From assembly GCA_903832635.1 (NCBI GenBank), contig CAILCF010000001.1, forward strand, positions 186,001-250,000: DNA of 64,000 bases. Direction: 5' to 3'. This DNA is from an uncultured bacterium (GTDB lineage Bacteria; Patescibacteriota; Saccharimonadia; Saccharimonadales; Saccharimonadaceae). Numbering within the stretch: position 1 is the stretch's first letter; every line of letters starts with the position of its first letter. The position numbers were made by a program, and so were the translations under genes. The notes under the pieces are model-generated. The model searched no databases. It had not been told where the DNA came from and saw nothing but the letters and a program-made list of their open reading frames with translations. Of this stretch, positions 1 to 64,000 are shown piece by piece.

Positions 1-2
1 AT

Positions 3-596
3 GCAAAAGTTAAAAATGTAAAAGTGGCTGGAGGCTTCGCAATAGCGACAGTTAGTGATCCAGCCGCTGAAGGCCAGGCAAATGCGGGCAATACAACCGT
101 ATTCAGAGTCAATAAAAACGGGTCAATGGTGCAGCTAGCAGTCGGTAGCTCTTTTAGTCCGCTTGATCTGCTAGGATTGGGCATACCATTAGCAACTCAA
201 GCCAAACTTACCGGGAGTGATATAGAGCACGTCAAGCAAAACCTTGCAGCTCTATGTGGTTACTCCGACGGTATAATTGGCTATATCGGTTTTGACGGTT
301 CATTTAATCCAGGCGGGTGGCAAATTGACTCGGATACACTCAGTGGCTTAGAGCAAAAACTATCATACGCAATCAATAATGAGAATGCCAATATGAAACC
401 TGATATGAAGGTGATCTGTGTTGATGCCACTCGACAGAATAGCAACGATGCGATTAATAAAACAACGTACATCAGTACCTTCACGTTGCAAGTGCAGTTT
501 GTTAGCGATAACGGAACGCTTACCACGCATACCGTTACATTCGCCGTCGGTCCTAACTATTACCGCAACTATACCCTTGATGGACACGATATATAG
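3..596 (+). CDS. Hypothetical protein, 5'-truncated by window edge
   Basis: Frame is open from base 3 (AKVKNVKV...) through the listed GTG at 24 to a stop at 596; no family recognised. Confidence 0.5.
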   Translation, partial: AKVKNVKVAGGFAIATVSDPAAEGQANAGNTTVFRVNKNGSMVQLAVGSSFSPLDLLGLGIPLATQAKLTGSDIEHVKQNLAALCGYSDGIIGYIGFDGSFNPGGWQIDSDTLSGLEQKLSYAINNENANMKPDMKVICVDATRQNSNDAINKTTYISTFTLQVQFVSDNGTLTTHTVTFAVGPNYYRNYTLDGHDI

Positions 597-741
597 TAAA
601 TTGAAATTGTATACATTAAAAGGGGTAATTATGGAGCTCAAAAATGGTGTTTGTGTGGTGGTTGCTGGTGGGCCTTAAATAAATATTGCAAGCTCCGATA
701 ATCCCTCGATTTCTTTTAACGTGGTTGATGGTGTAGACCAG

Positions 742-1797
742 TTATAAACTTATTAAATTAGTATTTTTCTTGAGTCCCTGAACGACCGCGTCGGCATCGG
801 TCGTTGTTATAATCGTTTGATAGTGCCGCAAATATTTTGTTATGGCCTGGCGGCGCGACGCGTCCAGTTCGCTAAAAACGTCGTCCAGCAAAATAATCGG
901 TTTTATATTGGTGATTTGTTCAATAATTTCGACTTCCATGAATTTAATTGCCAGGACTATGGTCCGGACTTCGCCGCGTGAGGCGACGTCTAGGGCCGAG
1001 TAGTTATTAAACTTGAATATGACATCATGACGATGCGGTCCGGTGCTGGTAAAGCCCAGGGCTTTGTCGCGATCAATGTGGCCGTGTAAATCATTTAATA
1101 GTTTTTGTTTGATATCGCCAATATATGTATTTGAATAGTGAACCGACGCGATATTGTGCGACATTGCGATAGAATTGTACTGGTCGTTTAACTTACTGTT
1201 TATTTGCTCGATAAATGCAATTCTTTTTTCGATAATATATGCGCCATATTCACTCAGTGCGATATCCCACACAAATAACTCATTTTGGCCGACGTTTCGT
1301 TTTTTTAATAAATTGTTGCGTTGCTTTAATGCACGATCGTATTTTCGGATTGCATTTTGGTACAGTGGGTCAAGCTGGCTAATAAATCGGTCAATGAATT
1401 GGCGGCGCCTAGTTGGAGAGCCGTGCAACAGCCGTAAGTCATCGGGTTCAAACAGCACAACCGGATGTTTAAATTTTGCCGGCAAGCGGTACATAACTTT
1501 ATCACCAACAACTATTTTTTTGCGTCCTGATGACAGTTCCGGGTCAAGTGTAATTGTCCGTTTTGTAAAGTTATCGAACTCAATATCAATGCGCCACCAA
1601 GGCGAATCGTAACGAAGGATGTCGTTGTCGCTGCCTTTGAATGAAGTGCCCTGAAGCGCCACATAAATCGCCTCGATTATCGACGTCTTGCCACTGCCGT
1701 TGTTGCCGACTATCACAGTTACAGTCGGCGACAGATTTATTTTGAATTTGTCGTGCGAACGAATATTTTGTATGGATAGTTTTTTTACCACTGTCAT
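742..1797 (-). CDS. recF: DNA replication/repair protein RecF
   Basis: Walker A GNNGSGKTSI, RecF-like body and C-terminal LLDDVFSELD; adjacent to dnaN. Confidence 0.93.
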   Translation of the reverse strand: MTVVKKLSIQNIRSHDKFKINLSPTVTVIVGNNGSGKTSIIEAIYVALQGTSFKGSDNDILRYDSPWWRIDIEFDNFTKRTITLDPELSSGRKKIVVGDKVMYRLPAKFKHPVVLFEPDDLRLLHGSPTRRRQFIDRFISQLDPLYQNAIRKYDRALKQRNNLLKKRNVGQNELFVWDIALSEYGAYIIEKRIAFIEQINSKLNDQYNSIAMSHNIASVHYSNTYIGDIKQKLLNDLHGHIDRDKALGFTSTGPHRHDVIFKFNNYSALDVASRGEVRTIVLAIKFMEVEIIEQITNIKPIILLDDVFSELDASRRQAITKYLRHYQTIITTTDADAVVQGLKKNTNLISL

Positions 1798-1809
1798 AGC
1801 AGTTTATAG

Positions 1810-2910
1810 CTAACTTTTTAGAGGCATAATAATGTGGTAGTAATCGGTATCGGGTTGAGTCGAGCGCAGTACACAAGGCGCGATTTTTCCGCTGAACCTA
1901 AATTCAACTTCATCGCAGTCAATCACCGACAGCGCTTCGCTAAGATATCGCGAGTTCAGTGTAATGTTGCCGTCAGCCGAAACTTTGGCACTAGTTTCTG
2001 AATTGTTTTCGCCAAACTGGGAGGCGATTGAATGAACCGATAAAACACCTTTTTCTTTATCTGCCGAAATTGTCACACTACCACCGGATTCGCGAGCAAA
2101 AAGGCCGGCAATTTTGGTGATACGAATAAAGTCGTTTTTGTTAAGTGTCACGGTTGTTTCAGAAGCTTTCGGCACCAATTGACGGTAGTTAGGGAAATTC
2201 CCATCGATTAATCTGCTGATAATTTCGGCGTCGTTGATTCTAAACCTGACCTGGGTATCGTCGAACAAAATATCGATTTCGGTTGAATCGTCGGTAATAT
2301 TTCGTAAAACTTCAGATAAGGTTTGAGTTGGAATAATCGCTGCGACATCACTTTTTGTTTCAACCAGACGCCTTTCAGACAAACGATAGCCATCTGTTGC
2401 GGCTAAATATAGTTGACCTTCGAATGAATTCCAATAAACACCGGTTAAAATTGGTCGAGTGCTGTCATTACTGGTATTGATAATGGTCTGCGAAACGGCG
2501 TGTTTAAAGTCATCAGTTTTAATACTGTATTGAATTGATGAAGATTCGTTGATTGTCGGCAGTTCCGGAAACTCATCGGCAATAAAACCATTGATAGTTG
2601 ATGTGTATGTACCGCATTTGATATGCAGGTTATCATTTACAACCTTTAGTTCAATTGATTCTTTCGGTAAACTGGCAATAAATTCCGTCATAAGTTTTGC
2701 CGGGATTGTAATTGCACCCTGTTTTACAACTTTAGCGCCAATATATTGAGTGCTGGCAATTTCAAGATTTGTTGCTGCCACTAATAGGCGGTTTCCGTCA
2801 GTTCGAAGAAGGATATTACTAAGAATTGGTAATTGGGTTTTTGTACTGGCAACACGGCCAACAGCCGATAATGCACGATTTAGATTTTCTTGGGTGACAG
2901 TTAATTCCAT
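1810..2910 (-). CDS. dnaN: DNA polymerase III beta sliding clamp
   Basis: MELTVTQENLNRALSAVGRVASTKTQLPILSN..., terminal MPL; gene order dnaA-dnaN-recF. Confidence 0.95.
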   Translation of the reverse strand: MELTVTQENLNRALSAVGRVASTKTQLPILSNILLRTDGNRLLVAATNLEIASTQYIGAKVVKQGAITIPAKLMTEFIASLPKESIELKVVNDNLHIKCGTYTSTINGFIADEFPELPTINESSSIQYSIKTDDFKHAVSQTIINTSNDSTRPILTGVYWNSFEGQLYLAATDGYRLSERRLVETKSDVAAIIPTQTLSEVLRNITDDSTEIDILFDDTQVRFRINDAEIISRLIDGNFPNYRQLVPKASETTVTLNKNDFIRITKIAGLFARESGGSVTISADKEKGVLSVHSIASQFGENNSETSAKVSADGNITLNSRYLSEALSVIDCDEVEFRFSGKIAPCVLRSTQPDTDYYHIIMPLKS

Positions 2911-3195
2911 TATTATTACCTTTTCGCCGTACGGCTAATTAAATTAATATTTATAAACCTTGGGTTTATTAATAGGTCTTGTGGAAAATGGGTAAAACTT
3001 TTATTCATAAGATAGAGTTTAGCGGATTTGCCTGTGTATTCGTGTGTGGAACCATATGGTAAATGTGGGTTGTAAACTACGGTATTTATACATCGAATAA
3101 TATTATTATATAGTTTATGTTGGAAATCAGTGGACGAATAGCCACATATTGTACAGTCAAGTTTGCGCAGGTTGTTCACACTTTTTACCCATAAT

Positions 3196-4566
3196 TTAAG
3201 CATATAATTTCTCCCTTATTGAAGCGACTTGTTCGCGAATTAGAAAATCTAACTTTATAGCTTTCTCAATCTTTTCAATCGAATGTATAGCAGTTGTGTG
3301 ATCTTTTCGCCCCAGTTCCCTCGCAATTTTTGGAAAACTTAGGTGCAACTCGCTTCGCAATAAATACATGGCAATCTGCCTGGGAACGACAATATATTTA
3401 TCACGTTTCTCACCGCAAATCTCACTTAGTTCCAATTGGAAATGCTTGGCAGTTTTATCAATAATTTGCTTGCTGGATAAATGTTGTGGCCTGGAGTGGC
3501 GAATGTTTCCCAGTAAACCCTCGGCTGTTGAAATATCAGGTTCAATCCCGCGCATTTCAGCATAAGCCAGCAACTGGTTCAAGGCACCCTCCAGTTCACG
3601 AATATTGGTTTTAATATTGGTTGCCAGATATTCGACCGTTTCGTGGTTCAGGTTGACTCCTGATTGAGCAGCTTTGATATTCAAAATTGCACACCTAGTT
3701 TCAAAGTCCGGCATTTGGATATCAATCGCCATGCCCATTTCAAAGCGGCTGCGCAAGCGTTCAGTCAAAGTCGGAATGCTTTTTGGCGGTTTGTCACTAC
3801 TCAGAATTATCTGTTTATTGTTTTGGTGTAGGTGATTAAAGGTGTGAAAGAATTCTTCTTGGGTTTTTTCCTTGCCGGCAATAAACTGCATATCATCGAC
3901 GATTAATACATCGACATTGCGGTATTTCTCGGAAAAACCCTTTTTCTTGAACCTAATATAGTCCAAAAACTCACTGACAAATGTTTCGGAACTGATATAT
4001 AAAACCCTAACTTTCGGGTCTCTTTTGATAATCTCATTACCAACAGCCTGAACCAGATGGGTTTTACCCAAACCAACTCCACCGTATATATACAATGGGT
4101 TATATTTTCCGCCGGGATTAGCCGCGACGGCTTGGCTGGCAGTGTAGGCTAAGTCATTACTGGAACCTACGATAAAATTGTCGAATGTGTAGCGTGGGTT
4201 CAGATTGCCGGCCGTTGTTTGCCCAACCTTGGACCTAGGGTTAACCGATATTAGACCGTCAACATCGGTTGTCGGTGTAGTAGCGGTTGTTGTTTCACGA
4301 CTGGAACGCGTGTGTTTACCGGAAGTGTTAATTGTATAGGTAATTTTCTTTGGGTTAATACCGTTTTTAGATAAGACACCGCGGACTTGATCGTTAAACT
4401 TTACCTCGAACTGTTTTTTTGCAAAGATATTCGGGACTGATATAACTACGCCGGAATCATTTTGGTCAATCAACTCGGTATTTTTAAACCACGTCGTGAA
4501 AGTTGCGTGCGAAACCGACAGTTCGATTTCTCCAAGCACACTTTGCCACAACGCCGCATTTTGCAT
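3196..4566 (-). CDS. dnaA: Chromosomal replication initiator DnaA (start revised to MQNAALWQ at 4566; ORF track extends to 4659)
   Basis: YGGVGLGKTHL, VLIVDDMQFIAGKEKTQEEFFHTFN, DHTTAIHSIEKI; SD-like AAGAGGTG just upstream of ATG 4566. Confidence 0.95.
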   Translation of the reverse strand: MQNAALWQSVLGEIELSVSHATFTTWFKNTELIDQNDSGVVISVPNIFAKKQFEVKFNDQVRGVLSKNGINPKKITYTINTSGKHTRSSRETTTATTPTTDVDGLISVNPRSKVGQTTAGNLNPRYTFDNFIVGSSNDLAYTASQAVAANPGGKYNPLYIYGGVGLGKTHLVQAVGNEIIKRDPKVRVLYISSETFVSEFLDYIRFKKKGFSEKYRNVDVLIVDDMQFIAGKEKTQEEFFHTFNHLHQNNKQIILSSDKPPKSIPTLTERLRSRFEMGMAIDIQMPDFETRCAILNIKAAQSGVNLNHETVEYLATNIKTNIRELEGALNQLLAYAEMRGIEPDISTAEGLLGNIRHSRPQHLSSKQIIDKTAKHFQLELSEICGEKRDKYIVVPRQIAMYLLRSELHLSFPKIARELGRKDHTTAIHSIEKIEKAIKLDFLIREQVASIREKLYA

Positions 4567-4820
4567 ATTTACACCTCTTCTTAAACACGTTTTATTACCT
4601 ATAACTATAGCGAACCTTGGGGTTTTCCACAACCCGTATTGGTTGGCAAAGACTAACACGAATTAGAGGTAGAGGTTATACACATCGGGCAACGACCCCA
4701 ATAAATATGTGGAAAAACAACATGTTTTGGGGGACAACTTTATATACCAAACAATCCAATCACCAATATTTCAAGCCTTATCTTGCTAAAAGAGGTGATT
4801 TTAGGTAGAATAGTACGGAT
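4567..4820. promoter_or_regulatory. Candidate oriC between divergent dnaA and rpmH
   Basis: DnaA-box-like TTTTCCACA 4623-4631, TTATACACA 4676-4684, TGTGGAAAA 4708-4716; further TGTGGAAAA at 2980-2988 in the dnaN-dnaA gap. Confidence 0.7.
4783..4811 (+). promoter_or_regulatory. sigma70-like promoter for rpmH
   Basis: TTGCTA -17 nt- TAGAAT, -10 ends 9 nt before rpmH ATG. Confidence 0.6.
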
Positions 4821-4958
4821 ATGCCAAAAAGAACATTCCAACCACACACTAGGCACCGCGCCAAGACTCACGGATTTCGTGCACGTATTTCGACCAAAGC
4901 CGGACGAAACGTTATCAAACGTCGTCGCGTAAAAGGTCGCGCAAAGCTAACAGCCTAA
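4821..4958 (+). CDS. rpmH: 50S ribosomal protein L34 (45 aa, missed by the ORF track)
   Basis: [45 protein letters not shown]. Confidence 0.96.
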
Positions 4959-4964
4959 CAAAAA

Positions 4965-4989
4965 GCACTGCCCAGACGCAGTGTTTTTT
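4965..4989 (+). terminator. Intrinsic terminator after rpmH
   Basis: CACTGC...GCAGTG stem followed by TTTTTT. Confidence 0.75.
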
Positions 4990-5056
4990 AATTCCATCTA
5001 CTATCTACCATCTACCATTCGCTGTACAGCGAAACCATATAAAGTATACTAATACT

Positions 5057-5440
5057 ATGATTCCCTTTAGCAATCGCTTTCATGGCCACAGCAGTTTAAA
5101 CTATGTCTACAAAAACGGCCAAGCTGTCCGCAATCGTTCGGTCACAATTAAATATGTCGCGAATAAGCATCGTGATAAATCCAGAATTGCCGTTGTCATT
5201 AGCAAAAAAACTTTAAAAAGCGCTGTTCGTCGCAACCTAATCCGTCGTCGGATTTATGAGTACGTCAGACTAAAAATCCCAGACCTAAAAGCTGTTTATG
5301 ACATCGCTATTATTGTTACTTCCAGCGATTTTATCAACCTATCCCACACGGAAATGTCGCAGCAAATCGACCAACTTTTTTTCAGCGCTAGAATCATACC
5401 CAAGAATAAATCAATAAAAACAACGCCAAAAGAATCATAA
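5057..5440 (+). CDS. rnpA: Ribonuclease P protein component
   Basis: RIAVVISKKTLKSAVRRNLIRRRIYE; position between rpmH and yidC. Confidence 0.93.
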   Translation: MIPFSNRFHGHSSLNYVYKNGQAVRNRSVTIKYVANKHRDKSRIAVVISKKTLKSAVRRNLIRRRIYEYVRLKIPDLKAVYDIAIIVTSSDFINLSHTEMSQQIDQLFFSARIIPKNKSIKTTPKES

Positions 5441-5491
5441 ACTGCTATAATATACTAATAATACTAGTGCCGGTTCGGAGTTTTTAAGCCT

Positions 5492-6466
5492 GTGGATATT
5501 TTTCAACTTTTAATTGTTCAACCAATATTTAACCTGTTAATCGTCATTTACAGTATAATTCCTGGCGGTGATTTTGGTGTTGCCATAATTATCTTTACAA
5601 TTATTATTAGGCTAGCAATGTGGCCGCTGGTTAAAAAGCAACTGCACCAAACCAAAGCCATGCAAAAAATGCAGCCCGAACTTGCCAGAATAAAACGGGA
5701 AACCAAAGGCAACAAACAACTTGAGGGCGTGCGGATGATGGAGCTATATAAAAAACACGATATCAGTCCGTTTCGTTCGATTGGTATTCTGTTGATTCAA
5801 GTTCCTATTTTTATTGCACTTTACCAAGTTATTCAAATTTTTACTTTGCATCGTGACAAAATTGATCAATATACATACGCGTTCGTAAAAGCGTTAGGAC
5901 CGGTTAAGGAGCTGATTGCCCACCCCGAAAAATTTAATGAAACTTCCCTAGGATTTATCAGCTTGACCGGCAAAGCGCTTTCAACTAATCCATTTGCTAT
6001 TAACATCGCTTTGATGGTTTTGGCAATCGGCGCTGCTTATACACAGTATATTATGGCCAAACAAATCACCCCTAAAACAAAGAACAAAAAACGTCTGCGC
6101 GATATTATGGCCGAAGCATCTGCCGGCAAAGAAGCCGATAAAAGCGAGATGAACTCGGTAATGATGGGCTCGATGACCAAATTCTTGCCGGTCATGATGT
6201 TTTTGATTATCATAAACCTGCCTGGTGCCATCGCGCTGTATTACACCGTTTCCAATATCGTTGCGGTAATCCAACAGGGACGTGTCCTTAAAGAAGACAC
6301 CACCGAGATGATTGAAATTGCTGATGAAGCGCCTGTGGTAACCCACAAAAAAGCCACCGCCAAGGCGCGCGCCAAGGAAGCTACACCGGCAACAATAATT
6401 CGTATCAAAGCCAAGGACACAACAGGTTGGCAAGGTAAATCCGCCGGACGGCGGAAAAGGGGATAA
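5492..6466 (+). CDS. yidC: Membrane protein insertase YidC/Oxa1
   Basis: GGDFGVAIIIFTIIIRLAMWPLVKKQ..., PGAIALYYTVSNIVAVIQQ. Confidence 0.93.
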   Translation: MDIFQLLIVQPIFNLLIVIYSIIPGGDFGVAIIIFTIIIRLAMWPLVKKQLHQTKAMQKMQPELARIKRETKGNKQLEGVRMMELYKKHDISPFRSIGILLIQVPIFIALYQVIQIFTLHRDKIDQYTYAFVKALGPVKELIAHPEKFNETSLGFISLTGKALSTNPFAINIALMVLAIGAAYTQYIMAKQITPKTKNKKRLRDIMAEASAGKEADKSEMNSVMMGSMTKFLPVMMFLIIINLPGAIALYYTVSNIVAVIQQGRVLKEDTTEMIEIADEAPVVTHKKATAKARAKEATPATIIRIKAKDTTGWQGKSAGRRKRG

Positions 6467-6469
6467 AAA

Positions 6470-6931
6470 ATGGACAAAGAAGAATCAGTTCAATTTGCAC
6501 AAAAATATCTTGAAGATTTACTATCTTTTTTTGGAGCCAACATTACAGTGTCTTCGACCTGCGAGGAAGACGTTATTGAACTATCGGTGCCATCAAACGA
6601 GCTTAACAGCTTGCTGATTGGACGTAACGCCGAGACCTTGCGCAGTCTGCAATATATAGTCTCGACCGTCCTACGAAGCAAAGACGCCCTTCTAACACGT
6701 GTCAACGTCGACATTGCCGACTATAAAAAGCAACGAGCCGACCGAGTCGCCGCCCAGGCTCGTGAATGGATCGAGGAAGTCAAAAAGACAGGGGATTCAA
6801 AAGTCGTCAATATGAACGCCGCCGACAGACGTATCGTCCACAAGGTTGCCAGCGAATATGGTGACATTCAGACGTTTTCCGAAGGCGAAGGCTTTGATCG
6901 CAAGCTTACGATTGCTCAAGCTGGTAGTTAG
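6470..6931 (+). CDS. jag: Jag/KhpB-like KH-R3H RNA-binding protein
   Basis: KH-like LLIGRNAETLRSLQYIV and R3H-like MNAADRRIVHKVASEYGDIQTFSEGEGFDRKL. Confidence 0.88.
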   Translation: MDKEESVQFAQKYLEDLLSFFGANITVSSTCEEDVIELSVPSNELNSLLIGRNAETLRSLQYIVSTVLRSKDALLTRVNVDIADYKKQRADRVAAQAREWIEEVKKTGDSKVVNMNAADRRIVHKVASEYGDIQTFSEGEGFDRKLTIAQAGS

Positions 6932-6997
6932 TAGTTGGTAGGTGGTATTTGGTATTGCGCAATGCAATTCTACCATCTACTATTTACCATATACCAA
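6923..6997. repeat. Degenerate heptamer array, inverted halves
   Basis: ggtagtt|agtagtt|ggtaggt|ggtattt|ggtattg ... ctaccat|ctactat|ttaccat|ataccaa, between convergent genes. Confidence 0.75.
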
Positions 6998-6998
6998 A

Positions 6999-8105
6999 TT
7001 ACGGTCTAACGTAATTTCGCACGGCGTCAATATATATACTATAGGTTTGTTTTGCCATGCGTTCCCACGAGTATTTGGCGATTTGTTTATAACCCTCGGC
7101 AATTAGGCTGTTTCGCAAACCTTCATCACTTAAAACTTCGTCAATTGCCCGGGCCATATCATCCGTATTTAGCGGGTCAAAATAGTGGGCAGCATCGTCA
7201 TAAACCTCTGGCAAGCAAGTAGCGTTACTACTAACTACCGGCGCACCGTAACCCATCGCTTCCAGTCCCGGCAACCCAAACCCCTCCATCAGCGAAGGAA
7301 AAACATAGGCCGCAGTGTTTTTATACAGCCAATCGCGCTGGGGGTTGGGCAAAAAGTCGGTAAAATGAATATTTTTATAACCCTTGCTTTCAAAGTATTT
7401 TTTGTTATTTTGGGCGCTGGCATTTATCTTTCCAACCAAAATAAGACCCAAATCAGGGTATTTTTGTAAAAGTTTCTGATGGGCATCGCCCAGTCGCTTA
7501 ATATTTTTATAATCGCTTTGTTGGCCGACGTACATAATATATCGGTTAAAAGGGTGTTCGTACGGCGTAACTTCACTGGCGAAAATATCAGCAGCTTCGG
7601 GCGTAACGGCGACTTTATCCGGGTTTAACTTTGTATCAAATTTTAACAGCTCGTTCTTCGTATATTTGCTGGGCGTAATGATAAATTTACTGGTTTTTAA
7701 AACGCGTCTGAAAACGAATCTGCCGACAAACTGTTTGAAGTGAAAAATTAGCCAACCCTTATCGGAATTATAAGTTTTTAACAGCGATAAATCGTGAAAC
7801 GTGGTAACGTGTATGCCTTTGTACCGAATCGGTTGTTGGGGCATGCAATAATGCACCAAATCCGGGTGTAGTTCGTCCAGGTAATTCTTGAATCCAATCT
7901 GTTCTGACAGCGAGTAATTGTCAAAATCAGCCACCTTAACATGAAAATTGTCGCCCGTTGGTTTCCAAAATTCTTTATCTTTGGCGCGTACTAAAACCGA
8001 ATAATTACTGACCTCATCGATTTTCTGCAAATAATGCAACAGACGCTCGACGTACATCCCCGTTGAACTATTGATAATTCTGGCATCTATCGCAATATGA
8101 CGCAT
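6999..8105 (-). CDS. Glycosyltransferase family 1/4
   Basis: FPSLMEGFGLPGLEAMGYGAPVVSSNATCLPEVYDDAAHYFDP. Confidence 0.9.
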   Translation of the reverse strand: MRHIAIDARIINSSTGMYVERLLHYLQKIDEVSNYSVLVRAKDKEFWKPTGDNFHVKVADFDNYSLSEQIGFKNYLDELHPDLVHYCMPQQPIRYKGIHVTTFHDLSLLKTYNSDKGWLIFHFKQFVGRFVFRRVLKTSKFIITPSKYTKNELLKFDTKLNPDKVAVTPEAADIFASEVTPYEHPFNRYIMYVGQQSDYKNIKRLGDAHQKLLQKYPDLGLILVGKINASAQNNKKYFESKGYKNIHFTDFLPNPQRDWLYKNTAAYVFPSLMEGFGLPGLEAMGYGAPVVSSNATCLPEVYDDAAHYFDPLNTDDMARAIDEVLSDEGLRNSLIAEGYKQIAKYSWERMAKQTYSIYIDAVRNYVRP

Positions 8106-8187
8106 CCCGTTAGAATCCCTTCCTAAGTAAAAAAAGTCCTGATGGGTATGTATGTGATTCTAAGTTGAGGATTCTAACGGGACGCAT
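8106..8187 (-). repeat. Palindromic start-codon element, locus 1 (encodes 25-aa uORF MRPVRILNLESHTYPSGLFLLRKGF*)
   Basis: CCCGTTAGAATCC 8106-8118 / GGATTCTAACGGG 8169-8181 perfect 13-bp inverted repeat; ATGCGTC on both sides. Confidence 0.75.
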
Positions 8188-8226
8188 TAATTCAAGTATA
8201 TCACTTACGAGGCTATGAAATGTCGC

Positions 8227-8895
8227 CTAGTTTCGGCTTTTTGAAACTCTAACCACATGCTTTAGTTCGGCTGGGTCCACGCTCCACATCTCATCTTCAA
8301 CCCGTCGAAGAGTTTTGGGTTTATCCGATTCTTCAGATTCTGCCCGTGTAAATACGGTTATCTTTTTTGTCGATCCCAAATCAGTCAGTTCGATAGACCC
8401 ATCTTCGGATTGTCTGACCTTCAGGTATGCGCCCGGTCTTGTGACATCTTGGTTCAGACTGCTATGTGAGTCGGGACCAATGTCGCGCTGGTCTCGTTTG
8501 CTAGCTAAGCCTAATATTTCAGCTCTGTGTCCCGGGGAATACCTGGATAATACCGTGCTGTGGACATAATCGGGCTGGTTCATAGTTTCAGACCCAAGTC
8601 TAGTATCTGTATCAACAAGGAAGACAAATGCAGTGCCAATTTCGATGACTGCCATTAATTTTTGTTCAGTACCACTCAACCCCTCTAAGCAACTGGCCAT
8701 AGCTAATTCCGGGGACTCCAAAAGGGGGATTTTGTAAGGTTCGCCCAGCTCTAAAACTGTCGAATCGAATTTTTCATTCAGGTCCTCTTGCAGTGCCTCG
8801 GTAGGAGTTAATTCCTTGTTTTTCGCTTGCTCTGGTGACACCGCCAAACCTCCTTTACATGAATCTATGCGTATATAATAGCATATTCTTAACAA
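8227..8895 (-). CDS. Hypothetical protein
   Basis: 222-aa ORF, plausible composition; no family recognised. Confidence 0.55.
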   Translation of the reverse strand: MLRICYYIRIDSCKGGLAVSPEQAKNKELTPTEALQEDLNEKFDSTVLELGEPYKIPLLESPELAMASCLEGLSGTEQKLMAVIEIGTAFVFLVDTDTRLGSETMNQPDYVHSTVLSRYSPGHRAEILGLASKRDQRDIGPDSHSSLNQDVTRPGAYLKVRQSEDGSIELTDLGSTKKITVFTRAESEESDKPKTLRRVEDEMWSVDPAELKHVVRVSKSRN

Positions 8896-8982
8896 TACGT
8901 CGATTTAGTGTTTATACTTATCCCGCATATGCATATTGATGCAATGATGCAAGTATGCTATTATGTAACAAAGGAGAAAAAT

Positions 8983-9201
8983 ATGCGTACAACAATCACA
9001 ATTAACGACACATTATTTCGCGCTTTAAAGATGCGCGCCGTCGAATCAGATGAAAGTGTCTCAAAACTCGTCGAAGACGCAGTTAAATACCAAATTCTAG
9101 AGGATTTGGAAGATATTGAAGACGCCAAAGCTCGCGAAAACGAACCCAGCTACTCTTTTGACGACCTCGTTGCTCGCTTCAAAGCAGAGGGCTTGATATA
9201 G
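8983..9201 (+). CDS. Ribbon-helix-helix antitoxin-like protein (start revised to 8983)
   Basis: MRTTITINDTLFRALKMRAVESDESVSKLVEDAV; SD AAGGAG upstream; followed by RelE ORF. Confidence 0.8.
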   Translation: MRTTITINDTLFRALKMRAVESDESVSKLVEDAVKYQILEDLEDIEDAKARENEPSYSFDDLVARFKAEGLI

Positions 9202-9205
9202 GATT

Positions 9206-9466
9206 ATGTACAGTATTCTGTACAAAAAATCTGCCGAAAAAGAACTCGAAAAGTTACCAAAATCTATTAGAGTTGTGATATTGAAGAAGATTCAAGCACT
9301 TCGGGGCGATCCACGACCGAACGGTTCGGTCAAATTGCGAGGAGCGGAAGATTTATATAGGATTAGACATACGGACTACCGTATTATCTATAGTTTTAAT
9401 GATGGCGAACTAACGATATTTGTTATCAAGGTTGCTCATCGTAAAGATGTATACAAGGATTTTTAA
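9206..9466 (+). CDS. RelE/ParE family toxin
   Basis: KSAEKELEKLPKSIRVVILKKI...KLRGAEDLYRIRHTDYRIIYSFNDGELTIFVIKVAHRKDVYKDF. Confidence 0.9.
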   Translation: MYSILYKKSAEKELEKLPKSIRVVILKKIQALRGDPRPNGSVKLRGAEDLYRIRHTDYRIIYSFNDGELTIFVIKVAHRKDVYKDF

Positions 9467-9930
9467 GTTTTATTAACAAAAACGAATTTTTTGTACATCA
9501 GGTAATTCCAAGTCAATGAGGCAACGGTTGCCAGGCCTTTGCCGATGATTAGTACAACATTCGCTTTGAACCACGGGCCCAGCAGGCTACCAAGCCATGT
9601 AACAGTTGAACTATCAGTAAACCAACCCCCCAACAGACTATTAACACCACTTATAATAATCGGCTGGATTACCCACAAACCGATGATTGTGATGATTATA
9701 AAGTAGACGATGTGCTTGCCGGTAATATTTTTGGCTTTGAATGTGTATGATTTATTCGTAAAAAAACTAAAGACCATAGCAACAGAGGTCGAGGCGTAGT
9801 TGCTGGGGATTTGCGGGAAACCAAACACGTTGACCAAGGTAAACAAGATTCCCCAATCAATAACCGTGGCGGCTAGGCCGACGGTCGCAAAGCGGATTTG
9901 CTCAGCGTACTTTTTTATCGGATTTTTCAC
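9463..9930 (-). CDS. GtrA family membrane protein (probable GTG start at 9930)
   Basis: KYAEQIRFATVGLAATVIDWGILFTLVNVFG..., multiple TM, KKFVF end. Confidence 0.85.
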   Translation of the reverse strand: MKNPIKKYAEQIRFATVGLAATVIDWGILFTLVNVFGFPQIPSNYASTSVAMVFSFFTNKSYTFKAKNITGKHIVYFIIITIIGLWVIQPIIISGVNSLLGGWFTDSSTVTWLGSLLGPWFKANVVLIIGKGLATVASLTWNYLMYKKFVFVNKT

Positions 9931-10864
9931 TAGTGTTACTTTCCTCGATGTAATAAAGCGGGCGCTGTTTGACCTCTTTAAAAATTCGGCCGATATATTC
10001 ACCGATTACACCCAGCGATAGCAGTTGGACGCCGCCCAAAAACAGCACAACTGCCATCAGTGACGGATAGCCGGCAACGGTATCGCCAAACATAGCAGCT
10101 TTAATAATTACCCAAAAAAGGTAAATAAATGCAGAGACTGAAATTATTACGCCGAAAAACGAAGAAATTCGCAGTGGTGTCGTCGAAAACGAAGTAATCC
10201 CGTCGATTGCCAAATTAATTAGTTTTCGATAGTTTTGTTTAACTTCACCGGCTGCGCGTGGGTCGCGGTCGTAGGTGATTTCTTTTTTCTTGAAACCAAC
10301 CCAGCTGAACATGCCTTTGGTGTAGCGTTCGGATTCGCGTAGTTTTTTCAAGGCTTCAACACAACGTCGGTCTAATAACCGGAAATCACCGGTATTTCGG
10401 GGGATTTTTATCAGTTGACCCTGAGTCATTTTGTTCAACAGCCAATAATAAGTATTGGCGGTCACTATCTTTATCCAAGTTTCACCCTCGCGACTACTGC
10501 GCTTGGCATAAACGTCGTCATAGCCTTCTTCCCAGAACTTAATCATCTTTGGAATCAATTCCGGCGGATCCTGCAAATCAGCGTCGATAATTACCGTCGC
10601 ATCACCCGTAACGTGGTCCAATCCGGCAATCATGCCGATTTCTTTGCCAAAATTACGTGACAAACTGACATATTTTACTCGGTCGTCTTTTTTGGCGTAA
10701 TCTTTGATTATCTGTAGGGTTTTATCCTTGCTGCCGTCATCAGCAAACAAAAACTCAAATGCATACGATTTATTATCATTAGCTAGTTTACCAATACGTT
10801 GGTACAGGTGTTCTAAAACTTCTTGCTCGTTATAAGCGGGGATTAAAATACTAATTTTTTTCAT
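9902..10864 (-). CDS. GtrB/DPM1-like GT2 glycosyltransferase
   Basis: ISILIPAYNEQEVLEHLYQRI...DADLQDPPELIPKM...GVIGEYIGRIFKEVKQRPLY. Confidence 0.92.
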   Translation of the reverse strand: MKKISILIPAYNEQEVLEHLYQRIGKLANDNKSYAFEFLFADDGSKDKTLQIIKDYAKKDDRVKYVSLSRNFGKEIGMIAGLDHVTGDATVIIDADLQDPPELIPKMIKFWEEGYDDVYAKRSSREGETWIKIVTANTYYWLLNKMTQGQLIKIPRNTGDFRLLDRRCVEALKKLRESERYTKGMFSWVGFKKKEITYDRDPRAAGEVKQNYRKLINLAIDGITSFSTTPLRISSFFGVIISVSAFIYLFWVIIKAAMFGDTVAGYPSLMAVVLFLGGVQLLSLGVIGEYIGRIFKEVKQRPLYYIEESNTSEKSDKKVR

Positions 10865-10970
10865 CCCGTTAGAGCTCCTTAGTTAATTTATTGTTACGAA
10901 TAGCCGTCAGTTCTATTATTATCCTTGCGCTATACCTACAAGTATCAATAAGAGCTCTAACGGAATTCAT
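10865..10970 (-). repeat. Palindromic start-codon element, locus 2 (33-aa uORF MNSVRALIDTCRYSARIIIELTAIRNNKLTKEL*)
   Basis: CCGTTAGAGCTC 10866-10877 / GAGCTCTAACGG 10952-10963; ATG-to-ATG length 106 bp. Confidence 0.78.
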
Positions 10971-10992
10971 CAGTACTAGTATAACGCAAGAT

Positions 10993-11092
10993 GGTAGTTT
11001 GTAGGTAGTAGTTGGTATCTGGTTTAGCACTAACCGATTTTGCCATCTACCACATACTATCTACTATTTACCACCTACCACCTACTATCCGC
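10993..11092. repeat. Degenerate heptamer array, inverted halves
   Basis: ggtagtt|tgtaggt|agtagtt|ggtatct ... ccatcta|ccacata|ctatcta|ctattta|ccaccta|ccaccta. Confidence 0.75.
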
Positions 11093-11174
11093 CGTATCAA
11101 TTTTAGTTATACAGTGAAATTATCGATTACCTGAACCATACTCTATCCAGCATTATGTTGCTATAATATGGCTC

Positions 11175-11840
11175 ATGGCTAAAAAGAAAACAATATTGTA
11201 TGTTGATGGCGAAAACTTCCTTTTCAAGGTCGCAGATATACTTAAGGCTAATAAAAACGTTAGATATAAGTACGAGATAACTCAGTTCAGCTTTGCTATG
11301 TTATGCGAAACGGCTTTGAATGAATATTCTGTCGATGATAGAAAATACTATGCCGCAAAAGTTCATTTTCATGACGATACACCTGAACTAGCGAAAAAAT
11401 CAAATCAGATTATCGAATCGCAAAGAAGGTTAAAGCGTAATTTAACAAACGACGGTACAAGTTTTATCTCATCCGGCAATGTACGATTGCAAGACATAAT
11501 ACCAGCGACACGTAATTCTCTTGTGAAATATATATTCAAAGAAAAAGGTACTGACGTTCAGTTAGCTGTGGATATACTTTCTGATGTTTGTGGCGGAAAC
11601 GTTTCGACTGTTTTAATACTGAGCTCGGACTCAGACATGCAACCGGTAGTCCGAGAAGTAAAACGACGAGGTGGTAGAATAGTCTATGTCGGCTTTGAAG
11701 ATAAACCAAACGTAGGTTTGAGCAATAGTTGTCACCAAACTATATTATTAAGGAAAAAAGAGATAATCGATGCATGGAAGGGGCCACAACCACCATTAAA
11801 CATAAGCAATTATCCACAAGTTGACAAAAAACGGTCTTGA
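11175..11840 (+). CDS. NYN domain (PIN-like/LabA-type) protein
   Basis: ILYVDGENFLFKV...KGTDVQLAVDILSDV...VLILSSDSDMQPVVREVKRRGGRIVYVG. Confidence 0.85.
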   Translation: MAKKKTILYVDGENFLFKVADILKANKNVRYKYEITQFSFAMLCETALNEYSVDDRKYYAAKVHFHDDTPELAKKSNQIIESQRRLKRNLTNDGTSFISSGNVRLQDIIPATRNSLVKYIFKEKGTDVQLAVDILSDVCGGNVSTVLILSSDSDMQPVVREVKRRGGRIVYVGFEDKPNVGLSNSCHQTILLRKKEIIDAWKGPQPPLNISNYPQVDKKRS

Positions 11841-11876
11841 CATCCTAATATAAATAGACCATACTTAATATATAAA

Positions 11877-11916
11877 CACCTCGTCCTCGCATTCGTGCTC
11901 GACGAGGTTTTATGTT
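11877..11916. terminator. Bidirectional terminator-like hairpin
   Basis: CCTCGTC...GACGAGG followed by TTTTATGTTTTT. Confidence 0.55.
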
Positions 11917-11937
11917 TTTATGGTATCTGACTTTTCA

Positions 11938-11972
11938 TCCCATTTCCTATTTCCTAAACCCCAACCCCTAAC
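11938..11972. repeat. Heptamer array, CCCTATT class
   Basis: tcccatt|tcctatt|tcctaaa|ccccaac|ccctaac; supplies the stop codon of the adjacent GT2. Confidence 0.7.
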
Positions 11973-12978
11973 GCTTACCTGTGAACATCCTACGTAATTT
12001 TCTTAGTCCGGTTTGGTCTGGCGGCAAATCGTTCCAAAGCATATTTTTTATGTATTTTGTTGAAACGCGTTTATTTTTTTGAATTGCCCATCTTTCGCTC
12101 AGCTTTTTGAAACCCAACCAAAACGACATCCAGGCACCCTTTATGGCGTATTTTCCATTACCCTTGGCGATTGCGTTAAAAAACATTAACGCGTAGGCAA
12201 AATAAAAACGAATTCCGATAGGCAATAACAAACCGCGTGGTACATTTTTTATAAATAACAGCGGTAAGTTTTTAAAAGTTTGATAAACTGCCATACCCGG
12301 CATTTTTTTACTGGTCGCACCTTGTTTGTGATAGGCAATTGCTTTTGGCTCATAGGCAACCTTCCAGCCAGCCAACTGTGCCCTAAAACTAACATCGGTA
12401 TCTTCGTAATAGGCGAAAAAGTCATCATCAAACAGTCCAATTTCGCGTAGCATCTCGGTTTTATATAAACTACCGCCACCGCTGGCACTAAATACAAACT
12501 CACTTTTTGGCGCGGTTGTTGTTTTATCATTTCGATTCCGCGGGAAAGGCAACCCCCAAATCGAATACCAATCTCCGGTGCTATCAATTGTCTTACCGTC
12601 CGAATGCAACAGTAGTCCGGTACTAATACCAATCTCTTTTGGTTTTGACGAATCAACCAAGCATTTCAACCAATCTTTATCTGCGATGGAATCGTTATTA
12701 AACAGGGCTACGTAATCACAGTCGTTGTTTAGCGCCCATTCGATACCTGTATTTACGCCACCTGTAAAACCAAAGTTTTTTGGGTTATAAACTACTTCGA
12801 TATTTTCGGAATGTTCTTTTTGGTATTTACGTAGTAATTCGACTGACTTATCGGTCGACCCATTGTCAATAACTACAATCATAAAATCTTTATAAGATTG
12901 TCTTTGTAATGAGTACAGACAGCCCAAGGTATCTACGATACCATTCCAGTTTAGGACAACAATTGCAACTCTTTTCAT
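11968..12978 (-). CDS. GT2 glycosyltransferase (rhamnosyltransferase-like)
   Basis: VAIVVLNWNGIVDTLGCLYSLQRQSYKDFMIVVIDNGSTD...FFAYYEDTDVSFRAQLAGWKV. Confidence 0.9.
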   Translation of the reverse strand: MKRVAIVVLNWNGIVDTLGCLYSLQRQSYKDFMIVVIDNGSTDKSVELLRKYQKEHSENIEVVYNPKNFGFTGGVNTGIEWALNNDCDYVALFNNDSIADKDWLKCLVDSSKPKEIGISTGLLLHSDGKTIDSTGDWYSIWGLPFPRNRNDKTTTAPKSEFVFSASGGGSLYKTEMLREIGLFDDDFFAYYEDTDVSFRAQLAGWKVAYEPKAIAYHKQGATSKKMPGMAVYQTFKNLPLLFIKNVPRGLLLPIGIRFYFAYALMFFNAIAKGNGKYAIKGAWMSFWLGFKKLSERWAIQKNKRVSTKYIKNMLWNDLPPDQTGLRKLRRMFTGKR

Positions 12979-13058
12979 AACGATGTATCTATCTTATAAC
13001 AAAAGTCGGCGAGCGAATAATAAATGCACATCAATCTGATATAATTAAACGCAGACTT

Positions 13059-13868
13059 ATGAAACTATCTAATATTTTTAGTAGGCGAAATCGCATTTTG
13101 CTTCGCGAACTCGTCATCACCGACTTCAAACTGCGTTACCAAGGTTCAGTGCTTGGATATGCCTGGTCGCTTTTGAAACCGCTATTCATGTTTGCTATTT
13201 TGTATGTTGTTTTCGGTCTTTTGATAAAATTGGGATCGGTCGAACATTATTCGGTATATCTGTTACTTGGTATCGTCCTTTGGACTTTTTTCGCCGAAGC
13301 CACGAATCAGGGCCTATCGTCGATAGTTGGGCGTGGCGATGTTATACGAAAAATAAGCTTTCCAAAGTATATTATCGTTCTATCAACAACGATATCTGCG
13401 CTGGTTAATCTAACACTGAACTTGGTAATTGTTGCGTTTTTCATGCTGATTAACGGGGTAACTCTTCATTGGTCAGTAGTATTATTCCCTCTTTATATAA
13501 TTGAAATCTACATCCTAGCTCTTGGGCTTGCATTTTTCTTATCGGCTGTAAATGTTAAATATCGTGATACGGGGCACATTTGGGAGATAATTATGCAGGC
13601 TGCTTTCTACGCTACTCCGATTATTTATCCACTTTCACTAGTAGTAGCAAAAAGCGAATTTATTGCAAAACTATTAATGTTAAACCCCCTGGCACAGGCA
13701 ATCCAAGGGGCACGCTATGCGCTTGTAACACACGAGACAATAACAGCAGCCAATTTATTTAGTAATGTTATATATATGCTGATACCATTCGCAATCGTTA
13801 TATTCATATTTATCGCAGGTACACTGTATTTCAAGAAGAATTCTAAATATTTTGCGGAGAATATATAA
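13059..13868 (+). CDS. Polysaccharide ABC transporter permease (Wzm/TagG type)
   Basis: LVITDFKLRYQGSVLGYAWSLLKPLFMFAILYVVFG. Confidence 0.92.
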   Translation: MKLSNIFSRRNRILLRELVITDFKLRYQGSVLGYAWSLLKPLFMFAILYVVFGLLIKLGSVEHYSVYLLLGIVLWTFFAEATNQGLSSIVGRGDVIRKISFPKYIIVLSTTISALVNLTLNLVIVAFFMLINGVTLHWSVVLFPLYIIEIYILALGLAFFLSAVNVKYRDTGHIWEIIMQAAFYATPIIYPLSLVVAKSEFIAKLLMLNPLAQAIQGARYALVTHETITAANLFSNVIYMLIPFAIVIFIFIAGTLYFKKNSKYFAENI

Positions 13869-15074
13869 ATGGCAGAAAATGAAATACAACCCGCAATCAG
13901 TGTCTGGAATGTTAATAAATCATTTCATATACCCCTAGAGAAGAGCGGTGGTATCAAACAAAAACTCATTAATCAACTTAAGGGGCGAAAAGGATACCGT
14001 GATTTTCAAGCATTAAAGGATATGTCTTTCACAGTAAAAAAAGGAGAGTTTTTTGGCATTGTTGGCAGGAACGGAAGCGGAAAAAGTACTTTACTAAAGA
14101 TTATGGCAGGTATTTACACGCCGCAAAAAGGGAATATACAAGTTAATGGAGCACTTGTCCCGTTCATTGAACTTGGTGTTGGCTTCAACCCAGAGCTGAC
14201 TGGAAGGGAAAATGTATTTTTAAACGGGGCATTACTCGGGTTTGGTCGTAGAGAAATTGAGGGTATGTATGATGATATAGTTGATTTTGCTGAGATACGC
14301 GAGTTTATGGAAGAAAGATTAAAAAACTATTCTTCTGGTATGCAGGTCAGGCTGGCGTTTTCAATTGCGATTAGAGCAAAGAGCGATATATTATTACTTG
14401 ATGAAGTGTTGGCGGTTGGGGATGAGGCCTTTCAGCGTAAGTGTGTAGATTATTTTTATAGGATAAAAAGAAGTAACCAAACAGTTGTTCTTGTTACGCA
14501 CGATATGACGAATGTTGAACGTTTTTGTGACAGAGCATTAGTTTTAAATAACAATAAGATTATGGGCATTTATAAACCCGCCAAAGCCAAGATGATTTAC
14601 GAACAGCTTAATCGTGATACGAAATCCGGAACAGACAAATTTAAACTAGAAAAAAGATGGGGCAACAGAGAGGCTATTATTTCATCCATCAAAATAAACC
14701 AACAAAGCGGTGGTAATATTACTGTAAATCAGGGGGATCCTTTTGAAATTAGTGTAAAAACCGAATCAAAAGACGATAAAAAGATAATAGTGGGATTGGC
14801 ATTTTATGAAAACGACGGAACGGTTATGTCTGGGCCAAACAGCTATGGGAATGAATTTATGGCCAACGAATTAATGCGATATAAAGTTAAATCGTTACCA
14901 TTAAATCCAGGAGACTATAACTTGAGAGTTGCTCTTTATGCTGAGGACCATTTAACGGAGTACGATCATATAGAGGAAGCATTAAAGTTTAGGGTGGTTT
15001 CTGATAAACAATGTTATGGGAAGGTTAATCTATTTGGCGTTTGGGATAGTAGTAAGTCGGGAGATGAAAAATGA
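13869..15074 (+). CDS. Polysaccharide ABC transporter ATPase with C-terminal Wzt-like domain
   Basis: GIVGRNGSGKSTLLKIMAGIY, YSSGMQVRLAFSIA, C-terminal carbohydrate-binding-like extension. Confidence 0.92.
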   Translation: MAENEIQPAISVWNVNKSFHIPLEKSGGIKQKLINQLKGRKGYRDFQALKDMSFTVKKGEFFGIVGRNGSGKSTLLKIMAGIYTPQKGNIQVNGALVPFIELGVGFNPELTGRENVFLNGALLGFGRREIEGMYDDIVDFAEIREFMEERLKNYSSGMQVRLAFSIAIRAKSDILLLDEVLAVGDEAFQRKCVDYFYRIKRSNQTVVLVTHDMTNVERFCDRALVLNNNKIMGIYKPAKAKMIYEQLNRDTKSGTDKFKLEKRWGNREAIISSIKINQQSGGNITVNQGDPFEISVKTESKDDKKIIVGLAFYENDGTVMSGPNSYGNEFMANELMRYKVKSLPLNPGDYNLRVALYAEDHLTEYDHIEEALKFRVVSDKQCYGKVNLFGVWDSSKSGDEK

Positions 15075-16597
15075 TAAAACGAGCTGTTAGAAAAATATTT
15101 CCAACCAGTAGTAAAACGGGCCGAATACTCAAGGAAGTAGCTTCAAAAGTGGGTCTGGCGAAACCGTGGTTTTATAGCATAGAATATTCTAATTGGGTAC
15201 AAAACGTTGAACCGAAGATATTCCTTCCTTTGGTCAAAATAAAGAAAAAAAAAGCCCCGCTTTTTAGCATAATTGTACCCTTTTTCAATACGGACGATAA
15301 ATACTTATCACCGCTAATGGAATCTATGCTTAACCAGTCGTTTGACGACTGGGAACTAATTATGGGTGATGGCTCGAATAAGCCAGTGAGGTCGGCCGTG
15401 ATAAAGGAAGTCTCTAAACAAGATATTCGTTTGAAATACTATAAATTTAATATAAACACCGATATATCTGGCAACACCAACCAAGCGTTAGAACATGCAG
15501 TCGGTGAATATATAGTTTTTTGTGATCATGACGATATTTTAAGCCCACATGCCCTAAACGAAGTAGCGGCTGTAATAACAGAAAACGAGGACGTTGATAT
15601 CATATATAGCGATGAGGATAAAATAGACGATAAGGGCACCTGGAGGCACAGTCCTTTTTTCAAGCCAGACTGGTCGCCGCATTTATTACTTTATACAAAT
15701 TACCTAAACCATCTGACCGTAATCAAACGCACTCTGGTCAATAAAGAGGGCGGTCTGAGAAAAGAGCTCAATGGGTCCCAGGATTACGATTTGCTACTAA
15801 GGGTAATCAGACGTAATGAAAACATCAAGATTAAACATATCAGCAAAATACTTTATCACTGGCGCGAGGCGGCAGGTTCGACAGCAGCTGAATTTTCAAA
15901 TAAATCATATGCGTTTAAAAATGGACAACGTGCTTTACAAGAATTCTTAGACGAATCTAATATAAACGGGGAAACCCAAATTATCAACGGCAGGCCGGGG
16001 CATTATGAACAAATTTTAAAACCAAGTAAGATTAAAAAAGTAGCGGTCTTAGCCAGGGTTAGTGAAAATAATCTAGAAAACGAATTAATTTTGGACAATT
16101 TTAAGGATTTAACCGATTCCGACAGCCTGTCTATAGATTTTGTTAATAGTTTAGATAACGAAAAAGCGTATGATGCAGTTATTGAGATAAATGTAGTCGC
16201 CTACCCTGAAGGTCTCGATTGGGTTGATAGACTTGTTGGTGTTTTGGAAATGCCAGAGGTCGATTCAGTATCGCCAAGGATTATTTCAACCGATAGGCTT
16301 CAGGTGGTTGATATGGGCATAGTCCGTGATAAGAGCGGAAACGAAGTCAAGCTATTTAAAGGGTTGGCGGTTGACGATGCGACCATTAATGGTGACACCC
16401 GCTGGGTAAGAGACGTAGATAAGCTGTCTGGAAATATTATTTGCCGAAAGACGAAACCGGACGGAAGTGAAAAATATAAAGTAATTTGGTCAAATGTTGA
16501 TTTCGTACACTATCCCGTATTTGGCCATCAATCTTTTTTCAACAGTAATTTAATGATTGACGAAGAAGGAATGATTTTACCTCGTGAAATTAGCTAG
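15071..16597 (+). CDS. GT2 glycosyltransferase
   Basis: FSIIVPFFNTDDKYLSPLMESMLNQSFDDWELIMGDGSN...FCDHDDILSPHALNEV. Confidence 0.88.
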   Translation: MIKRAVRKIFPTSSKTGRILKEVASKVGLAKPWFYSIEYSNWVQNVEPKIFLPLVKIKKKKAPLFSIIVPFFNTDDKYLSPLMESMLNQSFDDWELIMGDGSNKPVRSAVIKEVSKQDIRLKYYKFNINTDISGNTNQALEHAVGEYIVFCDHDDILSPHALNEVAAVITENEDVDIIYSDEDKIDDKGTWRHSPFFKPDWSPHLLLYTNYLNHLTVIKRTLVNKEGGLRKELNGSQDYDLLLRVIRRNENIKIKHISKILYHWREAAGSTAAEFSNKSYAFKNGQRALQEFLDESNINGETQIINGRPGHYEQILKPSKIKKVAVLARVSENNLENELILDNFKDLTDSDSLSIDFVNSLDNEKAYDAVIEINVVAYPEGLDWVDRLVGVLEMPEVDSVSPRIISTDRLQVVDMGIVRDKSGNEVKLFKGLAVDDATINGDTRWVRDVDKLSGNIICRKTKPDGSEKYKVIWSNVDFVHYPVFGHQSFFNSNLMIDEEGMILPREIS

Positions 16598-17579
16598 CCC
16601 CAAGGTGGCCTATTTAGTGCTTTGTTGGAATAACAAGGATATTATAGCTGAGTGCTTAGACTCTATTGCCAAGCAAGATTATGACAACAAAGATACCTAT
16701 GTTATAGATAATTCTTCATCGGACGGTTCGCCCGATTTCATAGCAAAAAATTATCCGCATGTACATTTAGTAAGGTCAACAAAAAATAATGGCTTCGACA
16801 AGGGAAACAATATATTAATTGATATAGCACTTCAAGATAAAGACATAAAATACGTTGCTCTAATCAACAGCGATATATCTCTAGAAAAAAAATGGACAAG
16901 TGAAATAATTGATTATATTGCAAAAAAACATAAGGTGGCTAGCGCTCAGGGGGTAACTCTGGATTATTATAATCATAAAAAAGTTGATTCCACTCATATA
17001 TATCTTGCCGATAATTTACAGTCAATCCAATACGGCTACGGCGAACCCTTCACCAACAACATGAAGTTCCCCAGAAAAATTTTTGGTGTAAATGCTGCCG
17101 CCGCCATATATACGAGTGATTTTATTGAGAATCAACCAAGTAAAAAACTGTTTGATAAAAAGTTTTTTATGTATCTAGAGGATGTTGATATTGCACTTAG
17201 ATCTGTTGTCACTGGTTGGAATAATTACTATGTCCCATCTGCCAAAGCCTACCATATGGGTTCAGCTAGCTCTAAAAAGAAAGCAAGTAACTATGCGTTT
17301 TTCATGACATTTCGCAACCAGTCTGCACTTTTATTTAAAAATCTGTCGTTTGTGACAATATTTAAATATATACCACGGGCGGTAAATACCGACACCCATC
17401 TATATAAGTGGCTTAAGTTAGAATATGGTGCTAGAACCATGTTTAAGGTCATCTGGGGCAGAGTATGGGGGATCCTTAGGCTGCCACTCTTCATTCCAGG
17501 TCGAATACAAATTAGAAAAGCAGCAAAGAGAAGCGACAGCGAAATAGAACGGATTATTAAATCTCGTGGTATTTTTTAA
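16584..17579 (+). CDS. GT2 glycosyltransferase
   Basis: VAYLVLCWNNKDIIAECLDSIAKQDYDNKDTYVIDNSSSDGS...FFMYLEDVDIALRSVVTGW. Confidence 0.88.
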   Translation: MKLASPKVAYLVLCWNNKDIIAECLDSIAKQDYDNKDTYVIDNSSSDGSPDFIAKNYPHVHLVRSTKNNGFDKGNNILIDIALQDKDIKYVALINSDISLEKKWTSEIIDYIAKKHKVASAQGVTLDYYNHKKVDSTHIYLADNLQSIQYGYGEPFTNNMKFPRKIFGVNAAAAIYTSDFIENQPSKKLFDKKFFMYLEDVDIALRSVVTGWNNYYVPSAKAYHMGSASSKKKASNYAFFMTFRNQSALLFKNLSFVTIFKYIPRAVNTDTHLYKWLKLEYGARTMFKVIWGRVWGILRLPLFIPGRIQIRKAAKRSDSEIERIIKSRGIF

Positions 17580-19273
17580 GTTGCTATCCGACCTTCTTTT
17601 TGACCAAAATTAATGTAGTGGATATAATAAGCTTTCAAGTTATTCCCAAATGCTATTCGGAGATCCGGGTACCGATTTTTATATGATACGACATTAAAAC
17701 TATCACTAGCTTGACGTCCTTCGTTCATACCGAAATTAACAAAATGCATGAGGGCAGCGACATCATCACTACCAAAACCTGTTTTTATATCTGAGTAGTT
17801 TGTTATATACGTATTAAAATTATAAACAGCAGAGTAATCAACCCCATTTAGGACTGAGGTGCCATTAAACACATTACCAGTTGCTACCCGTCCCTCATTT
17901 TTGCCATTATTGATATAATGCAAATAATATGCTTGTAAGTTATTCCCAAATGCTATTCGGAGATCCGGATATCGATTTTTATAAGATATGACATTAAAAC
18001 TATCGCTGCCTTGTCGTCCCTCCCTCATACCGTAATTGATGAAATGAGTAATAGCGCCAGCATCATCACCACCATAAGTCGTCCTCATGTCCGTATAATT
18101 TGATATATATGTACTAAAATTATAAACATCTGAATAGTTAACACCATTCTTGCTGTTAATATAACTTATAGGGTAGTCTCCGGTTGCCACGCGCCCTTCG
18201 CTTTTACCAAAAATAATATAGTGTAAATAATATGCTGGCAAATTGGCACCAAACGTCATGCGCAAATCAGGATAGCGATTTCTGTAAGATGTTACATCAA
18301 ACCCATCGCTGCCTTGCCGTCCCTCGCTCATTCCGTAATTTACGAAATGCGTAAAGGCAGAAATCGCATTATTACCATACGCTGACTTTACGTCGGGGTA
18401 TTTATTTAGATAATAAACACCGTCAAAAACAGCAGAGTAACTCTTTCCATTGTAAATATAGGCGTATGTGCTTCCGAACCAATCATTAAAATATAAATAA
18501 AAATTTCTATTGCCATACGAACTGCAGCCATCACCAGAACCGTAACCTGCGTTTAATGATGCCTGGTTGGGCTGATAAGGTGTATAGTCATAAAGCGAAG
18601 CGGTCGCTAAGTTCTGTATATTTACCACTGAACTACCACACACATCTTTTGGGTTCCATTTTATATTATTATTACCCAACACATAAGGCGAATACCATGT
18701 TGAGCTTGAGGTAATGACGGAATGGAACAATTTTGCGGCGTTATTGACTTGGTTGGTAAACCCATAATATGACGAGTCGCAGACTCCTGGCGTACTGTCG
18801 GGGCAACCATAACCGGTTGCACTCTTATACTGGTAGGATGCCGGCCAAGTGTCAGTTATTAATGCCTCCTCTTTTTGTAGCAGCACTAACAATACCTGGG
18901 GATTAATGTTATAGGTTTGGGCTGCATTGTAAATTATTTGTGCCGCAGTCAAATTGTTTTCGGTATAGTCTTTAAGGCATGTGAACGGTGGTCCATACCA
19001 AGTTCCACTAGACCCATAGAACCCCGCATGATTTGTGTCGCAGACAGGGACTTTACTATTAATAAAAGCTTGGATTTGTGAAACGTTCATCGTACCAGAG
19101 TTTGTCATTACTAAATTGTCCATTATATTTCCAGGATTGAATCCAACAACTGTCGCTGCGTGGCTTATGCTAGGGATACCAAACGATAATAAAGAAGCAA
19201 AGCAAGTTATCGCAAGTACGACCAAGCCTTTTCTTGTCAATATTTTCGTGATTAGATTCATCCTAGCTATCAT
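17576..19273 (-). CDS. Secreted repeat protein: lysozyme-like N-terminal half plus tandem (Y..YPD[VL]....G....A..H[FY][VI].[FY]G..EGR) repeats
   Basis: Signal peptide/TM, then about six repeats of the ~45-aa motif. Confidence 0.7.
   Translation of the reverse strand: MIARMNLITKILTRKGLVVLAITCFASLLSFGIPSISHAATVVGFNPGNIMDNLVMTNSGTMNVSQIQAFINSKVPVCDTNHAGFYGSSGTWYGPPFTCLKDYTENNLTAAQIIYNAAQTYNINPQVLLVLLQKEEALITDTWPASYQYKSATGYGCPDSTPGVCDSSYYGFTNQVNNAAKLFHSVITSSSTWYSPYVLGNNNIKWNPKDVCGSSVVNIQNLATASLYDYTPYQPNQASLNAGYGSGDGCSSYGNRNFYLYFNDWFGSTYAYIYNGKSYSAVFDGVYYLNKYPDVKSAYGNNAISAFTHFVNYGMSEGRQGSDGFDVTSYRNRYPDLRMTFGANLPAYYLHYIIFGKSEGRVATGDYPISYINSKNGVNYSDVYNFSTYISNYTDMRTTYGGDDAGAITHFINYGMREGRQGSDSFNVISYKNRYPDLRIAFGNNLQAYYLHYINNGKNEGRVATGNVFNGTSVLNGVDYSAVYNFNTYITNYSDIKTGFGSDDVAALMHFVNFGMNEGRQASDSFNVVSYKNRYPDLRIAFGNNLKAYYIHYINFGQKEGRIAT
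17636..18420. repeat. DNA-level tandem duplication within the repeat protein gene
   Basis: ttattcccaaatgctattcggagatccgg(gtac/atat)cgatttttata occurs at ~17640 and ~17940. Confidence 0.8.
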
Positions 19274-19277
19274 ACCT

Positions 19278-19847
19278 TTATTTTATCACTACATCTTGAG
19301 TGATTGACCCTGTTAGTGTAGTGCTTGAATATTGGATTTGTGCGCTCCATGTTCCTGCAGACAGTTCCGATAGAGGGACATCGAACCCCTTGCATGTAGA
19401 AATACTTGCCAAAGATTGTGTGCTGGCGGTCTTTGTTACCGTGGTTTTACCAGCGCTAGTTAGTGTAAGTGTACAAACACCGGTATCGTCAACTGCACTA
19501 ATTTGTGCTCTGATTTGAAGGGGTCCATTTGGGCTATTTGGATTTGCGGACGTAATAGACACTTGAATGTTTTTCTTGTTACTGCCGGGTACTGTCGTAG
19601 GTGTTGGTGGCGTATCACTGTTCGAACCGGATTTAGTTTTGCTCCCCGCCTGCTGTTGCTCTGAAGTGGCGGGTCCATAGTTAATGTTGCCACCATTCGA
19701 AGTATTTTGGGCTTTCTTCCAACCTAGGATACTTCCGTTAAGAGCATAAACATAAGTTAAAGCAGCAACAACCAATACCAAAACCGAAAATCCAACAATA
19801 ATCAGCGTTTTTGTTTTTTTTGATTTTCCTTTAGTTTGTATTTTCAT
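19278..19847 (-). CDS. Membrane-anchored hypothetical protein
   Basis: Basic N-terminus and TM TLIIVGFSVLVLVVAALTYVYAL, then Ser/Thr/Gly-rich linker. Confidence 0.6.
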   Translation of the reverse strand: MKIQTKGKSKKTKTLIIVGFSVLVLVVAALTYVYALNGSILGWKKAQNTSNGGNINYGPATSEQQQAGSKTKSGSNSDTPPTPTTVPGSNKKNIQVSITSANPNSPNGPLQIRAQISAVDDTGVCTLTLTSAGKTTVTKTASTQSLASISTCKGFDVPLSELSAGTWSAQIQYSSTTLTGSITQDVVIK

Positions 19848-19969
19848 GTATTTGTTTTATTATTTAATGTTTAACTAAACCTATTATACTACTAAATGAG
19901 GCTTTTTATATTATAACTTTCAAAGTATGAATTTATGACTAGATGTAAGAGTCTAGTTTGATATAAAAC

Positions 19970-19996
19970 GGGCCCCAGATATTATATCTGGGGCCC
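19970..19996 (-). terminator. Strong hairpin downstream of rfbH
   Basis: GGGCCCCAGATAT-T-ATATCTGGGGCCC, perfect 13-bp arms. Confidence 0.75.
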
Positions 19997-20015
19997 TTGG
20001 GTTTTGTTCAAGTCA

Positions 20016-21356
20016 TTATTTTGATGAGAGAAATTCAGCTATCGACGATGCCATATAGTCGAGCATCGCGTTAGTCATACCAGGATACAAACCAATCCAA
20101 AAACTGTCGTTCATAATTTTGTCAGTATTTGGAAGGTCTCCGACTACACGATAGTCCACATTCTTCACTAGCTCGCTAAAACATGGATGGCGTAGAAGAT
20201 TCCCGGCAAAGAGGTTTCTGGTTTGGATATTTCTCGATTCGAGAAAATTAACCAAATCTTTTCGAGTGAATTTCGCGTCGTCGCGAATTGTCATAAGGTA
20301 CCCAAACCAACTTGGGTCGGAACCAGGTGTTGCAATCGGCAAAGCCATTTTGTTATTGACGCACTTCAGCCCTTCCGATAGCCGATCAAAGTTTGCCTTG
20401 CGGCGTTTAACAAATGATGGTAATTTTTCAAGTTGGGCGCAGCCAATCGATGCCTGCATGTCAGTCGCCTTAAGGTTATAACCGAAGTGACTGTAGACAT
20501 ATTTGTGGTCATAACCGGGTGGCAGTGTGCCGTACTGGCCTGAAAAGCGTTTACCGCAGGTATTATCATGTCCACTATCACACCAGCAATCGCGGCCCCA
20601 GTCTCTCATGGAAAGCATAATCTTTTTAAGAATTCTACTATTGGTATACACAGCACCTCCTTCTCCCATTGTCATATGGTGAGGAGGATAAAAACTTGAT
20701 GTGCCAATATCGCCCCATGTTCCGGTTAGTTTTCCTTCGAATTTAGATCCGAGAGCGTCACAATTATCTTCGATGAGCCAAAGACCATGATTCAAGCAAA
20801 ATGCTTTTACAGCTTTGACGTTGAAAGGATTGCCTAGCGTATGCGCAACCATGACTGCTTTTGTCTTCTCTGACAGTGCTTTTTCGAGTAATGAGACGTC
20901 AATATTGAAGGATTCAAGTTCAACGTCGACAAATACTGGAATTGCACCATATTGTACAATTGGCGTGACGGTTGTGGGGAATCCGGCTGCAGTGGTAATT
21001 ACTTCGTCACCACGCTTGATGGCGCGATCTTTAAGAAGTGGTGACGTGAGTGACATAAACGCGAGCAGATTTGCCGAAGAGCCAGAGTTGACCAATAGGG
21101 CGTATTTTACTCCCAGATATTCGGCAAATTTTTGCTCAAATTCTTTTGTATAACGTCCAGTTGTCAACCAAAACTCAAGTGACGAATCTACTAGATTTAT
21201 CCTTTCCTTTTCGTCGAATATTCTTGCGGCGTAGTTTATCCTGCTTTTACCTGGGTTGAATAACCCCTCTTTTTCTAATTGGATAGCGTGAGAATATTCT
21301 TCAACTAGGTCTAAGATCTGTCTTCTAATAGCTCCACTATTTTTAAATTCTTCCAA
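20016..21356 (-). CDS. rfbH: RfbH-like CDP-4-dehydro-6-deoxyglucose 3-dehydratase (DegT/DnrJ/EryC1/StrS fold)
   Basis: FEQKFAEYLGVKYALLVNSGSSANLLAF...SSFYPPHHMTMGEGGAVYTN...RDWGRDCWCDSGHDNTCGKRF (Fe-S cysteines), LPPGYDHKYVYSHFGYNLKATDMQASIG. Confidence 0.93.
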   Translation of the reverse strand: MEEFKNSGAIRRQILDLVEEYSHAIQLEKEGLFNPGKSRINYAARIFDEKERINLVDSSLEFWLTTGRYTKEFEQKFAEYLGVKYALLVNSGSSANLLAFMSLTSPLLKDRAIKRGDEVITTAAGFPTTVTPIVQYGAIPVFVDVELESFNIDVSLLEKALSEKTKAVMVAHTLGNPFNVKAVKAFCLNHGLWLIEDNCDALGSKFEGKLTGTWGDIGTSSFYPPHHMTMGEGGAVYTNSRILKKIMLSMRDWGRDCWCDSGHDNTCGKRFSGQYGTLPPGYDHKYVYSHFGYNLKATDMQASIGCAQLEKLPSFVKRRKANFDRLSEGLKCVNNKMALPIATPGSDPSWFGYLMTIRDDAKFTRKDLVNFLESRNIQTRNLFAGNLLRHPCFSELVKNVDYRVVGDLPNTDKIMNDSFWIGLYPGMTNAMLDYMASSIAEFLSSK

Positions 21357-21609
21357 CTTTCTTCACCTCTCTCAATTTTTCAATGATTTGAACGAACTTC
21401 CTGAGAGCAGAAAATCCACTCAATCAAGATTAAGTAAATTATGGCATAAATAATTATATAAATCAAACTGGTTGCATGCTTTTGCCAATGTTCAAGCGTG
21501 CACTAAAATTGCTCCTCATGTATTTTTATATCTTATTATCATTTATTTCTGTTTAAGCTAGGACTGCGCAAGACTAAATAGATTATTTGGCGTATTTGAC
21601 TAGCTGTTA

Positions 21610-21637
21610 TGTTGGTATGTTGGTATGTTGGTATGTT
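21610..21637. repeat. 8-bp tandem repeat (GTTGGTAT)x3 plus partial copies
   Basis: tgttatgttggtatgttggtatgttggtatgttatt. Confidence 0.85.
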
Positions 21638-21751
21638 ATTCTTATATCTAGAAGTAGAGCGTTTGAACGTTTACTTATATATTGTGAATAGTCGCAATTA
21701 TAACTAGATAATCTGACAATATTTTTTTAGTTTTAAAGGGGAGATGTCAAA

Positions 21752-22534
21752 ATGAAAGTAGTAATTTTAGCAGGTGGATTTGGTACTAGAATTAGCGAAG
21801 AATCTCATCTAAGGCCGAAGCCGATGATTGAGATAGGCGGGATGCCAATACTCTGGCATATTATGAAATCATATTCGACCAAAGGTTTTAACGAGTTCGT
21901 TATCTGTTTAGGCTATAAACAGCATATGATAAAGGAATTTTTTGCAAATTATTACATACAGCATTCTGACATCACCTTTAATTTTAAAGATAATAATGAA
22001 ATAAATATTCATAATAATATTGCCGAGCCATGGAAAGTAACCCTGGTTGATACTGGCTTGAGTACGATGACTGGCGGAAGAATAAAAAGGATTAAGGACT
22101 ATATCGGTAATGAGCCATTCATGTTAACCTACGGCGACGGGGTTTGTGATATTGATTTAAAAGAATTAGTTAAATTCCACAAAAAGAGTGGTAAAATCGT
22201 GACAATTACGGCGGTCCAACCTGGCGGTAGGTTTGGAGCACTCGATATCGACGAAAAAGATAATACCATAAGAGCGCTTATGGAAAAGAGGAAAGAAGAT
22301 GGCGGCTGGGTTAATGGTGGGTACATGGTGCTAAACCCAGATATTTTTAACTATATTGAAGGCGACGCAACGGTATTTGAAAAAGAACCATTAGAGGCTG
22401 TTGCAAAAAAAGGTCAATTAATTGCTTATAAACATGATGGTTTTTGGCAATGCATGGATACGCTAAGGGATAAATTATATTTAGATGAGTTAATAGAGTC
22501 CAAAAAAGCACCTTGGAAAGTCTGGGGTGATTAA
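21752..22534 (+). CDS. rfbF: Glucose-1-phosphate cytidylyltransferase
   Basis: MKVVILAGGFGTRISEESHLRPKPMIEIGGMPILWHIMKSY. Confidence 0.95.
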   Translation: MKVVILAGGFGTRISEESHLRPKPMIEIGGMPILWHIMKSYSTKGFNEFVICLGYKQHMIKEFFANYYIQHSDITFNFKDNNEINIHNNIAEPWKVTLVDTGLSTMTGGRIKRIKDYIGNEPFMLTYGDGVCDIDLKELVKFHKKSGKIVTITAVQPGGRFGALDIDEKDNTIRALMEKRKEDGGWVNGGYMVLNPDIFNYIEGDATVFEKEPLEAVAKKGQLIAYKHDGFWQCMDTLRDKLYLDELIESKKAPWKVWGD

Positions 22535-23577
22535 TGCTGTCCTTTTATAAAAACAAAAAAGTTTTTATAACTGGGCATACTGGCTTTAAGGGTAGTTGGC
22601 TCTGTAAGATATTAATAATGGCCGGAGCCGATGTAATGGGCTACTCGCTAGAGGCGCCAACAAATCCAAACCTTTTTTCGTTACTAAAATTAGAAAAGAA
22701 AGTTAAGTCGGTAGTAGGAGATATTCGTGATTTAAAGAAGTTGTCGGAGTCCATTAATTCTTTTAGGCCCGAAATTGTAATCCATCTGGCTGCGCAACCG
22801 ATTGTCAGAGATTCATATAAAGACCCCGTTTATACTTATGAAACAAACGTGATGGGTACGGTTAATATACTAGAAGCTGTCAGAAAATGCGACAGTGTGA
22901 AATCGTTTTTGAATGTCACTACTGATAAAGTGTATCAAAACAAAGAATGGGTGTGGGGATATCGCGAGGACGAAAGACTTTGTGGCCAGGACCCATACTC
23001 AAACTCTAAATCGTGCAGTGAATTAGTAACTTACGGTTATATGAAATCATTTTTCCAAGACAAAGACGTAGCTATTTCAACCGCTAGAAGCGGAAACGTC
23101 ATCGGTGGTGGTGATTTTGCTAATGATCGCATCATGCCTGACTGTTTAAGAGCTGCGATGTCGAATGAAGATATTATTGTGCGTAACCCGAACTCAACAA
23201 GGCCATATCAACACGTTTTGGAATGCTTGGGTGGGTATCTATTGATTATCCAGAAACAATACGAAGACAAAAAATATGCTAGTAATTATAACTTTGGTCC
23301 CAACGAAAATTCTTGCGTGACGACCGGTTCGCTAGTCGATTTATTTTGCAAAACCTGGGGTAATATAAAATGGATAAATCAGTATGATGGTGGTCCACAC
23401 GAAGCCAACTTCCTCAAGCTGGATTGCTCAAGAGCTAAATCTGAATTAGATTGGCAGCCAAAATGGAACATTGAAATGGCCATGAAGCACATAGTAGATT
23501 GGTCAAAAGTGTTTTGTATAGGTAAAGATATTTCTCAAATAACAGAGAAGCAAATTAAAGGATATTATGAAATATAG
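22534..23577 (+). CDS. rfbG: CDP-glucose 4,6-dehydratase
   Basis: KVFITGHTGFKGSWLCKIL...HLAAQPIVRDSYKDPVYTYETNVMGTVNILEA. Confidence 0.95.
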   Translation: MLSFYKNKKVFITGHTGFKGSWLCKILIMAGADVMGYSLEAPTNPNLFSLLKLEKKVKSVVGDIRDLKKLSESINSFRPEIVIHLAAQPIVRDSYKDPVYTYETNVMGTVNILEAVRKCDSVKSFLNVTTDKVYQNKEWVWGYREDERLCGQDPYSNSKSCSELVTYGYMKSFFQDKDVAISTARSGNVIGGGDFANDRIMPDCLRAAMSNEDIIVRNPNSTRPYQHVLECLGGYLLIIQKQYEDKKYASNYNFGPNENSCVTTGSLVDLFCKTWGNIKWINQYDGGPHEANFLKLDCSRAKSELDWQPKWNIEMAMKHIVDWSKVFCIGKDISQITEKQIKGYYEI

Positions 23578-23621
23578 TTTTAATTTATGCCAGGGTATGG
23601 TAAAGGTAGGGTTATAGACAG

Positions 23622-25343
23622 ATGAAAATGCGAGTTTCTGATTATATTGTATATTTCCTTAAGGCAAAAGGTATTAAGGATGTATTTGGGTATCCCGGAG
23701 GCATGGTTACATACTTAATGGAGTCTATCGACAAGGATCCTGACGTCAATCAGTATTTGCTTTATCATGAACAAGGGGCGGCGTTTGCAGCTTGTGGCTA
23801 TGCACAAGTTAGTGGATTGCCTGGTGTAGTCTACGCGACAAGTGGCCCTGGTGCGACCAACCTCATTACCGGAATTGGGAACGCCTATTTTGATTCAATA
23901 CCTTTAATTTGCATTACTGGGCAGGTTAACACAAATGAGGCGAAGACGGTAAAAACTATTAGACAACAAGGTTTTCAAGAGACGGACATTATAGATATTA
24001 TCAAGTCGATTACGAAATATTGTGTTTATATAGATAATGCAGATAAAATACCCGCCGAGCTAGAGAAGCTATATATAAATGCCATTAGTGGCAGGCCCGG
24101 ACCTGTGTTGATTGATATCCCAATTGACATACAGAGAAGCGAAATAGAGTTTAAGCCAATTAAGGCTGGCTATGAACAATGCGAGATAAATAGGGATAAA
24201 TACGATGAATATTACAATCTAATTATTGATAAATTAGCAAATGCAAAAAAGCCAATAATTATTGCAGGTAATGGCATCAATATTGCTAATTGCAAGAAGG
24301 ATTTTTTAGTATTTACGCAGAAACTGCAAGTGCCAGTCGTTACGAGCATGATAAGTGTTGATTTGCTAAGTAATGACAACTCTTTAAATTTTGGTTTTAT
24401 TGGAGCTTATGGCCATCGTTGTGCCAATATAATTGTTAGCGCTAGTGATTTAATAATTTGCGTTGGGTCGAGGCTAGATATAAGACAAACCGGAACCGAC
24501 TTATCTGCATTTGCCCCTAGCGCCGAAATTATCCGGATGGATACCGACACCAGCGAGCTATTGAATAATATTAAAAATGACGAAATAAAGTTAAATTTAG
24601 ACATATCAAAATTCTTGAACTATTTCAATAATCAACTTTCGGTCCGTAGTGTAAAATCAGCATGGTTAAGTAAATGCAAAAAAGTTAAAGATCTTTTGGA
24701 TGGCATAGACAGACTTAGCCCTAATAAGTACGCATATGAAATTAGTAGGCTGATTCCATCGGGCGCAGTAATCACTACTGATGTTGGGCAAAATCAGGTT
24801 TGGGTTGCCCAATCTTTCGAAGTCAAGAAAAACCAAAGAATCTTGTTCTCTGGTGGCCATGGGGCCATGGGTTACTCATTACCAGCTGCTATCGGCGCCT
24901 TTATTGCAACAAAAAAACCAATCTACTGCTTTGTCGGTGATGGTGGATTTCAGATGAACATACAGGAGTTGCAAACAATAATAAATTATAATATACCTAT
25001 AAAAATATTTGTTATGAATAATAAATCATTAGGCATGATAAGACATTTTCAAGAAATGTATTTTGACTCAAATTTTGTTATGACTAATACTAAAAAAGGC
25101 TATAACGCGCCAGATTTTACAAAAATAGCAAAGGCGTATGGTCTAGATATTCTTAAGACCAATACAATAGATGACTTAAGTAAATTGAATGACAAGATTG
25201 GTAATAACAAACCACTGCTAGTAGATATATCATTGCGCGGCATGACCTATGTCTATCCTAAACTAGTCTTTGGAAGACCTACCCAGGAACAAGAGCCACT
25301 TTTAGATAAGATACTACTAGAAAAAGTGATGAACCTTTTGTGA
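23622..25343 (+). CDS. Thiamine-diphosphate-dependent acetolactate-synthase-like enzyme (possible YerE-type two-carbon branching)
   Basis: GYPGGMVTYLMES...YHEQGAAFAACGYAQVSG...TSGPGATNLITGI...GDGGFQMNIQELQTII. Confidence 0.85.
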   Translation: MKMRVSDYIVYFLKAKGIKDVFGYPGGMVTYLMESIDKDPDVNQYLLYHEQGAAFAACGYAQVSGLPGVVYATSGPGATNLITGIGNAYFDSIPLICITGQVNTNEAKTVKTIRQQGFQETDIIDIIKSITKYCVYIDNADKIPAELEKLYINAISGRPGPVLIDIPIDIQRSEIEFKPIKAGYEQCEINRDKYDEYYNLIIDKLANAKKPIIIAGNGINIANCKKDFLVFTQKLQVPVVTSMISVDLLSNDNSLNFGFIGAYGHRCANIIVSASDLIICVGSRLDIRQTGTDLSAFAPSAEIIRMDTDTSELLNNIKNDEIKLNLDISKFLNYFNNQLSVRSVKSAWLSKCKKVKDLLDGIDRLSPNKYAYEISRLIPSGAVITTDVGQNQVWVAQSFEVKKNQRILFSGGHGAMGYSLPAAIGAFIATKKPIYCFVGDGGFQMNIQELQTIINYNIPIKIFVMNNKSLGMIRHFQEMYFDSNFVMTNTKKGYNAPDFTKIAKAYGLDILKTNTIDDLSKLNDKIGNNKPLLVDISLRGMTYVYPKLVFGRPTQEQEPLLDKILLEKVMNLL

Positions 25344-26245
25344 AAAAAATTATCGTGACTGGCGCTACTGGATTTGTAGGAAGGAATCTAATCAAAAAGC
25401 TGCTGGGATTGGATTATCATATTTATGCGATCATTCGACCTAATTCGCTAAATAAATCAATGCTAAATGATGCAACAAATATGACAATCATCGAGCTGGA
25501 TCTAAATGAAATCGATAAATTGCCAGATTATATTGATATTGTCTGTGATGTCTTTTGTCATTTAGCGTGGGATGGGGTAAGGGGCGAAGATAGAAACAAT
25601 CGGGCATTACAATATAGCAATTATATTAATTCACTGAAAACAGTCGAAGTTACAAAAAGATTGAAATGTAAGAAATATATAACTACTGGGTCACAAGCCG
25701 AATATGGCGTGTGTGATACTAAAATAAGTGAGAATACGGAATGTCACCCATTTACTGAATATGGCAAACGTAAGTACCAGTTTTATAAAGAGGCTACTTT
25801 AATATTAAATGATGATGGCATCTCTTTTAAGGAGGCAAGGGTCTTTAGTTTGTATGGTCCTGGTGATCACGAAAGCACAATGATCTACTCGGTATTAAAT
25901 AAAATGATGAAAAATGACAGCATCGACCTTACTGAGGGTCTGCATAGTTGGAATTTTTTACATATCGATGATGCTGTCGATGGTATAATTAAACTTATCG
26001 AGGTAGATTGTCCGAACGGCCCGTATAATTTCAGTGGCGACAAGACGCAGAGCTTAAGGGAATTTATTGAGATTATGCAAAAAGTTACAAAATCAAAAAG
26101 TACAATAAACTATGGAGCCTTACCATATTCGAAATCAGGCATGGTAGGGATTAACCCAGATAATAGAAAATTAAAGAATGAGACTAATTGGTCGTCCAAA
26201 ATAGATTTTGAACATGGCATAAAAGCTATGGTTGATAATTTTTAA
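25340..26245 (+). CDS. NAD-dependent epimerase/dehydratase (extended SDR)
   Basis: MKKIIVTGATGFVGRNLIKKLLG...YGKRKYQFYKEA. Confidence 0.88.
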   Translation: MKKIIVTGATGFVGRNLIKKLLGLDYHIYAIIRPNSLNKSMLNDATNMTIIELDLNEIDKLPDYIDIVCDVFCHLAWDGVRGEDRNNRALQYSNYINSLKTVEVTKRLKCKKYITTGSQAEYGVCDTKISENTECHPFTEYGKRKYQFYKEATLILNDDGISFKEARVFSLYGPGDHESTMIYSVLNKMMKNDSIDLTEGLHSWNFLHIDDAVDGIIKLIEVDCPNGPYNFSGDKTQSLREFIEIMQKVTKSKSTINYGALPYSKSGMVGINPDNRKLKNETNWSSKIDFEHGIKAMVDNF

Positions 26246-26264
26246 GAACGAAAGAGGAAAAATT

Positions 26265-27215
26265 ATGAAAACGGGCTTAAGACTGAAAACGATTAGTATT
26301 ATGATTCCGACTTATAATGAAGAAGGGAATGTTGAATTGCTGTATGCGGCAATAATTGAGGAGTTTAAAACGAATGTTAAAAATTATGATTATGAAATTG
26401 TTTTTATAGACAATTGTTCGAAAGATAAAACTCGCGAAAAGTTAGTTGAGCTATGCAAAAAAGACAAAAAAGTTAAGGTTATATTTAATGCTAAAAACTT
26501 CGGTCAGTTGAAGTCACCATATTATGGATTATTACAAACGACTGGAGATTGTTCGATAATGATGGTTGCAGATTTTCAAGACCCAGTTGAGATGATTCAT
26601 AAATTTATTAAAGAATGGGAAAATGGCTACAAAATAGTAATTGGCATTAAAAATAAAAGCAAAGAAAATAAAATATTTTACTTTTTGCGTACTTGCTATT
26701 ATAAATTAATCAAGAAAATAGCTTCAACTGAACAAATTGAGCATTTTACTGGATTCGGCCTGTATGATAAGGAATTTATCAACGTCCTAAGAGATTTAAA
26801 TGACTCCATGCCTTATTTGAGGGGTATAATCTCAGAAATTGGCTTTGACAGGAAAGAGATAAATTACGAACAACCAAGGCGGCTACATGGCAAAAGTAAG
26901 AATGATTTTTTTTCATTATACGATATTGGCATGTTGGGTGTTACCTCTTACTCAAAAGTGGCTATTAGGTTAGCAACACTATTAGGGTTCACTATAGCCG
27001 GAACAAGTTTTCTAATTGGCCTTATTTATATAGTTTTAAAATTATTATTTTGGAATGTTTTTATAGCAGGCACGATACCAATAGCAATAGGAGTCTTCTT
27101 TATGGGTGCTGTGCAGCTGTTGTTTTTAGGACTAATGGGTGAATACGTTTTGAATATTAATATTAGAGTAATGAATAGACCACTTGTCGTCGAGGAAAGA
27201 AGAATTAATTTCTAG
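26265..27215 (+). CDS. GtrB/DPM1-like GT2 glycosyltransferase (start revised)
   Basis: ISIMIPTYNEEGNVELLYAAI...MVADFQDPVEMIHKFI...LGLMGEYVLNINIRVMNRPLVVEE; SD AGAGGAAA before ATG 26265. Confidence 0.9.
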   Translation: MKTGLRLKTISIMIPTYNEEGNVELLYAAIIEEFKTNVKNYDYEIVFIDNCSKDKTREKLVELCKKDKKVKVIFNAKNFGQLKSPYYGLLQTTGDCSIMMVADFQDPVEMIHKFIKEWENGYKIVIGIKNKSKENKIFYFLRTCYYKLIKKIASTEQIEHFTGFGLYDKEFINVLRDLNDSMPYLRGIISEIGFDRKEINYEQPRRLHGKSKNDFFSLYDIGMLGVTSYSKVAIRLATLLGFTIAGTSFLIGLIYIVLKLLFWNVFIAGTIPIAIGVFFMGAVQLLFLGLMGEYVLNINIRVMNRPLVVEERRINF

Positions 27216-27428
27216 AAATCACGAACTTGTCTATATATTTGCTGAAAAGATTTGGTCAATGAATCTCTATATTGCGTCAAGTGAGTTGACGACTTCGAGA
27301 CGAGCCAATATGGCCAGCATTTGCACTTTTATGTAACTTAAGAGTTGTAAGTAAGACGTCTTTTTTATCTTCTGCACACGACCCGGCCGTTCTCTAACTT
27401 GAGTCGGAATTACTGTGTTAGAATAGTT

Positions 27429-29495
27429 ATGAGATTTAAAAAAATCAGAGACAATTCAGTGACGTTTAGGATAGACGTAGAGAGCCGAAGAATAGATAAA
27501 GTGGTAAAAAGTTTTATAAAAGACAACAAGAATATCTTAATTACAGTTGGGATTTTAGTTGGGATTTTTCTGTTGTACTTTTTGCTGATGAGTGCTTTTA
27601 AGAATAGTATGAATTTTATCGACGAGGCTGATAATATGTTGGGCGCGCAAGTCGTCTCAAAGGGAGGTTTGATATATAAAGATTATATATCTCAACATTT
27701 ACCCCTCATGTATTACTTAATAGCGCCACTTGTAGCACTTGGTGTTACTGGTACTAATGCTTTAAGGTTGTGCTTTTACTTAGTTTTAGCGCTTATCTTT
27801 GTCCTTATTTATGCACGGTACTCAAAAAAGATTGGCAAGATACCAATGCTCTTATACGGACTGTTTTACATAGGGATGATGGCAACCACATCAATCGTGA
27901 GTTTTAGTATAATATCAGAACAGATTCAAGCCCAATGTTTAGTAGTCTTATTCCTAGAACTGTACTTATTCTATAAGAGAGGCAGCCTTGATAGATTTAG
28001 CGACTTGATAATAGGACTATGCGTCTTTGGAGCAATATGGTCAGCTTTCGTGTCAATTATACCGGTCTTTATCTTTGCGATATCTTTCATAATCATAGAC
28101 GCAAGAAAATATGTAAACGCCAACAAGAAGTTCTTACTGAAGAAGTACCTACGGGAATTTTTCGGCAAATATCATAGAGTTATGATATTTGTCTTAGTTC
28201 CGTTCGTCCTCTCATTAGGATACCTAGCTATTAATGGTGACTTAATGAATATGTTCGACCAAGCTTTTTATCTCAATACTCACTATTACTCTAAGTTTAA
28301 TGGTTATAGCTCAAACCCGATAATCACGCTCATAAAATTAGTGCCAGACTATGCGTCAGTATATTTTAGCAGCGCGAAAGCGTTAGTGTCTGGGCATAGC
28401 TTGCGTAGTGTCTTCCAACTTATCTACTTTATGTTTAACTTGTGTCTAGTGTTTTATCTATTCAAGAAAGACAAACTTTTCTTGGCCCTATCCATTTTAT
28501 TTATACTTGCTTGTGGTAATAGGACCTTTGAATCTTTTCATGCAATACCATATTATGCAGTCTCAATCATCACTTTCTTGGTTATCTTCCAAACGTGTCA
28601 ATTCCACGGTAAGAGATATGGCGTATATGCCTGTGTGCTAGCAGGGTTTATCTTTATAGCCGGCTATGCTCCATATGGGTTAAATATCTTAAATGGGCTG
28701 AAGACAAGTAATGATGAATATACCAATGTGCTTAAGATAACCAACAAGGGTGATTATGTATATAGCTATAATCTAGATACGCCTTTCTATGTGAACACAG
28801 GGAGGAAATCTCCGTCATCTGTGACAACACTTGTACCTTGGTTCGCGAGCTTATTTGAAGAACAGATAATTAAAGAATTAGATGCGAATAGGCCAAAAGT
28901 TATTATCTATAATCCAGATGGAGACGTGTGGGGATATGTCTACCATGATTTTGCGAAAGAGTTAGACTCATATATTAAAAGAAATTATACATATTCTTCA
29001 CAAATGAGTTTATGGGTTAGAAACGATTATGTGAAGGAGGCCGAGAAGAAAGCGAACGTTGATATTGCAGACTTCACTAATTCATATGATAGCAATGGGG
29101 CATTGAGTGCCGTCACTGACAACACGGAGATAGTGCAGAGGATTAAGTTATCAGACTCAAAGCTCAAGGCAATAAGCTTAAAGATAGGGACTTTCCAGAG
29201 AGTGAATTATTCACTACTAGAGCTAGATTTATATGATAATTCTGGCAATGAGGTGGGATCTTCGGTGGCTTCGGACGACAGCTTTGTAGACAACTCATTC
29301 TATAGGTTTAATTTTAGTGACCTAAGGGTAAATAGCGGGGAGTACTACACTCTAAAAGTAAAGGCCGAACATACAAATGCCTTAGATTATGTGACATTAT
29401 ATAAATCGGATAGTAAAGTTGATAGCAATAGTGGACTAGCCATAAATGGAGTTGAGAAGACCTATAGCTTAGGTATGGATATATATTATAATTAG
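27429..29495 (+). CDS. Multi-pass membrane glycosyltransferase (GT39/ArnT-like)
   Basis: FIDEADNMLGAQVVSKGGLIYKDYISQHLPLMYYLIAPLVALG plus ~10 TM segments. Confidence 0.75.
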   Translation: MRFKKIRDNSVTFRIDVESRRIDKVVKSFIKDNKNILITVGILVGIFLLYFLLMSAFKNSMNFIDEADNMLGAQVVSKGGLIYKDYISQHLPLMYYLIAPLVALGVTGTNALRLCFYLVLALIFVLIYARYSKKIGKIPMLLYGLFYIGMMATTSIVSFSIISEQIQAQCLVVLFLELYLFYKRGSLDRFSDLIIGLCVFGAIWSAFVSIIPVFIFAISFIIIDARKYVNANKKFLLKKYLREFFGKYHRVMIFVLVPFVLSLGYLAINGDLMNMFDQAFYLNTHYYSKFNGYSSNPIITLIKLVPDYASVYFSSAKALVSGHSLRSVFQLIYFMFNLCLVFYLFKKDKLFLALSILFILACGNRTFESFHAIPYYAVSIITFLVIFQTCQFHGKRYGVYACVLAGFIFIAGYAPYGLNILNGLKTSNDEYTNVLKITNKGDYVYSYNLDTPFYVNTGRKSPSSVTTLVPWFASLFEEQIIKELDANRPKVIIYNPDGDVWGYVYHDFAKELDSYIKRNYTYSSQMSLWVRNDYVKEAEKKANVDIADFTNSYDSNGALSAVTDNTEIVQRIKLSDSKLKAISLKIGTFQRVNYSLLELDLYDNSGNEVGSSVASDDSFVDNSFYRFNFSDLRVNSGEYYTLKVKAEHTNALDYVTLYKSDSKVDSNSGLAINGVEKTYSLGMDIYYN

Positions 29496-29929
29496 TGCAG
29501 CTCATAGTGAGGGGAATAATTAATATAAGAAATTATATTGAAAAACTATTCAAACATAGGGAAGTGCGTTTTTTGTTCGTCGGCGTTATAAATACTATCG
29601 TCGGCTTCGGAGTTTTTGCTATATTTGTGGCGCTTGGTCTTCCTTATCTAATCGCCAACACGTTTTCGACTATCATAGGTGTGCTAAATAGCTATTTATG
29701 GAATAGATTTTTTACTTTCAAGAGCAAAAATCGGGCTTTAGACGAGATTATTCGGTTCTCGTTCGTGTACTTTGTTAGCTATTGCTTCGGCATGCTCTTC
29801 CTGTGGGTGATAGTCGGCAAGATGGGCGTGAATACGTATTTTGCGGGTGCTTTGAATATATTTGTTACGATGTTAATTAGCTGGTTTGGGCACAAAAACT
29901 TTAGCTTCAAAGCTAAGAAAGTAATTTAG
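29495..29929 (+). CDS. GtrA family protein
   Basis: REVRFLFVGVINTIVGFGVFAIFVALGLPYLIANTFSTIIGVLNSYLWNRFFTFKSK. Confidence 0.88.
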   Translation: MQLIVRGIINIRNYIEKLFKHREVRFLFVGVINTIVGFGVFAIFVALGLPYLIANTFSTIIGVLNSYLWNRFFTFKSKNRALDEIIRFSFVYFVSYCFGMLFLWVIVGKMGVNTYFAGALNIFVTMLISWFGHKNFSFKAKKVI

Positions 29930-29977
29930 CACCGCTAGTCGTTCCTATAGATGGACAGTGAAAATGTCCCAAAATTA

Positions 29978-30178
29978 TTACTCTTGCCACTTCTCCCAAG
30001 GATGCGTGCTTGATGATGTAGTTAATGACACTCCGTCATTCACTAACACTATTTCTGCGGAGGAGGAACTTGTTTTGAATATTTTGGCAGCGTCGGGGAT
30101 AACGCCACCAATCAAACCTGCCTCTTTCCAGGCTGGCATAACTACACATACCCACAAGGGCGCACTATTTTTCCTCAT
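29978..30178 (-). pseudogene. Remnant of a GT2 glycosyltransferase N-terminus
   Basis: VCVVMPAWKEAGLIGGVIPDAAKIF...AEIVLVNDGVSL resembles (I/V)VMPAYNEA.LI..VI...EIV.V.DGS.D.T, then stops. Confidence 0.5.
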
Positions 30179-30200
30179 ATCAGATTTATTCTATTTGTTT

Positions 30201-31046
30201 TCAGAGATACTCGCCATAACCGGATTTTTTGAGAGGTTCGGCAAGTTCAGACAGTTGGGTTTTATCAATAAAACCTTCTTTATATGCAGCTAGTTCGGGG
30301 CTACCGATTATTTGACCGGTTCGGGTTTGAACGACACGGATGTAGTCAGCAGCGTCAGTCATACTGTTAATTGTCCCGGTGTCAAGCCAAACATCGCCTT
30401 CATCAAGTGTTGTGACAGACAACTTTCCGCGGTTTAGATATTCTTCGTTGACTGCGGTAATTTCTAGTTCACCACGCGCGCTTGGTTTGATGGTTTTCGC
30501 AATTTGAATGACGTCATTGTCATAAAAATATAAACCGACAACTGCATAATTAGATTTCGGATTTGCGGGTTTTTCTTCGATAGAAAGTGCCTTGCCATTG
30601 CCATCGAGTTCAACTACGCCATAACTTTTTGGATCTGAAACTTCGTATGCAAATACAATTCCACCATCTGGGTCAGAGCATTTTTTTAGCGATTCGCTTA
30701 GTCTGTGACCGTGGAATATATTGTCGCCAAGTATCAATGCTACTTTGTCATTACCAATAAAATCCTCGCCAATAATAAATGCCTGAGCCAATCCGTCGGG
30801 GGAAGGCTGAACTGCATATTGCAGGTTAATACCCCACTGCGACCCGTCGCCAAGCAGGCGCTGAAATTGCGATTGATCATCAAGCGTGGTGATTATCAGA
30901 ATGTCATTAATATTGGCAGAAATCAGAGTTGTCAGCGGGTAATATATCATCGGCTTGTCATAAATTGGCATAATTTGTTTGCTAATTCCTTTTGTAATCG
31001 GCCAAAGCCTTGTTCCTGAACCGCCTGCTAGAATAATACCTTTCAT
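30201..31046 (-). CDS. rmlA: Glucose-1-phosphate thymidylyltransferase (start revised to 31046)
   Basis: [38 protein letters not shown]. Confidence 0.95.
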
Positions 31047-31152
31047 CCCGTTAGAGCTCCTTTGATAGTTTATCGTTAGCAATAATAATTCGTTTTATTC
31101 GCATATATATTAGATTTAAGTAAGTATATTGAAAAGTTCTAACGGGATTCAT
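31047..31152 (-). repeat. Palindromic start-codon element, locus 3 (33-aa u[36 protein letters not shown])
   Basis: CCCGTTAGAGCT 31047-31058 / AGTTCTAACGGG 31135-31146; ATG-to-ATG length 106 bp; ends homologous to locus 2. Confidence 0.78.
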
Positions 31153-31430
31153 ACTAGAGCTCCTTTAAAATATTCTTTAATTCTATTGTTAACATATCTT
31201 TTACCCATTCCTGTTTTTAAATAACGCTCTCTGGCAAAAGCATCTTTTTTATTCAAACTGGCTTCGTAATAGATAAGTTCATATGGACCACGACCCTTTG
31301 TGTATGGGCTTTTGCCTTCATTATGTTCAGCAAATCTTTTACGTAAGTCAGACGTACATCCAGTATACCAATTATTGCTCTTCAAGCTCTTGAGCACATA
31401 AACATAATGGAAAGCTCTAACGGGATTCAT
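31149..31430 (-). CDS. GIY-YIG domain endonuclease, with ends matching the palindromic elements
   Basis: YVYVLKSLKSNNWYTGCTSDLRKRFAEHNEGKSPYTKGRGPYELIYYEASLNKKDAFARERYLKTGMGKRYVNNRIKEYF; starts ATGAATCCCGTTAGAGC. Confidence 0.92.
   Translation of the reverse strand: MNPVRAFHYVYVLKSLKSNNWYTGCTSDLRKRFAEHNEGKSPYTKGRGPYELIYYEASLNKKDAFARERYLKTGMGKRYVNNRIKEYFKGALV
31149..31430 (-). mobile_element. Candidate autonomous copy of the CCCGTTAGA/TCTAACGGG element family carrying the GIY-YIG gene
   Basis: ATGAATC on both sides; begins ATGAATCCCGTTAGAGC, ends AAAGGAGCTCTA; sits between rmlCD stop and rmlA start. Confidence 0.5.
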
Positions 31431-32901
31431 CCCTTTGCCTCCCTTCTTTTTCTAAATAATTTTTCAACGATTTTCGCCAATCAGTTGGGACAAAGCCCGT
31501 AGTCTTTATTTTATCAAGATTTAAGGTGCTTTGTAATGGCCGCGGTGATATGTATGATTTACCTTCGTAATATTGTTCGGTTGAAACACCTGTGACTTCA
31601 TCGCGACTGTGACCGGACAGTTCGTAAACGTCAGCTGCAATGTTAGCCCAACTGACAGATTCGCCATCGCCGGATATGTTATAGGTGCCATATGGTAGGT
31701 GGTAGGTGGTAGGTGGTAGGTGGCCAGCAGTTGGAGGATAGGAAATGGGAGTAAGCAGGTGTTTGATTCCTCGCGCCAAATCGTCCGTAAAGGTAAGTCG
31801 GCCGACTTGGTCATTGACGACATTTGGTTTGACGCCTTTTTCGGCAAGTGATTGCATAGTTCTAACAAAGTTGTTACCATCGCCAATTACCCAACTAGCG
31901 CGGGCAATATAATGTTTCGGGACCATAGCAGCGGCAATATCACCGGCTGCCTTGGTTTGGGCATAAACTCCAAGCGGACTGAACGTTTCGCTTTCGTTAT
32001 GCTCGGCTTTGGTACCGTCAAATACATAATCACTGGAAACGTGAACAAGTGTAATGCTGTGTTTGGTAGCAATTTTCCCAAGGTTGGCAACAGCTTCAGC
32101 GTTTAGTTTCCAAGCAGCTTCGCGACCTTCGGGGGTTTCTGCCAAATCGACAGCAGTGTAGGCTGCGACGTTGATAATTGTTTCGTATTGACGCCATGGT
32201 CTGGCATTTTCAAGTTCCGGGCTGGTAATATCCAGTTCCTGATAGTCCGTAAATTCGGCATCAGGAAATTCAATTTGCAAGGCACGACCTAATTGGCCGT
32301 TCGAGCCGGTTATAAGCGTTCGTTTTGGCTTCATTGGCACAACTTCGGACAGACGAGGATGGATCTTATCCTTGTCAGATAGTTCTGCCTGGTCAAGTGG
32401 AATTGGCCAATCGACGGCCACCGTTTCGTCAGCAAGGTTCAGAAATGTGTAATCTGCGTCTGCGCTCCAGTGGTCATTAACCAAATAAGTGTATACCGTG
32501 TTTTCTTCCAGTGCCTGAAAACCGTTTCCAACACCGCGAGGAGCAAATACTGCCTTGGTTGGATCAAGTTCGGCGGTGAAAACCTTGCCGAAACTATCAC
32601 CCTGACGTAAATCGACCCAGGCGCCAAAAATTCGTCCAGACCCGACTGAAATAAATTTATCCCATGGCTCAGCGTGGATACCGCGGGTTACTCCTAATTC
32701 GGCATTAAAAGAGATATTGTTTTGGACAACATCAAATTCCGGTAGGCCAAGTTTGGTCATTTTTTCCTGCTGATAATTTTCCTTGAACCAGCCGCGCGAA
32801 TCGCCATGAACCGGTAAATCAGCAATCAAAAGACCGGGAATTGGCGTTTCATGAAAAGCCAGAACTTTTTCGAATTCAAGCTCGCCTTTTTCAATAGTCA
32901 T
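31417..32901 (-). CDS. rmlCD: Fused dTDP-4-dehydrorhamnose 3,5-epimerase / dTDP-4-dehydrorhamnose reductase (start revised to 32901)
   Basis: RmlC-like HGDSRGWFKENYQ...RGIHAEPWDKFISVGSGRIFGAWVDLR; RmlD-like RTLITGSNGQLGRALQIEF...INVAAYTAVDLAE...VSSDYVFDGTK. Confidence 0.92.
   Translation of the reverse strand: MTIEKGELEFEKVLAFHETPIPGLLIADLPVHGDSRGWFKENYQQEKMTKLGLPEFDVVQNNISFNAELGVTRGIHAEPWDKFISVGSGRIFGAWVDLRQGDSFGKVFTAELDPTKAVFAPRGVGNGFQALEENTVYTYLVNDHWSADADYTFLNLADETVAVDWPIPLDQAELSDKDKIHPRLSEVVPMKPKRTLITGSNGQLGRALQIEFPDAEFTDYQELDITSPELENARPWRQYETIINVAAYTAVDLAETPEGREAAWKLNAEAVANLGKIATKHSITLVHVSSDYVFDGTKAEHNESETFSPLGVYAQTKAAGDIAAAMVPKHYIARASWVIGDGNNFVRTMQSLAEKGVKPNVVNDQVGRLTFTDDLARGIKHLLTPISYPPTAGHLPPTTYHLPYGTYNISGDGESVSWANIAADVYELSGHSRDEVTGVSTEQYYEGKSYISPRPLQSTLNLDKIKTTGFVPTDWRKSLKNYLEKEGRQRDESR
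31694..31758. repeat. Heptamer array inside rmlD: four perfect GGTAGGT copies (31694-31721) followed by degenerate units
   Basis: ggtaggt x4 then ...ggaggat|aggaaat|gggagta. Confidence 0.9.
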
Positions 32902-32906
32902 ATAGT

Positions 32907-34945
<2,039 letters not shown>

Positions 34946-34971
34946 CGGTTGTTTATTGTAACACGGGAAAT

Positions 34972-35006
34972 AGTAGGTGGTATATGGTAGGTAGTAGATG
35001 GTATGG
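34972..35006. repeat. Heptamer array, GGTAGGT class
   Basis: agtaggt|ggtatat|ggtaggt|agtagat|ggtatgg. Confidence 0.8.
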
Positions 35007-35040
35007 GTTCGCCGTATGGCGAATGGGTTATAATAGGTAC

Positions 35041-36084
35041 ATGATTACAGTTATTATTGCCGGTGGGTCGGGTACCCGTCTTTGGCCGCTATCAACCTCT
35101 AAATACCCAAAACATTTATTAAATTTAACCGGAAAACGCACATTATTACAGACAGCATATGACCGTGCCTCAAAAGTAAGCGATACGGTGTATATTGTTA
35201 CGGAAGCCGGTCATTCCGACCTGGTGCGCGGGCAACTACCGGAACTGCCTGAAACGGCATTTTTAATCGAACCGGGCCGACGTGGCACGGCGCACTGCAT
35301 TATTTTTGCGTTGGATGTAATAGCCAGAAACCATGACCATGACGAGCCGATTGCATTTATTCATTCCGACCACCATATCCGCGACGTTGGCGGATTTGCC
35401 CGATCTTTTTCGACAGCGGCAAAAGTATCAGTCGATAATAACCAAATTACACTGATTGGTATCGAACCAACCTTCCCATCAACAGGATTTGGATATATCG
35501 AACGCAATGGCGTAATCAGCGCCGGTAAAGGCGTCTTTAACGTCAAATCCTTCAAGGAAAAGCCAGACTTTGAAACCGCAAAACAGTATATTGAATCAGG
35601 TAATTATTTGTGGAACTGCGGTTATTTTGTCGGTTCGGTCAATACTTTCCTATACGAAATGAAACTGTCCGCCCCGGATTTACAAAAACACTTCGAAAAA
35701 CTGGAATCAATCGCAAAAGTCGGAAGTATTGAGTATAACGACGCATATCTGTCGTTTGACAGCCAAGTAATTGATATTGCCCTGATTGAAAAAGCCAAAA
35801 GCTTGGCGGTCGTGGCCGCTAGTTTTGATTGGATGGATATTGGGTCGTTCAAGGATTTACACGACGTTGTACCTCAGGATGAAAAAGGTAATTACTTTTA
35901 CGGTGATAACATCCACGCAATTGACGTCGAAAATGTATTTGTACGGAACGAAGAGGGCGAAAAACCGGTTGCCGTTATTGGACTGGACAACATCGTAGTC
36001 GTGAATACACCTGATGGCATATTAATATCCCGAAAAGACGTCAGTCATCGGACAGGGGAGGTGGCGAAGAAATTACACCAGTAA
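35041..36084 (+). CDS. manC: Mannose-1-phosphate guanylyltransferase (start revised to 35041)
   Basis: [49 protein letters not shown] 6 nt upstream of ATG. Confidence 0.9.
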   Translation: MITVIIAGGSGTRLWPLSTSKYPKHLLNLTGKRTLLQTAYDRASKVSDTVYIVTEAGHSDLVRGQLPELPETAFLIEPGRRGTAHCIIFALDVIARNHDHDEPIAFIHSDHHIRDVGGFARSFSTAAKVSVDNNQITLIGIEPTFPSTGFGYIERNGVISAGKGVFNVKSFKEKPDFETAKQYIESGNYLWNCGYFVGSVNTFLYEMKLSAPDLQKHFEKLESIAKVGSIEYNDAYLSFDSQVIDIALIEKAKSLAVVAASFDWMDIGSFKDLHDVVPQDEKGNYFYGDNIHAIDVENVFVRNEEGEKPVAVIGLDNIVVVNTPDGILISRKDVSHRTGEVAKKLHQ

Positions 36085-36089
36085 TTTCT

Positions 36090-36124
36090 GGTAATTGGTA
36101 GGTAGTATATGGTAGGTAGTAAGG
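36090..36124. repeat. Heptamer array, GGTAGGT class
   Basis: ggtaatt|ggtaggt|agtatat|ggtaggt|agtaagg. Confidence 0.8.
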
Positions 36125-36221
36125 TTAGGAAAATTGTAATTGTTAGTATTTGGGTAGGGTAATAATAATTACAGAATATGCAATCTGATTAAAAGCTTAG
36201 ATTTAGGTGTATAATATAAAC

Positions 36222-36827
36222 ATGGTTTATAACAAAAAATTACGCTGCGGAGTATTCATTGACAGCTCTAATGTTCTTTGGGGATCATTAAATATGGATA
36301 TGGCCGACAGATGGTTCGTTGACTATAAAAAGATTAAAAGCTATCTTAAACACAATTATAAGCCACAGTTTTACAGATTTTTTGGAGCAGTCGATACAAA
36401 ACCGAAAACACCCATATTCGTCAAAAAAGCTGCGATACAAGCAAAGATGTACGCAAAGCTTGAAGGAATGGGCTACGATGTCATAGTTAAACCTCTAAAA
36501 TACATTAGACAAGATGACGGTACTTTTAAGACTAAAGGCGATATGGATGTTGAGCTTTCGATGTCCGCCATGGATGCGATAGATGATCTAGATACATTTA
36601 TACTGTTTGGCGGTGATTGTGATTACCATGCACTCATTCAAAAATTACACGCACTGGGTAAACATATTCGTATCTATTCTTTCGATGGTTTACTCTCGTG
36701 GGAGTTGCGAACGTTCGCAATGAAGAACACCAGGTGTAGTTTTAAGACGCTAGATAGTTTGAGAGATAAAATTGAATATACTAGACCATTGACAAATAAT
36801 ATAACGAGGGGTAAGATAATAAAGTAA
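36222..36827 (+). CDS. NYN domain protein (start revised to 36222)
   Basis: GVFIDSSNVLWGSL...KGDMDVELSMSAMDAIDDLDTFILFGGDCDYHALIQKLHALGKHIRIYS. Confidence 0.85.
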   Translation: MVYNKKLRCGVFIDSSNVLWGSLNMDMADRWFVDYKKIKSYLKHNYKPQFYRFFGAVDTKPKTPIFVKKAAIQAKMYAKLEGMGYDVIVKPLKYIRQDDGTFKTKGDMDVELSMSAMDAIDDLDTFILFGGDCDYHALIQKLHALGKHIRIYSFDGLLSWELRTFAMKNTRCSFKTLDSLRDKIEYTRPLTNNITRGKIIK

Positions 36828-36833
36828 GATTTT

Positions 36834-36862
36834 ACCCGCTCCTCGGAGCGGGGTTCTTGTTT
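36834..36862 (+). terminator. Intrinsic terminator
   Basis: CCCGCTCC-TCGG-AGCGGGG then T-rich; second hairpin CCCGACGC..GCGTCGGG near 36894-36913. Confidence 0.7.
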
Positions 36863-37044
36863 GTTTATTTGATGGGATTTATAAAATCAAGGCCCGACGC
36901 CAGAAGCGTCGGGTATGTACCTAAATAATACATCAAAACAAAAGAGTATTCAATACCTCGTGGCACAGAGGTGTTAATTTGTTGAAAAAACATAAGCAAA
37001 AAAGGATTGAAATTAAGAAGGTTTTATAGTATAATAGTACGAGC

Positions 37045-37248
37045 ATGAAAAAACAAAACACCGCAAACAACGGTCGAGCACAGGCCACTAGGGCAGCTAT
37101 AGGCTCTATCCGCTGCGAGGGTCTGCGACCGAGTACCAATACCAGTAAACATTTGCGAAATTATTCATCAGGTAAAATATCGGCCAGTCAATTGCATGAA
37201 AGTGTGATGGGCGTCGTCGAGTCACTTTTAGCGCGTTCCAATAGATAA
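37045..37248 (+). CDS. VbhA-like Fic antitoxin
   Basis: SIRCEGLRPS matches the (S/T)xxxE(G/N) Fic-inhibitory motif; followed by YSSGKISASQLHESVMGVV; directly upstream of fic. Confidence 0.75.
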   Translation: MKKQNTANNGRAQATRAAIGSIRCEGLRPSTNTSKHLRNYSSGKISASQLHESVMGVVESLLARSNR

Positions 37249-37254
37249 TAGATT

Positions 37255-37845
37255 ATGGCTTATCAGCTAGAAAAAGACCCTTATATCGATCCAGATACGG
37301 TGGTACTAAGGAATCTATTCGGAGCCAAAGATTTTAAAACTTTGAGTCAAATAGAAGCCGAAATAACCGTTGCCGTCATCGCTACCCTTGGCGATCATCC
37401 GATACCGGGGAATTTTGATTTGGAACACCTTCAGGCGATTCATAAGCGTCTGTTTGCCAGTATTTATGACTGGGCCGGGAAACTGCGCACAGTTGAAATG
37501 GCCAAGGATAATACCCGATTTGCACCGATTGAGTATCTGGCGCAAGCTGCCGATAATTTATTTGATGAACTGAAATCGGAAAACTATTTGGATAATTTAG
37601 ACAATAAAATATATATACAGCGGTTTGCTCACTATTATTCCGAAGTTAATATTTTACATCCGTTTCGTGAGGGTAATGGGCGAGCCGAACGAGTGTTTTT
37701 CTCACTGCTGGCGCAGCGTACCGGGCGCCACGTTGCTTGGGATTTATTAGACCCGGAACAGGCGATTCAAGCGTGTATATCAGCGTATAATGGTGACGAG
37801 GGTCAATTAGTAAAACTGCTGACTCCTTTACTTTCAAAAAATTAA
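37255..37845 (+). CDS. fic: Fic family protein (canonical HPFREGNGRAER)
   Basis: HPFREGNGRAERVFFSLLAQRTG. Confidence 0.93.
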   Translation: MAYQLEKDPYIDPDTVVLRNLFGAKDFKTLSQIEAEITVAVIATLGDHPIPGNFDLEHLQAIHKRLFASIYDWAGKLRTVEMAKDNTRFAPIEYLAQAADNLFDELKSENYLDNLDNKIYIQRFAHYYSEVNILHPFREGNGRAERVFFSLLAQRTGRHVAWDLLDPEQAIQACISAYNGDEGQLVKLLTPLLSKN

Positions 37846-37860
37846 TTAGTAAGGAATAAT

Positions 37861-39696
37861 ATGTGCGGAATAGTCGGATGCGTCGGTGAAAAACAGGCAA
37901 GAAATTATTTAATTAGTGGGTTACACCGTTTGGAATACCGCGGCTATGATTCGGCCGGAATTGTTACGATTGGAACGGACAATAAGGCAACGCTGTTGCG
38001 GGCAAAAGGTAAGGTTTCTAAATTAGAAGAGCTAGTAAGTTCAATTCGCCGTACGGCGAAACCATCAACCGACAAAATCGGTATCGGTCATACCAGATGG
38101 GCTACGCATGGTGAACCATCCGAAAAAAATGCTCATCCGCACAAAGCCGGTGACATTTATCTGGTACATAACGGCATTATAGAGAATTATAAAGAATTAA
38201 AAGCTGAAATTAAGAATCACAAATTCATTACAGACACTGACACGGAAGTTTTGGCGGCGCTGATTGATTCCTTATATGATCAAAATACCACTTTGGCGGA
38301 TGCTGTCAACCAAGCATTAAAACTGGTTGCTGGCACATACGGTATTGCGGTTATTTCGGTTCGTAATCCTGATGAAATTGTTGTAGCCAGGTCCGGTAGT
38401 CCGCTGATTATCGGTGTTGGCGACAACGAGACATATATTGCCAGTGACGCATCAGCCCTGATTGGTTTTACGGACAAGGCAATTTATCTAAACGATGGCG
38501 AAATGGCAATTTGCCGTGGTGACAGTGTCGAACTGAGGGATTTGTCAGCACAACCGATTTCAGCCAAAGTCGAGACCATCGAAATCGATATGCAGGCAAT
38601 TCAAAAACAAGGTTATGAGCACTTTTTATTAAAAGAAATTTGCGAGCAACCATCGACGCTTCGTTCAACCCTTAGCGGGCGGATAAATGTCAAAGACAAA
38701 GTTGCCAATTTGGGCGGGTTAAACCTTACTCCGGCAGAACTGAGAAAAATTGAGCATGTAGTTATTGTTGGTTGTGGGACAGCTTATTACGCCGGACTGC
38801 TGGGAATGTATTATTTGGAACAATTAGTCGATGATCTGACAATTGACGTGGTGGCTGCATCTGAACTTCGCTATCGATCGTTTCATTTGCCAAAAGACAC
38901 AGTTGCGCTGGTTATCTCGCAATCGGGCGAAACGGCAGATACATTGGCTTGTCTGCGTGAGATAAAACGCCGAGGAATTAAAACCTTGGGCGTAGTCAAT
39001 GTCGTCGGATCCACAATTGCCCGCGAAGTTGATGGTGGTGTATATGTTCATGCCGGCCCGGAAATATCAGTTGCCTCGACCAAAGCCTTTACATCGCAAG
39101 TTGCTGCGCTGACTATTTTTGGTATTCAGCTGGCCCAAGCAAAAGGTGCGGATTTACAAAGCGTATCTAAATACATTGAGGAACTGGCAAAATTACCAGA
39201 CGAGATTGATAAAATTGTTTCAAAAGACAAAGAAAAAATCGCCAAAATCGCCAAAAGGTATGCAAAATATGAACACGCACTTTATTTTGGGCGCGATACG
39301 CTTTATCCGGTTGCGATGGAAGGCGCTTTGAAATTAAAAGAAATTTCGTATATTCAAGCCGAAGGTTATGCGGCGGGCGAATTAAAACACGGACCGATTG
39401 CACTAATTGATGATTCGTTTTTTGAAGTTGCACTATTAATTGACAATTGGCTTTTCGATAAAAGCCTTAGCACGTTGGAAGAAGTCAACGCCAGAGGTGG
39501 ACATATTTTTGTTATCACTAACAGTAAAAAGGCGATAAAAGCCGAAGAAATAATCCGGATAAATACCAAGCTGGATATTCTGGCACCCGTTTTAATCAAC
39601 GTCGTTCAGCAATTATTTGCATATTATGTAGCTGTAGCGCGTGGCAACGACGTTGACCAACCACGGAACCTGGCTAAGAGCGTCACTGTAGAGTGA
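37861..39696 (+). CDS. glmS: Glutamine--fructose-6-phosphate aminotransferase
   Basis: MCGIVGCVGEKQARNYLISGLHRLEYRGYDSAGI, two SIS domains, LAKSVTVE end. Confidence 0.96.
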   Translation: MCGIVGCVGEKQARNYLISGLHRLEYRGYDSAGIVTIGTDNKATLLRAKGKVSKLEELVSSIRRTAKPSTDKIGIGHTRWATHGEPSEKNAHPHKAGDIYLVHNGIIENYKELKAEIKNHKFITDTDTEVLAALIDSLYDQNTTLADAVNQALKLVAGTYGIAVISVRNPDEIVVARSGSPLIIGVGDNETYIASDASALIGFTDKAIYLNDGEMAICRGDSVELRDLSAQPISAKVETIEIDMQAIQKQGYEHFLLKEICEQPSTLRSTLSGRINVKDKVANLGGLNLTPAELRKIEHVVIVGCGTAYYAGLLGMYYLEQLVDDLTIDVVAASELRYRSFHLPKDTVALVISQSGETADTLACLREIKRRGIKTLGVVNVVGSTIAREVDGGVYVHAGPEISVASTKAFTSQVAALTIFGIQLAQAKGADLQSVSKYIEELAKLPDEIDKIVSKDKEKIAKIAKRYAKYEHALYFGRDTLYPVAMEGALKLKEISYIQAEGYAAGELKHGPIALIDDSFFEVALLIDNWLFDKSLSTLEEVNARGGHIFVITNSKKAIKAEEIIRINTKLDILAPVLINVVQQLFAYYVAVARGNDVDQPRNLAKSVTVE

Positions 39697-39701
39697 CGCT
39701 T

Positions 39702-39768
39702 GGTAGGTGGTAGATAGTATATGGTAAATAGTAGGGGCCAATAGCCAATAGCTGCATTCCAAATGCCA
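39702..39768. repeat. Heptamer array, mixed classes
   Basis: ggtaggt|ggtagat|agtatat|ggtaaat|agtaggg then ccaatag|ccaatag|ctgcatt|ccaaatg|ccaaact. Confidence 0.8.
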
Positions 39769-39770
39769 AA

Positions 39771-40934
39771 CTAAGAGTTGTCCCTGACGACCTTAGTTAT
39801 CTTGGTAATGAATAAACTTTTATCAAAACGTTTGGCTTTGCGTCGGAGCGTACCGGGCAAGAATTCTAAATTTTGGGCGCGTTTAATGGCGTCAACTACA
39901 GATTCTACTGATTGTTTGTCGAAAAGTACGCCACTTTCGCCGTCTTGGACGATATCCAATGCTCCACCTTTGCCATAGGCAATAACAGGGGCACCGGCGG
40001 CTAATGCTTCAACTTGGACGATGCCAAAATCTTCTTCGGCTGGAAAAATGTAGCCACGGGCACTATTTAATGCGTTTGTAACAGCGTCATCCGACGCATC
40101 GCCAAATCGGTCGGTAAAAAATTGCACGGTCGTGCCAGCCATATCGACAAGTCTCTGGTGTTCACTGCCGTTCCCATAAACTTTGAGTGGAACCGCCAGC
40201 TTGGTCGCAGCCATGACTGCTAAATCAATACGTTTATATGGGACTTGGCGACCAAGAGCCACAAAAAAATCACCTCGCGTCCTGGACGGAGTGAACCGTT
40301 CGACATCAACAGGAGGGTGAATAACAATTGAAGGTTTATTGTAATACTTTTTTATTCGTTTTTGGGTTTCAGTGCTGTTGGCAATAAAAACGTCGACATC
40401 GTTAGCGGCCTCTAGGTCTGCTTTTTTAAGTCGCGGGACCATTAATGGCATTGCCATACGGACAGCCCAGTTCAGTTTGCCAAAACCCGGGTCTTTTTTG
40501 TATTCATCGTAATGGCTCCAATAATAACGGATTGGAGTATGACAATAACAGATGTGAATTTGGTTTGGTCTGGTTTTTTGGACTTGTTTTGATTCGGCAC
40601 TGGAACTGCTGAGTATAATGTCATAGTCGGATAAATCCAGTTTTTTAAATGCGTTGACACGTAGCATCGGAAAGAATTTGTGTAGTTTTCGGACTGGTCC
40701 AGGAAGTTTTTGTAAATATGTTGTTCGGACATCCAAGTTTTTAAAAGCCGGCATTTTTTCCGGTGCGTAGGTTGATGTGTAAACCGGAGCATCCGGGAAG
40801 GCATCGTGCATTGCCAGAACGACATTTTCGGCACCACCCATATTGGTCAGCCAATCGTGCACAATAACAACCCTTGGGTTGTTATTGTGGGGTGTGGGGG
40901 TTGGGGAATGGGAATTGGGGTTGTTAGGCTTCAT
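39771..40934 (-). CDS. GT4 family glycosyltransferase
   Basis: RVVIVHDWLTNMGGAENVVLAMHDAFPDAPVYTSTY...IFPAEEDFGIVQVEALAAGAPVIAYGKGG. Confidence 0.92.
   Translation of the reverse strand: MKPNNPNSHSPTPTPHNNNPRVVIVHDWLTNMGGAENVVLAMHDAFPDAPVYTSTYAPEKMPAFKNLDVRTTYLQKLPGPVRKLHKFFPMLRVNAFKKLDLSDYDIILSSSSAESKQVQKTRPNQIHICYCHTPIRYYWSHYDEYKKDPGFGKLNWAVRMAMPLMVPRLKKADLEAANDVDVFIANSTETQKRIKKYYNKPSIVIHPPVDVERFTPSRTRGDFFVALGRQVPYKRIDLAVMAATKLAVPLKVYGNGSEHQRLVDMAGTTVQFFTDRFGDASDDAVTNALNSARGYIFPAEEDFGIVQVEALAAGAPVIAYGKGGALDIVQDGESGVLFDKQSVESVVDAIKRAQNLEFLPGTLRRKAKRFDKSLFITKITKVVRDNS
40860..40889. repeat. Perfect inverted repeat, 14-bp arms, 2-nt centre
   Basis: CACAATAACAACCC-TT-GGGTTGTTATTGTG inside the 5' end of the GT4 CDS. 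Confidence 0.9.
40888..40922. repeat. Heptamer array, TGGGGAA class
   Basis: tggggtg|tgggggt|tggggaa|tgggaat|tggggtt. Confidence 0.8.
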
Positions 40935-41307
40935 TATTTACCCTAATTGATTTGATCAATGCATTAATTAGTTTTTGGAGAGATATAAAAGATACAATGA
41001 TATCGTCCAGTTGTTTTTGGGAAATGTAACCAAGCCTGTTTGCTAAATAACAGAAACTCTTTGTTTCTAATAGCGAGCCGTTGGCTATTTTGTAAAATTG
41101 CAACTTTTCTTTATAGCCATGACGACCGTAACCTTCGGCAATATTAGCGGAAACTGATGATGAGGCTCGTCGCATCTGGTTTGTTAGTGAGTAAATTTCG
41201 GACTTTGGAAAAGGACCAGTCAATTTATAAATATCTACTGCTAAATCAATAGCAAACTGCCAAACTTCGAATTGTTCAAAACCTTCGGTTTTTTCTCTAT
41301 TCCCCAT
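40924..41307 (-). CDS. Four-helix-bundle protein (S23 / 23S rRNA IVS / Avd-like)
   Basis: FEQFEVWQFAIDLAVDIYKLTGPFPKSEIYSLTNQMRRASSSVSANIAEGYGRHGYKEKLQFYKIANGSLLETKSFCYLA. Confidence 0.92.
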   Translation of the reverse strand: MGNREKTEGFEQFEVWQFAIDLAVDIYKLTGPFPKSEIYSLTNQMRRASSSVSANIAEGYGRHGYKEKLQFYKIANGSLLETKSFCYLANRLGYISQKQLDDIIVSFISLQKLINALIKSIRVNNEA

Positions 41308-41349
41308 CTTTACTCCTATTTCCTATTTCCCAGACCCTAATCCCTATTT
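41301..41349. repeat. Heptamer array, CCTATTT class (inverted relative to 40888-40922)
   Basis: tccccat|ctttact|cctattt|cctattt|cccagac|cctaatc|(c)cctattt. Confidence 0.8.
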
Positions 41350-42786
41350 CGCTCCGCGCTTGCGAAGAACCACTCCAATTGTTTTGAACAAGATTTTTAT
41401 GTCCAACCAAAATGTCCAGTTTTGAGCATAATATAATTCAAGTTCGATACGTTCATCAAAAGTCAGTTCGCTGCGTCCTGACACTTGCCAAATCCCGGTC
41501 ATACCTGATTTAACACTGTGTAAAAGCGCAGCACGGCCTTTAATCAGCTTAGTTTCTTGTGGCAAAATCGGCCGAGGGCCAACCAAACTAAGGTCACCAT
41601 GAAGAACGTTAAATATTTGTGGCAGTTCGTCAAGTGACGTTTTTCGCAAAAAACTTCCAAACTTGGTTATCCGCGGGTCATTTTCGACCTTGCGATTTTT
41701 TTCGTATTCAAGCGCTAGGTCGTTCCGTCCCATGGCACGGAATTCTTCGGCGGCGTCCTTTTGATCATATCCCGGCAGATGTTTCATCGTACGAAACTTG
41801 ATTAATTTGATTGGTTCAGAAAATCGACTAAGACGTGGGCCGATAAATAATGCCGGACCCGGGTCGGTAATCTTTAAAATTAAATAAATAATTAATAAGA
41901 CAGGCGATAGAATGATTGTTATCAGGGAGCCAACAACTAAGTCAAATATGCGCTTGGCAATCGCTCCCCAACCAATTAACGGAGTTTGGTAGACGGATAT
42001 CATTGGATAACCTAAAAATACGTCAATCGTATTTTTACCAGAGTAAAATTCGGCTTCACCGGGGATGAAATTATAACTAATATGATGAGACTGAGCGGCG
42101 CTGAGGATTTTTTGATTTCGCTCAGCCGAGTCATACAAATCAGTCTGGATAATTGCAGTGATATTATTGGTTTCGATATCATCAAGGGCAGATTCGACTA
42201 ACGGGTAATGTCGGACTTTTAATTCATCCGGCACTATTTTTTTAGGTCCGGCGATAGCAATAATGTGGTATCCACTTTTTACCGTGTTAGCTAGATTTAA
42301 GGCAATATCACTAGTTGCATCAGACGAGCCAATTAGTAGAACTCGACTGACGCCTTTGCCGTATCGGAACATTAGGCTTCGAATCAGTCGTAAAATTTCG
42401 CGTTCAATCACAATTAAAATAAAAGCGGCAATAAATCCATAGACCGCAACTAATCTGGCAGGTAAGATTACTTTGTTACTGACGTATTGCCAGCCGATAA
42501 TCAGTAAGATACCGATAAACGAACCAATGGCAATTTTTGACCACTCAACCAAACGTCGATTATAAGTGCTGGATTTGTATAGACCAAGTGCAGCAAATAT
42601 CAAAATCCAAATCGGAATAATCAGCAAAAATGCATACAAATAATCTATGCCATAGACCGTCGACAGCAGTGGGCGATGATCGAGTCTGACACGAATCACA
42701 TAAGCTAATAAAAATGATACTAAAATTGTAAAGATGTCGGCTAATACTAAAATCAAACTGTAAAATTTGGTGTTTCTACCTATCAT
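41344..42786 (-). CDS. Exopolysaccharide polyprenyl-glycosylphosphotransferase (start revised to 42786)
   Basis: C-terminal bacterial sugar transferase: KRIFDLVVGSLITIILSPVLLI...SLDELPQIFNVLHGDLSLVGPRPILPQE. Confidence 0.92.
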   Translation of the reverse strand: MIGRNTKFYSLILVLADIFTILVSFLLAYVIRVRLDHRPLLSTVYGIDYLYAFLLIIPIWILIFAALGLYKSSTYNRRLVEWSKIAIGSFIGILLIIGWQYVSNKVILPARLVAVYGFIAAFILIVIEREILRLIRSLMFRYGKGVSRVLLIGSSDATSDIALNLANTVKSGYHIIAIAGPKKIVPDELKVRHYPLVESALDDIETNNITAIIQTDLYDSAERNQKILSAAQSHHISYNFIPGEAEFYSGKNTIDVFLGYPMISVYQTPLIGWGAIAKRIFDLVVGSLITIILSPVLLIIYLILKITDPGPALFIGPRLSRFSEPIKLIKFRTMKHLPGYDQKDAAEEFRAMGRNDLALEYEKNRKVENDPRITKFGSFLRKTSLDELPQIFNVLHGDLSLVGPRPILPQETKLIKGRAALLHSVKSGMTGIWQVSGRSELTFDERIELELYYAQNWTFWLDIKILFKTIGVVLRKRGAK

Positions 42787-42805
42787 AAGTAACCCAATTA
42801 TAACA

Positions 42806-42889
42806 TGGGATAGGGAGTGGGGGTTGGGAAATGGGAAATTGGAGTGGCTGGCTGTAGGTGGTATATAGTAGGTGGTAGATGGCGGATAG
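42806..42889. repeat. Composite heptamer array, GGGAAAT class then TAGGTGG class
   Basis: tgggata|gggagtg|ggggttg|ggaaatg|ggaaatt|ggagtgg ... taggtgg|tatatag|taggtgg|tagatgg|cggatag. Confidence 0.8.
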
Positions 42890-44222
42890 AAAAAATCAAA
42901 ATTCGATTGGGACACCGGGCAAGATATATATTGGTATTCTGGCTGTTATATTTGGTGGAATAGTTATTCATGCCCCACTTACCGTAGCAATTGGGACGCT
43001 GTGGCCTAATTATGACCTATTGATTAAATCTTGGAAAGAAATACTGATGCTGGTTGCGGGACTGCTGGCACTTTATTTAATGTATGAATCCGGTCAAATG
43101 AAAAAAATACTTCGTGATCCGATTATCTATTTGATTGCTGGGTATGCATTATTACATCTGTTATTGATGTTTTTCATGAACCAAGGACCTTCCGCAAGCT
43201 TTGCAGGGCTGGCGATTGATTTACGGTTTGTGCTGTACTTTGCACTGGTTTATATCGCAATGACTTTGTATCCGAGATATCGGAAAATGTTTATCAAAAT
43301 CGGTATCGGTGGGGCGCTGGTCGTGTTGGTTTTTGCCCTGTTGCAAGTGTTTATTTTACCTAACGATGTTTTGAAATATTTAGGCTACAACGTGAATACG
43401 ATTAGCCCATATTTGACTATCGATAAAAACCAGGCGTTTATTCGGATAAACAGCACGCTTAGGGGACCAAATCCGTTAGGAGCATATGCCGGTATTGTTT
43501 TGACCCTACTTACGGCATGGACTGCAAAGAAAAAAGTTGATAAAAAAAGGTGGCCACTGACAGTTTTTGTAATTCTACTGGTAGGTGCAGTCGTAACATT
43601 ATGGGCTAGCTATTCTCGCAGTGCTCAGACTGGCACGGCTATCGCCATTGCTATAGTGCTTGCCGTCACGTTTTGGCATAAATTATCTACAAAAATGTGG
43701 CTAATAATAGGTATTTTGTTTGTTATTGCAGCTGGCGGGTTATTTATGGCTCGCAATACCTCTTTTATTTCTAATGTCGTATTGCATGAAAATCCAAATG
43801 GCGGAAGTAGTGTTAATTCAAACGAGGGGCATATCAGTTCAATTAACGATAGTTTTTCTCAATTATTAAAACAACCGTTAGGGGCAGGGCTTGGGAGCAC
43901 GGGCAGTGCGTCCTTACTGGGTAAAAACGCGGAAATTATTGAAAATCAGTATCTGTTGGTTGCTCATGAAGCAGGGTGGCTGGGGTTGGCGTTATTTGTA
44001 TCAATATTTGCAGCGGTTATGACCAGATTATGGAAACTACGAAAAGATTGGCTGGCACTGGGAGTGTTTGCCATCGGTATCGGGCTGGCGGTTGTTGGGC
44101 TATTTTTACCGGTTTGGACCGACGACACTGTTTCAATCATTTGGTGGGGGTTGGCGGCAGTCGTGGTAGGTAGTAGATTGTATATAGTAGATAGTAAAGG
44201 TGATAAAAAGCATGGCAAGTAG
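42879..44222 (+). CDS. O-antigen ligase/polymerase-like membrane protein
   Basis: Many TM segments; RGPNPLGAYAGIVLTLLTAW and LGAGLGSTGSASLLG...ENQYLLVAHEAGWLGLALFV. Confidence 0.82.
   Translation: MADRKNQNSIGTPGKIYIGILAVIFGGIVIHAPLTVAIGTLWPNYDLLIKSWKEILMLVAGLLALYLMYESGQMKKILRDPIIYLIAGYALLHLLLMFFMNQGPSASFAGLAIDLRFVLYFALVYIAMTLYPRYRKMFIKIGIGGALVVLVFALLQVFILPNDVLKYLGYNVNTISPYLTIDKNQAFIRINSTLRGPNPLGAYAGIVLTLLTAWTAKKKVDKKRWPLTVFVILLVGAVVTLWASYSRSAQTGTAIAIAIVLAVTFWHKLSTKMWLIIGILFVIAAGGLFMARNTSFISNVVLHENPNGGSSVNSNEGHISSINDSFSQLLKQPLGAGLGSTGSASLLGKNAEIIENQYLLVAHEAGWLGLALFVSIFAAVMTRLWKLRKDWLALGVFAIGIGLAVVGLFLPVWTDDTVSIIWWGLAAVVVGSRLYIVDSKGDKKHGK
44165..44199. repeat. Heptamer array encoding the C-terminus of the O-antigen ligase-like CDS
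   Basis: ggtaggt|agtagat|tgtatat|agtagat|agtaaag. Confidence 0.8.
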
Positions 44223-44664
44223 TGAAAGATCATCCAAACGACAGAGGGAACTACTAAATTTTGTCGATGGTTTTATTCAAGGGCATGGCTATGGTCCAAG
44301 TTACCGCGAAATCATGCGAGCACTGGGCTATAAGTCAGTATCGACTGTGGCGGTTCATGTCGACGGATTGATTGCAAAGGGCTATTTACTAAAACGGGAT
44401 AATTCGGCCAGATCACTGGAGGTTGTAACGACACATCTGGATGATGCACCGGTTCGCAAGGGTCCAACACCTTCGCAAGAAAAATGGATGATTAACGCCA
44501 TTACCAGCCGGTTTGATTCTCTGGATAATATGCATAGTCAGGAAAAACTTGACGAACTATACGTTTTAATCGGCGCATTGAAGATTTTAGGGCTTGACGG
44601 AGCGCACTTGGCAATGAAAACTCGCCTAGTTGATTACTTAAAAACTCAGAATATCGCTAAATAA
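44212..44664 (+). CDS. LexA-like winged-helix DNA-binding protein lacking the S24 peptidase domain (start revised)
   Basis: SSKRQRELLNFVDGFIQGHGYGPSYREIMRALGYKSVSTVAVHVDGLIAKGYLLKRDNSARSLEVV. Confidence 0.85.
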   Translation: MASSERSSKRQRELLNFVDGFIQGHGYGPSYREIMRALGYKSVSTVAVHVDGLIAKGYLLKRDNSARSLEVVTTHLDDAPVRKGPTPSQEKWMINAITSRFDSLDNMHSQEKLDELYVLIGALKILGLDGAHLAMKTRLVDYLKTQNIAK

Positions 44665-44730
44665 GTATACCTCTAGCGTTTATTTTGCTATATTAGAAGT
44701 AAGCATAAAATCAAATAGAAAAGGGGATAT

Positions 44731-45087
44731 ATGCAACCAAATGATGACAATCTACCACAAGAAAACGTAGAAACGCCACAGCCAGAGTTTACTCCAGGGG
44801 CGCAACCACCGGCACAGCCACCAATGCAGTCAGAACCAGTCGTTGAAGAAGTCCCAACCCCAGAGCCTGCAGCACCTTCGGTTGACAGTTTTTCTCAACC
44901 ACCTGTTTCAACCCCAGAGCCGGAAGTAGAACCAACGACACCTACCCCTCCATCCGAGCCGGTTTCATTCCAACCGCCTGTCGCCGAAAACGGACCTAAC
45001 CCTGAACCATTCCAAACGACACCTACACCTGCACCAGAACCAGCAAAACCTGCCGGATTTTTTGGCAAATTGTTCGGTAAAAAATAG
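44731..45087 (+). CDS. Pro/Glu/Thr-rich protein ending GFFGKLFGKK
   Basis: Low-complexity ORF with SD-like AAAAGGGG upstream. Confidence 0.6.
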   Translation: MQPNDDNLPQENVETPQPEFTPGAQPPAQPPMQSEPVVEEVPTPEPAAPSVDSFSQPPVSTPEPEVEPTTPTPPSEPVSFQPPVAENGPNPEPFQTTPTPAPEPAKPAGFFGKLFGKK

Positions 45088-45148
45088 TTTTCGCTATTAT
45101 ATAACCTAGTTGTCTCAATAACTCTTGTGAGATATAATATTCAAGTAT

Positions 45149-45223
45149 TCCGGCGTAGCTCAATGGTGGAGCAAGAAGCTGTTAACTTCGAGGTTACTGG
45201 TTCGAGTCCAGTCGCCGGAGCCA
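45149..45223 (+). tRNA. tRNA-Asn(GTT) with encoded CCA
   Basis: Acceptor TCCGGCG/CGCCGGA; anticodon loop CTGTTAA; T arm ACTGG-TTCGAGT-CCAGT; GCCA end. Confidence 0.93.
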
Positions 45224-45226
45224 AAC

Positions 45227-45255
45227 ATAAGCACTATTTTCTTATAGTGCTTATT
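45227..45255 (+). terminator. Terminator after tRNA-Asn
   Basis: AAGCACTAT-TTTCTT-ATAGTGCTT then ATTTT. Confidence 0.75.
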
Positions 45256-45272
45256 TTGATATAATGCTGCCC

Positions 45273-46808
45273 ATGGATGACTTAGAAAAAACTGACATTG
45301 AAACAGAAAATTCAAATATAAATAACGGAGTCTCACAGGTGCCTGCGAATGAACCGCAACTTCAACCTGCAATACAACCGGTAGAAGTTCAAAAAAATAA
45401 AAATAAAGCTTCAAAAAAGTGGTTAATTGCACTTGCTTTTGTTGTATTGATATGTCTGATTGGCGGTGGATTATATTGGTACTTCAATTCAACAAACAAA
45501 CCAAACACCGCACATGCAGCCAATAATCCAACCCCCGTCACAAAAACCGCTACTTACACTTCTTTGCAATATACCTATGACAATAAGTACACCCTTCCTC
45601 AAGCAATGAGCGACCAAGCACAACTAAGTACCATTGCCTTTGATGGTTTGGCTTTTGTTACCGGTAGTGCGGGTGCGGATACCTTTTTCCCACCCGGAAA
45701 AGTTGCCGATTACTTTGGTTTTCAGTATATGAGAGACGTGGACAAGGCCGGTTTCGGGCATAATACAACTTTTCTTCCAAAAGCTGCTGATAATATTTTG
45801 ACTATTCTAACATCTGAACAAAAAGCAAAGCTGGTAACTCTTGCCAAACAGCAAGCTCCCATTTATGCCAATTTTGCCTATAATCGCTATCCTTTGATGG
45901 TGGCCTTTAGAAATAATTTGGATGGTAAATTGCCGAGTGGTTCTTCTGGTCTTTCAACCAAAGCGGTCGAAACTTATACGGGTAATTTGTATGGTATTGA
46001 TTATGACCTAGCTTACAACCGGGCTTTAGTAACTGGGAGCATTATAAATTCCTTTACAACTTCTCAAAAAGCTTCGTTAGCCAAATTGCAATTCAACGAT
46101 TCAAGTACTTGGGCTGATGTTCCCGAAGATCAAACTCTAAAGAAAAGTTTAACCAACGACCAATATACGGCAATTATGACTTATGCAAGTGAAATGCTTT
46201 CTTGGTATAAAGGTGGCTTGAATGCAGATACGTACTTCTGCCCAGAGCGTCACGGCACCTATTTTGGCGGTTTCTTTATGAAGGATTATGCTGCTGTCGG
46301 TAATTCCAACTACTTTATCAGCACAAAACTGACCGGCGATAGTGGACAAGGCTTCTTGAATAATCTTGACTCAACTCAAAAGCAGCTTATTACCAGTATT
46401 CCTACTGAACAAAAAACTGATCTGCAGGATATGGCACAAACTAGAATGGATATTTCATCCGAACTTCGAAAAGCTATGACAGGTGGGACGCCAGACAAGA
46501 CCAAGGTGGCTGCTTTGGTAAAGCATTACGGCGAACTTGACGGGAAACTATCTACCCTTTATGCATTTCGTTTTGCTCAGGTCAAAAAGACCCTAACCGC
46601 TAAACAGCTGGCCGCTATGGTAACGTTGCGGAACTTAAACGTGGTACCAACTGGCGGCTACTATTTCTCTACACCAGTTCCTTATCCAGCAGTCACCAGC
46701 ACAAACTTTCTATTTGGTGTGGGGACAGCTCCAGCAAATGCCGGCAACATGACTGCGCCTTCAACTTTCAGCAGTAATAGTCAGAATAACAATCCACCAA
46801 AACCCTAA
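45273..46808 (+). CDS. Membrane-anchored extracellular hypothetical protein
   Basis: Long N-terminal cytoplasmic tail, KKWLIALAFVVLICLIGGGLYWYF TM, large ectodomain; TATAAT 7 nt before ATG. Confidence 0.7.
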   Translation: MDDLEKTDIETENSNINNGVSQVPANEPQLQPAIQPVEVQKNKNKASKKWLIALAFVVLICLIGGGLYWYFNSTNKPNTAHAANNPTPVTKTATYTSLQYTYDNKYTLPQAMSDQAQLSTIAFDGLAFVTGSAGADTFFPPGKVADYFGFQYMRDVDKAGFGHNTTFLPKAADNILTILTSEQKAKLVTLAKQQAPIYANFAYNRYPLMVAFRNNLDGKLPSGSSGLSTKAVETYTGNLYGIDYDLAYNRALVTGSIINSFTTSQKASLAKLQFNDSSTWADVPEDQTLKKSLTNDQYTAIMTYASEMLSWYKGGLNADTYFCPERHGTYFGGFFMKDYAAVGNSNYFISTKLTGDSGQGFLNNLDSTQKQLITSIPTEQKTDLQDMAQTRMDISSELRKAMTGGTPDKTKVAALVKHYGELDGKLSTLYAFRFAQVKKTLTAKQLAAMVTLRNLNVVPTGGYYFSTPVPYPAVTSTNFLFGVGTAPANAGNMTAPSTFSSNSQNNNPPKP

Positions 46809-46928
46809 TATTTGCTATAAACACCTAACATTCAAAAGCAAGTCTTTAATTTCATATATCTTGCTATTGTCGTATTCAATAAAGGCAGTTCGCAACGCGT
46901 CTGCTAGTGTGAATTTAATATATGCAAT

Positions 46929-46959
46929 AAGTCCAGTAAGTATTTATACTACTGGACTT
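46929..46959. terminator. Long hairpin
   Basis: AAGTCCAGTAAGTATTTATACTACTGGACTT then TTG. Confidence 0.65.
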
Positions 46960-46978
46960 TTGTTATAATCAAATATGT

Positions 46979-47449
46979 ATGAATAAAGAGGAAGAAATTC
47001 GAAATTTTGTAGCTTTATTTAGAGAAAAAATAGAGTCTAAGTGGACTCCTGATTTACTGTGGGAACACTTTATTCCTAGTGGGGGCGATACTCCCTCAGC
47101 AGGATATTGTGGACCCAGCTCGGTGTTAGTAATAAATGAACTAAAAAAGGCATTCCCGGAAGAAAACTTCTCAATTGCTACTGGAAGGGTCTATTCTAAT
47201 TCTAAAGAATGGATTCGTGGCAAGCATGTTTGGGTCGTGTGGCATCATAATTTAAAAACGGCAACAATCATTGACGTCACGGCGGACCAATCAAGAAATA
47301 TAGACGAGAAAATAATTTTCGAAAACATCGATAACCTCGCACACAAAGGAATAAACTATATTGCGTATCGACTACAACGCTCAATCGAAGATGTTGACGA
47401 TTCATCTAGGAAACGGGCTGAAATACTTGAAAAAATGCTAGCAGTTTAA
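46979..47449 (+). CDS. Hypothetical protein with possible papain-like/YunG-like fold (AGYCGPSS...GKHVWVVW...ID)
   Basis: Cys and His motifs in YunG-like order. Confidence 0.5.
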   Translation: MNKEEEIRNFVALFREKIESKWTPDLLWEHFIPSGGDTPSAGYCGPSSVLVINELKKAFPEENFSIATGRVYSNSKEWIRGKHVWVVWHHNLKTATIIDVTADQSRNIDEKIIFENIDNLAHKGINYIAYRLQRSIEDVDDSSRKRAEILEKMLAV

Positions 47450-47563
47450 AAATAGACATATAATTCAAGACCGGTATTTCGAGCCAATAAAGAAGCCCCA
47501 AACAGTCTTTTTTTATTTGATGTACACTATTACTAAGATAATTATATACAGGAGTTTACAATA

Positions 47564-48070
47564 ATGGCAAAGTCAAAAAAGGGGTTGAACCTTCCTATCA
47601 TCGGAATCTGTTTACTGGTCCTAATACTGGGAATAATTGGCTATTACTTTTTTGTGGTCAAAAAAGATGCAAGCAGCGACACTCAAAACAACCAAAACCA
47701 AGAATCGAGTCAAGAGCTAACTGCCACTTCCGAAAATCCATACCCATTTGACGGTAAATACTTTGGTGAAGCAGATGTTTCACAGGGGATTCTTTCAACC
47801 GGTGTGACTATCACGAATAGTAAGGTGAGTGGTTCAGCCATCTACAATGGTCCAAATTCTTCTGATATAACTGAATTTGTTAACGGCACCGTTGATGCAA
47901 AGGGCGAAATCACAGGCTCTTATACCGGACCGGGTGTGGAGAATGGTAAAACAATCGGAGTTACTGCACCTTATACTGGTAAAGTTTACGTTGGGAAAAT
48001 AGTTATTAACTACAAAGCTACTGACTCAGGGAAAACCATAAACGGTACGATTACGCTTAAAAAAGATTAA
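47564..48070 (+). CDS. Membrane-anchored hypothetical protein
   Basis: SD AGGAG; N-terminal TM; ectodomain with repeats of -GKxxGSY/GKVYVG-. Confidence 0.65.
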   Translation: MAKSKKGLNLPIIGICLLVLILGIIGYYFFVVKKDASSDTQNNQNQESSQELTATSENPYPFDGKYFGEADVSQGILSTGVTITNSKVSGSAIYNGPNSSDITEFVNGTVDAKGEITGSYTGPGVENGKTIGVTAPYTGKVYVGKIVINYKATDSGKTINGTITLKKD

Positions 48071-48074
48071 ACAA

Positions 48075-49010
48075 ATGAAATCCAAGTCGCCAAGAAACCG
48101 TCATAAATATTTGATATTTTTACTTTTTTTGGTTGTCTTAACAATAGTCTTTGGGTTATCTGTTGCCTATAAACCAATAATCATTCCGTCACTGACAAAA
48201 AAATCGGTTAGTTCATCATTGCCTCGTCCCGTATTAAAACCGGTTTGGCCGGTCTATGGAAGTGGAGCCGTCGGTGCGAAAGGTTATGACGGAGTGCTCG
48301 CAAAATATGGTGACCAATCTGCTCGTCCAATCGCCAGTCTGGCAAAAATTATTACTGCTCTTGTAGTATTACAAAAAATGCCACTTAATAATGAAAAGGA
48401 TGGACCTAGTATAAAATTTACACTATCCGACCAAGAAATCTATAACCAAGAATTGGCTGCCGGTGCTGCAGTCAAACCGGTTAGTGTTGGTGGTTCAATG
48501 ACAGAACGGCAAGCACTTGAAACTATGGTATTACCATCAGCAGCTAATTACTCAATTACGCTTGCAAACTGGGCATATGGATCGGTTGATGCATATCTAA
48601 GCGCTGCGAACAGCTGGCTGGCAAGCCACAACTTAATCCAGACGAAAGTCGTTGATACGAGCGGCCTATTGTCAGGGAATATTAGTAGTCCCAGTGATTT
48701 GATAACAATTGGAAAGCTGGCGTTAGCAAATTCGTCCCTTGCATCCATTGTGGCGATGAAGCAGGCGACGGTACCAAACGTGGGCATTATATCAAATGGA
48801 AACGGTCTGATTGGCACGGATGGTATTAATGGAATCAAGACTGGTTCGACGTCCGATGCGGGCGCTTGTATTCTTTTTTCCAGCGTCGTGACCGTTGATA
48901 ATAATAAAGTTACAATTATTGGTGACTTGCTGGGTGCAGATAACCGCGGACAACAAAATTCTGATGTCGTTAAACTTATTGACAGTATAAGGCCAGCTTT
49001 TAGGTTATAA
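48075..49010 (+). CDS. D-alanyl-D-alanine carboxypeptidase (S11)
   Basis: ARPIASLAKIITALVVL (SxxK), PSAANYS (SxN), NGIKTGSTSDAGACILFS (KTG). Confidence 0.92.
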   Translation: MKSKSPRNRHKYLIFLLFLVVLTIVFGLSVAYKPIIIPSLTKKSVSSSLPRPVLKPVWPVYGSGAVGAKGYDGVLAKYGDQSARPIASLAKIITALVVLQKMPLNNEKDGPSIKFTLSDQEIYNQELAAGAAVKPVSVGGSMTERQALETMVLPSAANYSITLANWAYGSVDAYLSAANSWLASHNLIQTKVVDTSGLLSGNISSPSDLITIGKLALANSSLASIVAMKQATVPNVGIISNGNGLIGTDGINGIKTGSTSDAGACILFSSVVTVDNNKVTIIGDLLGADNRGQQNSDVVKLIDSIRPAFRL

Positions 49011-49025
49011 GCGTATAATTATTGT

Positions 49026-49220
49026 ATGACTAATTTCCTTAATAATACACTTCTAGGCATACCAGTCTACACGTGGGTCCTTCAATTGCTATACGTTGCT
49101 TTAGCCCTGGCAATATTAGTTGTCTTTGTATCCGTACACAAAAGGACTACCTGGGAGATAGTACTATTTGTGGTTGTTATGACAATAATCGATATTATTT
49201 GGCGGCTTGCCATAAGATGA
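49026..49220 (+). CDS. Small two-TM protein
   Basis: 64 aa, TATAAT 6 nt before ATG. Confidence 0.55.
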   Translation: MTNFLNNTLLGIPVYTWVLQLLYVALALAILVVFVSVHKRTTWEIVLFVVVMTIIDIIWRLAIR

Positions 49221-49237
49221 AATAAGGAGGTAAGAAA

Positions 49238-49702
49238 ATGTCCTATAAAGTTGACTATATAAATGTATCCACTATCGGTTTAGAATCTTCACCCGTTGCG
49301 AAAGCCCTGGCCGGCTTGCGTGCTAATGAGGCCCGTTACTTTATGAACAAGTACAGACACGAATTTACGGTTATACCAGCCAGCGCCAGCCAGGAAGCCA
49401 TAGATTATGTAAACCAAATCCTAAAAAAGGAACGTGATATCGAGTTTGCCGCGAAACCTCTTGAAACATCTTGTTTTCAAGTCGAAAACATTAAATGGAC
49501 TTGTGTATTCTATGAGGATGGTCTGGAGGTTAATGTTCTGTATACGGTCGATAACCCTAAAAAGCGAGCTGTCGGGTTCAAGCTCTCAGACGGAATGGAA
49601 GTCCCGAAAGAGCTGGCAGATAAATTCAAATTTGCTAGGCAAAAATCGAAATTAGCCGGTACAATTCGAGGCTCCTTTTTTGTGATTAAAGGGGAATATT
49701 AA
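49238..49702 (+). CDS. Hypothetical protein
   Basis: SD AAGGAGG before ATG; no family recognised. Confidence 0.65.
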   Translation: MSYKVDYINVSTIGLESSPVAKALAGLRANEARYFMNKYRHEFTVIPASASQEAIDYVNQILKKERDIEFAAKPLETSCFQVENIKWTCVFYEDGLEVNVLYTVDNPKKRAVGFKLSDGMEVPKELADKFKFARQKSKLAGTIRGSFFVIKGEY

Positions 49703-49770
49703 AATTCAAATGTAGTACGTCTTGGCCTTGCTTGAAAACATTAGCAAAATAGGCGATACTGTGGATAAGC

Positions 49771-51600
49771 GTGAGTAAAAAAATCAAAACCAAATCTAAA
49801 ACGAAAGCGAAGTCTAAAGCTAAAGCTGTTGCTGTAGTCAGGGCCAAGCCAAAGTTAATAACCAAGTCCAAGCCTAAGGTAAAGGCTGGAGTCAAGGTTA
49901 AAGCTAAGACTAAAACAAAAACTAAGACAAGATCAACTGGCGTCAAGAAGTCGGTACCTAGTTCAGATGTGAATTATTCCGTTGAAGATATTAATATAAA
50001 CTCTCTTCAAAACATCCTACCAGCAATTAAAACTCCGACTCAGCATAAAAAATATTGGTGGTTTGCTGTCTTGATAATCCCTCTAGCTTGTTTGGGGTGG
50101 TTTTTATCCCAATCCTGGCTGGTTCAGGCTTCCTTTTCAAAGGCAATAACTTACCCGAAGGCGACCGTTTTTGGCGTAAATTTCGGCGGTTTGAATATGA
50201 GCCAACTTGATAACCAACTTGCCCGGCAAGAATCGCAGTTTGAATCTAAAAAGATTACATTGGTTAATGTCAAAAAGCAATGGGAATTTGATTTCAGCAA
50301 ACTTGGAGTGAAGTTTGACGAAAAGGCTACCAGCCAAGCTGTCTGGCGATTGAATAATTTCAGCCTTATAGATAAATACCGATTGATAACAGGCGACATC
50401 AGTCCGATTGTCGCGCCGGTGATATCGGTCGATAATAATACTTGTGTCAAAACACTATCCGTCATACCAGTTATCCAAGTGCAGTCCAAGGACGCAACTG
50501 TATTTTATGACCAGGGTCTAAAGATAAAACCGGATGAGCCCGGTACAAAATTTAGTGTTGTTTCAACTTGTAAAGCCTTACCGAAAATAGTGGCAGATAA
50601 TTTGTCTGTCGCCAATGTTTCGTTTGATACTACCGCGGCTAACATCACAAAAGCTGACTTGACACCAAAGTTAGCCCAAATTCAGGGCATTATTGGGAAA
50701 TCACTATTGGTAAAAAACGGAGCATATCAACAAACTTTGACACCGGAACAACTGTTGGGGCTATTAGATATTAATAAAATAGGGACCGAGGTAAAAGTTG
50801 ACTGGTCTTCGGCAAAGCTTGATCAGCTTGTTAATGATATTGCGGGCAAAGTTAACACCAATAACAGCGCTCCGTCACTGGGGGCTTGTCAATATTTAAT
50901 TAACTCCGGCGGTCACTGGCTTGATAAGACAGCAACCAAAAATTTCTTTTTAAGCCTTGGAGCAGAAAGCTCCCGTTCCTATACATTGCCGATTGATTAT
51001 CACGCACCTGATATCGGCAACCGAACTCCCGTGGGGGCTGGCAGTAGGGGTACGATTTATTTAACATTTGACGACGGGATGACATATGCCAACCAAATCA
51101 TGAACTACGCGTCATGTTACGGTGTAAAAGTCACATTCTTTGAGATTGGCGAAAGGGTCGGTACGGATGCAGTTGCCCTTCGTCGAGCAATTGCCGAAGG
51201 CCACGCCGTTCAATCACATGGACATTATCACGCTATTTATGACTATGGCGAACGCAGTTATGACTGGCAATATAATGATATTAGTCAATCAATTTCTGAC
51301 ATTATGAGTGTTACGGGCGTACGACCAACTTATTTCCGCCCGCCCGGGGGCAATCGGACCGCGAATACTTATAACGCCGCCAATGCAAATGGTTTGAGGT
51401 TGATTTTGTGGGGGGATTCTTCTGCAGATGCAACTGTTGGAGGAATAAGTTCTTCACAAACCTGCGCAAACGTTTTAGCCGGAGCCTACCCCGGGGCAAG
51501 CGTACTAATGCACTCAGTAAAATCATCTACTGCCAATGCAGTACCTTGTATAATTGAGGGTCTAGCGGCAAGGGGCTACGGCATGCAAGCCCTACGATAA
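49771..51600 (+). CDS. Membrane polysaccharide deacetylase (NodB domain) with PG-binding-like region and Lys-rich N-terminus
   Basis: YLTFDDGMTYANQIMNYASCYGVKVTFFEIGERV...QSHGHYHAIYDYG...RPTYFRPPGGNRT. Confidence 0.9.
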   Translation: MSKKIKTKSKTKAKSKAKAVAVVRAKPKLITKSKPKVKAGVKVKAKTKTKTKTRSTGVKKSVPSSDVNYSVEDININSLQNILPAIKTPTQHKKYWWFAVLIIPLACLGWFLSQSWLVQASFSKAITYPKATVFGVNFGGLNMSQLDNQLARQESQFESKKITLVNVKKQWEFDFSKLGVKFDEKATSQAVWRLNNFSLIDKYRLITGDISPIVAPVISVDNNTCVKTLSVIPVIQVQSKDATVFYDQGLKIKPDEPGTKFSVVSTCKALPKIVADNLSVANVSFDTTAANITKADLTPKLAQIQGIIGKSLLVKNGAYQQTLTPEQLLGLLDINKIGTEVKVDWSSAKLDQLVNDIAGKVNTNNSAPSLGACQYLINSGGHWLDKTATKNFFLSLGAESSRSYTLPIDYHAPDIGNRTPVGAGSRGTIYLTFDDGMTYANQIMNYASCYGVKVTFFEIGERVGTDAVALRRAIAEGHAVQSHGHYHAIYDYGERSYDWQYNDISQSISDIMSVTGVRPTYFRPPGGNRTANTYNAANANGLRLILWGDSSADATVGGISSSQTCANVLAGAYPGASVLMHSVKSSTANAVPCIIEGLAARGYGMQALR

Positions 51601-51602
51601 GG

Positions 51603-52088
51603 TTAGTGACTGGTTTCGCTAATCGAGCTGGTGTGAATGCTGACATTACTGGTTTTTACGTTTTGTAGCTTTTTCCCATTACTATCATTCGAATCTATGT
51701 TCATCTGGAAGCTCTGATGATTTGTATTGTTGCCAGAACTTATGTTCACTTGGACGTTACTGTGATTATTAGAGTTGTTCGCGGTATTGTTGCCACTACT
51801 GGTGATTACGGTATGTTCATCGGATTGATTGCTGGTATTTGTAACTTTTGTAATGTGGACATCCTTATGTAAATTGGCATCATCTGTCTTTTTACCATTA
51901 TCTTTCTGGTCGTTCGTCTGCTTAACCGTATCAGTAAATTTCGAATTCGTACTACTATCAAATCTCATCGAGCCGTTTGACCACCATTGGCTGAAATCTA
52001 TATTTTTGGCCATCACCGCCGGCGCCACCAAAGCCCCTGTCATGCCAATAGCGGTTACCACGGTAGCCACCTTGATAACCTTTTTCAC
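51603..52088 (-). CDS. Secreted Asn/Ser-rich protein
   Basis: Signal peptide MKKVIKVATVVTAIGMTGALVAPAVMA; SD GGAGGTG upstream. Confidence 0.75.
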   Translation of the reverse strand: MKKVIKVATVVTAIGMTGALVAPAVMAKNIDFSQWWSNGSMRFDSSTNSKFTDTVKQTNDQKDNGKKTDDANLHKDVHITKVTNTSNQSDEHTVITSSGNNTANNSNNHSNVQVNISSGNNTNHQSFQMNIDSNDSNGKKLQNVKTSNVSIHTSSISETSH

Positions 52089-52180
52089 CGTTCACCTCCT
52101 TTCCTTTTTGTGGTGGTGAGTATTATTTTAATGCAATTCTAACCTAGAAAATATTAGTTTTTTAACACTTAAAAATATTT

Positions 52181-54112
52181 CTAAATATTAACCATTTTCC
52201 AAATAGTATTTAGGTGAGCTGAAAAATAATAACCAGATGATGTAGGCAATTCTATTAATATTGCCGGTGTGCCGTATTGCTCTCCTGCCCATTGTTCGTA
52301 TTCACCGGTTATTGAATAACCCATTGTTTCTTCGGCGTGTCCAATCATGCTGGTATATCCGACACTTCCTGCATACAGATTGCCGATAGCAATTGAATCG
52401 CCAAACTCATTAGCCCCGACCAATCTGCCTGATGCATGGAATGATACCTCTAATCTAGGTTGCAAGCTGGTTGTGAGGCTGGCAAGGGCACGGGTTTCCG
52501 GTTCGGACATTGGGGTTGCTCCTCCACCTCCCGCAACAATACCACTGCTGGTGTCGATATCCGTTTGCCAATTGGCCGACGCAAAATTTCGGTCAATATT
52601 AACATTATGGACATTATAGCGGGATAATGTAGCCAAGCCATCGGGATTGACAGCCGGCACAATGACTACTTGTCTGCCTGCTGGGATTTTATAAGCATTG
52701 CTGTCAAGATAGTTTGCCCAATCTTGCATTATATATTTGCCGCTTGGTTCACTGCCGTGCATGCCACCGGTAAATAATATGGTTGTCGGTCCACTACCGT
52801 AATAATAAGCAGTAATCGGGCGACCATTTACTGAATAGCCGATTACCGATGTAGCTCGACAATTTATTCGTGACGTGTATGACCAACCGGTTTTTGAAAC
52901 CAAGTCATATTGGCTAATTAGCCCTTTGCTAATGTTTAACGTAAATGCACCACACCTTGGCAAACTGTGTAATTGGAAAATTATTTGGTTGCTAGTTCGG
53001 CTGATAGTTGCATCGCCACCGGAAAAACTGACTAGTTTAGAGATGTCTTGGGTTGGGGAAAGTGCCTGATCAAAAGTGACTGCGACTTTGGCGTTGGCAT
53101 CGACTCCGCTTGGGCCAATATTTGTATATGCGACGGCTGGTCCGCCGGATGTTTGGAAATTAATAATATTCGGAGTTTCCAGTAAACTGCCGTCTATACC
53201 TTCGGCTGTGTTAAGTGTTAGTACATACTTCGACTCTCGATCCAAATCACTGATAATTGATACTTCTATGGTTGAACCGGTTATTTTGGTTGTTGAATCT
53301 ATCGCGACCGGACTGCCGTTTACAATTTTTTTCAAAGTAACATTTGCTGTGGTAAGCTTTTTGTCAGTTTCAAAAGAAAAGGTTTTTGGTTTTGAATAAA
53401 CAATCCCTCCTGTAGCGACAGATGTTTTAATAACACTTGTCGGAGACAGTAAACTTAACGAGCCTTCGACTGCATTTGAGGTATCTTTGCTGTTAAAAGT
53501 ACGGATTAGTTTATAGGAATATTTACTGCCTTGTTTTAGACCAAGTGATTGAATGTCGCACTCGACCATATTAGATTCGGTACTGCATTTACCCGTTTTT
53601 TCATCAATTTTTAGTTGATAAGCAAATATTTTATCAGGCTGATCAAGTTTGAACTGTACGGGTTTTGCCAGAGCTATCGGTTTTACGAAAATGGCGCTGG
53701 CTTTTGGTCGGGGACTAACATTTACAATGTAATTACTTTGAAAAATTGGTCCGCCAAAGAGGGAATAGCTAACCTTGATATTATCGCCGGACGGTGCTGT
53801 GGTTGGCGCAAAACAAGTTTTATTTGAAAATAAGTTGAAATTTCCGACCTTTGTTATCCCGGAGACGTTCAATTTGAATTTTGTATCACCTGATTGTTTG
53901 TACAAATCCGGCAAGATAGTTATTTTGTCTATGCAGTATTTGCTTTCGGCATATGTAAAATTGATGTTTTTAGGGATAAAAAAGTACAATACATAAGCCA
54001 TTATTATGATAAAAATTAATAAAATAACCCAAATTTTAAGAGGTATCTTTAACAAAAAAGATTTTACATTTTTTAAGACTTTTATTAATTTTTGTTTTAA
54101 CCCACTGAACAT
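52181..54112 (-). CDS. Membrane-anchored M14 zinc carboxypeptidase-like protein with Ig-like domains
   Basis: TILFTGGMHGSEPSGKYIMQDW (HxxE), VVIVPAVNPDGL..., LEVSFHASGRL. Confidence 0.85.
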   Translation of the reverse strand: MFSGLKQKLIKVLKNVKSFLLKIPLKIWVILLIFIIIMAYVLYFFIPKNINFTYAESKYCIDKITILPDLYKQSGDTKFKLNVSGITKVGNFNLFSNKTCFAPTTAPSGDNIKVSYSLFGGPIFQSNYIVNVSPRPKASAIFVKPIALAKPVQFKLDQPDKIFAYQLKIDEKTGKCSTESNMVECDIQSLGLKQGSKYSYKLIRTFNSKDTSNAVEGSLSLLSPTSVIKTSVATGGIVYSKPKTFSFETDKKLTTANVTLKKIVNGSPVAIDSTTKITGSTIEVSIISDLDRESKYVLTLNTAEGIDGSLLETPNIINFQTSGGPAVAYTNIGPSGVDANAKVAVTFDQALSPTQDISKLVSFSGGDATISRTSNQIIFQLHSLPRCGAFTLNISKGLISQYDLVSKTGWSYTSRINCRATSVIGYSVNGRPITAYYYGSGPTTILFTGGMHGSEPSGKYIMQDWANYLDSNAYKIPAGRQVVIVPAVNPDGLATLSRYNVHNVNIDRNFASANWQTDIDTSSGIVAGGGGATPMSEPETRALASLTTSLQPRLEVSFHASGRLVGANEFGDSIAIGNLYAGSVGYTSMIGHAEETMGYSITGEYEQWAGEQYGTPAILIELPTSSGYYFSAHLNTIWKMVNI

Positions 54113-54181
54113 AAGCGTAAGCTCTAGCGTTATTATAACACGATGTCAGATAACAAATGAAGTTGTGCTGAAAAAGATTTT

Positions 54182-54442
54182 TTATTTTTTCTTGTTGATT
54201 CCGAATAGCATCTTGCCAAGAGTTCCACCGGCATATTTGTTCATCAATACAAAGTAAAGAACAACTAGGATGATTACCAGAAAGGCTGGTCCACCTTCTA
54301 GGCTAAATCCACCATCGACAAGTCCACCTGTCATGGCTGCAACCAGGTATCCAAGTACGAGAAAACTTCCTATCAGGTCAACAATAAACGCCAATACTTT
54401 CTTCCAGGTTGGTGCCTCACTTTTTTTAGTTTTTTCTGCCAT
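54182..54442 (-). CDS. Small membrane protein
   Basis: 86 aa with two TM; SD AAGGAGG upstream. Confidence 0.65.
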   Translation of the reverse strand: MAEKTKKSEAPTWKKVLAFIVDLIGSFLVLGYLVAAMTGGLVDGGFSLEGGPAFLVIILVVLYFVLMNKYAGGTLGKMLFGINKKK

Positions 54443-54565
54443 ACATCCTCCTTATTAATTTGATTTAATTATTATATAAATGTGTATTTATTACAATGTA
54501 ATTATTTGTAATAACATAATGCTATAATTATCCCTGAGTAAGCATAATCTTAAAGGAAAAATATT

Positions 54566-56374
54566 GTGGACGAAGAATCAAATGAGAAAGACAACACACT
54601 ACACATTAATGTTCAACATGACGATGTAAAAAACGAGCCTGAATCTACTGAACCGGCACCGCAAGAATCGAACACTGAACCGGCAGAACCGCTGAAAACA
54701 TTTGAACCACAACCGATTGGCCCGGAATTTACACCAAAACCGACAAAGAAGCGAAAGATTAAAAAATGGATGATTATCGTTCCGATAGTTCTAGTTCTAC
54801 TTATTGGTTCTAGCGTCGGTGCTTATTATATCTATAGTTCAAATACTCAGAAAAAAACAACCTCAACAAATAAACCGGCCGTGAAGAAAGTCGTAACAGT
54901 AAAAATTACGCCGGACGTCACATGGATTCAACCGAAACTGGTCGGAAGTTTAGATTTGTTTGATTCTGTTAAATACAAGGACTATGGTCTTGATCCAGTT
55001 ACATATTATAAGATTGCAGATACAAAGGATGGGGGTGAGATATATCTGGTTTCCTCTGGTTGCGGTATAGGATCATGTTATTACCGTTTTAAGAAGTTAA
55101 ATGACACGTATTATTTTCTAAAGAATGAATCAGACGAAATATACCCGGCACTCGACTATTTAAAGAACACGGTAAAGGTTGACTCAACTACTGTTTATTC
55201 AGAACTTAGTGCTCCAAAAACAATCACACTAAAAAGCGGAGCAACTTTTACGGATGCTGTTGCACATCACCTATTCTCTGAAGTAGCGGATATGCAATCA
55301 CTTGAGAGTACAAAATACGGTGGTTTTTATGAACAGACAGACAATAATAATAACAAACTTGTCTATATTTATAATCGAAACTTCTTCTTGAAATTAGCTG
55401 ATTCTACAGTTCGAGAATACACAATGAACCTGGGCTATTACAATAAACAGGATTATATACCGCAAGTAACAATTGGCGGGGTTGCAAACAAGGTTGCATA
55501 TGCAAATTACATCATCCCGGGTTGCGGTAGTTTCGATGCAACCGTCCTTAAGGACCCAAAAACAGACAAAGCTAACTTATCATCGATTGGCACGACCAGT
55601 ACTGGCGAAATAGTTCACGGAATTTCAAATATTAACTCCTCCCTTGCGAAAGAAATATATTCTGTTTATAAAGAAACAAGTGACCAGGGGATGATGGATC
55701 CAACTTTCAGCTCGCTTAAAAACTTAACCATTAGTCAATTTTATGCACTCAATCCGAAACCTGTCTTTTTAGTCCCGGACAAAATGGGGGAATATATGAT
55801 ATTCCTACGAAATGAATTCAAAGGCATGGGTGGATGTGGCAAGCCTGTAATTTATCTGTATCCACAACAAAAAACGCAGGTTTCTGTAAAAGTCGGGGCT
55901 GATGTCACAGTCAGTATTCCTGATTATAATCAAGGCTGGCAGGTGACGGCATATCCAAACGGTACGATAATTGATTACGGTAAATCATACGATTCACTTT
56001 TCTGGGAAGGGCAAGGCAATGGTTCGTATCCAAAGGTGGATAAAGGGTTTGTCGTAAAGCAAACCGATTTGAAAAATACACTTGAATCCCAATTAATCAA
56101 GTTGGGGCTAAATAATAAAGAACGCTCGGACTTCATTAGTTTTTGGATGACTAAACTGCCGACTACCCCATATGTTCGTCTGTCTTGGTTGATGACAAGT
56201 GATATGAACAAGGTCGCCCCACTAACAATTATCCCGGCACCTCAAACAATGATTAGGATTTTCCTAGATTATCAAGGTCTACAAAAACCAATAACAATCA
56301 AACCGCAATCACTATCATCGATTCCAAGAAAAGGCTTCACTGTTATTGAGTGGGGTGGCTTGAAAACCTGGTAA
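54566..56374 (+). CDS. Membrane-anchored extracellular hypothetical protein
   Basis: Acidic/Pro-rich N-tail, KKRKIKKWMIIVPIVLVLLIGSSVGAYYIY TM, large ectodomain. Confidence 0.75.
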   Translation: MDEESNEKDNTLHINVQHDDVKNEPESTEPAPQESNTEPAEPLKTFEPQPIGPEFTPKPTKKRKIKKWMIIVPIVLVLLIGSSVGAYYIYSSNTQKKTTSTNKPAVKKVVTVKITPDVTWIQPKLVGSLDLFDSVKYKDYGLDPVTYYKIADTKDGGEIYLVSSGCGIGSCYYRFKKLNDTYYFLKNESDEIYPALDYLKNTVKVDSTTVYSELSAPKTITLKSGATFTDAVAHHLFSEVADMQSLESTKYGGFYEQTDNNNNKLVYIYNRNFFLKLADSTVREYTMNLGYYNKQDYIPQVTIGGVANKVAYANYIIPGCGSFDATVLKDPKTDKANLSSIGTTSTGEIVHGISNINSSLAKEIYSVYKETSDQGMMDPTFSSLKNLTISQFYALNPKPVFLVPDKMGEYMIFLRNEFKGMGGCGKPVIYLYPQQKTQVSVKVGADVTVSIPDYNQGWQVTAYPNGTIIDYGKSYDSLFWEGQGNGSYPKVDKGFVVKQTDLKNTLESQLIKLGLNNKERSDFISFWMTKLPTTPYVRLSWLMTSDMNKVAPLTIIPAPQTMIRIFLDYQGLQKPITIKPQSLSSIPRKGFTVIEWGGLKTW

Positions 56375-56456
56375 CCATAAGCATTGCGTTTTGCTGTTAA
56401 GTGTCTATAATAGTCTCTAGATATTAGGGGGCGAATAAAAACACCTAACAAAAAAA

Positions 56457-57695
56457 ATGAACGACGCATTACATATTACATCAGAAATTGGCACGCTTAA
56501 GACTGTCATGTTGCATCGCCCCGGTGGAGAGCTTGAAAATCTGACCCCGACATACCTAAAAGATTTACTTTTTGATGACATCCCGTATCTTAAAGTAGCC
56601 CAGTCAGAACACGACGCGTTTGCCGATGTTTTGCGTTCACGTGGCATCGAGGTACTATATCTGGACCAAATGTCAGCCGAGTCATTAAATGAAGATTTGG
56701 TTCGTGACCAGTTTATCCGCGAGATGGTAACTGAATCAAAACAAGGCGACAGACGGGTAACAGATAGCATTATTGAATATTTATCACGAATGTCTCCTAT
56801 CGACATGGTCCACAAAGTCATGTCAGGGATACGTAAAAGCGAATTGCCTGTTCCCGAAGAACATATTCAGCAGTTGCATACAATGATTGAAAAAGATCCG
56901 TATCCTTTTTATCTAGATCCAATGCCGAATTTGTATTTTACACGCGACCCGGGCGCAACGATTGGCAGTGGCGTTACGATTAATCGCATGCATTGGCCGG
57001 CTAGGCGTCGCGAATCGCTATTTTTGAAATATATTATCGAGCATCATCCACGTTTTGCCGGGCAAAATATTCCTGTTTGGTATGACCGCAGCAAGCGTTT
57101 TTCGATGGAAGGCGGTGATGAACTGGTTTTGAACCATGAAGTTATGGCAATCGGCATTAGTGAACGAACAACACCCGAAGCTATTGAAACGATGGCGGCA
57201 AATCTTTTTGAAGGCTCGCAGTTCAAAAAAATTATTGCTATTGAAATTCCAAAATCGCATGCCTTTATGCATCTGGATACGGTTTTTACGATGATTGATT
57301 ACGATAAATTTACAATCCATCCTGAGATTCGAGATGAAGGTGGTAAATTAAACATGTTTATACTTGAGCCACGTGAAGGCTCGCGTTACCCGCGAATTAC
57401 CAAAGAAACTGACGTTCAAAAAGTGTTGGAAAGTGCCCTTGGATGTGAACATATTGATTTGATTGAATGCGGTGGCGGTGATGATATTGCAGCCGCCAGG
57501 GAACAATGGAATGACGGTAGTAACACGTTGGCAATTGCACCCGGTGTTGTTGTTACTTACGACAGAAATTATGTGACAAACCAAAAACTGCGCGAACATG
57601 GGCTGGAAGTTATCGAAATCGCTGGCGCCGAACTTGGCCGAGGCCGTGGTGGTCCGCGTTGTATGAGCATGCCTCTTATTAGGGAGGATATTTAA
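56457..57695 (+). CDS. arcA: Arginine deiminase
   Basis: [65 protein letters not shown]. Confidence 0.97.
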
Positions 57696-58685
57696 ATGGA
57701 CAGTGCCCTAAAAGGTCGTTCACTTTTAACGCTAAACGATTTTACGGCAGACGAAGTCCGATTAATGTTGCGTACTGCACATGATTTAAAGAATCGAAAA
57801 AAGAACGGACAAGCCCATCGTATGCACGAAGGCAAAAACATTGCGCTTTTATTCGAAAAAACTTCTACCAGAACCAGGTGTGCATTTACGGTTGGAGCCA
57901 ATGATTTAGGTGTTGCACCGGAGTTTTTAGGCAAAGACGATATTCAGTTAAATAAAAAAGAATCAGTTGAAGACACGGCCAAAGTTTTAGGCCGAATGTT
58001 TGATGGTATTGAATTTCGCGGATTTGCACACGACACTGTTGAACAATTGGCAAAATTTTCGGGTGTACCGGTTTGGAATGGATTAACCGACAAATTTCAT
58101 CCTACGCAAATTTTGGCTGACTTTATGACGCTGGAAGAACATGTTGGCGAATTGCAGGGTCTAAAACTGGTTTTTGTTGGCGATGGACGAAATAATATGG
58201 CGAACAGCCTGCTACTGGGCAGTGCACAAATGGGTCTAGATTTTAGGATTTTAGCTCCGAATGGATTACATCCCGAACAAGAAATCGTAGAATTAGGTCA
58301 CAAACTGGCAGACGAAAACGGCGGACGAATTACAATTACCGATAATTTTGACGAAGCCTTGCAGGGCGCACAGGCAATTTATACTGATGTTTGGGTGTCA
58401 ATGGGCGAGGAAGATAAATTTGCCGAGCGAATTGAACAATTGAAAAATTACCAAGTTAATATGGACATGTTACACCGGACGGGTAACCCGGATGTAAAAT
58501 TCATGCATTGTTTGCCCGCATTTCATAATCTTGATACGGATACTGCAAAAAAAGTACACGAACAGTACGGGCTGACCGAAATGGAAGTTACCGACGAGGT
58601 CTTTCGTAGCCCAAATAGTATCGTGTTTGATGAGGCAGAGAACCGTATGCATACAATAAAAGCCGTAATGGCACTAACATTATAA
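57696..58685 (+). CDS. arcB: Ornithine carbamoyltransferase
   Basis: [34 protein letters not shown]. Confidence 0.97.
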
Positions 58686-58711
58686 CAGAGGGACAAGGAG
58701 CCTCACGAAGT

Positions 58712-60184
58712 ATGACTACTAATAAAAAAGAAAGAAAGAATCTGGGACTATTGTCACTATCGGCATTAGTTGTTGGTTCGGTGATTGGAAGCGGCGTTTT
58801 CAATTTGATGAGCAATATGTCTGCGTCGGCCTCGTTGATGGCAATTCTAATCGGATGGGCTATTACTGGTGTTGGTATGCTGTTTTTGGTTCTGTGTTTT
58901 CAAAACCTTAATAAAAAACGTGCGGATTTAGACGCCGGAATCTATAGCTATGCCGAAGCCGGTTTCGGAAAGTTCATGGGTTTCAACGCGGCCTGGGGGT
59001 ATTGGATATCGGCCTGGGTAGGCAATGTGGCCTATGCGACACTAATGTTTAGTTCGCTGGGATATTTTTTCAATATGTTCAACGGCGGGCAAAACCTGGC
59101 CTCGATTATCGGTGCTTCGGCGGTATTGTGGGTAGGTCATTTCTTGATTCTTCGTGGGGTAAAATCGGCTAGCTTTACTAATATTATAGTAACGGCAGCC
59201 AAGATTATTCCAATCGCAATCTTTATTTTGACAGCCTTTATTGCATTCAAACTTAACATTTTTACCTCTGATATTTGGGGAACGGCTACAAAAGGTTTCG
59301 AATTTAACAGCGTATTCGAACAAGTTCGAAGTACTATGCTAGTTACTGTCTGGGTATTTATTGGTATTGAAGGAGCAGTTATTTTCTCTGGTCGTGCCAA
59401 AAAACGTAAAGACGTTGGCCGGGCAACTATTCTTGGATTCTTAACCGTCCTATCAATTTATTTGCTGGTATCGGTACTTTCACTTGGAGTAAAAACAAGT
59501 CCGGAGCTAGCAGCTCTTGGACAACCGGGAATGGCTACACTGTTGGAGTCAATTGTTGGTACATGGGGCGCAGTACTGGTTAATATCGGTGTAATCGTAT
59601 CGATTGCCGGTGCATGGTTGGCTTGGACAATGTTTGCATTCGAATTGCCATACCAAGCAGCGTTGAAGGGGACATTTCCTAAAGTATTTTCCTTGGAAAA
59701 TAAAAGTGGCACTCCGTATGTTGCTTTGTTAATTACAAACCTACTGGTTCAGGCATTCCTACTGACGTTCCTAATTCCTTATTTCGGATCAGCCTACACC
59801 TTTGCTTTTTCACTAGCAACAACAACAATTCTGGTACCGTACGCATTCACGGCGTTTTACCAACTTAAATATTCGATGCAAGAAAAAACCGGAACATCGC
59901 ATCGGAACTTGAACATTGTCGTAGGGTTAGTTGCAAGTATTTACGCAATATGGCTGGTATATGCTGCAGGGTTGTCGTATTTACTGCTAACATCCGTAAT
60001 TTATGCGCCTGGGATTATAATTTTTGCGTGGGCACGATTAAGCAAAAAGAAAAAAGTATTTGCAATGTGGGAAATGGGCGTAGCACTGGCGCTGGTCATA
60101 TTATGTGCATATACGATTTATTTAATGACGACAGGTCACTTTGTTGATGGAACACTAACAGTTCCATCCGCAATCTTTTCATAG
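58712..60184 (+). CDS. arcD: APC-family basic amino acid antiporter (arginine/ornithine, ArcD-type)
   Basis: GLLSLSALVVGSVIGSGVFNLMSNMSASASLMAILIGWAITGVGML, 12 TM-like; within arc operon. Confidence 0.9.
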   Translation: MTTNKKERKNLGLLSLSALVVGSVIGSGVFNLMSNMSASASLMAILIGWAITGVGMLFLVLCFQNLNKKRADLDAGIYSYAEAGFGKFMGFNAAWGYWISAWVGNVAYATLMFSSLGYFFNMFNGGQNLASIIGASAVLWVGHFLILRGVKSASFTNIIVTAAKIIPIAIFILTAFIAFKLNIFTSDIWGTATKGFEFNSVFEQVRSTMLVTVWVFIGIEGAVIFSGRAKKRKDVGRATILGFLTVLSIYLLVSVLSLGVKTSPELAALGQPGMATLLESIVGTWGAVLVNIGVIVSIAGAWLAWTMFAFELPYQAALKGTFPKVFSLENKSGTPYVALLITNLLVQAFLLTFLIPYFGSAYTFAFSLATTTILVPYAFTAFYQLKYSMQEKTGTSHRNLNIVVGLVASIYAIWLVYAAGLSYLLLTSVIYAPGIIIFAWARLSKKKKVFAMWEMGVALALVILCAYTIYLMTTGHFVDGTLTVPSAIFS

Positions 60185-60191
60185 TTAAATT

Positions 60192-61136
60192 ATGGCAAGC
60201 AGGATAGTTGTTGCGCTTGGTGGTAACGCCCTTCAAAAAAAGGGCGAAGCTGCTGCAACCGACCAACAAAACGAAGCTGTGCAGACAGCCCGTCAGTTAG
60301 TACCGTTAATTGCCCAAGGCCATCAGATTGTGATTGTTCATGGCAACGGCCCGCAAGTCGGTGATATTTTATTGCATGAAGAAGCCATAAATACGTCCGA
60401 AAACCCGACTATGCCACTGGATAGTTGCGGGGCAATGAGCCAGGGTTCAATCGGTTATTGGTTGCAGCAGGCAATTGGCAATGAAATGAAAATAGAAAAT
60501 ATTAACATACCAATCGCAACAGTTGTGACTCAGACGGTTGTTGATTCAAACGACCCGGCTTTCCAGAACCCATCTAAACCTATCGGGCCGTTTTATAATT
60601 CTGAATCAGAGGCCAGGTTAGCTGCTGAAGAACGTAAATTTGTCGTAAGGGAAGATTCCGGAAGAGGTTGGCGACGTGTTGTAGCTTCGCCAATGCCAAA
60701 ATCAATTGTCGAAAAACCTGTTATCGAAGAGTTAATCAATAAAGGTTATTTAGTAATTGCAGCAGGTGGCGGCGGTGTGCCCGTTATTGAAACAGAAGGT
60801 GGTCTGAAGGGTGTTGAAGCTGTTATTGACAAAGATATGAGCGCCGCAGTTATGGCGGATATGATTGATGCTGAAATGCTGGTAATACTGACGTCAGTTG
60901 ATGCTGTAACAATACATTTCGGTAAACCGGACGAGACAGCGCTCCACAGAGTCACGGTTGAAGAGATGCAGCATTATTGTGATATCGAGGAGTTTGGCAA
61001 GGGCAGTATGATGCCGAAAGTTCTGGCGTCGATTGATTTTATAAGTAAAAAACGCGGACGCCGAAAAACGATTATTGGTTCGCTCGATAAAATGCAGCAA
61101 ACAATTGATGGCGAAACCGGTACGATTATTTCTTGA
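60192..61136 (+). CDS. arcC: Carbamate kinase
   Basis: RIVVALGGNALQKKGE, IVIVHGNGPQVGDILLHEEA, GKGSMMPKVLASIDFI. Confidence 0.97.
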   Translation: MASRIVVALGGNALQKKGEAAATDQQNEAVQTARQLVPLIAQGHQIVIVHGNGPQVGDILLHEEAINTSENPTMPLDSCGAMSQGSIGYWLQQAIGNEMKIENINIPIATVVTQTVVDSNDPAFQNPSKPIGPFYNSESEARLAAEERKFVVREDSGRGWRRVVASPMPKSIVEKPVIEELINKGYLVIAAGGGGVPVIETEGGLKGVEAVIDKDMSAAVMADMIDAEMLVILTSVDAVTIHFGKPDETALHRVTVEEMQHYCDIEEFGKGSMMPKVLASIDFISKKRGRRKTIIGSLDKMQQTIDGETGTIIS

Positions 61137-61764
61137 AAAGCATAATTGTTTTATTAAACGAATCAATATTCAAACTATTAATCTCAAATTCGTCTGTTCG
61201 TTCGATTACATCCCAACCCAATAATTTATTGAAATTGTCGGTGCTTTCGATTGTAAGTTGCAATGGGCTTCCCGGTGGTTTATAGTGCATCGGCATCACA
61301 ATTTTTGGATTAATCTGGCGAACAACTTGAACGGCCTGGGAGGCGTCAATCGTGTAAAATCCACCAACCGGAATCATTAAAATATCGACAGGTCCAATCT
61401 CCTTAACTTGTTCGTCGGTTAATATGTGCCCCAAATCTCCCATGTGACACAAATTCAAGTCATCGGCAGATATGCAAAATACGATATTTTCACCGCGAAT
61501 TGTGCCACCTTTGTCGTCATGAAAGGTTTTGAACCCTTTTATTTCAAAGCCCTTGACGCTGTACTGCCCGGGTTCGTCGATAATTACCGGATTGCCTGAC
61601 ACTCCATCGGAGTAGTTGTGGTCAAAATGTTGGTGCGATACGGTCACGACATCAGCAGTTAAACCCTGGGGTAATCTGCCAATTTCCGGACCATATGGGT
61701 CTATTACTAAAGTTGACCGATTGGTTATTTGAAAACTTGAATGACCCAAATGCTCGATTTTCAT
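61126..61764 (-). CDS. Metallo-beta-lactamase-fold hydrolase (UlaG-like)
   Basis: HLGHSSFQI...VTVSHQHFDHNYSDGV...LCHMGDLGH...IVMPMHYKP. Confidence 0.88.
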   Translation of the reverse strand: MKIEHLGHSSFQITNRSTLVIDPYGPEIGRLPQGLTADVVTVSHQHFDHNYSDGVSGNPVIIDEPGQYSVKGFEIKGFKTFHDDKGGTIRGENIVFCISADDLNLCHMGDLGHILTDEQVKEIGPVDILMIPVGGFYTIDASQAVQVVRQINPKIVMPMHYKPPGSPLQLTIESTDNFNKLLGWDVIERTDEFEINSLNIDSFNKTIMLFKK

Positions 61765-62498
61765 ACTCGCCTTTCTGGTACCATGCTAATTTCTTCATCA
61801 CCATTCTGGAGTGCATCAAGGATTACATTAGCGACTTTTTCGGGAGGATCGGCCGGTGGAACGCCAGGACGACTTTGCCAAATTGATTCGTCGGTTTTTG
61901 GTGCGTGTCTGTCACGACCAAAATTTGTTGCAGTAAGGAATGGATGGATAATTGTGACGTTAATGTTGTCTGATTCCAGTTCTTTTCGGGCTACCATGGA
62001 GAGTTGGTGCAGGGCAGATTTTCCAGAAGAGTAGATGCCAACCCCTGAAAGTGCCATTTTAGTTGTACCCGAACCGATATTTACAATTGAACCACCGCCT
62101 TGTTTACGCATAATAGGGATAACTTGTTGCATCAGTAAAGTCGGACCAAACAAATTAAGTTCAAGATTATTCCGGTATTCTTCAACCGAAAAGTCTTCGA
62201 TTTTTCCATGTGCTGCTTGGCCGGCATTATTAACTATGGCATCGATTCGACCAAATTTACCCATAGTTTTTTTGACTAGGTTTTTGATGTCAGCGGGTTT
62301 TGTCATATCAACTACAACAGCAAAAGAGCCGGGGATATCCTTGGCAACTTTTTCGATATCATCTTTATATCTGGATGTTATAACAACTCTTGAGCCTTTT
62401 TTTGACAGAAGAATAGCTGTAGCCAGCCCAATCCCGGACGAGCCACCAGTTACAATAATTACTTTATCTTTTACATCCACAACAAATCCTCCTCGCAC
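61761..62498 (-). CDS. Short-chain dehydrogenase/reductase
   Basis: KVIIVTGGSSGIGLATAILLSKKGSRVVITSRY...IVNNAGQAAHG...YSSGKSAL. Confidence 0.92.
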   Translation of the reverse strand: MRGGFVVDVKDKVIIVTGGSSGIGLATAILLSKKGSRVVITSRYKDDIEKVAKDIPGSFAVVVDMTKPADIKNLVKKTMGKFGRIDAIVNNAGQAAHGKIEDFSVEEYRNNLELNLFGPTLLMQQVIPIMRKQGGGSIVNIGSGTTKMALSGVGIYSSGKSALHQLSMVARKELESDNINVTIIHPFLTATNFGRDRHAPKTDESIWQSRPGVPPADPPEKVANVILDALQNGDEEISMVPERRV

Positions 62499-62531
62499 TA
62501 ATATACTATACGACTTAGGCTTAAATAAACA

Positions 62532-63356
62532 TTAAGATTTATCGGGTATAACCAATGCCCCAAAACCATTAACTTCAAACCCCGAGTGGGTCGCCAATAC
62601 CAGATTTTCTTTGTAGTTCGTAATTTCGTATGCTTGGCCATCAGGGCCAGTTGCCAGTTTGAATTTGGCGATTTTAGCTTCATCGCCAATCACCGTCCCA
62701 TTCATAGTATTATTAGTCAAAGTCAATCCAGTATTACCTAAATATTCGTAATTTCCAATAAGTCCACCTACGCAATAGCCATAATCAGATTCGTCTAAAT
62801 GCCCGCCTATATAGCCCGAAACATTAACAGAAACTGTAATATTGTCGATTGTTACGCCGCCTTGTGCCATACCAGCAACAGCACCAACATCGTTCTGTCC
62901 CGTAATAGCACCGGAAGAAATATTGAAGTCTTGAACAATAGAACCACTCCCCATCATCCCAAACAGACCGACAAAAATAGTTTCGCCTCTATTAATATAC
63001 AAATTTGATATAGTTTTGCCATTACCGTCAAATTGGCCTGTAAACATAGCTGAAGTTAAAGCTTCATATTGATCATCATAAATGTAAGTTCCAACCGGCT
63101 CAAAACCAAGCCCATTATTATACAGATCGGCATCATAATTTTCGGCGTGAGTGTCACTTATTCCTGTCGCCGAACAATCAATATTATTAGTCAGTTGATA
63201 ATTACCGTCCAGGTTATCCTTCATCGCCTGAAGTCCTGCGCAATCCGTAATGTCAATGACAGTGCTGGGTTCTGCAGTGACAATATTTACTAATAACAAA
63301 CTAAAAATCAGCGCGAAAACACTAATTATCGAAAATATTTTTAATTTTAGTTTCAT
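62532..63356 (-). CDS. Secreted GLUG-like repeat protein with unusual C-terminal tail
   Basis: Signal peptide; FTGQFDGNGKTISNLYINR...VGLFGMMGSGSIVQDFNISSGAITGQNDVGAVAGMAQGG. Confidence 0.75.
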   Translation of the reverse strand: MKLKLKIFSIISVFALIFSLLLVNIVTAEPSTVIDITDCAGLQAMKDNLDGNYQLTNNIDCSATGISDTHAENYDADLYNNGLGFEPVGTYIYDDQYEALTSAMFTGQFDGNGKTISNLYINRGETIFVGLFGMMGSGSIVQDFNISSGAITGQNDVGAVAGMAQGGVTIDNITVSVNVSGYIGGHLDESDYGYCVGGLIGNYEYLGNTGLTLTNNTMNGTVIGDEAKIAKFKLATGPDGQAYEITNYKENLVLATHSGFEVNGFGALVIPDKS

Positions 63357-63413
63357 TAAACCCTCAAATTATAGCTTAAGTATATTACTTTTTATTTTTA
63401 AAAACAATAATTA

Positions 63414-63605
63414 ATTATCTATCGACTATCAAAGCGCCTAAACCAACGACACCTGGACCAGAGTGGACGGCGGTAACCATATTTTGTTCACATTCCATTA
63501 CGTCATATTCTTTGCCGTCTTTGTCGGTTGAAATTACGAATTTGACTTTAATACCCTTGCACAAATAATCAATATGTTCGGATGCAAATTTTACGAGTGT
63601 TAGCT
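63414..63605 (-). pseudogene. Orphan C-terminal fragment paralogous to the tail of 62532..63356
   Basis: LTLVKFASEHIDYLCKGIKVKFVISTDKDGKEYDVMECEQNMVTAVHSGPGVVGLGALVIDR*, no start before an in-frame TAG. Confidence 0.5.
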
Positions 63606-63683
63606 AGAGTATCATACTACTTAGAACAATGTATATGTTACAATACAATAAGTAAGACATAAGCATCAACAAAGAGGGGTATA

Positions 63684-64000
63684 ATGGGGGACAAAAAAAG
63701 TAAAGCTTTTTATCATAGAATTTTAGTTATTTGCATTGCCTTAGTACTATCAATAACAAGCCTAACTGTATTAATAAACAACCCAAATACTGCACATGCA
63801 ACCACTTTACCTGCTTATCGATATACGAAGAGTTTTGATACTACTGATGGTAATGCATGGGGAGAGAGTTTAGCTACTGACAATCTAGGCAATATCTATA
63901 TTACAGGTTACTTTAACGGAACTGTACATTTTGGTGGATCAGACACATTAGCTGTCGGAATTTATAGTGCCACTTTCATAACAAAATTCAACGTCGATGG
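63684..64000 (+). CDS. Secreted beta-propeller (SBBP-like) repeat protein, truncated by window end
   Basis: MGDKKSKAFYHRILVICIALVLSITSLTVL...GNAWGESLATDNLGNIYITGYFNGTVHFGGSDTL. Confidence 0.75.
   Translation, partial: MGDKKSKAFYHRILVICIALVLSITSLTVLINNPNTAHATTLPAYRYTKSFDTTDGNAWGESLATDNLGNIYITGYFNGTVHFGGSDTLAVGIYSATFITKFNVD

Follow-up and report, generated by a model that had tools for sequence, protein, structure and literature searches.

REP and REPIN elements are short palindromic repeats dispersed by one small protein, the Y1 transposase RAYT, and their insertion is extragenic. GIY-YIG nucleases act as selfish genes in homing endonucleases such as I-TevI, I-BmoI and Seg; for UPF0213/YhbQ and Slx1, the structurally closest relatives of the nucleases described below, we know of no mobility, and to our knowledge no GIY-YIG enzyme joins strands. 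A survey of the superfamily in 2006 posed the question of whether molecular parasites exist among GIY-YIG proteins besides the homing and restriction enzymes (PMC1564403). The tyrosine recombinase of the Tsy transposon is assisted by a GIY-YIG nuclease that it can do without (PMC10293859). Rickettsia palindromic elements (RPEs) often insert within ORFs, to which they are fused in frame, and the peptide that they encode is conserved (PMC10969869). IStrons are mobile DNA that limits damage to host genes by being spliced out of RNA (PMC4227781). In CPR bacteria, insertion sequences occur in rRNA genes, and some of the non-intron inserts contain GIY-YIG ORFs; the authors think that these did not spread by homing (PMC11270868).

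The short element described here resembles RPEs (PMC10969869) and MITEs in its size class (~100-150 bp), inverted ends, lack of a transposase, many copies and compatibility with the host frame. Both the terminal inverted repeats and the target-site duplication of a MITE are present. Unlike an RPE, it inserts before the host ORF, at the start codon, and the host restarts at its own ATG; it has a 5-bp duplication, an unconserved peptide and a nuclease-bearing partner with the same ends. The family differs from REP/REPIN-RAYT in that its partner is GIY-YIG rather than Y1/HUH, and in its target duplications and start-codon insertion. With I-TevI, I-BmoI and Seg the partner shares the nuclease fold, the catalytic residues and the character of a selfish gene, but it lacks a DNA-binding extension (93 aa in total) and has inverted ends, duplications and many unrelated targets. 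In contrast to UPF0213/YhbQ and Slx1, the present nucleases are bounded by inverted repeats and dispersed. The rRNA inserts come from the same bacterial radiation but have rRNA genes as targets (PMC11270868), and where IStrons are spliced (PMC4227781), the present elements duplicate the start codon and leave translation to restart.

The window, i.e. the whole stretch of DNA analysed, comprises 64,000 nucleotides of a Saccharimonadaceae genome; its features are collected in Table 1. At the gtrB locus, minus-strand positions 10860-10970 can be read directly as ATGAA/TTCCGTTAGAGCTC...GAGCTCTAACGGG/ATGAA, or with more of the flanks as ...gttatactagtactg ATGAA/TTCCGTTAGAGCTC...AAGGAGCTCTAACGGG/ATGAAAAAAATTAGT (slashes mark junctions). 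An insert of 101 bp with inverted ends thus lies between two 5-bp copies of ATGAA, which includes the gtrB start codon. The coordinates and lengths in a first-pass annotation of this DNA are exact, with 106 bp from ATG to ATG, a uORF of 33 aa and a TAA-CGGG-ATG junction (TAACGGGATG), and the copy at rmlA (31044-31152) has the identical length and junction that were claimed for it. Overlooked were the 5-bp target-site duplication, the GIY-YIG gene bounded by the same ends, and the fact that the -10 box is the host's. The ends of the two copies, described as closely matching, do match, but as a 5-bp target repeat with inverted repeats and not as a conserved peptide. TATACT was reported 7 nt before the uORF ATG in both copies; it is found there at gtrB (10978-10983, reverse complement), but no TATACT-like box precedes the rmlA copy, where the GIY-YIG ORF is directly upstream. 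Such a box does precede the third copy (8106-8187). Since a relative without the insert has TATACT at the same place, the box is probably the promoter of gtrB itself, probably leaderless, and would predate the insertion.

Table 1. Features in the window (positions count from its first letter)
Feature	Position	Strand	Basis
Short element, gtrB copy, TTCCGTTAGAGCTC...GAGCTCTAACGGG, 101 bp	10865..10965	-	Direct reading; G003 empty site
5' target-site duplication copy ATGAA = uORF start codon	10966..10970	-	Comparison with G003 empty site gttatactagtactg/ATGAAAAAAATT
3' target-site duplication copy ATGAA = gtrB start codon	10860..10864	-	Direct reading; G003 comparison
uORF, 33 codons + TAA, MNSVRALIDTCRYSARIIIELTAIRNNKLTKEL, then stop	10869..10970	-	Frame open in 22/29 related copies vs 4.9 expected
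Left inverted-repeat arm TTCCGTTAGAGCTC	10952..10965	-	Pairs with right arm; arm complementarity tested
Right inverted-repeat arm GAGCTCTAACGGG	10865..10877	-	Direct reading; arm complementarity
AAGGAG, Shine-Dalgarno-like, overlaps right arm, 10 nt before gtrB ATG	10875..10880	-	Direct reading; paired in predicted mRNA fold
TATACT -10 box, 7 nt before ATG	10978..10983	-	Present also at relatives' empty sites
gtrB-like host gene, family 2 glycosyltransferase, 320 aa	9902..10864	-	PF00535 E=1e-33
rmlA copy of short element	31047..31147	-	Target copies ATGAA at 31148-31152, 31042-31046
GIY-YIG nuclease ORF, 93 aa, of full-length-type element adjoining rmlA copy	31149..31430	-	PF01541 E=1.1e-14
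Third short copy TCCCGTTAGAATCC...GGATTCTAACGGG	8106..8182	-	Target copies ATGCG at 8183-8187, 8101-8105
Host gene of third copy, 368 aa ORF, starts MRHIAIDARI	6999..8105	-	Direct reading
Degenerate repeat tracts	6929-6996, 10992-11088, 31672-31728, 34964-35013, 36089-36124, 39701-39736, 42845-42894, 44164-44199		

Within the genus, 17 of the 21 clear gtrB orthologs are without the insert. In G003, whose GtrB is 94% identical, the site is exactly empty (...tatactagtactg/ATGAAAAAAATT); its sequence, gttatactagtactg ATGAAAAAAATTAGC, is what remains of the occupied site when 101 bp and one ATGAA are taken away, both of which are present in G000. The same gtrB ATG also carries inserts in G007, G009 and G024. 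The interior of the G000 gtrB copy is 71% identical to that of a copy at another gene in G024 (L320) versus 49% to that of the gtrB copy in G007, a likeness that is no proof but would fit movement better than simple inheritance. The rmlA site is empty in 8 of 11 genus genomes and occupied in 3, from three species. The full-length, nuclease-encoding form is found at ychF in G017 and G024 (...ATGAG/TCCCGTTAGAACC...GGTTCTAACGGG/ATGAGTTTATCC), while the ychF start is without an element in 20 other genus members. The ychF element of Saccharibacteria bacterium CG2_30_41_52 (L192) agrees with those of G017 and G024 in ends and duplication, so the genus of the window probably belongs to Saccharibacteria. 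Near-identical elements (94.5%) are found at unrelated genes.

A scan of the window for paired ends returns exactly three short copies, at gtrB, at rmlA and at 8106-8182, and the genome has a fourth beyond the window (L052). The genome-wide copy search that the first-pass annotation proposed gives four matches to CCGTTAGAGCTC (at most one mismatch) in the 793-kb genome, every one inside these elements, a count that copies with badly decayed ends may escape. The interiors of the gtrB and rmlA copies were said to differ, and they are only 51% identical, yet this is above the 30 +/- 5% of shuffled sequences; the two copies therefore share ancestry beyond their ends. The rmlA copy is directly downstream of the GIY-YIG ORF, and the element with that ORF has an intact left arm (ATGAA/TCCCGTTAGAGCTT) and an eroded right arm (CTCTAGTATGAA). 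The host gene of the third copy has a likely ortholog in G017 (MSHIAIDARIIN), with a 106-bp copy at its start codon (L298). The upstream neighbour of the GIY-YIG element, an rmlC-rmlD fusion gene (31417-32964 in the window), stops at a TAG within the element's left end (ATGAATCCCGTTAG), and so the element may have altered the C-terminus of the fusion.

The ends of the family, TCCCGTTAGANNN...NNNTCTAACGGG, are terminal inverted repeats with arms of 12-14 bp. We searched 380 genomes of the phylum for TCCCGTTAGA...TCTAACGGG, 20-80 bp apart, with no ATG required; this unbiased pattern matches in 30 genomes, and its reversed control in 0. A scan of GTDB, with one genome per species, ends 241-291 bp apart and an ATG required on the right, yields at least 116 loci. 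Among the matches listed, 110 of 119 end pairs at this distance encode a GIY-YIG protein, not one of the transposases that define DDE, HUH/Y1, tyrosine- and serine-recombinase insertion sequences. The named hosts, among the matches listed, are mostly Patescibacteria (Nomura-, Kaiser-, Yanofsky-, Doudna- and Saccharibacteria, and others); some Omnitrophota, Planctomycetota, Desulfobacterales, Aminicenantes, Balneolota and one Woesearchaeota bin also appear, single cases of which may be contaminated bins. Short elements are present in 11 of the 14 genomes that have the GIY-size form, compared with 30 of 380 overall (p=3e-11).

The full-length form is ~280 bp long, and its single ORF is a 93-aa nuclease that belongs to the GIY-YIG superfamily by its PF01541 match, conserved Tyr, Arg and Glu and predicted fold. 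Residues Y9, Y11, Y22, G24, R32, E68 and K72, which include the catalytic-type Tyr, Arg and Glu, are invariant among 40 diverse copies. The predicted structure (mean pLDDT 87.5) is closest to UPF0213 and then to the branched-DNA nuclease Slx1 (Slx1-Slx4); 1zg2 is the closest solved structure both by sequence (E=2e-11) and by fold. A pN/pS of 0.20 over 24 pairs indicates purifying selection. In a profile search of 287 genomes, the best matches are the end-bounded nucleases and the more distant homologs are without ends; on the nuclease tree, the with-ends and without-ends labels are clustered, with 4 changes versus a shuffled mean of 22. The intact ORF starts at the ATG of the 5' target copy in 43 elements, and its last residues are typically ...LTG, followed by a stop that the 3' copy provides (TGA of GGATGA), so that the duplicated target lends it both codons. 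Roughly half of the nuclease ORFs are out of frame with the target ATG and need an internal start. The full-length pattern has no match in viral contigs, and defence-system models gave no match either. Larger end-bounded elements with another enzyme were considered, but the seven candidate pairs proved to be nested or composite arrangements around host genes, or chance pairs. In an Aminicenantes bin (L125, 4156-7543), a DNA-methylase-like gene lies between two full-length elements that have the same (direct) orientation, an arrangement like that of a composite transposon.

Within the arms, CCCGTTAGA is fixed by the search pattern, and variation was scored in the next three bases. These vary (GAT, GAC, GCC, GAA, CCT, AAT, AGT and others), and they are complementary between the two arms in 111 of 119 full-length elements among the matches listed (32 when shuffled) and in 61 of 74 short elements (17 when shuffled). 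Such covariation would be expected if a paired structure, hairpin or cruciform, were recognised, or else if there were repeated copying from arm to arm.

Among the matches listed from GTDB, 117 distinct GIY-size elements have an exact target repeat of 5 bp in 70 cases, 4 bp in 11 and 6 bp in 5. Because the GTDB pattern itself required the right-hand ATG, we tested the bases that follow: where ATG is present on both flanks, these share the next two bases in 70 of 79 elements among the matches listed (shuffled mean 42, maximum 52). Where the search did not ask for ATG, exact repeats of at least 5 bp flank 34 of 74 short elements, and since repeats other than ATG occur (ATCAA, ACGAG, ATTGA, ACTTA, GTGAA), the duplication is not a start-codon artefact. 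Start codons are frequent, with 22 of these 34 repeats starting with ATG (p=4e-4 even if G in either orientation is allowed 0.35 per element). An ORF of at least 60 codons begins at the right-hand ATG in 110 of 119 full-length elements among the matches listed, and in 35 of 41 elements of the unbiased short set, versus 29% for any ATG. In several Nomurabacteria, the start codon of the same gene (MQFKVPQFL...) has been hit (L137, L152, L171, L176) with duplications of 4, 5 or 6 bp, and these differing lengths make independent insertions look likely. On such sequence comparisons, the repeated insertions favour start codons as genuine targets, to which selection against other insertions could contribute.

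Exact duplication is absent from 16 of the 22 GIY-size elements of the unbiased set, either through decay or because of a subfamily with TTTAC...GTRAA flanks. Six elements of full-length size (L061, L065, L066, L242, L251 and L252) have flanks like TTTAC...GTAAA or GTGAA, longer inverted ends and no visible duplication. Another subfamily, of 77-82 bp (L037-L041 and L271-L274, in G122, G139, G157, G170 and G183), always ends at ATG; a conserved left flank (mostly ACTTGT or ACCTGT) replaces the target duplication, and there is an inner ATCGGGAC motif. It is perhaps domesticated, or a type that moves differently.

Copies of exactly 106 bp number 13, at 11 genes in four genomes of the genus, and their interiors, with the exception of one odd copy (L011_2), show 39-80% identity (30% when shuffled). 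For the frame test we used the order-level set of 29 short copies whose right arm is AGGAG-like. In 22 of them the frame that starts at the 5' ATG is open as far as the junction; 4.9 are expected, and 22 was never reached in 200,000 simulations. The distance from ATG to ATG is 1 mod 3 in 21 copies and 2 mod 3 in 7. A conserved leader peptide was considered and rejected: the dN/dS check that the first-pass annotation had suggested gives no sign of selection on the peptide, the uORF pN/pS of 0.84 being not below that of the other frames (0.73 and 0.71). With the open frame kept and the peptide not, the conserved property is passage of the ribosome to a junction beside a ribosome-binding site and an ATG, i.e. 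translational coupling. In short elements elsewhere in the phylum, outside the Saccharibacteria type, the frame is not kept, and thus its keeping is a refinement specific to this lineage. The predicted fold of the gtrB leader (z=-3.2) buries AAGGAG in a long stem between the two arms; that of the rmlA leader is not unusually stable (z=-0.4). That the 106-bp form arose from the nuclease gene by internal deletion was also considered, but alignment finds no detectable derivation of its interior from that gene.

Taking this together, the gtrB repeat is quite likely a non-autonomous, MITE-like member of a miniature mobile family in which the GIY-YIG nuclease is the probable mobility enzyme: the nuclease-encoding partner with the ends of the short form exists, and we infer its role in movement. 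The following events would account for the insertion, duplication, ends, nuclease linkage, start-codon placement and frame preservation apparent in the compared genomes. The nuclease would recognise the inverted ends, which may be extruded into a hairpin or cruciform, and make a staggered cut, 4-6 nt wide, from the A of ATG. The element would be joined in, and gap filling would then yield a duplicated start codon. The upstream ATG copy could start the nuclease or the uORF with the promoter or ribosome-binding site of the host gene, and the downstream copy would restart the host gene itself. In the Saccharibacteria copies this open uORF runs to the junction (TAACGGGATG or an ATGA overlap), with AAGGAG of the right arm near the restored ATG, and ribosomes leaving the uORF would melt the arm-arm hairpin that masks AAGGAG. 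Given the uORF open to the junction and AAGGAG near the restored ATG, host translation is probably recoupled by these ribosomes. In this scheme the nuclease would move the element, start codons would be preferred rather than the survivors filtered, and coupling would restore host expression.

The main competing explanation is that an unrelated transposase acting in trans, e.g. of Y1/REP or DDE type, moves the ends, with the GIY-YIG nuclease as a passenger or helper like TnpB in IS200/IS605. That we know of no GIY-YIG strand transferase speaks for it, as do two Y1 transposases in the genome and the precedent of Tsy, where the GIY-YIG protein is dispensable to a tyrosine recombinase (PMC10293859). 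However, neither Y1 gene is flanked by these ends, no transposase is found in any end-bounded unit of 320-4000 bp at the 116 fetched loci, and the nuclease is the sole gene of nearly all full-length units and is under purifying selection; we consider this explanation unlikely. A Y1/REP transposase was specifically set aside as the partner, there being no linkage in this genome. It is very improbable that a free-standing homing endonuclease cuts element-free start-codon regions, into which the element is copied by homologous repair. The fold is that of homing endonucleases, with weak matches to a family of phage homing endonucleases and to the model for group I intron endonucleases, but homing goes to the same allele, with no target duplication or inverted ends, whereas here the target genes are unrelated, duplications of 4-6 bp are frequent and short copies without the nuclease have spread too.

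An origin as a cis-regulatory leader, with an attenuator-like uORF and a hairpin over the ribosome-binding site kept for regulating gtrB and rmlA, would explain the open frame, the stop-start spacing, the burial of AAGGAG and the rmlA position common to three species. It appears improbable given 106-bp copies at 11 unrelated genes, most orthologs without the element and a peptide that is unconserved; cis-regulation may instead be a later, domesticated role at some sites. Chance resemblance between two short sequences has small size in its favour and nothing else, and it is refuted by the reversed-pattern control (0 versus 30/380 genomes), the exact empty site and more than 100 relatives. Coincidence, against which the first-pass annotation argued from two unlinked loci, is excluded, and there is strong support for a repeated element placed exactly at start codons.

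Beyond the mobile, MITE-like reading, we are inclined, with some reserve, to regard the 93-residue GIY-YIG nuclease as a self-sufficient transposase with hairpin-forming ends and start-codon targets. The ~280-bp unit would then be among the smallest autonomous transposons, of a new enzymatic class, and would persist in streamlined genomes by duplicating the start codon that it breaks. The anatomy, inverted ends with a duplication, is classical; the enzyme and the target are the new part. The short form works like a MITE, and the family is outside every transposase class whose defining enzyme was tested. In open-licence PMC papers (few subscription journals, no preprints), we found no description of the end motif or of a transposable element with only a GIY-YIG protein, nor one in the literature there on GIY-YIG with duplications, MITEs, Patescibacteria repeats or start-codon insertions; the motif gave only unrelated matches among those listed. 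The family is apparently undescribed. If this is true, GIY-YIG would be added to the classes of mobility enzyme, perhaps with the smallest autonomous transposon, and selfish DNA would have a route into the gene-dense genomes of Patescibacteria: it inserts at a start codon, borrows the promoter and start of the host, and gives back a start codon and a ribosome-binding site. Many Patescibacteria genes would have to be re-annotated at their start codons, and so would many small ORFs of the 'GIY-YIG' and 'MNPVR...' kinds. The question raised in PMC1564403 about GIY-YIG parasites is made testable by this family.

Other repeats are present in the window. Degenerate TGGTAGGTGGTAG / CTACCATCTACC intergenic tracts, in both orientations, flank many of its genes, including one just upstream of the gtrB promoter, and are unrelated to the element ends. 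At 17579-18451 there are three tandem units of ~300 bp each that are 68-77% alike.

Follow-up and report, generated by a model that had tools for sequence, protein, structure and literature searches.

Immediately upstream of rmlA, in the genome of an uncultured member of the Saccharimonadaceae, lie a gene for a small GIY-YIG nuclease and a minigene with palindromic ends. Their position raises the question of whether they are members of the operon or mobile DNA that settled there and, in the latter case, which enzyme moves them. An earlier note on this DNA took the two inserts for a candidate undescribed mobile element, namely an autonomous form carrying the nuclease and a derivative resembling a miniature inverted-repeat transposable element (MITE). 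The 64,000-nucleotide stretch of DNA that was analysed is referred to as the window.

The tandem insertion at rmlA

The arrangement described in the earlier note is confirmed. On the minus strand, between rmlCD and rmlA, a GIY-YIG open reading frame (ORF) is followed by a short, palindrome-ended insert (Table 1). The sequence ATGAATCCCGTTAGA is present exactly twice in the window (31416-31430 and 31138-31152); when up to two mismatches are allowed it has five matches against 0.16 expected, a number reached in none of 100 shuffles. The short element is complete, with one mismatch between its two repeats. The nuclease copy is damaged at its right end, where AGCTCTAGT stands in place of AGCTCTAACGGG and AGCTCTA is followed by GT. 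The tandem is thus made up of a short element that is complete and a nuclease element without part of its right repeat.

The reading frame of the window nuclease opens at the start codon that the rmlA site had originally, and its TGA stop overlaps the next ATG (ATGA). The ATG of rmlA consists of the last base of the short element, A, and the TG of the duplicated target. The flanks had been described as ATGAA(TC), but the duplicated unit is the 4-bp TGAA, the A of the rebuilt ATG being the last base of the element; five flanking base pairs match in only 2 of 148 elements. Outside the terminal repeats, the likeness that had also been proposed for the two ORFs does not exceed chance, as 102 of 1000 shuffles reach the score of the left part and 655 of 1000 that of the right. 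An origin of the short form by internal deletion of the long one was considered and dropped, because similarity inside the repeats is at chance level. In other respects the reading of the inserts as mobile DNA is supported, all the checks proposed in the earlier note having turned out favourably.

Table 1. Positions of the inserts, their parts and other repeats (window coordinates, or locus handles for copies in other genomes)
Feature	Position	Strand	Remark
GIY-YIG nuclease ORF, 93 aa, MNPVR...	31149..31430	-	PF01541 E = 1.1e-14; nearest solved structures UPF0213 and SLX1
Left target duplication TGAA, nuclease element	31426..31429	-	4-bp duplication rule
Left 13-bp terminal inverted repeat TCCCGTTAGAGCT, nuclease element	31413..31425	-	
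AGCTCTA, remnant of right terminal repeat, nuclease element	31155..31161	-	outer ACGGGA lost
Short gene-less element (MITE-like)	31046..31147	-	left repeat TCCCGTTAGAACT 31135-31147, right repeat AGCTCTAACGGGA 31046-31058
Left target duplication TGAA, short element	31148..31151	-	
Right target duplication TGAA, short element	31042..31045	-	rmlA coding positions 2-5
33-aa upstream ORF through short element	31051..31152	-	ends at TAA inside right repeat
rmlA (glucose-1-phosphate thymidylyltransferase)	30201..31046	-	named by sequence
Second short element, start codon of glycosyltransferase-like gene	10860..10969	-	repeats 10953-10965, 10864-10876; duplication TGAA
Third short element, start codon of glycosyltransferase-like gene	8101..8186	-	repeats 8170-8182, 8105-8117; duplication TGCG
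Structured 60-73 bp copies	L193, L200, L208, L233, L240, L241, L270, L273, L342-L345, L347, L350-L352		
CCACCTA-type repeat sites	4994-5017, 6922-6952, 10992-11087, 31693-31723, 34971-35001, 36089-36112, 39701-39717, 42859-42882, 44164-44180		

Element-free orthologous sites, which the earlier note had suggested looking for, exist in five genomes of the genus (G004, G010, G023, G006 and G021), where the end of rmlCD runs to ATGAAAGG without an element. The filled loci of the genus are those of G000, G024 and G007, and a nuclease element is found at rmlA in G049 and in a Saccharibacteria genome (QWHN) as well. In G007 a nuclease 76% identical to the window copy lies beside a short element; the left repeat of this nuclease copy is not recognisable. 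Comparison of the G000 and G007 nucleases gives a dN of 0.15 with saturated synonymous sites, which indicates that the rmlA nuclease is constrained, though the ends of the site are damaged in both genomes. The joint presence of nuclease and short element in G007 is what one would expect if the GIY-YIG gene and its leader simply belonged to rmlA. With five rmlA loci of the genus lacking both, and the same elements standing at many other genes, such a fixed operon membership is already refuted as a general account and has next to no probability.

The retention of the rmlA nuclease despite a damaged repeat, the right one in G000 and the left one in G007 (L355; window 31149-31430), may mark it as an immobile resident source acting in trans. 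Two more short elements lie in the window (Table 1), and the same genome carries another short copy outside it, at the start codon of a tsaD-like gene. The window also holds a second dispersed repeat, a 7-base unit CCACCTA with variants, which has 22 matches with up to three mismatches against 0.08 expected, mostly near gene ends; one such array is situated inside the rmlCD reading frame (HLPPTTYHLPYG).

Ends, target duplications and start codons

The ends of 148 elements form a 13-bp inverted repeat of almost perfect complementarity, YCCCGTTAGA plus three covarying bases (Y CCCGTTAGA NNN). Its outermost base and its last three differ among elements and match between both ends of one element. 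At position 11, 71 of 73 nuclease elements are paired against 27.5 expected, with essentially no G-T pairs, and from position 12 on the pairing of the ends is at chance level or near it. The terminal triplet is clustered on the nuclease tree (24 changes against 35.8 in shuffles); this clustering follows from linkage and constitutes no proof of recognition.

An exact 4-bp direct repeat flanks 90 of the 148 elements, compared with a mean of 34 and a maximum of 46 in shuffled flanks. Targets that do not start with TG have exact duplications in 21 of 48 cases, against a shuffled maximum of 11. The duplicated targets are TGAA (58), TGAG (7), TTTA (5), TAAA (4), TTCA (4), TTGA (3) and others. Such matched terminal inverted repeats, a target duplication of fixed length and empty orthologous sites are what identifies a DNA transposon. 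In the other 58 elements the two flanking tetramers are unequal, mostly at the middle two bases, which a simple staggered-cut model does not predict. Within tetramer pairs that have one or two mismatches, 48 of 60 mismatches concern the middle bases, and random pairing of flanks looks similar, so that the unequal flanks resemble two independent TNNA tetramers rather than one decayed copy. A 2-bp crossover, the first impression given by the middle-base mismatches, remains an idea in view of that similarity. In one subgroup of short elements (L198, L279, L281, L066, L067, L069, L080) the left end is preceded not by a copy of the right target but by tetramers resembling CTTG or CCTG (ACYTGT or something close to it).

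Many of the insertions coincide with start codons. An ATG is found at the right end of 51 of 76 nuclease elements, a set not selected by flank, and 46 of these ATGs open an ORF of 60 codons or more. For the short elements recovered with both ends and turned to their better orientation, 37 of 76 have a right-end ATG and 34 of 76 start such an ORF. The last element base is A in 97 of 148 cases, which together with the duplicated TG gives ATG; elements with C:G ends give GTG. In 53 of 69 elements (TGA 45, TAA 8) the nuclease stop codon is placed right at the duplication's first base, usually as an ATGA overlap with the host gene, and is thus supplied by the target. Read in frame from the host ATG, the nuclease ORF is uninterrupted in 31 of 41 cases. 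Judged by their first residues, the genes downstream look like topA, tsaD, rplI, rplE, nusA, typA, pyrG, murC, ychF and others. Of 42 short elements, 19 have an open upstream ORF where 4.2 would be expected, a figure that related copies inflate.

The nuclease, its distribution and competing explanations

Nuclease elements mostly measure ~263-303 bp between their CCCG borders and contain a single ORF, encoding a GIY-YIG protein of ~86-94 aa. The window nuclease falls within the GIY-YIG superfamily by its PF01541 match (Table 1). Residues Y11, Y22, G24, R32, H36, E68 and N82 are invariant across 65-66 aligned nucleases; the catalytic residues are Y11, Y22, R32, E68 and N82. Judged from its codons, the nuclease is under purifying selection (median dN/dS 0.19 over 200 pairs). 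The AlphaFold model is a confident single domain (mean pLDDT 88.9), and no separate DNA-binding domain is obvious in the protein. A profile search against solved structures retrieved 1zg2 (E = 7.9e-12), 1ywl and then SLX1 (7wme, E = 3.8e-4). Foldseek, given the predicted fold, likewise placed 1zg2 first and Slx1 next; UvrC and I-TevI match less well. SLX1 cuts branched DNA, an activity that fits ends that could extrude as a cruciform.

The ends recur in other genomes, often in many copies, as the earlier note had anticipated. The right end followed by ATG (TCTAACGGGATG) is found in 7 of 60 relatives, in 5 of 28 genomes within the genus and in 34 of 290 members of the phylum, with up to 19 copies per genome; its distribution is patchy, and the reversed pattern is near zero. 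A two-ended pattern, applied to 12 genomes picked for having the right end, recovered 120 complete short elements in all 12, and its reverse none. The gene-less copies span 31-126 bp, with frequent lengths of 98-101, 76-79 and 63 bp. Like MITEs, they are small and non-coding and have the same ends as a coding element of the same genome. Since the copies of a single genome have mostly diverged from one another, the elements may be moving slowly or may have moved long ago. No excised or circular form, fresh insertion or difference between near-identical strains was observed.

GIY-YIG matches as such are common, occurring in 196 of 290 sampled genomes. A profile of 16 nucleases yielded 418 relatives in named genomes, of which the best 80 were examined for flanking repeats. 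In 75 of these 80 the ORF is bracketed by an inverted repeat, and 73 cleanly anchored cases were used for statistics. The best 80 are mostly from Patescibacteria; some lie on contigs assigned to Omnitrophota, Planctomycetota and other groups, several of which are short and may have been misbinned. Across the phylum sample the right end is carried by 12 of 13 genomes with a strong nuclease match against 22 of 277 others (p = 1e-11), and in the genus a close nuclease is present in 4 of 5 genomes with the ends against 0 of 23 without (p = 2.4e-4). The earlier expectations that the nearest GIY-YIG ORFs would be flanked by these ends, and that element presence would track the nuclease, are thus borne out. 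The two findings that would have spoken against mobility, a pair fixed at every rmlA and ends without further copies, were not encountered. Repeats, duplications, patchy multi-copy spread, empty sites and linkage of nuclease and ends are all present as sequence signatures, and from them we conclude with high confidence that these insertions represent a transposon-like mobile family across Patescibacteria.

The explanation that we consider quite probable for the whole is that of a tiny DNA transposon family with the GIY-YIG nuclease as its transposase. We infer the catalytic part of the nuclease, along with the cutting mechanism, the mobilisation in trans and the translational coupling. A full element of ~280 bp would consist of a single ORF, for the ~90-aa endonuclease, framed by two 13-bp terminal inverted repeats, while the copies without an ORF would probably be moved in trans. 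The SLX1-related nuclease would bind or fold the matched ends and cut both the borders of the element and a TNNA target, preferably TGAA, after which host ligation and repair would produce the 4-bp duplication. Since TGAA lies within ATGAA and the last element base is usually A, insertion at a start codon rebuilds an ATG behind the element. Translation of the nuclease ORF would begin at the start codon of the host gene itself and end at the stop provided by the duplicated target (ATGA overlap); the host gene would thereby stay translatable, as we propose, by reinitiation.

A different division of labour is conceivable, in which the transposons are real but the GIY-YIG protein is an accessory, for branched-DNA resolution or end protection, and another transposase of the host or of an element acts in trans on the YCCCGTTAGA ends. 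Duplications of 4 bp are typical of DDE enzymes, the short copies demonstrate that the ends alone suffice in cis, and G020 (71% complete) has four right ends with no nuclease detected. We nevertheless regard this alternative as unlikely. In G214 and G133, every exact-repeat pair is a short element or an interval of ~270-370 bp enclosing the nuclease, and neither genome has a larger element with these ends or another transposase between them. In 75 of 80 relatives the ends enclose this nuclease, whose catalytic residues are invariant, and its association with the elements is the highly significant one given above. Of three conventional families, DDE_Tnp_1, Y1_Tnp and resolvase, none is common to all element-rich genomes: they are absent from 9, 4 and 6 of 10 element-bearing genomes, respectively, and G214, G133, G182 and G132 are without all three. 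A classical DDE insertion sequence was accordingly rejected, the GIY-YIG gene being the sole ORF, as was an IS607-like serine recombinase element, no resolvase-family ORF being found inside.

Free-standing GIY-YIG homing endonucleases suggest a further route, ectopic homing, whereby the nuclease would only cut start-codon-like targets and the element would be copied in by double-strand-break repair. The GIY-YIG enzymes of phages and introns spread in this way, and imperfect duplications are compatible with a repair process. Precise ends, 4-bp duplications and gene-less copies are instead features of transposons, and homology-directed homing is unavailable to insertions in unrelated genes without common flanks, which makes this route improbable. 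A homing endonuclease or group I intron was also rejected, as Rfam finds no intron family in 20 loci and the target genes are diverse. The same 20 loci, which have unusual flanks, contain only two tRNAs, both on one contig, and structured RNA genes were not taken as the target. Carriage by phages, plasmids or viruses was discarded because no relative turned up in viral contigs, phages or plasmids.

The short elements might alternatively be REP-like structural repeats for gene regulation or mRNA structure, with a host nuclease beside some of them by chance. In the 63-bp copies there are indeed two additional hairpin arms that covary strongly, with 12 pairs altered on both sides and 26 such cells where shuffles give 6.7; this points to folded DNA or RNA, and the upstream ORFs are open more often than expected. 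The nuclease, however, lies between the same ends and not beside them, duplications and empty sites show insertion, and the spread is patchy within one genus. We therefore give this reading very little credence, although a regulatory role of the short elements could be added to mobility. Copies of 60-73 bp occur in several unrelated families of the candidate phyla radiation (CPR), with two hairpin arms or longer GC-rich arms that differ in sequence and conserve their pairing (Table 1).

Known systems and related families

The proposed transposon recalls several known systems without coinciding with any of them. As with MITEs and their DDE partners, short gene-less copies have terminal inverted repeats in common with a longer coding copy and make a duplication of fixed length; here, in contrast, no DDE transposase is encoded by the longer copy, whose single gene specifies a ~90-aa GIY-YIG protein, and the whole element is only ~280 bp. 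REP/RAYT and IS200/IS605 systems similarly combine a tiny enzyme and palindromic ends with many small non-coding relatives. The comparison with RAYT/REP made in the earlier note holds as logic only, and membership in either group was rejected: the element has no HUH Y1 transposase, four element-rich genomes lack Y1_Tnp altogether, and 4-bp duplications are present, whereas IS200/IS605 elements make no target duplications. I-TevI-type homing endonucleases have the GIY-YIG catalytic core and an association with mobile DNA, but unrelated target genes, inverted repeats, duplications, intron-free loci and a weak fold match set the present elements apart. Closest in both sequence and predicted fold are UPF0213/COG2827 and SLX1; the matched proteins are annotated as hypothetical or as a host repair nuclease, and none is described as a transposon gene.

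To our knowledge, DNA transposases are DDE, HUH, tyrosine, serine or Cas1 enzymes, and we know of no transposon class that relies on a GIY-YIG enzyme. Searches of the open full text of PubMed Central found no earlier account of such elements, though one may exist elsewhere. We think it likely, if a little less so than the transposase role itself, that the family represents an undescribed class whose sole element-encoded recombination enzyme is a ~90-aa SLX1-like GIY-YIG nuclease. At ~280 bp its members would be among the smallest autonomous transposons. They would use TNNA targets and start-codon sites, take over the host translation start, drive gene-less and cruciform-forming copies across the CPR and belong to a larger superfamily with different ends.

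Insertions in CPR rRNA genes offer a possible link to published data. GIY-YIG ORFs have been reported there in insertions that qualify as introns of neither group I nor group II, along with many short insertions without an ORF, and GIY-YIG was judged to stand outside a homing context (PMC11270868). The available portion of that account does not mention terminal repeats, duplications or a transposon nature (PMC11270868). The rRNA insertions may be the same elements. GIY-YIG genes are also counted as moving elements among the mobile endonucleases of chlorella viruses, which occur with or without introns and for which the text does not mention inverted repeats (PMC4468942).

If the proposal is correct, a GIY-YIG enzyme as sole transposase would add a chemistry to those used in transposition and lie at the lower size limit of an autonomous transposon. 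It would help to explain the abundance of GIY-YIG genes in the very small CPR genomes, where mobile DNA could persist by landing on start codons such that translation even of essential genes can go on. Whether the GIY-YIG insertions and the short ORF-less ones in CPR rRNA genes, so far unexplained, are these elements becomes a testable question. With its defined ends and short target, so compact an enzyme might also prove a useful tool.

More distant nucleases suggest that the family has relatives. A significant inverted repeat accompanies 32 of 73 of them, equally long and of other sequence (for example CCCCGTAGAGAAATTTAGGA, CCGGGTAGTGAAAGTTTGAT and GCCACACCTCTTAGCTTT), so the YCCCGTTAGA elements look like one branch of a larger group. 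No significant inverted repeat was detected for the other 41 of the 73, some of which may be ordinary host genes. GIY-YIG genes within long inverted repeats of quite different sequence, several of them next to TATG or ATG (L099, L102, L105, L109, L314, L324-L326, L334), are likely to represent sister element families.
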